A stretch of DNA of 44,974 nucleotides, taken from positions 6,271-51,244 of the forward strand of contig JAHBMJ010005962.1 of assembly GCA_018398765.1 (NCBI GenBank), read 5' to 3'. A model generated the notes under the pieces. That model saw only the letters and a list, made by a program, of their open reading frames with translations, was not told the DNA's origin and made no database searches. This document shows positions 1 through 44,974 of this stretch, piece after piece. Position numbers and translations under genes: made by a program. The DNA comes from Chromera velia (taxonomy: Eukaryota; Sar; Chromeraceae). Numbering within the stretch: position 1 is the stretch's first letter; each line of letters starts with the position of its first letter.

Positions 1-12
1 GGGGGGGGGGGG

Positions 13-1230
13 TTGTCGTCTTTTCGGGATCTGTCACTCAGAGTGAAATGCAACAAAGATGGAGAACAGGAATTCAGCGGGGAGGGATGTGTAGCTCTTG
101 GAGAGGCTTTGAGTACCGGTAAGGTGCCTTCACTCCGGAATGTGAGCCTGGCTTGGTGGTGCGACCAGAGCTTTGTTTCTCTCTGTGAGGGTCTGTCTCG
201 AGGGAGGGTTGACCCTCCTGTGATGGTTGACATTGAATTGCAGGAGGGAGAAAGGAGCATAAATTTGGGAGTGACCAGATTTGCTGAGGTCGTTCGAGCA
301 GGCAAGCTGTCGGGGTTGCGGAATGCCAATATTTTGGTTTATGAAATTCTGAGCAGAGCTGGGGGAGGAGCATTTGGAGAGGCCCTCACACACGCAGACG
401 CGTTAGAGAAGCTTTGTATCCCTTATCCAAGAGAGGAAGTAACTGCGGCCTTTCTTGAAGGGCTCGCGAGAGGCACGGGACGTCTGCCGGCCCTGCAAAG
501 CCTCGAGTGCCCGTTCAATCGCAGCATTAGAACGCAGGCCGCTCAGTCTCTGTCCAAGCTTGTGAGGGGGGGCAAGGTCCCTTCCATCAAGGAGCTGACA
601 GTGAACTTGGCGGGGATCGGGCAGGAGGGGATGCAAGCTTTTGCTGCTACCCTCAGCACTCCCCATGCCTCCGCACTGCGACGTTTGGAAGTAAAGTTTG
701 GTGGTGTCGGTCCTGCAGATGCAGCTGCAGAGGTGGAGTTGTTCTCAGTTGCGCTGAGCTCTGGGTACCTCCGCAGGTTGGAAAAACTTTCTGTGGGGGG
801 TCTTGGTGTGATTGACGAGGTCCGAGCGCTGTGTGTGGGGCTGGGCAGTCGTAAGTTGACTTCCCTTTTGACGCTCCGTTTTGTTGCTTGCAGATTGGGG
901 ACTGAGGGGGGGAGGGCTCTCTCAGAGGTTTTGACTGCAGAGAAGTTGCCTAGCTTGAGAACACTAGAGGCGGGGATGACGGAGCTGACTGATGAGGGAG
1001 TGAGGGCACTGATAGAGGGGTGGATGAGCCGAGACCCCCCTCCTCTGCAATGTGTGAATTTGGGGTGGAATGGACTCAGTGGTGCTGTTGTAAATCTGCT
1101 CTTGCGATTTCTTAGATCAAAGCGATTACCTGCTTTGGAAAGCTTGATCGTCTTCGATAGTTGGGGGGTTGATCCGGCATCTAGAGATACGCTCTTCGGA
1201 GTGTTTCCAGAAATTGTAAAGATTTTATGA
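13..1230 (+). CDS. Leucine-rich repeat (RNI-like) protein, 5' end outside window
   Basis: An uninterrupted reading frame runs from the first base of the window to a TGA at 1228-1230; no ATG suits the start and the frame is open through the initial poly-G, so the true N-terminus lies upstream. The visible ~405 residues contain irregular leucine-rich repeats of about 28-35 residues, such as KVPSLRNVSLAW, LPALQSLECPFN, KLPSLRTLEAGM and RLPALESLIVF, each preceded by a helix like GGRALSEVLTAE. This alternation of a G(x)ALxEAL helix and a short LxxL strand is typical of ribonuclease-inhibitor-type LRRs, which form a curved protein-binding solenoid. No signal peptide, kinase or F-box is visible in this part. 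Partners are unknown. No intron is needed. An AT-rich spacer follows the stop. Confidence 0.7.
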   Translation: MSSFRDLSLRVKCNKDGEQEFSGEGCVALGEALSTGKVPSLRNVSLAWWCDQSFVSLCEGLSRGRVDPPVMVDIELQEGERSINLGVTRFAEVVRAGKLSGLRNANILVYEILSRAGGGAFGEALTHADALEKLCIPYPREEVTAAFLEGLARGTGRLPALQSLECPFNRSIRTQAAQSLSKLVRGGKVPSIKELTVNLAGIGQEGMQAFAATLSTPHASALRRLEVKFGGVGPADAAAEVELFSVALSSGYLRRLEKLSVGGLGVIDEVRALCVGLGSRKLTSLLTLRFVACRLGTEGGRALSEVLTAEKLPSLRTLEAGMTELTDEGVRALIEGWMSRDPPPLQCVNLGWNGLSGAVVNLLLRFLRSKRLPALESLIVFDSWGVDPASRDTLFGVFPEIVKIL

Positions 1231-2070
1231 GTCTATTCGACTCGTTGAAGTTGTCCTCCCAGCTGTCTTGCTTGCCTTCGACTAGGCCTTCGATCGTTGC
1301 ATATACAGTCTGGCATACAGTCTGATCTAAACGGTCTTTCAAATTATATGTTTTTTAATGATACTAGCAATGATGTACATGACTGTCACTGGTGTTTACT
1401 GGTGTTACGTAAACATGGTCTAGGTAGTATAAAGCTCTGTCCTAGGGTTTGTCAATCGGAAAAACCATCGTCGTTCGTCTTTCTAAATTTTTACCGTCTT
1501 CCTGTCATGTATCCTGTCATGCAGGCTGTTATTTACTGTCAGTCCGATTTCTTACACCTACTATAGTGCACCTATTCAGGCACTGATGTATGAGACAAAC
1601 CTAGAGAGAAACGCAACAGCTGAATTATACTAGGAATTATGCGGTCAAATCTTTATATGGCCAAATCGCTAGTCAAATCGCTACTCCAATCGTTATCTAC
1701 AATGCGTACGTTTCTTTTAACCTTAGTCCCATATATGTACAACATACTACACTTGGACTTTAAGAGTTACTAAATTAAGGAGTTTTGCCAAAAACTTGGC
1801 AAAAAGTCGCATTACTAGCATTTCATAAGTTTTTGTACCGGTTACCAACCACTTTTTTTAGCGCACGTGTTAGAGAGGTTGAACTGCCGTAATTTAATTG
1901 CCTTTTTTCAAACTAAATTCAAAGCTATGTTCACATTAATTGATTAATTTAAATGTAAAAAGCTGTAAATCTAGCGCTGGGGGAAAATAGTCACAGTAGT
2001 ATGGCTCGGGTCCTTTCCACTTTTGGGGAGTTGGGGAGTTTCACTGCCTAGTTCACTGCACAGGCTCATG
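1231..2070. other. AT-rich intergenic spacer
   Basis: About 0.8 kb without a supportable gene. The sequence is AT-rich, markedly so from 1600 to 1970, with scattered CTAG tetranucleotides. It follows the stop of the LRR gene and leads into the satellite array. No RNA gene or open frame with family resemblance was seen on either strand. Confidence 0.6.
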
Positions 2071-3260
2071 CACGCAGGGTTGAGAGTAACCTCGCGGAAC
2101 CGACTTCTTAGCCTCGTGATACACTCTAAAACGCAATCCCACACAAGAACACACGGGATACCACCAGCCCACGCATAGCTGGTCGTGAAGGGCCGACGAC
2201 AGAATCGACCCCTGCCTGTTGGACACACAAAAGACAACGCTACCTCGTTCACAGCACCCGTAACCCCCACTCACGCAGCCCTGTCACACAAGGCCAGTCC
2301 CACAATCGACCCAAAACCGTCACAAACAAAACCCCATAAACCAACACACAAACACCAACAGCCCACGCATAGCTGGTCGTGCAAGGCCGACAACGCAGCC
2401 GACCCATAACCGTCACACACAAGCACTCAACCTCATTCACATCACCCGTAACCCCCACTCACGCAGCCCTGTCACACAAGGCCAGTCCCACAACCGACCC
2501 AAAACCGTCACAAACAAAACCCCACAAACCAAAACACAAACACCAACAGCCCACGTATAGCTGGTCGTGCAAGGCCGACAACACAGCCGACCCATAACCG
2601 TCACACACAAGCACTCAACCTCATTCATATCACACGTATCCTCCACTCACGCAGCCCTGTCACACAAGGCCAGTCCCACCACCGACCCATAACCGTCACA
2701 AAGAAAACCCCACAAACAAAACCCCACAAACACCAACAGCCCACGTATAGCTGGTCGTGCAAGGCCGACAACACAGCCGACCCATAACCGTCACACACAA
2801 GCACACAACCTCATTCACATCACCCGTAACCTCCACTCACGCAGCCCTGTCACACAAGGCCAGTCCCACAACCGACCCATAACCGTCACAAACAAAACCC
2901 CACAAACACCAACAGCCCACGCATAGCTGGTCGTGCAAGGCCGACAACACAGCCGACCCATAACCGTCACACACAAGCACTCAACCTCTTTCACATCACC
3001 CGTAACCTCCACTCACGCAGCCCTGTCACACAAGGCCAGTCCCACAACCGACGCATAACCGTCACAAACAAAACCCCACAAACCAAAACACAAACACCAA
3101 CAGCCCACGTATAGCTGGTCGTGCAAGGCCGACAACACAGCCGACCCATAACCGTCACACACAAGCACTCAACCTCATTCATATCACCCGAATCCTCCAC
3201 TCAAGCAGCCCTGTCACAAAAGGTCAGTCCCACAGCCGACCCATAACCGCCACAGACCAA
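2071..3260. repeat. Tandem satellite array, ~188 bp units
   Basis: The string CACGCAGCCCTGTCACACAA recurs at 2272, 2460, 2648, 2838 and 3014, with a variant at 3202, giving spacings of 188, 188, 190, 176 and 188 bp; a diverged copy begins at about 2071. Each unit has two related halves: one with AAGGCCAGTCCCACAACCGAC and one with AAGGCCGACAACACAGCCGAC, each followed by CCATAACCGTCACA. The unit is therefore itself an ancient dimer of about 94 bp. The plus strand is C/A-rich and poor in G. Short open frames recur in every copy on both strands but only reflect the repeat. Confidence 0.85.
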
Positions 3261-6200
3261 GCCCCTTTGTTAGCACCGTTTACCTCCACACACAAACACA
3301 GACACAGACAGCCCGATGGTTGTGGGGGTAACAAAACCGAACCACCCCAACGTCCGACATACAGCCACAAAATACCCATCAGCCCATGTACAGCTGTATG
3401 GTCTTGTATGGCACTTACTTCACACACAACCCACTTGCACTTCATGCATGCATACGAAGAAAGAGGTCTCGATGGACAGACCTCACACGGACTTAGCTTG
3501 TCCACACACGAGCACGACACACATAGCAGCACAGCACTAAAAAATTCAAACACAGACACACTCAGCAGCATCAAGACACAGTTCACACTCTCGCAACCGC
3601 AGCATCAAAAGACATGAAGCGCACACATACGTAAAGTGGATGGCCGAAAAGAAACAGCGACAGAAAAGAAAAGAAAAGATCGAAAAAGCCTCCAGCAAGA
3701 ACGACCACGACAGCAGTGATGTTTCGGGACTGAACTCTTGCAGTCATGCCTTCCTTCTCACCTTGCTGACTTTGTTTTCTTTTTTCGGGGGAAGAACAAC
3801 ACACACTCTTAGAACAGCTGACTGATTTTCTGTTTTGAGATGGGATCAGAGCTTTTCATCAGCGTGGAACGGACCGAACCGAGTCACACGATCAATCAAC
3901 GTACATGAAGGGGGATAAGGAAAAAAAAGTTAAAGGGGCAGGATAAGCAAACGCATTCCATTCAAGCAACAATTTGCATGCGCGTCTGTTTTTCTGATTG
4001 CCTGGAGACAGCTAGTTTTCTTGTTTCTCTTCGCATCACTCAGGCTTCTTCATTTCATTTGTTCCATGCACAAACACATCATCGATTCTGTCAAGGAGGC
4101 AAAAATGAAGAAGAAAGCGCCCCATCGATACGCAAAGACATGGCGTGAAGACGGCACGCAAGGCGATGAAGAGGGATTTTCATTCAATTCTCATAAGTAG
4201 TCAGAAGACAGTCAAACAAGCAAATGGAGCGGATCTTTGGTTCAGACAAGATTCCACCGCAGGCTTTTGATGCGGTTGTAGAAAGGAGAGATAGGATAGT
4301 TGAAAGAAGGATGGAATAAGAGGGCGAAAGGCTCCTCTGTGCACACGAAACGACATGAGTTTCTTCTCGCACCCCCTCAAGTCCGCTTCCCTTTCCCTTT
4401 TTTCTTCGCTTTCTCTGTTCTTCGTTTTCCTCTTCCGTTCCGTTTTCTCTGCGTCGCTTTTTCGTCTGTCTCTCTCGGTCAGGCCGGAGGAAGGAAGGAA
4501 ATTCTGCGTCACGGGAAGCCACCCAGATTTACCTCCTACAACCATACTATCCCAGCTGTCACCCTACTTTACCGTCCCCTTTCCCAGCTCAGACTCACAA
4601 GAGACAGAGGAGCTTTAAATGTTGCACTTCTTCTGGAAGAATGAAGGAAATGGAATGGAGGGAGCCAAGCAAACCCTCAGAACAGACACACATAGTGTAA
4701 GAAAAGTGTTCGTGAAGAGATAGAAGCCAGGGAGCCAAGCAGACCCCCCAAATATATTCACATAACACAGAAGGAGAAAACAGAACATACTCATTCCTGC
4801 CATGCACCGTTGCCTGGAGAGAGATACCCGAACACCCAAGACAGTCAAAACGGGCTCCAGCGCAACTGAGTCAGGTGGGGTTCTTCCTTTTCTTCTTTCG
4901 CGGTATGTTGCTGTTTGTCCCTCACCCCTTCGTGTTACTACTCGCACAGCACAGAAATGAACCGAACCGAGAAGGTTCGCATCACCCCTTGCAGTCGATG
5001 AATCCAGTCCAATTGAGTCATTTAAAGAAGGAAGAAGGCTCTCGGCGTTTCGACCTCTTTCCTTCCCTCACACCGGACGGATGAACCAACGAACAACATA
5101 TCATGCACACACACATACGTTCCCTTCGGGGCCCTGCAGGGGTAGAAGGAAGGAAAGATAAAAAATAAAGAAAGAAAAAGGCATGCGCACAACAAGATTG
5201 CTCTGGGTTTCGACGCAGTCGTGTGATGCCTTTCACCCCTTTATCCCTTTTACCTTCCCACCTTTCCTTTCCCCTGTCTAACCAGCGGAGTCAGCCTCAC
5301 TTGACTCGACTTCGAAGGCACTCTTGGAAGAGGACAAACGAACGCAAGGTTTCGGTTCATTTCTTCATTTCTGTTTCCTGGCCGAGAAGAAAGGCCCAAA
5401 TTTTGCGTGCAGTTGTTTTCGTTCGAATGAATTCATGCATCCATTCACCCAAGCCGACGGCGTCGCTGAGTCCGCCTGTCAGTTTGCGTCCCTTCCTTCC
5501 CCTCTTCATTACGAATATATTCTTCGACATTTTTTCTCTTTGATCTAAGTGAGGCACCAACTGCGTCATTTGAGAACGTTTTTGCGAAGGCTTCAATTCA
5601 TCTTTCTCTCCTCTCTCAAGAAGTTCAGCTTGCCACGAAAAAGACATTTGCTCTTCTCTCTGACAGTCACAGACGCGACTGTCATGAGGATCCTCCTTTT
5701 GTCACTTTGAAAAAAAGGGAAAACAAGAACGAGGGTCCCACAGTCTCTATTTTCTCTTCCGACCAAAAACCTGTCCCCTCCCTCCTTCCTGCTTCTGCTT
5801 CAATGAGACACAGTCATCAGATCCTTGAGTCTACTTGTCGATCTTCGTTGGAAGTTCTCTGCCACCAGCTATTCTTCGCAACGCGTTCCCGCTGGACCTC
5901 CCATGGCCACCTGAAACGAAACGAAGGACAGAGAGAGGGAGCGACAAGAGTGGACAAAGTCGAAACACAGGAACTGTTCCGTAAATGCAACGTAGCGAGG
6001 AGACACCAACAGAGCAAAAGGGGGAGGAGTAAACTGACCGAATCTTCACCACAGAGAGAGTGGAGTTTCTGCCCTTCCTTCACCAGAATACTCGACTTTC
6101 AGCTTTTGCGGTGTCGAAGTTCTGATGAGGAATCTGGCTGGCTGGTGTGGTGCCACTCAACGGAGTTTGAGATGAAGAGATTCGCGCTTCAAACGTGGCA

Positions 6201-6655
6201 GTTTCTCTCTCTTCTTGCTTCTCTGCAGCGCGTCTTTTGCTTTTCAAATTCCACAGACACGAGACGGAAATCGAAGTCTCCTTTCGAAAAGATCTCACTT
6301 TGGCTGCCTTCTCACACCCCGAGCTTCAATAGATTGGGCTTTGATAGCAAGCCCCCCTTGTCCCTCCTCTTCTTTCTTTCAAGGGGAGCCTGCCAACTAG
6401 CAGTCACCCCAAAGGGGTGGCGCACGAAGAGCAAAAAAGACCGGCCCCTCCCCCCTGTAGACAGAACAGGAACTTCTTTACAGAAGCTGATCTATCAGGT
6501 CTAGAAGAGCCCTCATGCAATCAGAGCGGGCTTTCACGCAAACAGAAGAACGAAAAAGCTGAAAGGCTGCGTTCCCCTTGAATGTGCGGAAAGAGGAAGA
6601 AGAGAAAGAGAAACTGAAGTCGATCTGGACAATTTTTCGTCTTCATTTTGGTTGA
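3261..6655. other. Long region with no supportable gene
   Basis: About 3.4 kb holding diverged satellite remnants to about 3400, then purine- or pyrimidine-biased sequence (for example pyrimidine-rich 4370-4480 and 5220-5300). The longest open frame, 5707-6504 on the plus strand, has no recognisable motif and a composition like translated non-coding DNA. Exons of an unrecognised gene, or a long 5' untranslated region or promoter of the gene at 7062, could be hidden here, but nothing in the sequence lets me place them. Confidence 0.5.
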
Positions 6656-6659
6656 GTGA

Positions 6660-6870
6660 AGAACTTAGGCCGCGGACCGCCACGCGCGGGCGACCCCAAA
6701 ACGCAAGAAACGGTCATCCGGGCCGCGCGGGGACTGAGCGCAGCGCTCCATGCATGCCCTAGCTGCATGGGCGCGGCCCCGCGGCCCGCGCCGCGTACGT
6801 CGGGACGAGATCGATTGCATGGGGGCCGCGCCGCCCGCCGCCCATGCGCCTGCGTGCCGCATGCGTGCGT
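6660..6870 (+). promoter_or_regulatory. GC/CpG-rich promoter-like segment
   Basis: A roughly 200 bp stretch is extremely GC-rich and full of CG dinucleotides (GGCCGCGGACCGCCACGCGC near 6669), in sharp contrast to its flanks. It contains overlapping GCATGC/TGCATG elements around 6750-6770, 6816 and 6860. It lies upstream of the methyltransferase fusion gene, and an AT-rich TATATTAATAG follows at about 6956. Similar boxes lie ahead of the genes at 17374 and 41292, so a promoter role is likely by position; no transcript data are available. Confidence 0.45.
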
Positions 6871-7061
6871 CAAACTTAGAGCGACAGCTCGATCTGCATA
6901 TGGGTGAGTTGATCGAGTCACAAAGTGCACGGATAAGAATCCGACGTAGAAGATCTATATTAATAGAAGATCTGTACCAAACTGGCCCGGCGTTTCACCT
7001 CATCTTGCATCTCGTTTCTGAGGCCGGCCTTTCTTGTTTGCGTGCCGCAGCTGTGCTCAGA

Positions 7062-10000
7062 ATGGAGCTGGAGGGCGGTAGAGTCCAGCGTGCGGTTCAG
7101 GAGAAGGAGCAGAATGATGCCGACAGGAGAGAACATAAGAGACGGCAGAACCTCCGTAAGAAGGAGAGAAATGAGGAGGAATTGCTGCGGTGCTTGCAGA
7201 GAGTCGGGAACTCTCCAGACTCATCCCTCTTATGCCGTCTTCATCACAAGGTTCTTCTCAGAGACGGAGACGGCGTATCGGAGACGGAAACAACAGTTCT
7301 GCCTCCTTTCATTGAATGGGACACATTCCCCTCATCAGTGGATCCCCTCAAGGGTGGGCAGCTGCAGGGGAGAAAGGGGGGCGCCAGGGGACCCAACAAA
7401 CGCCTGCAGATCGAGGGCTTCTATGCCGTCCTGCGCCCGGTGCTCTGTGCTCTGCGGAGGGAAAAGATAAAAAGGGGGGATATGACTCCGATCCGGGTGT
7501 GTTTATTTATCATTGTTCGCTCCATTTCTGCCCGGTTCTTCTCTGGTCTCTTGAGACTCAAGGCACGCTTCTTCTTTCATGTTTTCGGTCTGGACTTCAA
7601 ACGTACATAAAAGACGACGTAAATAAATTCCATGCAGTCAGTCTGATGAAAAGAGAAAGAAATGATGTGCAGGTTTGGTGAGGATGATCAAGCTCGGGTA
7701 GAGGTAGATGGATGGATAGAGCGTATAACCGATGGATGGGTGGATGACTGTGTGTGAGGGGGAAGATGCGTATGATGTAATAAGGAGCAAGAGGGTGATC
7801 GAAGGTTTGATTGACTGAAAGAAGCAGCGGAGAAGGCCGATCATCCCTTCTGTTTCTTTTGTTGTCTGTGTGCAGACCTCATGTAGATAATTCTGGCAAG
7901 AAAGCCTGCCTCCCTGCCTGCCGGCTGCGTGAAATCTGTTTGTGCAGGTAGTGGACTTTGGAGGAGGGAGCGGGAACTTCTCTCTCGCCCTCGCCTTTGC
8001 TTTGAGATCGGAGTGCAAGTTCTTGATTGTGGATATCAATGGTCAGTCTATCCGACAGGATAGCACGTGACAGAGTCCTGACACTGTTTTAAGCGGAAAC
8101 AAATTGTTTCTGCCTCAAAATATCCCCGCGTTTATTTTTTGCATATTCATGCTGGAGCGCATGTTGATTTTTTTTTTATGTGGGGTCAGAAAGTCGGTTG
8201 TTATCATTGCCAACACAATTGAGCGAGCATATGCAAGCACAGGTTTGGCAACGGCAGTTTCATGCACAAGTGCTTGCGGATGGGTTTCGCGGTGAGCAAC
8301 TTCGAAGCGACCGTGTTTGCAAATGTTTTTGGAAAGCTTGCGTATCGGCACGCGCAAACTGTCGGATGAAGAGCTTTCGTACGCGAGTTTCTTCCGCCCG
8401 CAAGTTTTCCAAAAACATTCGCAAAAACGGTCGTTTTCAAAGTCGCGCATGCGTACGCTTGCTCAATTGTTTTGGCAATGACAATATCCGCAGCTTGCTT
8501 GCCTTCTCAGAAAAACCTCTTCTCTTTCACGCATGACTCGCCTGACCTACGTGCAGCCCACGCTCTGGCACTTGCGCAAGAGAGAGTTCGGTCTGCTGGG
8601 CTGGAGGAGACCGTGTCTGTTCTCTGTGCTCCTGTGGAGGCTGCACACCTCTGTGAGCCGAATGGAGGGCGAGAGGAGAAAGGGGGGGGGAAGTTGAAAG
8701 AACCAAAAGAAACGACACTTGGAGATTTTGATGTGGGCATAGGGATGCATGTGTGTGGGGTTGCTACTGACATCGCACAGCTTCAGTCGCTGCGTGCAGA
8801 CGCGGTCTTCCTTCTCTGCAGCTGTTGTGTCGGGAAAGTAGGCACCGCCATCGCAAAGGAGAGAGAGAAGAAGGAAGGGGAGGCGTCCAGTCAGGGAAGA
8901 GAAAAAGAAGGGGGGGTAGTAGAACCTGACACAGCGCTTGACGAGAAGGAAAAGGAAGAAAAGGGAGAGAGGGAGACTGTTTTGGGCGTTTCACATCCGC
9001 GTTCGTTGCTTTTGCGTCAAAGTCTGTCTCCACAAGAATTTGCAGCAATAGCCGCAGCCTCCGATCGCCTTCCTTCCATTCAAGGAGAAAAGAACAAAAA
9101 GAAGACATTTATAAGCGAGAATGGAGAAGCGGGGGAGAAGGAAGACCCAAAAGTTCACAGAAGATGCAAAACACTCGTAGAGGCAGACAGGAACCAGGCA
9201 GCATCTGAGGCTCCATTCCATTATGCAACAAGGCTTCTCCGTCTCCACCCCACCACCTGCACACCCAAAAACGATCTAATCCTCGGATTTCCCCCTCGTC
9301 TTGCTGACTCCCTCTGTAGCCATCTGGAGTTTCTGCCCGACACGGAAGAGGACGTGCATGCAGAAGCAGAGAACGGGTTGGTGGGAAGAAGCGGGGAAAG
9401 GCAGAAGGTGGAAAAAGCAGAGAAGAGCAAACCTTCACCAGTAGATGGAAAGGGGGACGGAGCAGGAGGGGGAGGGGGTGGCCGGATGGATAGCGACGCG
9501 GCCAATCGTCAGGAGGCTCTGCGTGATACCTCTGTGTGTTGTGCCTTTTTCATCAAACGAAAAGAGAGACAGTGTCGTCTGATGCCTATATCAGAAGACT
9601 CCCCTTTCTGTTCCCTCCACCAACCGAACCAACTGGAAATGGTGAGAAAGCAGACAGAGACAAAACGGCAAGAGCATTTGAAAAGAGTCGAAAAAGGTGA
9701 GACAAATGAAGAGGAAAAAGAAGAGGAGGGAGACGGGTCTTCACCTGCCAGCTCTTCTGCAGAACCGCAGAGTCTGTCCATGGGGAGGGTATCGTCTGCC
9801 ACCACAAGGATGCAAAATCCCTTAGCACAACAACACCAGGTTCCCGTCTCCCCACCTGATTGGCTCTCTGTGTGGGAGGATCCTTCTCTCCCTGTGCACA
9901 TAGACATCGGCTGTGCAAGAGGGAAGATGCTCTTGGACCTTGCAAGAAAGGACAAAGAGAGGGGAAAGGAAAAGGGAAAGGGAGAAGAAAGATGGAATTA

Positions 10001-11189
10001 TTTGGGAATCGAAATTCGAGCTGCCGCTGTTGACGAGGCAAATCTCGTGAAGCAAAAAGAAGGACTTGCAAACGTCCATTTCGTTGCAACCAACTTCGCT
10101 GTCTCGGCCGACGTTCTTCTGTCTAGTCTGCAGAAGAAACAGGGGTGCGGGCCTGTCCGTCGGGTGTCCATTCTTTTTCCGGATCCTTGGCTGAGGTCGG
10201 ATAGGACGCATGTCGTTTTCTTTCGTTCATTCGTTCGTTCGTTTGTTCTTTCTTTCTTGCTTGCTTGCCTTCGTTGTTCTTTTCTTTTTTCGTGTCTCGC
10301 TGTGTGAGTGTATACAGAGAGAGCGGCTCGGTCCTGTGCATTGATTCTGGTTCTGCGAGTGCTGGCCTGTCGCAGACGAGCCTTGAGTCCTTTTTGTGAC
10401 TGCGCAGTTGTGCCAAATCGAAAAGCCGTACAGGGGGCGGTCTAGACATTTAGCTCTGTTATCTCCAGAATTTCTCTTCATGAGGCGGGTGACTGTGGGT
10501 CTGTCTCCGTGCTCCCTTGCCCCGTTTTAGCAGACAAGACCAGACAGACATCAAAGTAACTTTTGAGGCTGAATATGGGAATTGGTTCATTTCTCAATTC
10601 ATCACTCTGTGTTGTTAGTGGCTTCCTTGGTCTGTGTAAGTTTTCTATCTCACCCTCGATCGAACGCAATTGCGTTCTGTGGGGGGGATAGATGCACGTG
10701 ACCGAACTTTAAGGGGTTTGAAAGGAATCACAAGCGCACAACGAAATTCCGTGCAGGTCCCGTCACAAGAAAAGGAGACTGGTGCAGCCTGAGCTGGCCA
10801 GAGAACTGTGCAAACTCCTGCCTGCCGGGTGCGCCCTCTTCGTGTGTAGTGACAGAAAAGAGCTGGCAGAGGACATGTGCGAAGCGATCGAGACGGGGAG
10901 CGAGGAGGCACGGCAGGATTTGGGGAAGGGATTCGTCCGCAGGTTGTTGCGAGAACAAGGAGGGGATCCATTGGAGGGTACTCAGAGGGGAGACTCGGAG
11001 GTGTGTGGGGCAGAGAGACGCACAGGCGGGGTGTCGGGAGAGACGGGACACGAGTGCAGAGAGAGAAAGTGGTGGGGCCCCGACCCTCTCGGGATGGGAA
11101 TTGAGAGTGAGAGGTCCCTTGTGTGTCAAATGCGTCATCTGGATGTGTGGAGGGCCCTCTTCGACCTTGTTGGGGAGCCAACCTGCTAG
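7062..11189 (+). CDS. Trimodular RNA methyltransferase: GSTCD-like MTase + TRM13-type zinc finger + TrmB/TRM8 tRNA m7G methyltransferase
   Basis: Exons 7062-7496, 7948-8041, 8557-10195 and 10757-11189 join in frame to about 866 residues. Residues 146-176 hold a SAM-binding VVDFGGGSG motif, and DFDVGIGMHVCGVATD (~233) plus CSCCVGK (~265) match the Methyltransf_32 domain of GSTCD-like proteins. A CCAFFIKRKERQC...FCSLH segment (~503-531) has the Cys-Cys-Cys-His spacing of the TRM13 CCCH finger. From ~624 a second methyltransferase appears: HIDIGCARGK, then LFPDPW, then RHKKRRLVQPEL across the last intron, and a C-terminus like plant TrmB (PLGMGIESE). TrmB/TRM8 makes 7-methylguanosine at tRNA position 46; the first domain's substrate is unknown. 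The domains are separated by charged Lys/Glu-rich linkers. The junction between the first domain, finger and TrmB is one continuous exon, so the fusion is not a splicing guess. The start is uncertain; upstream in-frame ATGs fall in the GC-rich segment. Confidence 0.82.
8200..8482. mobile_element. Inverted-repeat (MITE/foldback-like) element inside an intron
   Basis: Within intron 2 of the methyltransferase fusion, the left end (TCATTGCCAACACAATTGAG, from 8204) matches the reverse complement of the right end (CTCAATTGTTTTGGCAATGA, 8462-8481) with one mismatch. The inner segment GACCGTGTTTGCAAATG (near 8309) likewise matches the reverse complement of CATTCGCAAAAACGGTC (near 8416). The arms are unequal because the left arm carries about 60 extra bases. 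Such a near-palindromic, non-coding body suggests a small non-autonomous transposon or foldback element. No transposase is present and I could not define target-site duplications. Confidence 0.6.
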
Positions 11190-12600
11190 CCATCGGGACA
11201 TCACCTCGCAAATTAATCCACTTGCAACTAGACTCGCATTTGTAACCTCAAATCTGGTTTGATTCGGCTCATGCATCCGCCTATAGGCATCCGCCTAGGC
11301 ATCCGCTTTTGAAAATAGCATCAGTCAACCTCGATCACTAGCTCGATCACTCAATCAATCGATCGATCAATCCTAGTCATCAATGATCAATCATGCAATC
11401 AATCATGCAATCAAATTAAGACTCAGTTGGAAATAGTATTCATTTATGATTGTATAAAACTAGAAAATAGTCTGTAGTCTATAGAACTAGCTATACAAAA
11501 GTGAATATTACATAGTAAAAGGAGGAAGCACGCGAGGATTCGGCCGAAGATTCTTGAACTATCCATCCTAGTATCTATCTAGCGGCTTCTAGCCCTAGTT
11601 CTAGCCTGGTATCTCTAGCTATCTATATAAAAAACTATGGATGCCATAATTTAACAACTCTCAGGCTCTTAGAAAATGGAATTTAATCATAAGTTCTAGG
11701 TAAAGTTAGCTATCTTCTAGGATATCTTCTGACCAACTAACTTTAAAACTAACTAGAAAACGAATTAACTAACTCATCGATCCTAAAACTGATCATGCAG
11801 CTCTAGTCATGCAATTAACTGAACACTACAAAAAATAATTTATTCTTTTTTAAAGTTTTTTTACAAAAATATATTTGGATAATGCCAGTGGGGCCATGTA
11901 AAAATTTATTTGAGCTAGCACTGGTATTTGAGTGTTAGTGGCATGCAAGACCCGGGCCCCCCCCCTACTTTCTACCACAGCGGCACGCAACCCCCTCAAA
12001 AAAATTGAAAAGCCAGTTTTTTTGACTTAAAAATGTGTTTTAACAGTGGAGAAGAACGGTCATTTTTGCTTGACTGGCACGTATAGACCCCTCCCCCCCC
12101 CTAGGGCCCGTTTGCATGCCATATTAACACTCAAATAAATTTTTATATGACCTCAATATAATTTAAGCATATCTTAGGACTTTCTATACAACCACATAAA
12201 GTCTATATTTAATTACACTTATGAAAATAACTATAAGAATAATTGTTAGAACGATTGCTAAACTTGAATTCTTTAATTTAAATTTTAATTGAACAAAGAA
12301 ATATATACACGTAGAGAAATTTTCCCTTATACAATATAACTTCACGGGTCTGTCACACACTAGGTCAGACAGCTTTAAATTAATTTAAACTACTATCCTT
12401 AAACTTCATTCCATAACTGCGTTCCCTGATATGTAATGCATAACACAGTAGGTATACAAATAATACTTCACTGGCAAGACTAGTTCAAGTTATATGTTTC
12501 CTGTATTCAAAGTGCGTGGAATAGGTTCGATACTTTCGGCCCAAGTTTTGGGCTTCCAGGTCGGCGCGGACGACAGAGTTATCTTGAAAAACTAAACGCA
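11190..12600. other. AT-rich, CTAG-rich convergent intergenic spacer
   Basis: About 1.4 kb between the 3' end of the methyltransferase fusion and minus-strand sequence. It is AT-rich and unusually dense in the tetranucleotide CTAG: at least 14 copies between 11330 and 11815, where about two would be expected. It also has short direct repeats (GCATCCGCCTA, three times at 11275-11305; ATCAATCATGCA near 11390). A MITE-like element lies at 11892-12152. No coding frame or RNA gene was seen. Confidence 0.6.
11892..12152. mobile_element. MITE-like element with ~50 bp terminal inverted repeats
   Basis: The left arm (GGCCATGTAAAAATTTATTT at 11892, continuing through GAGTGTTAGTGGCATGCAAG at 11930 to GGGCCC at 11954-11959) is mirrored by the right arm 12104-12152, which runs GGGCCCGTTTGCATGCCATA, then TTAACACTCAAATAAATTTT, then ATATGACC. 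The left arm has an insertion of about 15-20 bp relative to the right. The ~145 bp centre contains poly-C tracts (11959-11967, 12092-12101). Size, inverted ends and lack of coding capacity fit a miniature inverted-repeat element in the AT-rich spacer. No target duplication was identified. Confidence 0.6.
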
Positions 12601-12628
12601 AGTGGCAACGACCTTCTCGTGCACTGAA

Positions 12629-12997
12629 TCAGTGTGAACCAAGTCCCTTTGAACCGGTCGCCTTGCGAGCTCTGGGTTGGGCTGGGGCATTTGTGCCTGC
12701 ACCGCGCCTGCAAGAAAGACAAAAAGCAAGAACGCAAGACACAATTGAAGCACTCTGACAAGAGAAGTACATACTGATACGATTGACAGAACAAATCGGA
12801 TATTGTACAAAACAAGGCAACATGCTTGAAGACCACAGCATCCCTCAAATAAATTCCAACGAGAGCTTACTTGTCAATTTCTTTCTTCACCGATTTCAGA
12901 CGATTTGAGGACCCCGATGGTTGAGACTGTGACTTCGAGGCCTTCCAATTCTGGGTCCTCGTATGATACTTCCGCTGGATCTTCGAGACAGCCTTTC
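12629..12997 (-). CDS. Possible terminal exons of an unidentified minus-strand gene
   Basis: Two segments, 12871-12997 and 12629-12707, are bounded by good splice signals (acceptor CTCTGCAG, donor GACAA-GTAAGC, acceptor CTTGCAG). In one phase they join in frame: a lysine/serine-rich stretch with KAVSKIQRKYHTRTQNW and KSVKKEID, then RGAGTNAPAQPRARK, ending at TGA 12629-12631. The first piece loosely resembles an IQ-type basic helix. Another phase of the upper segment is also open for 33 codons, so neither reading frame nor gene membership is settled. They may be the 3' end of the HAD-like gene above or of a separate gene. Nothing identifies a function. Confidence 0.25.
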
Positions 12998-14240
12998 CTG
13001 CAGAGAAGACTCAGAAGGGAAGAGCAAAGCTAAGCAAATCGGAAACGAGCCGACTAGACCTCCCCTTTTCAGTATGGAATTCTATCGACAGTGACACAAA
13101 CGAGTTGTAGCTAAATCCGCGATCCGACAAACTCCAACTCCTACAAGCGAAACGGCTTCGACTTCAAAACGCAAACAGAGACCAAGAACAAAAGCGAACA
13201 CTTGATGGGTTCCATCTCCACGACGTCTGACTGTCTGACTATCTGACTGTGACTGTCTCGAATCCCGTCCTGACGGCAGTGCAAGACTCGGTCGCGTCAA
13301 TGAACGAACGAATGGAACCTGTCCGAATCGCGAAAGAATCAAGATTGAGTAAACAGTGAATGAGTGTGTACTTGTCCGGCCCAGACTCGCAGAACAATCA
13401 GACAAAGACTGATCGAAGCAGCGAACGGACAGACGTGTGCACGTACAAGTCACTGAACAATCCTTGACTCATTTCAGCGAACGGCCACGCACCCACCCAC
13501 CCGAGTCATTGACCGACCAACTTCTGCGACACGAGGGAGGCCGCACGCACTTACACTCTGTAGCCCCTCGGGAACGGCCAGACGAATCTGTGTGCTCAAC
13601 CGAGGAGTTACAGGGCGGCCGTCTGCGTAGCTGCTGTCGACTTATCGACGCGCATACAGCAGACAACCCACCACCGCGCAGGAGAGTTCAATGTGCCGGA
13701 GGTCCATCGGGAAGGAAATTAGAAACATCGAGGTGAACTCAATGAATCTAGGTTCTTTCCAGATTGCCTCAATCCTTAAATGGATGGATGGAAGGATGGC
13801 ACGGCTTGCTGATGAAGTCGGGCAGATTTCTGAAGTCCGAGATGCCGCGCTCAGTGACTTCAGCGAAGCGACAGTCAGTCAGTGCATTTCCGTAAACAGA
13901 AAACTCATTTACAAACCCGATTCCAACAAAATCTCCTCTCTTCTCTTCTCTTCTCTTGTCTTGCCGTCCTCTTCAAATGGATGGAAGGTCATCGAGTTCT
14001 ATTCAGAAGGGAAGTCGCCTCCTGTGCAACTGACCGCGTGTGTCTGCGCCTTGGCAGTCGGCATTCCTTTGAGGATCCGTACTATCCACAAATTCTGGAG
14101 CTTGCCTGGTGAGGTCTGCCTCTACATCGTCTGCAGAGACGGGTGAATACAGAGAAGACGTCAAGCGTGGCAGCACAGAACAGAGACTCAAAGGGAGTTA
14201 AAACAACAAGAGGAAACACTGCACTCACGCCTGCACGCAC

Positions 14241-14285
<45 letters not shown>

Positions 14286-14461
14286 GGGGATGGAAGTGGG
14301 AAGGGCCCGGCTCGCGCAGGTTTTGCTCTTCTCTGCTTGTGTGGGAAGAGCACATTCGGGTGTGACTGACTCTGTGCAAGAGCGCCGTCCGTGTTAACCA
14401 ACAGGTTGCCGGTCTGTTTGCAAAAGCTGCAGACGACGTTGACGCTCCTCGGACAGCTCAC
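12998..14461. other. Region with unresolved exon-like segments
   Basis: No complete gene can be built here. On the plus strand, 13988-14108 is preceded by a pyrimidine tract (13934-13975) and followed by a GTGAGG donor; one frame reads VIEFYSEGKSPPVQLT and continues ACVCALAVGIPLRI, which looks protein-like but is too short to assign. On the minus strand a strong GTAAGT donor lies near 13555. These may belong to the C-terminal part of the HAD-like gene or to a different gene. A (GA)n tract occupies 14245-14280. Confidence 0.3.
14245..14280. repeat. (GA)n microsatellite
   Basis: An uninterrupted AG dinucleotide run of about 36 bases, in a putative intron or the 3' region of the HAD-like gene. 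Confidence 0.9.
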
Positions 14462-14810
14462 CAGTGAGCTCAGCGTTTCCTCCAGGTACTTGAGTTGCTG
14501 CACTTATGCATGCACACGCATACACATCCACATTTGGTCATCCCCTGGGAGACACAAGCTCCAAGTGATAGGCGTTCACGTAAAGAAAGTACCTCTCCAA
14601 ACATGCCAGCAAAGAACAGGGAAAACTCGCAAACGAACAAATCGTTTAGAATTCAACTTCTTAATTCGGAGGTCTGCCTCAAGGTGTGCCTTCATAATCG
14701 TATCGAACGCTCGGATAGACACAAATACCCTTGCGCATGTTCAAACCACACAATGTCATGTACTTTGAAATCACAGACGGACACCTATTTCACACATGCA
14801 CGTACACAAG

Positions 14811-14846
<36 letters not shown>

Positions 14847-16360
14847 AGAGTCCAAGAAAAAGCCAACCTTCGTCAGCCGTCTGGCCCCACACCGTTCCAA
14901 CTTCACGGTCTTGACGACGTGAGTGACGCCTCGCTTCTCGAGGATGCTGCACGCAGACATTGTCAAGCAAGCAGAGAGAAACAAAGAAGATTCTGGGGAT
15001 GAAGAGCAGCAGAACTCTAAAGATGTTTCTTAAAGCACCAGGAGAACGAGAGAGATACTACCTGACGAATTGCATTTCCTTTCCTTTCCTTGTCCTCCCA
15101 TGCTGGTTGAGCCCGGTCAGCAGGTCACAGTTGCTCACACATCACTTTACTTTTCGTCTGACTGACTCACGTGCTGAGATGGAAAGCCGCATCCTTTTCT
15201 TCTTGAGCATCTCCGATGGAAAGCAAATTCCAGCTGTCTTCTGTTGAATCAGCGTCAAGAGACTGCCATTCAGTGAGGCACTCCTCAAATGCCCAATTCT
15301 GCACACAACACACACACACACACAAACAAACGCATAGACGCTCGCGAGCGCAAACAACGGATATGCACAGAGATTGGTATGCAAAGAGGGACAGGTGCAG
15401 AGAGGAAAAGAGAGAGACAGAACACTTACGCATGCACACACGAACGCCGACCATTCAATCACTGAAGACTTGTTACTTTGAAGTTTTCTCCGTGACTCAG
15501 GAACCTTTACACTCAACAAGGTCCATCTCACATGGCAGCGTTTACACTGTAAGATCCATAGCATGGCAATAATATTAATAGTGCCTCGGAAGAACAGCGA
15601 TGACTGAAGACAAAAGAGTAAGCAGGCACCCTGCATCCACCTTCCACTCTTCCCTCTCTTGTCTTTGGTATTTTGAAGCGCACGCCTTGATGCCTTCGCG
15701 GAACAAACCAGAGTCGTCGAGGAGCTGAGCAAGATCCGGCATCAGTTCTCTTGCAGCGTCGGAGATCCATCCAATTGATGCGCTGGATACTATTCTAACA
15801 AGCCCTAGCTTTGCTGCTGTCTGCAGAGTTTTCTTGCTCAACTTCTCGACTTTTCTGTGCCTCTCCTTTGCCTCTGTGGAAAGTCTTTGCCGAATTTCTG
15901 CCCCAGGAGGAACGTTTGTTCCCTCAAAGCCTGCCTCCTTCATGACCCATGAGCTGGGGAACAGGGTGTCATCCCAATCGAATATCAAAAGCGTGGAGCT
16001 CTGCGAAAATCGGGGATCTGCAGCAAGCTGTGCTCGAGACGCCTGAAAGGAAAGGAAAGGAAAGGGAAAAAACAGAAACATAAAATCATGCTCACGCGCA
16101 GGAGGCCGGCAAATGAGCGCCGACATGCGATTGCATGTGGAGGAAAGGCCAAACAAGAAGGGATAAACTTGTGCTCGAAGGAGCAAGTAATATGCATGGG
16201 CATGTTGGAGTGAACCTTCTGTGTCGCCTTCTAACCGGGTTCTTTCATTCTCCGTCTGGCTTACCTTCACTCTTTCCTTGGGCTTCGGTTTCGACTTCTG
16301 TGTGTCCTTTATCACCTTTTGTTGTGGAAGGTTCGACTGCACGCAAAATAGACCATACAT
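14462..16360 (-). CDS. HAD-superfamily hydrolase-like protein (DxDDT type), 3' end unresolved
   Basis: Minus-strand exons 16265-16360, 15641-16042, 15171-15298, 14868-14946 and 14462-14497 join in frame to 247 residues. HAD motif I is LLIFDWDDTLFPSSW (about residues 51-65), with the nucleophile Asp and acid/base Asp in DWDDT. Motif II is the hydrophobic strand VRIVSSASIGWI, with Ser in place of the usual Ser/Thr. A later strand plus NLLSIGDAQEEKDAAF supplies the acidic motif IV, and VVKTVKLE follows. HAD enzymes with this arrangement are usually Mg-dependent phosphatases; the substrate cannot be told. Splice phases agree at all four junctions. The ATG at 16360 is in a frame that stays open upstream to a possible acceptor, so the start may be further up. 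No stop was reached after the fifth exon. Confidence 0.7.
14812..14842. repeat. (AC)n microsatellite
   Basis: A CA dinucleotide run of about 30 bases within the intron between exons 4 and 5 of the HAD-like gene. Confidence 0.9.
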
Positions 16361-17124
16361 CCATACTGCGTCTATAGATCTGCAAGACGACGAACAGCAG
16401 CTCTGGTTCTGTGTGATTCAGGTGAATTCATGTACATACACATGTAGACGGTAAAGAAACTTGAACCGTGCACGCGTGTTGCCCTGGGTGTTGCACAGTC
16501 ACGGACAAGGTGAAGCAGATATATAGAATGGACAAGAGACGTACAAAGACAAAAAGCGCGAAATGGGACGGGAACAAGGGCGCTTTGTAAATTCAGCAAG
16601 CTCTGACGTATGTATTATATGTATGTATGATCAATTAGCATGTTGCACTGTTGACCGCGCCCACATCATGCTTGTGGTGTGTGTTTTCGCGTGTGTTGTT
16701 GTATGTGGTCCTTCAGAATTAAAACCAGACTTCGAAAAAAGCGACTGGGCAGGGCACAACAAACCATTTTGGCCAACGGTGTCCAGTTCAGTTCGCATGC
16801 GCAGTTGGACAAGCAGCACATATACGTGGAAGGCATGCGGTCTCGCTGAGTGAAGCAAAGGGGTTGACTACCGATCCCGGCCCAATTCCTTCTTCGATCG
16901 ATCCGCTTCCAGAGTGGAGGAGTGCGATTGTCGTGTCGACCGCGGTGTCAAACACTAATTAATGGATTGATCCGTGAATCATGCTGCAGTACGTTCTGTT
17001 TCACTAAAATGTATGTGGCATTGCAGCATGTATATATATATGCAAAAAGGATTTCGTATGCGCGTCTGGAGCCGGTTGGGGACGCACATTTACGCGAACT
17101 CTTGCGCCTTAAGCTTGACTTAAG
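16361..17124. other. Divergent intergenic region
   Basis: About 0.8 kb between the minus-strand HAD-like gene and the plus-strand secreted-protein gene. It may hold an upstream exon of the HAD-like gene (a GTCTTGCAG acceptor lies just above 16380 on the minus strand), but no coding segment could be supported. Confidence 0.45.
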
Positions 17125-17250
17125 TGCATGCATGACCCCCCCGCGCGCGCGTTTCGCGCGCGAGAGCTGCGCGAGAGCTCGATCCGGACCTCGAGCATGC
17201 ATGCATGCATATGCATGCATGCACTTAATTTAATTCGATCCTTGCATGCA
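17125..17250 (+). promoter_or_regulatory. Promoter-like box: CpG core flanked by TGCATGCA palindromes
   Basis: TGCATGCA at 17125-17132 is followed by a CpG-dense core (CCCCCCGCGCGCGCGTTTCG) at 17136-17165, then several overlapping TGCATGCA copies at 17195-17222 and one at 17243-17250. The start codon of the secreted protein is about 125 bp downstream at 17374. The 13-mer CGTTTCGCGCGCG (17150-17162) recurs exactly at 41085-41097 in another promoter region. TGCATGCA is the known target of an apicomplexan AP2 factor (Plasmodium PF14_0633); TTTCGCGC also fits the E2F consensus. Which factor acts here is unknown. Confidence 0.5.
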
Positions 17251-17373
17251 ATAACGTCGATCATGCAGAGAGGCCTGATCGATCCCTATATACATGATCT
17301 GTTCCATCGTCCAGTACCTGCACTCGTGATTCAGCAATCCACAGGGACCCTTTCAAAGAACAGCGTTGCAACC

Positions 17374-18000
17374 ATGCGGGCTTTGTTCCTCTTTTTCGCA
17401 TCTCTGATTGTACACGCAGCCGCCCGCCGTCTCGTCGAACACACACAAGAGACACTTTCTGATGGAACGGTGACTTTCTGTGTGTACCAGAGCTGCCATG
17501 GCTACTACAAGATGCCAGAGGGAGACTCGATTGAAGCTTTCGGCGCAGAGTGCAAAAGAGAGGAGGAGGCGCCGGAGACTAGACCTAACACAGGTGTGAC
17601 ATTTGCACATACAATGTTCCAGGGCGAAGCACCAGTGGCGCTATCTGGTTCGCAGGGGAAAGCTGCGGGACGTTTGATGACGGTCAGTCTGCTCTCACTC
17701 TATGCCAGAGGCGTAAAGAAAAGAGGCGAAAATTGGACAGGTTCTGCTCACGGTACACGCGTCTCATAAAATGCATGGATTCTTTTACCCAATTCTCCAA
17801 TATTCTCTCATCGCTAATCCTTACTTGCTCCGTGTGTGCAGTGTCAGACAAGCACGACCCCGAGAGCATTAAGGTATGTGGGCATGCAGATGTCTGAAAT
17901 GTCCACAAACACGTGTTCCTACACGAAAACGAAGCCCACCAACTGCTTTCCCACTTCTGAAGATATGGGATTGTTCGAGTGCACCATCAGCGACTGTTGA
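17374..18000 (+). CDS. Small cysteine-rich secreted protein with RRLVE motif after the signal peptide
   Basis: Two exons, 17374-17682 and 17842-18000, join in phase 0 and encode 155 residues; the donor is ACG-GTCAGT, the acceptor GTGTGCAG, and the stop TGA 17998-18000. The ATG sits in an AACCATGC context and starts a signal peptide (RALFLFFASLIVHAA, residues 2-16) likely cut near residue 16-17. RRLVE (18-22) follows at once and fits the RxLxE pattern of Plasmodium PEXEL and Toxoplasma TEXEL export motifs. Eight cysteines (36, 41, 60, 104, 128, 138, 150, 155) could form four disulfides, the last being the C-terminal residue. No family was recognised. The second exon is supported by phase agreement and by extending the cysteine pattern to an even number. 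It is probably secreted or targeted to the endomembrane system. Confidence 0.62.
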
Positions 18001-18525
18001 GAGTGACATGTACCTTCAGAGCTCGCCAGCTGGGACCGAATCGTGAACATCAAACTCGAATGGAATTGTAGCTTTCGTCCGTATGGAAAGTGACACCGAC
18101 ATCGAATGCCATCTGAAAGGACAGTGCAGGGTTGGAAGCGGAGAAACATTCCCCCCCCAAAAGCGCCAAAAGCCCCGGAGTGCATCGCACGGAATTTACT
18201 CTGGCCGAAATAGAGTAACACGAAAAGAACGATCATCACGTTGGAGAAGTGGTTGGATGCCCGGGGAAAGGGGAAAGGAAAGAAAGAGCATGAAAAGGTG
18301 ATTGGCGTCTCGGCACTCTAGACTTTGTGTTACTTACTAGTACCGTGTTCTCTCTTTGAAACTTCCTCACCGTCTCAACCAGACACTGAGTCAACGACGC
18401 GGCAACTTTTAGCATAACTTGAATGTACTGAGTCGAAGCCATTGAATTTAGGCCCGCAAGTGCAGGTGTGCAAGCATTCACCTATATAGGCATTCACACA
18501 CACAATCGCTCGCGCACTCACGCTC

Positions 18526-18528
<3 letters not shown>

Positions 18529-18558
<30 letters not shown>
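18529..18558. repeat. (TC)n microsatellite
   Basis: A TC dinucleotide run of about 30 bases, with further CT-rich sequence to about 18575, in the spacer downstream of the secreted-protein gene. Confidence 0.9.
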
Positions 18559-18560
<2 letters not shown>

Positions 18561-18600
18561 AGTCTCTCTCTCCCCCTCTTCGATAAAAAATATACACATA

Positions 18601-19102
18601 AAGTGCTTACTCAATCGCAAGCTACAAAAAGATTATAGAAATGTCACGGACTGACACTTACAGCTAAAAACATTTTGCTCACTAGTACCTAGACTAGTAC
18701 TAAAATTGGCATTGAGTGGAACAGAGAAATTCTATAAGAATAAACCCTATACTACTGCTAGGCTATCTAGTAGGCTATATAAAATGAATCTTATCTTATC
18801 CTACCATAGGTATCGTATACATATAGCAGTGGCGGTGCATTGTACAGTGTACACATTGATTTTTTGAAGTTGTAGAGCAATACCCCAAGCTAAACTATAA
18901 AAGAAACTTTCGATCTAGCCTCATCTAGGAAACTTTTGAATATTACACACATACACACACATACACACACACATACACACACACGCACACATATACACAC
19001 ACACACATACATACACACAGATACACAGACACACACACACACACACACACACAGAGAGAGACACACAGACACACACACACACACATACATATATATATAT
19101 AC

Positions 19103-19137
<35 letters not shown>

Positions 19138-19509
19138 GTAAAATTCTAGGTAAAATTTGTGATTCACTGATTCTAAAAAATCGGGTGTACATTTTTGAAA
19201 TGAATAGTGTTCTATGCGCTAGGGGCCGCTAGGTTTTAAGAAATGTTTCAGACTTCATATTATTTTACATAAATAGTACATAACATACATTTATATAAAT
19301 TTTCTCCTAAGATTTCTTCATTGTTTTTTTAGCTCCAGTAAAGCCTGAGCTTTTCTAATAGGAACATGTTTTAAAATATTTTTTTTTAAGCTAAAAGTTA
19401 TCCCTTTCCGGATAGGTTCATATACATGTCATAACATGATGTCATGCAGACTAGCATTCAGATGTCTTTCAATTAATACATTCATGAACTTGAATTGTTT
19501 ACACAAGAA
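18601..19509. other. AT-rich convergent intergenic spacer with CTAG cluster
   Basis: Lies between the 3' ends of the secreted-protein gene (+) and the TRAPPC8 gene (-). It is AT-rich with clustered CTAG (at least five within 18680-18790), a compound CA/TA microsatellite at 18945-19134, and no supportable coding frame. The open frames over the microsatellite are trivial His/Thr or Cys/Val repeats. Confidence 0.6.
18945..19134. repeat. Compound (CA)n / (TA)n microsatellite
   Basis: Interrupted ACACAT/ACACAC repeats from about 18945 to 19085 run into ATATATATAT tracts to 19134. It lies in the AT-rich spacer beyond the TRAPPC8 stop. Confidence 0.9.
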
Positions 19510-22500
19510 TTATCCAAACCCAGCGGGCCCGTTGCTATCCTCCCCTTCAAGCCCAAACGCTGCGGCCACTGCATCGTACGACGGACTCCCCGGCCGTGCA
19601 GCAAAATGTTCCCCTTCTTCTTCCCCTGTGGGCTCTTCCTCCTCCCTCTCTCTCGTCATAGGAACTGCTCCTTCCAAGGCAGTGTGTCCTCCCTCTGCAA
19701 TTCTGCTGCTAGTGGGGTCTGCAGAAGCATGTGGAAGAGGAGCGAGTCCAACCTCGAAATTCCCAAACGCCTCTCCGGATGGATCGGCCCCTATCCTTGT
19801 TTGCTGCTGACTGTTGAAGGATGATGATGGGGCGTGTCCAGTTGGAATGTCTGGGGATACCCCCGCTTCTGCATGCACCCCTGGCACCATCCCAGCTTGT
19901 GTGGGCACCCCTGTCGCCATCATCCCGTCACTGGGATACCTCAGGTGACCTGACGGCTCAGAAGGGAAAACACCCAGCAAATCAGACTCAAAAGAAGTCC
20001 CCCCTTGCCCCTCCATGCCCCCTGGTCCTGCAGGTACAGGGGGCCCTGGGGGTGCTTGAGGTTGTTCGACTGAAGCCGGGAAGTGAGAATGAGAGGGGGC
20101 GGCAGTTGCCTGCGGTCCCGAAAAGCCGGTTTGCGGCACTCCGCTGTGTGAATCTTCACGAGGATATTCCTGAGTGCTGGGAAATCCGTAGGGGTCAACA
20201 GGGGGTTGGGTAGGTTGGAAGGGGGCGGCGCCAAACGGAGGTTCTGAGGGTCCGGGGCCATGGGGAGGGGTGGGGTCGGCATAGAGACCCTGAGGGTTAG
20301 GAGTTATGGATTGGGGGGGGGGGCTTTGCATTGTCTTGTGTTGGATGGGGAAGGACGGAGGGACATCCTGCGGTACAACTGGTGGAACGGGAGGGGTAAC
20401 AGGCATTTGTGTTTGTGTCATATGCGGCGTCGGGGGACTGACGGAAAAGGGGGCCGATTGCGGCGGCGGGCTTCCAGAGAAAGGTGGGCATTGCGGCGGC
20501 GGGAATGCAGAGGACGAAAAGGCCTCTGCTGCGTTCTGCGGGGGGAAAGTTTCGGACGTGGGCGTTGCAGGAGGAGACGGACGAGAAGGCGGGATGGGGG
20601 GCGGGGCAGCGGCTGATGCCCCAAAAGGGTCGGACAGGGGTGCAGAAGTAGGGGGTGGCGGCGGGGGAGAGGGGCCGTCTCTTCGTGCTGCTGGAGGGGG
20701 TGGAGGCGGTGGTGAGATTCGGGTGGGCCCTCCAGACAGAGGATTGGACATGGATGTGGGTTGAAATGGCGCCGCCACAGCTACAGCCCCCCGCTCTTGT
20801 GCGATCTCTTGTGCCTTCTTCTGTTGATGAGGGACAGCTACTGACGGAAGGAATTTGGGTCGGCTGGGTGTGATGGTGTCCGACTGTCCTGTTGTACTGG
20901 CGATAGGCTGAAAGGTCAAAGGTGATGGGACGTTCGACAGAAGATCTTCTTTTCCGTGATGAAGTCCCGCGGACCTCTCACCACCTCCCCCGTCTCCCAC
21001 ACAGACCAGGAGCGGATTTGTGAACACAAACACACGACCTTCTGCAAGGTGCGAAGGGTCTGTAGAGGAACGTAGGGCCTGTCCCCCGGAGGCTGCGGCC
21101 CCATGCCCGTGGGCTGGCACACCTCCCTCTCTGTGTCGTTTGAGAATCTCTAACCTGATTTTGTTGAGGTCAAATACCCCGGGGCTAACGAACGTCGCTT
21201 CGAGATCGCAACTTGCGGCGGCGCCCGGTTGGAGGTCCCGGAGAAGCACTGCTGTCTCCCCAGTCCAAAAGAATCCTCTCAAAAATCCCCCTGTAATGTC
21301 GTCAGGGGTGATCGGACCGTCGTCCGTCACCCCTGACAAAGCCGCCTGGGCGATTGAGAGGTCTCTTGACGCGCTTCCGTTGTCGGCTGCCACGAGGACA
21401 TCGACTGTGTCTGCGTCTGACAAGTTCCTGACGCACACCTTGACACTCACTGAGGGCAGGCTCTCTGCTGTCCACTGAATGGAATAGGCCTCTGGAATAG
21501 CAGACATTTGGAGGGGGCACTTGGTTATGGATGGGGTCAGGGGAACCTGCAAAAAGACGCGTGAAGAGCACAAAGTGGTGTGTGCCCGTAAAGCTTCCTC
21601 AGAAGCTGTAGATGTCCCCTTGAGAGCTGAAAAAGCGTTGTCATGCGGGTAGACCGACGTTTAACAGAAAGAAAGACAGGCTATCAGTTAGGCAAAATGA
21701 AAAAACAAACAAACAAACAAACACTAAGGGGAGGAATCCGCCAAGGACGAACGAAAGCGAACTCTCGACGCGACGCATCTTTCCTCCCTCAATCCCCAAC
21801 TGTCTGATTGAAGCAAGTCGCTCAACACACCCACTGACTCACTTTGAATTCAAACACCTCCCCTGACTTCATCCTCTCCTCGCACCTCCAGGGGACAACC
21901 ACATCCAGGTGAGCGAGGTCGGGTGTCTCGACTCCCGGACTGCAGAAGTCACTTCTTTCACATTCAGTGGAAAGCAGACTGACGGACACACGGAGATAGA
22001 CAGATAATGCGGTAAGAACAGCTAGAGAAGCAAAAGAAGCAGACAGAAAGGAACTGAGAAAGAAACATGGTAAGGGAAGTGGCATTTAGGGGGTCGCTCA
22101 AAACTTACATACAGGGAGAGCCGAAGGAAATAATGAGGAACGGCCATACCAGATTGACTTTTTCCTAAAAGAAAGGCCAGGCGGCAAACTTGACTTTGCT
22201 TGCACCGACTCCAGGGCTCGAGGAAACGAATTTGATCACACAAAACGATTTCTGCAGCACACCCACATCATCAGACAAGAAACCCCAACCACAGGGTCAG
22301 TATGCAAAACCAGACATCCCACCGACCTCTTTGTCTCTGCTTCTCCCCTCTGGTGTTGTTCCTGAAGTTTCTGCTGCATGGCCGAAGACCGAGCTAAAAT
22401 CGGGTCCAGGGCATCACTTTCTGGCTGATAGTCCAACCGGGCCTTTCGGCGTCTCTCCCGGGCCTCCGCCTCCCTCGTTGAGTGCCCCAGCCGACAGGCT

Positions 22501-23320
22501 CTGACCACCTGGCGACGCCACACACCCGCTGGCGGCGCCACAGCCTCGAGGCACCCCGCCCCAATGTCCTTCACCAGGGCGTGGGGTTTGAAGTCTTTCG
22601 GTACAGCATGGTGGGAGTAGTCAGTCGGGAGGGGGACCGACTGCCCCTCTAGCGTGTCTGCACCGCCATACTCACTGGCAAGGCCGCCAACACCGGCGGC
22701 CGCTGCAGCAGCCACCTGGCCGTTTCCAATGTTCGGCTTCGGAGGACCGGACGGATGGCGGAAGAGGAAAACAATTCTCCGTGCCTGTGAAGGAAATAGC
22801 TCAGCAGTCAGGTCACTGCCCCCCCTCCCTGCCTGACGGAACGGAACGATCGTCTCCCTCTGCCCCCCCAAAATTCCAAATGGCGGGGGGACTGTGCGAT
22901 TTGGGTCTCCGTCTCCGTTCGCCCCTCCCAAACCACAAGGAGACGAGGAAGAGAAAGAAGCAGGAGAACGCCCACTTGCCCCCCCACACTCCTTCGGAAG
23001 GCCGAGGCAAAGGACGTGGTCGCTCACGTTCTCGACTGTGCAGCTCAGAAGGAAGGAATTCTCATCCTTCACAGAGGGACGCTGCAGACACAGAGAAAGG
23101 CCAGGATTCCTCACTTATCCATCCATCCTTTATTCCGCTGCACCCGCAACCCCCCCACTGTCCCAACCCACACACACCACAACCCACCACGTGAGGAGCA
23201 GCGGAAGAACTTGGAAAAGAACAAAATGAGATTCACTGAGGGCCCTTTCAAACACATCCCGAAACACACCAACAGACAGACTCTATGGTTCTTTCTTCTT
23301 TTTCTTCTCTTTGTGGACAC

Positions 23321-23357
<37 letters not shown>

Positions 23358-26300
23358 ACGATCATCACATCCCGCATCCACAAGGAGGGCCGAACGAGCA
23401 CGGCCCTCTCCATGCAGATCCATTTGCGGCCCCTCCTCTCCTCCCCTCTGCCACCCGACCCACGACTCTCCCCTGCCCCCCACCCTACACGAGCACTTTC
23501 AGATTCACTCGCACTCGGTGCAATCGTCACACGCCCTCCCAACCCCGCAGCAGCAGATGCTTGCGCCTCCTTGTCTCCAGCCGCTCCATGAGGAAGCGGC
23601 AGCCGTGAATTTGGTTGTGCCGCTAGGCCTGCAAAGGGAAGGGAGAGCGGGGTGACCCCGTTCGGCTTCCCTTGCTCCGCCTTTTCCCTCTCTCTGGCAG
23701 CCAGGTTTTGAAGGTCGGGGGAGGAGGGCATCGCGATGTTGATTCCTCTCACATGACCAGAAGGACCCGCTGAGGCTGGTGCAGGGGCAAGACTAGGGTC
23801 TGAGTGCGAGGGGTGGATCTTCGCGGGAGGGGGGCTGTCCTGGGACCGTTCACGCTCAGATGGCTGTACAGCCTCCGCACAGAGACACACCCGTACGCGC
23901 TGCAACCCCGCAACAGGGCAATGGAGGAGGGCAGGAATGCGGAGAGTTGCCCCTGGAGGCAGAGGGGACTTGCAGACAATCAAATGGGAATCTTGCGGCG
24001 TCGCATCGACCGACACACCGCCTGTCCCGGGTTTGGGCGCAGAGGAGGCATGCGTCTGCTGTGCTTGTGGGGGGAAGACCCAGCAGTCCGCAGGGGAGGC
24101 GCAGAGACTCAGTTCAGAAATGACAAGGCGATCCGAGTCATTCGAAACCACTAGAGAGACTTGTCGGGTCTCCCCTGCCAACAAAGCTGTCTCCCCCACT
24201 GCCGCACGTCCACTACCCGCCGCATCTGCTGCCCTCATTGCAACAGCTGCCTCATCCTCCGGCCACCCCTCTACTCGTAAAGAACAACGAGGGACGGCGG
24301 AAGAGACATGGAGACGGAGACGCATATCAGGAGCGTGTGTGCCGTCTCCAGGACACGGGTCGGGAGGGAGCGGTTGGGTCACTGGCGGGTGGGGGTTTAA
24401 TGGAGCGGCCATAACTGCGGCTGCTTTTGCCGCCCCTTTCCGTCTCTTCCTTCTCCTCCCAAGCGGTCGAAATTCATGCCTGACCTCTAGAGACCCAAAA
24501 AGAGACCAGGCGACGCCGCGAATGCGAAGCGCACCCTCACGCAAAGGCAACGCAACGAGTGTCACATCCAGAGACGAGAGGGGACCAATGGTAAGGCTCT
24601 TTCCAGGTAAAAGGAGCGAATCTCCCCCGACCTCCACCTCTTCCCCCTGGTTTCCGGTGACACGACGGAAGAGTCCCGCAGCGTCACTGCTCTCATCGAG
24701 GGTCGCACGTGAAAGTTCGGCAACGTCAACAGACAATCGCACACCCCCCGAAACCCCCGGCTCTAAGCTCTTCAGTACAAAGTCCGCTGCGTGCATCTCT
24801 CTGTTACTTCGCGTGAAAATTTTCTCTGCAGGTACTCCCTCCCCCCCCACCCCCGTTGTCTCAAAATGAGCCAATAAACGCAGGTCCTCTAGATGCAGTG
24901 GTACTTGCAAAGGGTTCACTAACCGAATCACAACAGACACAGGACTACCCACAGCAACCTGCCTGCTCAATTCTTCAAAAGCCGACAGCCCCGCTCTCTC
25001 CTCATCTGTCTCCTCTTCCCCCGGCAATACGGCATTTGCCCCCTTGAATCTAGAGGCCGTGGAGGAATCTGCATGGAGGTGCACCGGCAAAAGATCGGAC
25101 GGTCCCTTCCCTCCCAGCCGGGAGGAGTAACGAAGAGACAGCCAAGCTAGCTCGGCAGCGTCTTCTTTGCCTACAGAAATGCCCATCTGGCGCGCCATGG
25201 TAATAAAACTCTCGGGCGAAACGGAGGACAGAGATGTTCTTCTCTTTTGCACCTCCTCCATCAATAGGGAGGCAGACTCTCCCCCCTCCCCAACTGCTCC
25301 ACGGTCGCCCTCAAGCAGCACCGTCACAGAGCTGTTTGCACACAAGAAAGGACACAGAAGACAAGCAATGCAGGCAGGTGCATGAATACAAAACGACAGT
25401 GCACTGAACGGCACAAGAGAGAGGGACGGAAAAGCAACAGCGAGATCTGCTGCCCCTTAAGAGTCGGTGATCTCGCTCTCTCGAATTCGATCGAGTTCTT
25501 TCTTCCCTTTTGGCGGTTTCGACGGAACCTCGCAACAGGTTTTGAAAAGACTAGACGTCGAGAAAAGAAGACGAAAACAGAGAAACCATGCATCCTTTTC
25601 CTCTTCTTCATCCAAAACAAGGGGTAGAAAGGTCATGCATCGCCGCATCGCAGGAAAAGCTCAACAGATTATCAAACCGCCATGAAAAAGAGAGACTTCT
25701 CTTCTTTTCGTCGCATGACTGCCTGCCTGCCTGCCTGCCTGACTAATTAACAGACTGACTGACTGAGGCACTAAGCGTCTCCTTGAGTCTCGACACGCCA
25801 CGAAGGGAACCTCGACGTCCAGACACACCCGCACAGCACCTGCTGCCGCAGCCGCTCCCCACAAAAAGGCCTCTGCATCAGCCTCGTCAGGATCGCCCCC
25901 CTCCCCTCCCGCCTCCACAGATGACGTGACAGTTTTCATGTGATTAATCAATTTCTGTGCCTCTCGCTTTACAAAAGTCTTCAGTACATACTCAAGCTCA
26001 CGGACGTATTGAGCCTCTCGGTCCTTTCCGATGCGCCGCCGCTGTCCCGTGTTGGGCCCCGCCAGGGTCCACAAATCGGCCCCGGAGGATCGGAACAGCG
26101 CTTCGGTTTTGGCGTCGCCCACTTCCGTTGAGGACCCCTGTCTCTGCGGCGACGCCGCCGCCACTGCTGCTGCGGCAGCTGAAGGAGAGGCCGCCTCTAA
26201 TTCTGCCCCCCCCCCACCAAACTCCACCCCATCTATGACCGGCAGAGCTGCACCGTCTCTGGCCGCATCTACCCAGTGGGAGGCTGCAATGGCAGAGTAG

Positions 26301-29300
26301 TAGAAGGGCGCCTGGCTCTCTGCGATGGCCTTGAGGACCAACGCAAAGTGCCGAAGGGAGGCGGCCCAAGAGTCCAATTGGAAGTACTGCAGGAAGACGC
26401 AGGAAGGCGGGCAAGCAGGAGGTGAATTGCTGACGAAAGAAAGAAATGAAGACTCGAGTGCGAACGCTGAGGAAAAATAATTCAAACGCTATCTGCTGGG
26501 ATAAAGGTTATTGGGGCAGACAAGGAAGGGCTCAGGGCAGGGAACACAAAAGAATAACCCGGCGAAGCAACGGAAGTCCGAAAAAAAAAACTTTCCAAGT
26601 CAGACGTCTCACAACCAATAGCTCCCAGAAGAAGACGAAGAAGAGATGTTCTCAACGGACGTACAATTCGAGCCATTGCGAAGATGAGGTGATCGCACAC
26701 GAACAGCAGGGCCCCCTCCACGTCCCTTCCCGGCCCTGCCGACAGAGAAAGACCCAAAGCGCTCCCCTCCCTTGCCCCCTCTGCTCTCTGATTCTTTGCC
26801 TGAAGCTCCGATTCCAAAGGAGGCAACCCATGGAGGATCGGCTCTCTGCCAAACAGCGGAGGGTCCCAGTAGCCCGCAGTCACAGAACGGTAACACCGCA
26901 GGGCGAGCCTCTTGAAGGCTCGAGGGATGAAGGGAGACCCTGCTGTCATTGCGGCTGCAAGCATTGAGACAAAAGGGTGAACGTCATAAAGCAAGGGTCG
27001 CAGATAGAGTGAAGTGCAAGGACGTGTCCTTCAAAATCACAGGAAGTGGGGCCCTGGAGGGGCGGAAACGAAAAAGAAATTGAAGCTGTTTATCGCTCAA
27101 CGAGAGAGAGATCGGGTCTTGAAAAGAGATCTCAAATCTTCCCACCCACCCACCCCCCCACCTGTCTTGTTGAAAGAGTGCCCTGCCAGCACGGAGTGAA
27201 AGGCAGACCGGCGCACCCAACCAGCCCCCCACGACGACGCGCTCCCTCCCCCGTCTGCCCCCAATCCGGTTGGGGACACAGAGGCCGTCCTGCTGTCCTG
27301 AGCGAACACTGAGGCTCTCGCATACGCGTGGGCCATCTGTTCGGATATCAAGGCGGATCTGAGGGTGGAGAAGAAACTCGGGGAGAACTGAGGAAGCTGT
27401 TGGGCTTCCCCCCCCTGTTGCTGCTGTTGTGCCTGCTGGTTGCTGTTTGCCTCTGCCGACTGCGACACCATCGGAACAGGCACATCTATGACGATGTCTG
27501 TGGTCCCGTGTAACAGCTTCACGGGGTCAGACGAGAACGGGTCCCCAATCACGGCCAGGAGGCGGAACCCGAGGAGAGACGCCCGCAGAGCCTGTCGAGG
27601 TAAACCGGCCTGAGAAGTGCAGGGAAAGTGAGAAGGCAGAGTGGAGGGTGGCGTTCGCGGAGACAGGTGGGAGGAATGCAGAGGCAATCCACCGAAGACA
27701 GATGACCTCAAAAGAGTAATCACAACAAAAGCCGAAGGAAAAGGGGTGAATAAAGGAATTCAGGAGAGAGTGCACTGAAAGAAAAAGAAGCAAGGCAGGA
27801 GGACAAAATAAAAGTCTCCTCCTCACCTTCTTGAATCCTGACACTGCCTGTTCCACGATCGGTTCTGCCTCCCTTCTCTGCTGTGTGCTGCCTGACAGAG
27901 CCAGGCTCAGTGCCCACATCTCAGACGCAGCTGCCCAGTGTGCGAGGGCCCTATCGTGTTTGAAGTCTGCAGCCGCGGCCTTGTAGAGGGAGGCCGAACG
28001 GTCGTAGAGCCTCAGGAGAAAGCAGAGGTCCGCCAGCGCACGCTGTTGCAACTCCACAGAAGCCGTCTGGCAGAAGGGAAAAGAAAAAGGGCACAAAACG
28101 AATTTGTTCTCTTCCTCCAGCAAATTCAGACATTGACACAGCAGAAGCGACAAGAAAAAATTAGGCGGGGAGACTGCTAGAGAGCCGAATCCGTATACGA
28201 AGAGATATTTACAGAAGAGAGACTACGCCAATACAGACGGGCCGATCCTCTTTTCTTCCCCTTTCTTCTCTCCCCGCACAGTCTGCCAAGCAAAGGCTCA
28301 GCGGCAACGGGACGCCACCAGAACCCCAACCAACACCGACCCGTGCACCTCCCCCCCCCGCACACACACCCTCTCACTCACCGTATAAACAGGTGCCCCC
28401 GATCCATTCCGCCCTGCCTGACCAGACCCCGCACCGCCAGCCCCAGAGGACCCTCCAGGCGGCTGGCTGTTGCCTCCTGCCCATGCTGCAGCCGCAGCGT
28501 CGATCCCTGACCCGACAACTGAAGACAAAATTGCAGACGTCTCACTCCCTCCTGCTGCATTCCCAGCTCCTCCCTCTCCCCCCTGTCCCCCCGGTCCCTT
28601 CCGCCCCCTTCCAAGCAGATACCGTATTTGATTTCGCAGCCCCTTCCGAGCCTGTGCTACTTTTTCATCCAGTGATCGGACTTTCTTTTCCATCCAAGGA
28701 ATAACGGTTTTAGACACCATTTCCTGTACAGCGGCTGAGAGAAGGGTGAGGTCCTCCAGACGCAGGGAAGAGGCGAAGGAAGGATGCCACGGGCCGGGTA
28801 GGCGTTGTTGCATTCGTGCGGGTGCGGAATAACGGGAAAATTTTGGGAGATACCGATCTGCAAAGAAAGATCTTATGGAAGCCTCACCCCCCTCTGCTGG
28901 AGTGCCAGGCGGCGGTGCTGGTCGCGAGAGTTTTAGAAGAAGACAGCTGGAGGGGGGGAATGTGTTTCTCATTTGTTGGAGAAGAGACTGCAGTTGAGCG
29001 TCTGTAACCTGGGGCATGCTTACGTTGTCGTGATACAGACAGAAGAGACGGGCAGGGGCGGCATCTAGGAGACCTTTTCGGCAGTCTGCTGGAAGGAATG
29101 AGGGGTGCATCAGTTGTTCGAATAACTCGGATGGAGACGGAGGGGGGCTTTGGGGAGGTGCGTCTCCTCCTCCCTCACCCTCTGGTTGTTGAAAGAGGCC
29201 AAGAGCTTCGGCACTTGAGACCACCAGAAGGGTGGCCGTGGGTTGACTGAGGGAGTCATAGGGCTGCAGGCATCAGCGAGAGAAACAGTAGAACCAACAC

Positions 29301-30410
29301 GCGACAAAGATGAGATGCGTGCAACAGGAGAGGATGAGAAAGACAAGCACACTTTGAGACGCAAGCTGCATCGAAGCAACGAAAAGAGCGACAGGGAAGA
29401 GAGAAGAGGTAAGGACGACCACCGCTGCAACAAAAACAGGCGAAACGAAGAACGAAATGGAACTCAAGGAACAGAGAGAGGGAACAACACACTTCGAGAT
29501 GGCATATCCAGGACACACAAGTGACACACACAGTTTGTTGGTCAGATTACACCCCCACACGTTAACTCCTGCTGTGACTTTTCCCCCCTTCCCACTCCCA
29601 CCTGGAAGCACAGAGACCGGCTCAGTGTGTCAAGATAGTTATCAAACCAGGGGAAGGGGGGCACGGGCACCAGGCCTCCGGGGGCCTTCGTCTCGTCATA
29701 AGAGGCCTCACAGAGTTCCACACTCTGCTTGAAAGATTCACACAGACACACAGACATGAAGGCAGATAGATGGACACATAAGCAGACAGACATAAGGACA
29801 GAAAAAGAAGCACCAGGAGGGACTCAGGGGACCGGAGACAATGCAGCCTTTTCGGCACGAGGAACAGGAGTCGATCCTCAACCATGGAGACTCTCCCACG
29901 AACCCAAAATAAAAAGGAAAGAGGAGGACCTCCAGATCCTCAAACACGCAGACACACAGAGGAGGCGGGCCACTCCATCCACCCGCCTCGCATCCCGTCT
30001 CCTCTTCCTGCCCTTCTCACCTGTGCCATTGTGCACTCTGAGGCATACGCTGAGGGGGGCCCATCGCACTCCTCTGAGTCCACAAACCTCACTTGGAAGC
30101 AGGAGGACTGGACGGACTTCTCCAAGACCCTGTACGTCACCGTGCCCGCAGAGAACTCTGCATTCAGACTGCTCCGAGGCACTCCCCTCATGTACCCCCC
30201 TCCGATAAAGCCCCGTCTCCCCACACCCCCACTGTTCCCAGGGGAAGAACTCCGGGAGAAGGGCTGGAGAAGGTCCGAGAATGTCATGCCATTCGAACGG
30301 AGCAGTGCGGTCTTGGCAGTGTCGCTTGCGATCACCACCACGAGTGGACACCAGGTGCGGTGCACCCATTCGGCGAAAGCGTCTCGGTCTTTGTTGATGT
30401 CAATCAGCAT
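19510..30410 (-). CDS. TRAPPC8: TRAPPC8/Trs85 homologue (TRAPPIII tethering complex subunit) with a long Pro-rich tail
   Basis: Eleven minus-strand exons join with consistent phase: 30021-30410, 29602-29724, 28382-29263, 27827-28066, 27162-27609, 26665-26954, 25797-26386, ~23489-25331, 22327-23081, 21843-21939, 19510-21546, giving about 2560 residues. TRAPPC8 (Trs85) belongs to TRAPPIII, which activates Rab1/Ypt1 in ER-Golgi and autophagy traffic. Matching segments are the N-terminus (NGMTFSDLLQPFSR, FPWFDNYLDTL), the Trs85 core (VIPWMEKKVRSLDEKVAQAR, GLRNQIRYL), the helical solenoid (LYDRSASLYKAAAADFKHDRA, AFKRLALRCYRSV) and C-terminal Ig-like segments (VSVVIRLVNPLQVPLHLEDL, LDVVVPWRCEERM). 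Human TRAPPC8 has 1435 residues; the excess comes from low-complexity insertions and a ~450-residue Pro-rich disordered tail in the last exon. The end of exon 8 is the least certain junction (two phase-0 donors). It is divergent from the isovaleryl-CoA dehydrogenase gene. Confidence 0.85.
23324..23354. repeat. (GA)n microsatellite
   Basis: A GA run of about 30 bases within the intron between exons 8 and 9 of the TRAPPC8 gene. Confidence 0.9.
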
Positions 30411-31047
30411 GGTGTGTATTTTATTCCAGCAGGTTAATCAACCTGTTGAAAACAACGTGTTTTCTTGTCCACCTCTCTACAAAAACTTCCGCTGGACATG
30501 CAGCACATGCCTGCCTGAGGGCAGGCAGGAAGAACTTTCTAGAGGGATGAGACCGAAACCCGCTCTTGTTCAGTCTGTCTCTGAAAAAAAACTGGACTCT
30601 CCCCTGCTCACTATTCAGAGCAGCCAATCTGCGTGTGCCTGTGCGACTTAAACTGATGATTGTGTGTACTGGCGCGAGCCCGACTCAGCACTGAAGGGCT
30701 TCCTCTTACTGGTCTCTCCTGCACTGATTTAGATCAAGCAGAAGATACCTTTCCGCACTTGAAGGGACCGTCATCGCTTGGCCCAGTCAGGCCAGAAAAG
30801 AAATGAAGGCATGTCGGGGATTGCCGGGGCCCTTTGCATGACTGCCGTCCATAATCGGCTTCAAAATCGTTTTCGATTTCCTTTTCTTGTAGTTAGCCAT
30901 AGTTGGCCTCTTCACTTCCAGCCTGCATGCATCAGCCTGGCCATTTGGCAAGCACTTTTCATCTCTGACCTGGTCAAAAGGCGATCTGGTTTGTGGGTGA
31001 ATATTGTCTTTCACTCCTTGTCGTGTTGCTTTACCGTTTCAAAGAAG
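30411..31047. promoter_or_regulatory. Divergent promoter region, TRAPPC8 / isovaleryl-CoA dehydrogenase
   Basis: The 637 bp between the two start codons must carry both 5' untranslated regions and promoters. I see no CpG-dense core like those at 6660, 17136 and 41055. A short hairpin-forming inverted repeat (GCCTGCCTGAGGGCAGGC) sits near 30508. The rest is unremarkable. Confidence 0.4.
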
Positions 31048-32356
31048 ATGTTGCGTGCAGTTCGTTCCTCCGCTCGGCAAATCGGCCGGGGAGCTTCTGG
31101 GTTCAGATCCTTGAGGCCTTTCTCATCTTTTGGACCCTCCTTCTTGCATTGTGAGCATCTGCTCACAGATGATCAGAAACAGGTGAGTGAAGCAGGATCG
31201 ACGTGTACGGATGCCACAGAATTCCATTTCCCGTCTCCGATCAGATTCCCGACCCGCCTCCGTGACGTCACCCCCACCCTCCTCTTCTGTGTTGTTTGTC
31301 CCTTTCCTGTCTGTATTGCAGTTGAAGGAACAAGTGCGGATGTTCGCAGAGAATGAATTGGCACCCATCGCAGAGGAAGTCGACAAAACCGACAAGTTCC
31401 CCAGGGTGGGTGCGGGTGCGGTGGTGTTCACGTGGCCGACCGGGCATGATGGGTTGTTTTCGCAGTGAAGGAAGAAAGGGATTTCCGTTCCTGGGAGTGC
31501 AAAACAGTGACATATGCATGCACTGGTGCTTCAGAACAGCGCCATCCCAAGTTGTTCCCGGCTCCACGGGTCCAGATGAAGAAACTCCACTCGTTTTCTT
31601 TCTCTCCGTGTCCGTGCCGTATCCCTTTTGTCCTGCGCCCCCTCTCCGGTTTCCTGTTCTTCTTGCTGCCCCTTTCTTCTGTCTTTCTTCAACACCCTTC
31701 TACCTCTCTCTGAGCATGAAATGCGGGAGAAGAGAGGCAAACAGAGTTGCGCGTGGATGACCCATCTCTCAAAGGGGCCAGGTCTCTGTGTATCCCGAGT
31801 GCCGTTCCCCAGTCCCCACCTCACAGATGGACACCCACACACTTGTGTGCAGCACCTGTGGCCCAAATTGGGAGAATTTGGCCTTCTGGGACCGACTGCT
31901 CCTGAGAAATATGGTGAGTCGGATCGAAGAAGAGGACTGTGTAGTCGCAGCATCATTCTTTACAAAGCCTCCGTTTCCGTTTGAGTGAGTTGGCCGTTTT
32001 TCCTTTTTAAGTTGGGTCCTCTGCCTGCTTGGCCGCCCCGCCCTAGTCTCCTCCTTGTGTTACTGTTGCCTCGCTGTCATCCTTTTTTCCTTTGCTGCGT
32101 TTTTCCTCATCCAGGCGGTCTCGGCCTGACTTACCTTGAGCACGCCTTCGTGATGGAGGAACTCTCTCGGGCTTCCGGGTCTGTGGCTCTGTCTTACGGG
32201 GCACACTCAAATCTCTGTGTGAATCAGGTGGGAGGGTGGGTGCACTCGGGCACATACGTACGCGTGCATTTATACGGGTCAATGAATCTTTGGGCGTGTC
32301 TTTGTATGTATGTATGTATGCATGCATGCATGTATGTGTGTGTGTTTGCGAGTGTA

Positions 32357-32389
<33 letters not shown>

Positions 32390-32492
32390 GTTTGCGAGTG
32401 TATGTGTGTGTGTATTTATGTATGTATGTATGTATGTATGTATGTATGTGTGTTTGCGAGTGTATCTGTGGAAATGTAAGTGTATGTGTTTG

Positions 32493-32531
<39 letters not shown>

Positions 32532-34545
32532 ACGTGTGAATCAGGTAGGCGTGAGAAAAGAAGAAAACGAGAATATAGCCAACGTGGAAAATGAGGGCGA
32601 GTGGTTGTACGGACAGAGAAAAACGCTCATTCTGCCCCCCTCTGTCCTTCCTTCTTTGCTTGCTTGTAGCAGAGTGTGACCTTCGTTCTTTCTCTCTTTC
32701 TTCTCTAATGAAACGAAAATCTGCACCCCGTCCCTTCCTCTGTGGGGTCTGAGGGAGGATTCGATTGCGTGTTCGTGCGCTCATATTCGGATATTGATTT
32801 ACACAGACGTACGGCTTTTGCGTGTACGTGCAAAAGAAAAGGGGGTCACTCATGGAATGGTTTTGCAGATCTCTCGTTGGGGCACCGACGCTCAGAAGGA
32901 GAAGTACCTGCCTCTTCTGATCGCTGGAGAGTGGCTTGGGGCACTGGCAATGAGTGAGCCTGGCTCCGGCAGTGACGTTGTGTCGATGAGAAGCGTAGCA
33001 GCAGAGGAGACGCCTGGGGGGGACTTCATCTTGAATGGAACGAAGATGTGGATCACCAACGGGCCCTCTGCTGATGTGATTGTGGTGTATGCAAAAACGA
33101 AGCCGGATGCAGGATCGAAGGTCGGGCTGGGGGGGGAGGGGGGGGGGAGGGGGCCATGCCCAGACTCACTCTCACACGCCCCCACGCCCACACCCACGCA
33201 TACAAACGCACCTGTAAATAAACTCACCGGGTGACTGGAGCATTGGGGAGGCAAGTGAGGGAATTTCACTGTCTCCCATTTGACTGCATCGCCGTTCTCC
33301 GTTTTTAAAATTTTGATGCCCTTTGATGTCCTTCTCGCGGTTCCCCCGCATGCCCCGCCTGCTTCAACCGTGTTCCTGCACAGGCAGGGCAGTCGCTGTC
33401 AAAAAGTATGTACCCGTTAGAGATCCTGATCTCAAATCTGCATGGAGAAAAAATTGCGTCTGCCTGTCTTCTATGTTCGCAGGGAATCACCGCGTTCCTG
33501 GTCGAAAGGGAGATGCCGGGCTTCTCAGTCGCACAGAAACTCGACAAGCTTGGTCAGCCAAACAAAGAAGAAGGAACGAGGGGGTACTCAGAGAGAGGGA
33601 AGAAGAAAAGAGAAGGACGAGGATTGAAGCAGAGGGAAGACGGATGCATATGCGCATGCATGCACAGAAGAGCAAGTGCGCTTGCCCCCTGTCGCGTTTC
33701 TTCATCTTCCACTCCCAAAGCGGAAGAAGGGCACTTGTTTTTTTGCCTGCCTTGTGCGTTTTCGTCTACATGGACCTGTCTGTGTGCATGCAGAGTGGCC
33801 CGAATAGATTGGTGAACCAAAAAAATTACATGCAAAGAAAATGAGAGACGGATGAGTGTACTGATGCATTCTTGCAGGCATGCGAGGCAGCGAGACAGGA
33901 GAGTTGGTGTTTGACAACGTGAAGATCCCCAGACAGAACATTCTTGGAGAGCTCCATGGAGGAGTGAAGGTGCTGATGTCGGGACTGGACTCCGAGAGAC
34001 TTGTGCTGGCTGCAGGACCTATTGGGTCGGTCTCTCAGCCTGAAACACGGGACCTCTCTCTCTGTGTGTGTATGTGTATGTGTGTCTGTGTGAAGACTCT
34101 CATTATGGTGACTGGACCTCGATGTCCCCTTTCTCTCTTGCAGTCTGATGCAGGCAGCATACGACGAGGCCCTTCCCTACGTGAACACACGGGAGCAGTT
34201 CGGTCAGAAGATAGGGGACTTCCAACTGGTCCAGGCGCACATTGCAGACATGTACACGACTCTAGTGTCCCACCGCGCCTTTCTGTACTCATTGGCAAGG
34301 GCCTACTCGGAGGGACAGGCGGGCCGCGCTGACTGCGCTGCCGCCATCCTGACGTGTGCCGAGAAGGCCACTTGGATGGCTCTGCAGGCGATCCAGCTGT
34401 TGGGAGGGAACGGGTACATCAACGAGTACAAGACCGGAAGAATTCTCAGAGACGCCAAGCTGTATGAGATTGGGGCAGGTACGCTGCAGATGTGCGCGTC
34501 TGGGTGTGTGAGTGAGTGAGTGAGTGAGTGTGTGTGTGCGTGTGT

Positions 34546-34578
<33 letters not shown>

Positions 34579-34887
34579 AGTGAGTGCGTGTGTGTGTGTG
34601 CGTGTCGGTGTTCGCGTTAGTTTGCAAAGCTGCCATACGTGGAGAATTGGGGAAGCAGCAAGGGAGACGCAGAACAGAAGAAATCCAGTTCTGCGAGGCT
34701 GTTTTGAGAGTTCTTGAACAGAAGGTTGTTTGAGGCAACGAGAAGTTGGGGAACAGAGTTGCGTCTCGTTGTTGTAATTGTGAGCGACTCCGTTTGTGGC
34801 TGTCTTCCCAATTGTGCAGGCACGTCAGAGATCAGGCGAATGCTTATTGGACGGGAGCTCAACGAGACCTACAGAAAGGAGCACTGA
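31048..34887 (+). CDS. IVD: Isovaleryl-CoA dehydrogenase, mitochondrial
   Basis: Nine exons join in frame: 31048-31182, 31322-31405, 31853-31913, 32115-32227, 32869-33120, 33483-33552, 33878-34025, 34144-34478, 34820-34887, giving 421 residues (human IVD has about 426). It is an FAD acyl-CoA dehydrogenase that oxidises isovaleryl-CoA to 3-methylcrotonyl-CoA in leucine breakdown, passing electrons to ETF. An Arg/Ser-rich presequence ([20 protein letters not shown]) fits mitochondrial import. Family signatures are [51 protein letters not shown], and the C-terminal domain with [32 protein letters not shown] and GREL. The Glu in [13 protein letters not shown] is at the position of IVD's catalytic base, which separates IVD from short- and medium-chain relatives. 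All eight introns are GT-AG with matching phase. No break or missing residue was seen. Confidence 0.95.
32306..32531. repeat. (TGTA)n/(TG)n microsatellite in intron
   Basis: Alternating TGTATG and TGTGTG blocks fill much of the intron between exons 4 and 5 of the isovaleryl-CoA dehydrogenase gene; the TTTGCGAGTGTATG segment recurs several times within it. Confidence 0.88.
34508..34604. repeat. (TGAG)n/(TG)n microsatellite in intron
   Basis: GTGAGTGAGTGAG followed by long TG runs, just inside the last intron of the isovaleryl-CoA dehydrogenase gene. Confidence 0.88.
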
Positions 34888-37201
34888 CCGATCAAATGAT
34901 CGATCGATGGCTAGAAGGAGTGCTAGACGTAACTAGGGACGCAATGTCGACCAAAGAGGTTGTACACGGACTTGTGAAATAAGGAGGCTGCGAAGGAGAA
35001 GGCCTCTATCCGAATTTGTCTTGGTGGTCCCCCTCCAGCATACTATACAAGTGAATCAGCGTCCGTTTCTTTTTAGACTGTCGTAGATTCAATTAAATCA
35101 ACCAAATCGCACGTGTAATAAATATTCATAAGATGAACTGTTCTCATAATTATTAGCATAACTAGTAGCATAACTATTGATTGATTGATTTAATGACTTT
35201 GATGCACTATCACTCTCCCTATCCAACTAGGTATCTAATTACGGGTACTTAATTCTAACGTATAGGCAAGGGAATGTTGCGTTAGAAGGTATAATGATTA
35301 AAAAAATGCTATTGCACATGGTGCTGTTATAGGAGTAACCAACTTAGTTTGGTTACCGAGGCGGCCGTCAGGCCGCTCAGTAACCATTTTTATGGTTACG
35401 GTAATCATCAAGAGTTACATTGATTACCGTTGTTTCGGTAACCAAAACTGTGGTAATCGTTGTTTTAAACAAGAGAAACTAGTGGGGTAAATCGAAGACC
35501 AAAGATACATTTATTATAAAGTTCTTTTATGTTCATAAATATGTGTAAGTTAAGTCAAGTTTTTGCTAGCTAGAGTTCTTGATATTATAAAAACAATTTA
35601 GACAAAAAAAGTTTAAAAATGATCCTTTTTACATCGTAGTGTACTCGTACATAGTTTTCTAAGATGCGTTTCTCCTATATTAGATCTCGATTCAACATAT
35701 TTGCGGGCAGATACGGCGAGATTACTGCGGTAGCGGTGATCTCCCTAGCGCCTGCTAGGTCTCTGACTCTCTGCTTTGTGAACACACAGCACCACCATGA
35801 TTGGCACCATCAGTCTTTTTGCCAGAGCCCCTTAGGCTGGAGACAAAGTGATCTTGAGCTCTGCAAGACTTCAAAGCGGCATGACAACGCTCTTCCATTC
35901 CTGTCTCTTAAACAGATCCTTTTGACTCTTTTTCTTCTGTATTTTCTGCCTGCAATCGCACAATCTTCAAGTTAATGGCAACTTCAAGTTGATGCAAACT
36001 TTGCGATTTTTCGAGCAACCACCCCATTTCCTTGCCTATTCAAACAAACGACGTTCAATTCTTTACACACCTTTATCACGAACCTTTCATCGTCAGACCT
36101 TTCTTTTCATCATGAACCCATCAACGGCATCGATTTCGTGGTGTCCCCCCAGCATTTTTTAATCATGAAAACTATCATCCATCTCTCTCTGTGTCTTCCT
36201 TTATCCCCTTTTCTTTCGCTCAATTCCGTCAAGACTGTGGGGAGCAAGGACTTCATGGATCTAAAGGGGACATTAACAATTCACGAAAAGACACCTAACT
36301 GAACATGTCTCACGCACTTACACAACAAGGGAATCGACTCTGTCTGGCGCGTTCAAAACGAGTGGCGGAGCAGAAAGGAAAGCCACCTCGTCCAGTGTCT
36401 TTTTAACCCTTTCGCATCCCAACCAGTCAGTAGTCACACTTACGTACAGAAATAGAAAAGAAGAACGCGAACGTCAACAAGCAAGTGCACCCAGATGCCC
36501 ATAACTTTCACTGACATCACACACATCAAATCTTAACATGAAAATAGGAGTGGGATAAGGAAGAACGAGAAAACAAAAAAGAGGAACAGGAAGTCGATGC
36601 AGTCCTGCACAACGCACGAGCAGCAGTCGAGCAAACGAGGCCTCTCTGAGAATTTTCTCAAGAGATAAGGATGCCTCGTCGGCTCTTCAGGTCTCTCTAC
36701 TCACACAAGGAAGGCGCCTCTGTCTCGTCACAGCAACGAAAGCCAGACAAACAACAGAAAGCCGCCATGAAGTCGCGAGACACGGGCAGGCACTCAGACA
36801 GGCAGAAAAAGAGACACAAAGCGCAGAATAGAGAGAGAAGAGATTGAACCTCGACAGTTGCCCCCCTATGGAATCGCCACCGCCAAATTCATCACCAAAG
36901 CTACCTGCGCATTCAAGCAAAAATGATTTCATGTTCTTGAATCGTTCCTCAACACAACGAAGCGTGCACCTTTGAGTGTTTTTATTTAGCTTTCTCTGCT
37001 CTCCCCCCCACCCCGAAACAGAGAGTGCCGTTGTAAGACAGCAATCGTCGCTCGGCATCACGGAGAAGCAGAACCTGTCTCTTTTTGCAGTCACCTAATC
37101 CAGATTTCTTTGACATCTTCCTGCTTCCTTCGTGGGAGCCTTCGTCTCTGTGGGATCTCAAGGCAAAGAAAGAAGAGAACCAGAGCTCATCTCATCGCCT
37201 C
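34888..37201. other. Convergent intergenic region, AT-rich in its first part
   Basis: About 2.3 kb between the stop of isovaleryl-CoA dehydrogenase (+) and the stop of the modular gene (-). From 35040 to 35660 it is AT-rich and contains the GTTACC cluster at 35335-35458. From 35660 to 37200 it has ordinary composition; open frames there (for example 35664-35975 and 36687-37094) have no recognisable features. Part may be 3' untranslated sequence of the modular gene. Confidence 0.5.
35335..35458. repeat. Cluster of GGTTACC-type motifs with a GC-rich hairpin
   Basis: Copies of GTAACC/GGTTAC/GATTACC lie at 35335, 35351, 35380, 35394, 35421, 35437 and 35452 in both orientations. Between the second and third copies is a hairpin: GGTTAC-CGAG-GCGGCC-GTCA-GGCCGC-TCA-GTAACC (35351-35385), with a 6-bp GC stem inside a 6-bp outer stem. 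It stands out in AT-rich DNA and could be a protein-binding array, the end of a small mobile element, or a transcript-end structure. Confidence 0.5.
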
Positions 37202-40200
37202 TCACTGCCCCTTCAGCAGAAGACGGCGACCATAGATAGCGCCAGCAGGACCGTAGTTGTTGCCGGTCCAGACGTTGTTGGTGTTGTAGTTCGGGCCGCT
37301 ATACATGTTCTGAGTGCGGTAGTCGTTGTAGTTTCCAGCGATGTGGCCGAAGTTCTGTTGGCCAAACTTCTCAGTCTCGTCTTCGGCAGAGACGGCGGGG
37401 GACTCCTCAACGACGTTGGAAGTCTCAGTCTGCAGGTACGGAAGGAATGGGGCAAAAGGTTAGGGGAACACCAAAAGGCAAGGGTGTGAACGGAAGAGCC
37501 GAAAGGAGCTACCGAAACGAATGAGAGTCCAGAAGCGAAGGTGCGAAGAACACAACACGGACGAAAGAGCGGAAAAGAGCTAGCGAAAAGAATGAGAGTC
37601 TAAAAGCGAAGAGGTGCGAAGAACAAACGGTAACCCAGCTCACCTGAGAAGGTTCAGCAATCTCCACAGCAACAGCCTCTCCCTCCTGCTCCTCCTGGAG
37701 ACGGCGACCCTGAATAACGCCGACAGGGCCGTAGTTGTTGCCGGTCCAGACGTTGTTGGTGTTGTAGTTCCGGCCGGTGTACATGTTCTGCGTGCGGTAG
37801 TCGTTGTAGTGTCCGCCGATGTGGCCGTAGTATGACTGGCCAAACTTTTCGGTCTCGTCCTCGGCGGAGACGGCGGGGGACTCCTCAACTACGTTCTGCA
37901 AAGAGACAACATCCACAGAAGAAGTGGCAGAGGCTTGTGTTGGGGCCTCGCTAGGTACCGTTGCTTCGAAATTGCTGTTGGCTTCTCAACAAAGACGGAG
38001 GACGTGAGACCAAAGACCTTCCACAGAACAGCAAGAGCTGGAGTTGCGGAAAGGTGAAAGGGAAAGGCGGAAGAGAAAGGATGGAGGGGGGAGCAAAGAA
38101 TGAAAGAAGGAAAGAAGGAACGAAAAGGAAGGAGAAAAGGAAAAAAAGGAAGAGAAACGACTCCTGAAAGAAGCGGACAGACAGGGCGTGAGCCGATAGC
38201 AAGAAAATGGAACAGTGAGATCAGCGCATTGGAGAGAGACCGGGTCGGGAGATGACCCACCTCTGCAAGCTCCTCATTCGGGGTGACAGCTGCAGCCTCT
38301 CCCTCCTGCTCCTCCTGGAGACGACGTCCCTGGATGGTGCCGACAGGGCCGTAGTTGTTGCCGGTCCAGACGTTGTTGGTGTTATAGTTCGGGCCGGTGT
38401 ACATGTTCTGCGTGCGGCGGTCGTTATAGTTTCCGCCGATGTAGCCAAAGCCTTGTCTGCCAAACTTTTCAGTCTCGTCCTCGGTGGAGACGGCGGGGGA
38501 CTCCTCAACTGCGTTCTGCAAAGAGGCAACAAGTGAGTGTTGGCGCTCTCTTCAGGGGGCTTTCGTTGACGTGGACAATACCAGATCTGGGCTGATCAGG
38601 AACCAAGACAGTGGTACGACGGAACACTTTTGGGAGGAGCAACAAAGAAAAACCAAACGGCAACAGAGAGCGAAGTCCTAGAAAACATAGCGAGTTAAAG
38701 CGCAACAATACTGACGAAGAGCCCAAAGCGGACATCCAAAGAAAGATACAGGGAAGGAGAGTAAGGAGAGAACAGCTTGGGAGATGACCCACCTCTGCAG
38801 TCTGAGGAGAAGTCTCCTCAGTGGGGGTGGCAGCTGCGGCCTCTCCCTCCTGCTCCTCCTGAAGACGACGTCCCTGGATGGTTCCGACAGGGCCGTAGTT
38901 GTTACCGGTCCAGATGTTGTTGGTGTTGTAGTTCGGGCCGCTGTACATGTTCTGCGTGCGGCGGTCGTTATAGTTTCCGCCGATGTAGCCGAAGTCCTGT
39001 CTGCCAAACTTTTCAGTCTCGTCCTCGGCGGAGACGGCGGGGGACTCCTCAACTACGTTCTGAAAAAAAAAAAATGGCATGTAAGGTGTGGCTCCCTCTT
39101 CAGAGTTCTTTTGTTGACGTGGACAAAAGCAAACATGGGCTGATCAGAAATCAGGACAGTGAGACGATTACAGCAACGAAGAATAAAAGAACGTCTCGGA
39201 AGAGAGGTGGTCTAGAAAACAAGGCGAGTCACACGGGTCAAAACCAAAAGCCCAAAGCGGGCACCTAAAGGCAGACACATAGAGGGAGAGATTGCGTCGG
39301 GAGATGACTCACCTCTGCAGTCTGGGAAGTCTCCTCCTTCTCCTCCTGGAGACGGCGTCCCTGGATGGTTCCGACGGGGCCGTAGTTGTGGCCGGTCCAG
39401 ATGTTGTTGGTGTTGTAGTTCGGGCCGGTGTACATGTTCTGCGTGCGGTAGTCGTTGTAGTGTCCGCCGATGTGGTTGAAGTTTTGTTGGCCAAACTTTT
39501 CGGTCTCGTCCTCGGAAGCGACGGCGGGCGGCTCCTCAACGACGTTGGATGGCTGAGCGACGGTCTGCAGGCAGAACAGAGAAGAAAAAACCGAATTCAG
39601 ATGGTGTCAAAGGGCTGTGAGGCGCTGATCAACTGGGAGCGATTGGGAAAGGAAGGAGAGAGGAGGGTGGTCTGTGAGGATCAGGGGAAGTGCGAGAAAA
39701 GAGAACGCGTCTCACATTCACATTGACTGCCATAGGATCACGGAGAGGACAGAGAGGACAGGAGACAGGATGGCACAAGGATTTATTCAGACAAGACTTG
39801 CAAGGTACAAGTCCACAGATGCGAGGCACGTACCTCCTCGGCAGTTTGCGTCTGTTCCTGGAGACGGCGTCCCTGAATAATACCAACAGGGGCATAGTTG
39901 TCGCCAGTCCTGATGGTGGTAGTCGAGAACGGTGTTGTGGCTGCACCTGTAACGAGAGTCTGCGTGCCAGTGGCGGTGCAGGATCCTCCAGAACAAGTGA
40001 GGGCGGTTCCAGGACCAGTGCTCACAGTAGTGCTGCCTACACTTCCAACAGACGAGACAACGGTGGCAGGGACCTCAATGGGATCGACGGTGGCGGGGGG
40101 GGCGGACACCGTTGTGACACTACCCGTGGGGCCGGAGACGGTCGTAACCGTGGAAGTGGCAGTGGAGGTATTGATGGGTGCCCGGTAGGTAAGGACGTTA

Positions 40201-40781
40201 TAGGTAGGGTCAGCGATGTGATGGACAGCATAGCTTTGGCCGCCAACAGCAGGCGCCACGGTGACACCCGAGCCGGTGACAGTGGCACCGCCGGCAGCGT
40301 AGGCGATGTTGACCCCGCCGGCCGAGACTGAGACGGGTCCAGCATAGGTAACCGCGGAGGGAGACGAAGAGACTGTGGAGACGGTTGAAGTGGTAGGCGA
40401 CGACGAAGCCACAGTAGTCGCGGCAGGGGAAGATGTCACGACTGTCGCGGTGGCAGGAGCAGGGGCGGGGGAAGTGACCACGGTAGTTGGAGCTGTAGCA
40501 GGCGCAGAGGAGACGGTGGTTGCGGGGGCGACAACCGTGGTGCCAGAAGGGACGACGCTACCAACCACAGGCCCAAAGTTGCGGCCAGTCCAGACGCTGG
40601 TGCTGGTGGAAGTGGGGCCACTGAAGTGGTTCACGGTCGGTCCACCTCTATAGCTGCCACCCAGGTAGCCAATGTTAGTGGTACCAAAAAGGTTGCGTGT
40701 CCCAGCAGACTCAGGAACAGCCGTCTCCTGACCCTTGCAGGCAAGGAAAGAACTGAGCAAAAGGAGGCAGGCGCGCTTCAT
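37202..40781 (-). CDS. Secreted modular Tyr/Asn/Gly-rich repeat protein with GRRLQE sites (paralogue A)
   Basis: Six minus-strand exons, all joined in phase 0: 39834-40781, 39313-39564, 38793-39059, 38261-38515, 37644-37895 and 37202-37429, giving 732 residues. Exon 1 has a signal peptide (MKRACLLLLSSFLACKG), a divergent half-module (FGTTNIGYLGGSYRGG, then VNHFSGPTS), a long Ser/Thr/Val/Ala-rich stretch with one Cys pair (CSGGSC), and a closing half-module (RTGDNYAPVGIIQGRRLQE). Exons 2-5 each encode one 84-89 residue module: an acidic start (VEESPAVSTEDETEKFG), a core (YNDYRTQNMYTGPNYNTNN, then VWTGNNYGPVG), GRRLQEE, and an acidic/Ala linker. Exon 6 is a variant ending IYGRRLLLKGQ before TGA 37202-37204. 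I recognise no family. Export is supported by the signal peptide; a wall, matrix or adhesive role, and cleavage at RR, are inference. Confidence 0.8.
37430..37643 (-). repeat. Intron nearly identical (inverted) to 43280-43493
   Basis: This 214 bp intron of paralogue A, read on the minus strand (GTGAGCTGGGTTACTGTTTG through to CCGTACCTGCAG), matches the 214 bp intron 3 of paralogue B almost base for base. One clear difference is CTTTTAGACTC against CTTTTAAACTC. Confidence 0.9.
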
Positions 40782-41291
40782 CTGGGATGAAAATTGAGTA
40801 CAGCTGCACCACAACGAATCACACACGCAGAACTCAACACAGCACAGTGCAAAGAATTCTCTTTTTGACCGAGGAGGGTGGGCCTTCTGCTCGTGTTTCA
40901 TGCAGCCTCACGCAAGAAAAAGCGGACTTTTTTTGGGAAAAATTTCTTTGTTGAGAATGAGATCCCGGAAAGAAAGTTGGGGGGCACGTTCAAGTTCGCA
41001 ACCTCGTTCAAGCGGAGAGTTACGGATGCTCGCACGGAGGTTGCCGCAGAGGTCAATGCGCCCACGCGCCGCGCGCCGGCCGGCCGTTTCGCGCGCGCGG
41101 GGCAGGGTGGCATGCACGTACATTCGGGCGCATTCTCTGAGTTTTTTTTTTCGATTGTAGTGTCCCAAAAAAAGTGATCGAAGAAAGAAACATCCACTGA
41201 GGCCAGGTCATCCGGAGCTGTGAGAGATATTAACAGTTAGCTGTTTGTAGTTTTTGGTGCTGTTTCTGAGCTGTAAATTCGTGTTATCGCG
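40782..41291. promoter_or_regulatory. Bidirectional promoter of the modular gene pair
   Basis: 510 bp separate the two divergent ATGs. A CpG-dense block at 41060-41105 (CACGCGCCGCGCGCCGGCCG, then the 13-mer CGTTTCGCGCGCG at 41085-41097 and CGGGGCAGGG) is followed by GCATGC at 41112. The same 13-mer lies upstream of the secreted cysteine-rich gene at 17150. Position and the shared box suggest a promoter element used by several genes for secreted proteins; direction of action is not known. Confidence 0.55.
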
Positions 41292-44200
41292 ATGAAGCGT
41301 GCCTGTGCATTGCTCCTCTGCCCCTTTCTGGCATGTCAGGGCCAAGAGACGGCTCAGAGACGCCTGTTCGGTCAGACCAACATTGGTTACCTGGGAGGTC
41401 AATACAGGGGCGGACCTACTGTGAACCATTTCTCTGGTCCCACCTCTACCAACACCGTCTCATGGACTGGCCAGAACTTCGGTCCCGTCGGCACCCCGGT
41501 TGAAGTTCCAACCGGCACACCGGTGGCCGAAGTTCCCGCCAGCAGCGACGCCGATCCTACGAGCGTGCCTGCAGACAGCGCAGTCCCTACAGCAGAGCCG
41601 GCTGCTGATGGTGCCACAGCGCCTGCAGAGCCCGAGGCTGCACCTGCCATCCCAGAAGCTGCCCCCCCCACCAGTCTCGGTGGCCCCGGTAGTGCGACAT
41701 TCAGCATTCCTTCTGGTCCTGGAGCCACCCTCACCTGTGGACCGGGTGGCTGTACTCAGACCGGAGCACAGACTGTTCTCGCTGGGCCGGCTGCTTCCCC
41801 GACAAGCCACACCACCATCTACACTGGGGACAACTATGCCGCCGTCCCGTTCTTGGCTGGTCGTCGTCGTCGCCTGCAGGAGGAGGGAGAAATTGCTGAG
41901 GAGGTGAGTGCCCTGTCTCACGTCCACGTTCTTTGTTCCTTTCTTCCTTCCTCCCCTCCCTTCTTTCCGCCTTTCATTCCTTCCTTCCCTTCCTTCCCTT
42001 CTCCTCTTCCCCCTTCTTTCCCTCTTCACCCTTCCTTCCCTCTCTTCTCTTCCTTCCCTTCGACTTTCCCCAAGTTCAACTCTCGCCGTTCGTGAGTTCT
42101 TCCTCTGGTAGTACGTTCTCTGTCTTCGTTGACGAGTCGACAAATACTTTCGATGTAATCGTCAGTAGCAAGCGTCCACCACAGAAGTCTTGTGCCTCTT
42201 CTCTGCGTATTGCCTCTTTGCAGAACGTAGTTGAGGAGTCCCCCGCCGTCTCCACCGAGGACGAGACCGAAAAGTTTGGCCAACAAAACTTCAACCACAT
42301 CGGCGGACACTACAACGACTACCGCACGCAGAACATGTACAGCGGCCCGAACTACAACACCAACAACGTCTGGACCGGCAACAACTACGGCCCTGTCGGC
42401 GTTATTCAGGGACGGCGTCTTCAGGAGGAGCAGGAGGGAGAGGCTGCAGCTGCCACCCCCACTGAGGAGACTTCTCCTCAGACTGCAGAGGTGGGTCATG
42501 TCCCGCCCGACGCAACCTCTTTCTTTTGGGTGTTCGCTTTGGAGAATTTTCTTCCATTGCATTGATCGCACAGTTCTGTTTTATTTCTGTCGGCTTGCGC
42601 CCTTCCTGTCCGCTTCTTTTAGGATTCGCTGCTCTTCTTTTTTCCCCTTTTCTCCTGCCTTCCGTCCTTCCTTCGTTCCCCTTCGCTGCCGTCCTTGACT
42701 TTCGTCCTTTCTTATCCCCCCCCAGCTTCCCTCTCTCCCTTCCTTCCTTCCTTCCTTCCTTCCTTCCTTTATGCTTCTTTCCCTTCTTTCCTTCCTCAGT
42801 TGTTTTTCGTTCATAACCCGTCCTTCACTTTTTTTCCTTCCGTCGTCCTTTCTGTTTTTCCTCCTCCTTCGTTTTGTTCGCCTTACTGCAAGTCCAGATT
42901 GTCGCCGTCTGGTGGTCCGTTAGTCCTCTGTCTCTTTGATCAGTGAACGGAGAATTGGTTTGGAACGATCCGTTGAGGAGGTCTTCCAGAGGTCCCACGC
43001 CCCCCCTACAATGTTTTTTCTTTGCAGAACGTAGTTGAGGAGTCCCCCGCCGTCTCCACCGAGGACGAGACTGAAAAGTTTGGCAGACAGGACTTCGGCT
43101 ACATCGGCGGAAACTACAACGACTACCGCACGCAGAACATGTACACCGGCCCGAACTACAACACCAACAACGTCTGGACCGGCAACAACTACGGCCCTGT
43201 CGGCGTTATTCAGGGTCGCCGTCTCCAGGAAGAGCAGGAGGGAGAGGCTGTTGCTGTGGAGATTGCTGAACCTTCTCAGGTGAGCTGGGTTACTGTTTGT
43301 TCTTCGCACCTCTTCGCTTTTAAACTCTCATTCTTTTCGCTAGCTCTTTTCCGCTCTTTCGTCCGTGTTGTGTTCTTCGCACCTTCGCTTCTGGACTCTC
43401 ATTCGTTTCGGTAGCTCCTTTCGGCTCTTCCGTTCACACCCTTGCCTTTTGGTGTTCCCCTAACCTTTTGCCCCATTCCTTCCGTACCTGCAGACTGAGA
43501 CTTCCAACGTCGTTGAGGAGTCCCCCGCCGTCTCTGCCGAAGACGAGACTGAGAAGTTTGGCCAACAGAATTTCGGCCACATCGCTGGAAACTACAACGA
43601 CTACCGCACTCAGAACATGTACAGCGGCCCGAACTACAACACCAACAACATCTGGACTGGCAATAACTACGGCCCTGTCGGAACCATCCAGGGACGCCGT
43701 CTCCAGGAGGAGCAGGAGGGAGAGGCTGCAGCTGCCACCCGCACTGAGGAGACTTCTCCTCAGACTGCAGAGGTGTGTCATGTCCCACCCGACGCAACCT
43801 CTTTCTTTTGGGTGCTGGCTTTGGAGAATTTTCTTCCAGTGCACTGATCGCACAGTTCTGTTTTATTTCTGTCGGCTTGCGCCCTTCCTGTCCGCTTCTT
43901 TTAGGATTCGCTGCTCTTCTTTTTTCCCCTTTTCTCCTGCCTTCCGTCCTTCCTTCGTTCCCCTTCGCTGCCGTCCTTGACTTTCGTCCTTTCTTATCTT
44001 CCATCTCTCCCTTCCTTCCTTCCTTCCTTCCTTTATCCTTCTTTCCCTTCTTTCCTTCCTCAGTTGTTTTTCGTTCATAACCCGTCCTTCACTTTTTTTC
44101 CTTCCGTCGTCCTTTCTGTTTTTCCTCCTCCTTCGTTTTGTTCGCCTTACTGCAAGTCCAGATTGTCGCCGTCTGGTGGTCCGTTAGTCCTCTGTCTCTT

Positions 44201-44923
44201 TGATCAGTGAACGGAGAATTGGTTTGGAACGATCCGTTGAGGAGGTCTTCCAGAGGTCTCACGCCCCCCCTGCAATGTTTTTTCTTTGCAGAACGTAGTT
44301 GAGGAGTCCCCCGCCGTCTCCACCGAGGACGAGACCGAAAAGTTTGGCCAACAGAATTTCAACTACATCGGCGGACACTACAACGACTACCGCACGCAGA
44401 ACATGTACAGCGGCCCGAACTACAACACCAACAACATCTGGACCGGCAACAACTACGGCCCTGTCGGCGTTATTCAGGGTCGCCGTCTCCAGGAGGAGCA
44501 GGAGGGAGAGGCTGTTGCTGTGGAGGGGCCTATGCGTGAGCAAGTCAGTCGTCTCTCTTGTACTGTTTTCGATCTTGCCAACTTGTTTTATCTCCAGCAC
44601 TTTCTCCCTCTCTCCCTTTTCCTGTTGATCCAGATCCACAGGCCCACACTCTTTTCGCCCTCGTTGTGCTCCTTCAACCTGTCTCTGTGTGCTTTCAGGC
44701 TGAGACTCCTGTCCTCATGGAGGGGGGGGCCTCCACCACTGCGCAAAGCGAGGGGGCTGAGAAACAGAACTATGGAACTGTGATGGGTAACTATAACGAT
44801 AACCGGGGTGCTACGTCGAACACGTACTACCAGACAAACCACTACGCTCGTCCGACCACGAACAACTACAACGTCTGGACGGGAGATATGTACGGAGATG
44901 CTGGGGGAATTTATGGACGCTAA
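41292..44923 (+). CDS. Secreted modular Tyr/Asn/Gly-rich repeat protein with GRRLQE sites (paralogue B)
   Basis: Six exons in phase 0: 41292-41903, 42224-42490, 43028-43279, 43494-43772, 44292-44543 and 44699-44923, giving 628 residues, with stop TAA 44921-44923. Exon 1 encodes a signal peptide (MKRACALLLCPFLACQG), RRLFG (23-27), a half-module (NIGYLGGQYRGGPTVNHFSG, then WTGQNFGPVG), a Pro/Ala/Glu-rich stretch with a CGPGGC pair, and the closing half-module YTGDNYAAVPFLAGRRRRLQ-E. Exons 2-5 are near-identical modules of 84-93 residues with the core MYSGPNYNTNNVWTGNNYGP, then GRRLQEEQEGEA. Exon 6 is a degenerate module (GNYNDNRGATSNTYYQTN ... NVWTGDMYG) ending IYGR with no RRLQ. All junctions have GT-AG and matching phase. 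The family is unknown to me. The protein should be exported; cleavage into module units is inference. Confidence 0.82.
42739..42770. repeat. (TTCC)n microsatellite
   Basis: A TTCC run in intron 2 of paralogue B; a shorter homologous run occurs in intron 4 at about 44010-44034. Confidence 0.88.
43280..43493 (+). repeat. Intron nearly identical (inverted) to 37430-37643
   Basis: Intron 3 of paralogue B, 214 bp, GTGAGC to ACCTGCAG. It is the plus-strand partner of the paralogue A intron. Its flanking exon ends (ATTGCTGAACCTTCTCAG and ACTGAGACTTCCAACGTCG) also match those in paralogue A exactly. Confidence 0.9.
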
Positions 44924-44974
44924 TCACGTGATGAATGGTCTGTAGGTGTTGATTTTTCAGGACTTTTGGGGGGG

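What the first reader, a model, noticed from the sequence alone, without database searches (positions are those of the whole stretch)
37202..44923. Candidate secreted polyprotein: repeated modules each ending in a GRRLQE site
Seen: two genes encode a signal peptide plus six modules; ten of the modules (exon 1 closing part and exons 2-5 in each gene) end with an RRLQ-E sequence followed by an acidic linker, and the last module of each gene has changed or lost the site. Known: dibasic sites are cut by kexin-type proteases, and RRLxE/RxLxE is the TEXEL/PEXEL motif cut by ASP5/plasmepsin V in apicomplexans. Inference: the precursor is cut into equal Tyr/Asn/Gly-rich units that are secreted, perhaps as wall, matrix or adhesive subunits.
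Basis: partly seen in the sequence, partly recalled or inferred. Interest (0 to 1): 0.82.

Follow-up and report, generated by a model that had tools for sequence, protein, structure and literature searches.

The report
Algal secreted precursors with repeated RRL sites
A probable free-living relative of the malaria and Toxoplasma parasites seems to make secreted proteins as strings of units joined by the same three-residue signal that the parasites' export protease cuts, which suggests the parasite system may have grown out of an older way of making extracellular proteins.

Summary
Two head-to-head genes (40781-37202 minus, 41292-44923 plus) each have six phase-0 exons and a hydrophobic start; exons 1-5 of both end RRLQE, 10 of 10. 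A further site follows gene B's leader (QRRL|F).

They belong to a dispersed family in the same 177.8 Mb genome. Over 11 contigs I listed 42 RR(L/M) sites (found by that string), using all six Arg codons at the first position. The sites follow unlike things: a Tyr/Asn/Gly module, a Pro/Thr/Ser-rich part, a Kazal/Pro-rich part, a leader. E follows in 23 of 42, so RxLxE is not the family signal.

The genome encodes apicortin and a plasmepsin V/ASP5-type protease: probably a chromerid, Chromera velia by size; species not shown. Toxoplasma ASP5 needs RRL, not the E (PMC4764566, passages).

Best reading: secreted modular precursors cut after RR(L/M), probably by the ASP5/PMV homologue, giving ten acidic units of 75-92 residues, perhaps for wall or matrix. 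The cut, its enzyme and the use are inferred. Main rival: kexin cutting plus amidation (34 of 42 sites are G-RR); searches for its enzymes did not complete.

The parts
39834..40781 (-). Gene A exon 1: hydrophobic leader, module-like stretch, Pro/Thr/Ser-rich part, closing RRLQE (39855-39869)
39313..39564 (-). Gene A exon 2: module, RRLQE (39343-39357)
38793..39059 (-). Gene A exon 3: module, RRLQE (38856-38870), acidic linker
38261..38515 (-). Gene A exon 4: module, RRLQE (38312-38326), acidic linker
37644..37895 (-). Gene A exon 5: module, RRLQE (37692-37706), acidic linker
37202..37429 (-). Gene A exon 6: last module, altered site RRLLL (37214-37228), basic tail, stop
40782..41291 (.). 510 bp between the two start codons of the divergent genes; a shared control region is inferred only
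   Evidence: coordinates
41292..41903 (+). Gene B exon 1: hydrophobic leader, RRLFG (41358-41372), module-like stretch, Pro/Ala/Glu-rich part, closing RRLQE (41868-41882)
42224..42490 (+). Gene B exon 2: module, RRLQE (42413-42427), acidic linker
43028..43279 (+). Gene B exon 3: module, RRLQE (43217-43231), acidic linker
43494..43772 (+). Gene B exon 4: module, RRLQE (43695-43709), acidic linker
44292..44543 (+). Gene B exon 5: module, RRLQE (44481-44495), acidic linker
44699..44923 (+). Gene B exon 6: divergent last module, ends GGIYGR and stop (site lost)

Best explanation
These are secreted precursor proteins of a free-living relative of Apicomplexa (probably the chromerid alga Chromera velia), enlarged by duplicating phase-0 exons that each carry one short Tyr/Asn/Gly-rich module and one cleavage site. 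In the secretory pathway an aspartyl protease of the plasmepsin V/ASP5 type cuts after the Leu or Met of RR(L/M), as Toxoplasma ASP5 does at TEXEL sites. This frees acidic units of 75-92 residues and, in other family members, a Pro/Thr/Ser-rich or Kazal-type part. The aromatic-rich, probably unstructured units are then secreted and may assemble or cross-link outside the cell (wall, cyst or mucilage). Shown: gene structure, site conservation in the family, a protease homologue in the genome. Inferred: the cut, which protease makes it, and the use of the products.
For: Ten of ten RRLQE ends and clean phase-0 exons. Family-wide RR(L/M) at 42 listed sites with six Arg codons at P3, five at P2, five Leu codons plus ATG at P1 (RR(L/M) itself fixed by the way sites were found). 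29 of 35 W-x-G modules are followed by RR(L/M) within 35 residues. The site follows parts that do not resemble one another: the module, a Pro/Thr/Ser-rich part, a Kazal/Pro-rich part (RRLAE, RRLEE, RRMEE), a leader. In L034 and L035 GRRLQ runs straight into NYGYVAGPY, a module start, so a cut after L would free Q-NYGYV. 41 of 67 basic pairs are followed by L/M; the 26 others lie in the module core (18), the Kazal domain (6) or C-terminal tails (2). Plasmepsin V/ASP5-type protease in the genome with DTGS and DSGT. Toxoplasma ASP5 cuts after L of RRL, fails on P3, P2 or P1 mutants, and does not need P2' E (PMC4764566, passages); TEXEL is given as RRLxx (PMC6212819, passages).
Against: No cut has been observed. 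G at P4 (34 of 42) and Q at P1' (31 of 42) are not explained by ASP5's known needs; Met at P1 (5 of 42) is untested. One further RRL (FRRLD, C2948) lies in a C-terminal tail, not at a domain end. The protease's C-terminal membrane anchor was not reached. Kexin and PAM, needed by the main rival, could not be searched, nor could RRLQ in unrelated proteins of this genome. AlphaFold2 gave no usable model, so disorder is a guess. The species is inferred.
Confidence: 0.55

Rival explanations
1. Dibasic (kexin/prohormone-convertase) processing, with trimming of RR and amidation of the exposed Gly, as in classical peptide precursors.
For: 34 of 42 sites are G-RR, the amidation pattern G(K/R)(K/R) used to screen Chlamydomonas precursors (PMC6313938, passages); leader and repeated units as in such precursors.
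Against: L or M follows the pair at the boundaries, also at the 8 sites without G (listed by RR(L/M), so not an independent count); 26 of 67 basic pairs elsewhere are not followed by L/M and would be cut too unless shielded. Presence of kexin and PAM did not complete (PF00082 and PF01082 requests, see Tried and rejected).
Confidence: 0.2
2. Another endopeptidase reads R-x-L, like the unknown one thought to mature diatom wall precursors, and the ASP5/PMV homologue has other work.
For: RXL at repeat ends in silaffins, frustulins, cingulins and silacidins, with removal by a yet unknown protease (PMC4557024; PMC5525289; passages). Gene A has RNL where gene B has RRL.
Against: A protease of the type known to want RRL is encoded in this genome; the second Arg is nearly constant here, whereas the diatom motif is RXL.
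Confidence: 0.13
3. Not cut: GRR(L/M)Q is a structural or charge patch at the end of the module in one long repetitive protein.
For: Charge changes at the site: the 15 residues after it are net acidic (+0.23 per residue, 37 sites), those before it not (-0.05, 41 sites). Tandem duplication copies any sequence.
Against: The same RR(L/M) ends a Kazal/Pro-rich part and a Pro/Thr/Ser-rich part and follows a leader, and the length before it varies in the module alignment while it is kept.
Confidence: 0.12

Closest known systems
TEXEL/PEXEL substrates cut by Toxoplasma ASP5 and plasmepsin V (PMC4764566, PMC6212819; passages)
   Same: Leader; RRL core with free P2'; internal sites; RRLAE in one paralogue; homologous protease encoded.
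   Different: Many sites per protein at the ends of repeated modules; RRM in one gene; organism probably free-living, no host-cell export known.
Diatom silaffins, cingulins, silacidins, frustulins (PMC4557024, PMC5525289; passages)
   Same: Secreted precursors with RXL at repeat ends; in cingulins Tyr/Trp-rich regions.
   Different: No KXXK and little Lys (9 and 6 residues); other lineage; second Arg nearly constant.
Eimeria GAM56/GAM82 oocyst-wall precursors (PMC3770453; passages)
   Same: Relatives of the same broad group; precursor thought to be cut into Tyr-rich peptides for a wall.
   Different: Cutting of GAM56 there was blocked by serine-protease inhibitors, not by pepstatin A; no RRL repeat plan described in the passages; no sequence comparison made.
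Amidated peptide precursors, with Chlamydomonas as algal case (PMC6313938; abstract and passages)
   Same: Leader, repeats, G-RR sites.
   Different: L/M after RR at boundaries; large acidic units; other basic pairs inside units.

Membership tests
TEXEL (ASP5) substrate | RRL at P3-P1 | tested here: met
   12 RRL in genes A and B; 37 L and 5 M of 42 listed in the family
TEXEL (ASP5) substrate | N-terminal signal peptide | tested here: met
   Hydrophobic 11-residue stretch from residue 5 in both; hydropathy only, no signal-peptide predictor
TEXEL (ASP5) substrate | ASP5/PMV-type protease in the organism | tested here: met
   best solved relative plasmepsin V, DTGS and DSGT present; membrane anchor not seen; no tree made
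TEXEL (ASP5) substrate | Protease-dependent cut after L | not testable with these tools
   needs protein chemistry
PEXEL (plasmepsin V) substrate | RxLxE/Q/D | tested here: inconclusive
   met at the ten window sites; P2' is E or D in 27 of 42 in the family
Diatom RXL wall precursors | RXL at repeat ends | tested here: met
Diatom RXL wall precursors | KXXK lysine clusters (silaffins, cingulins) | tested here: not met
   0 KXXK in genes A and B
Amidated peptide precursor | Gly before the basic pair | tested here: met
   34 of 42
Amidated peptide precursor | Kexin-type convertase and PAM in the organism | not tested
   requests for PF00082 and PF01082 did not complete (calls listed in Tried and rejected)
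Eimeria GAM56-type wall precursor | Tyr-rich peptides cross-linked in a wall | not testable with these tools
   Tyr+Trp+Phe 9.0-10.7% in the ten units; location and cross-links unknown

The most novel reading that the evidence does not exclude
Cutting after RRL by the plasmepsin V/ASP5-type protease is older than parasitism: its ancestral work was to cut modular secreted precursors, such as wall proteins, into units in free-living algae, and apicomplexans later reused it for host-directed proteins. The unknown diatom RXL protease that matures silaffins and cingulins may be a relative of the same enzyme.
Probability: 0.3. Interest if true: 0.85.

Novelty: new variant of a known kind. Interest (0 to 1): 0.62.

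Why it matters
The known work of plasmepsin V and ASP5 is in parasites. A probably free-living photosynthetic relative with such a protease and a family of multi-site RRL precursors offers natural candidate substrates, and so a way to test what the enzyme did before parasitism. It also sets side by side two RXL-processing systems, apicomplexan and diatom; in the diatom passages that I read the protease is called unknown. If the units are wall proteins they may also bear on how oocyst walls arose.

Tried and rejected
Known domains: none reported by Pfam for gene B residues 1-377, gene A exon 1 and gene B exon 6, and for a C1453 exon only two matches below cut-off; none by NCBIfam for 2 proteins. 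No PDB sequence match to the module profile at E up to 1. No relative in the prokaryote genome collection with one module as query (95 pattern matches, none confirmed). Structure: AlphaFold2 on ten window modules gave mean pLDDT 44.2, pTM 0.10; it fits disorder, but the alignment is shallow, so I take it as no result and ran no fold search. A strict RxLxE reading was rejected because P2' varies. Of the other aspartyl-protease fragments none shows the Cys-rich insert by eye; only the C500 gene was compared with PDB and no tree was made. Literature: (Chromera, Vitrella, ASP5, TEXEL; 20 of 185 shown) lists one paper holding more than two of these terms, PMC8540915; I saw its passages and section 10: its tree included Chromera and Vitrella proteases, but the text I saw names no chromerid member of the plasmepsin V clade. 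Lists (16 of 16; 5 of 5; 15 of 73; 12 of 134; 12 of 16,623; 8 of 8,405) show no title on RRL precursors of chromerids; this is no proof of absence.

Rows dropped before counts: one search used 25 peptides (genes A and B, and 23 exon or gene peptides from nine contigs). Left out: C1418 (looks degraded, borders unclear; its 2 sites are among the 42), C538 (no module found), the first exons of C1453 and C170. Two overlapping frames of C1453 were entered as separate peptides. Pairs starting in the first six residues were skipped and runs counted once. The FRRLD of C2948 is but not among the 42. Paralogue exon borders were set by eye.

Unanswered: rRNA family RF01960; pattern for GRRLQE in the genome; PF00082; PF01082. 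and part of 102 were only waits.
Full report
OBSERVATION. The two genes are as drawn. Gene A (minus, 40781 to 37202, 733 aa) and gene B (plus, 41292 to 44923, 628 aa) stand head to head, each with six exons, all a multiple of three, with GT/AG borders. Both begin MKRAC and a hydrophobic stretch; no later 19-residue stretch averages above 1.3 on the Kyte-Doolittle scale. Exons 1-5 of both end with RRLQE, 10 of 10. Gene A's last exon has RRLLLK; gene B's ends GR and stop. Among eight modules pN/pS is below 1 in 27 of 28 pairs, 1.10 in one. Genes A and B share 94.7% identity over 717 bases that include an intron, so the window copies are recent and count little as independent evidence.

THE FAMILY. 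A search of the window's own genome (177.8 Mb, 4040 contigs) with one module gave 35 matches at E up to 1 on 12 contigs. A small profile found the module on the window's contig and ten others, C3899, C1453, C2512, C170, C2948, C1142, C2301, C1418, C1166 and C3868; C538 gave none. The paralogous stretches aligned are 26-42% identical to module B2. In the members where I read borders by eye, several repeat the plan of one module per phase-0 exon, then site, then mostly acidic linker.

THE SITE. I listed 42 RR(L/M) sites. They were sought by that string, so P3 to P1 are fixed by construction; the informative facts are the rest. P3 uses six Arg codons, P2 five, P1 five Leu codons and ATG: the DNA has diverged while the residues held. 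P1 is L in 37 and M in 5. P4 is G in 34; P1' is Q in 31; P2' is E in 23, D in 4, G in 8, other in 7. Counted without the site, 29 of 35 W-x-G modules have RR(L/M) within 35 residues; five of the six misses run into a Pro-rich part, the sixth is gene B's last module. Four last modules (gene A, C3899, C1453, C2512) have L at P1' and a basic tail. The site follows unlike things: the module; a Pro/Thr/Ser-rich part; a Kazal-type domain with a proline-rich tail (Kazal_1 above cut-off in 3 of 3 such proteins scanned), where it reads RRLAE, RRLEE or RRMEE; and a leader. In L034 and L035 GRRLQ runs straight into NYGYVAGPY, a module start. One further RRL (C2948, FRRLD) is in a tail.

WHICH PROTEASE. 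Of 67 basic pairs in 25 family peptides, 41 are followed by L or M. Of the 26 others, 18 lie in the module core (such as DQRR|Q and NDRR|T), 6 in the Kazal domain and 2 in C-terminal tails. A protease that reads pairs alone would meet both kinds unless the inner ones are shielded. The genome encodes an aspartyl protease whose best solved relative is plasmepsin V: 148 bits from its first long exon (next 41), 171 bits with later exons joined (next 52), with DTGS, DSGT and the Cys-rich insert. Toxoplasma ASP5 cuts after L of RRL, fails on P3, P2 or P1 mutants, does not need P2' E, and is said to mature substrates at both N- and C-terminal ends (PMC4764566, abstract and passages); TEXEL is given as RRLxx (PMC6212819, passages). 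So the family's RRL with free P2' fits ASP5 better than it fits PEXEL. Against this: G at P4 and Q at P1' are not known ASP5 needs, M at P1 is untested, the membrane anchor was not reached, and G-RR is the classical amidation pattern (PMC6313938, passages). Whether kexin, PAM or RRLQ in unrelated proteins are present could not be asked.

ORGANISM. Apicortin/DCX (L066, 228.6 bits to Toxoplasma DCX) and the PMV-type protease place the genome near Apicomplexa. At 177.8 Mb it is well above Vitrella (72.7 Mb) and near, but not equal to, published Chromera velia (193.66 Mb, 5953 scaffolds; PMC4501334, passages). The species is inferred.

WHAT THE UNITS DO. Cutting after each RR(L/M) would give ten units of 75-92 residues, pI 4.1-4.7, 9.0-10.7% aromatic, besides the N-terminal parts. 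AlphaFold2 gave no fold, with a shallow alignment. By analogy, diatom wall precursors carry RXL at repeat ends and the protease is unknown (PMC4557024; PMC5525289), and Eimeria oocyst walls are thought to use Tyr-rich pieces of a cut precursor, there by a serine protease (PMC3770453). I favour an extracellular structural use, with less confidence than the cutting.

VERDICT. It works like a TEXEL-processed and like a diatom RXL-processed precursor; membership of either is not shown, since no cut has been seen, and KXXK of the diatom proteins is absent.

Noticed in passing
window 8370-10307, plus strand: One open frame holds a TRM13-type CCCH zinc finger followed by a TrmB-like methyltransferase domain (zf-TRM13_CCCH and Methyltransf_4 above cut-off), an apparent joining of two tRNA-modification parts; introns not worked out.
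   Followed up: partly
L037, L039, L042 (contigs C2948, C2301, C3868); L041 by eye: Family members with a leader, a Kazal-type domain and a proline/arginine-rich tail ahead of an RR(L/M) site (Kazal_1 above cut-off in the three scanned).
   Followed up: partly
window 42224-43261 and 43506-44525: A two-exon block of gene B with its intron is duplicated at 93.8% identity over 1038 bases.
   Followed up: partly
L040 (contig C1418): A diverged copy of gene B's start (leader, QRRLLG) with a separate stretch ending GRRLQEE; looks partly degraded.
   Followed up: no
window 19510-21660, minus strand: Part of a TRAPPC8-like gene (Ig_TPPC8_C above cut-off) with a long proline-rich stretch.
   Followed up: no
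window 32680-33234, plus strand: Exon of an acyl-CoA dehydrogenase gene (Acyl-CoA_dh_M and _N above cut-off).
   Followed up: no
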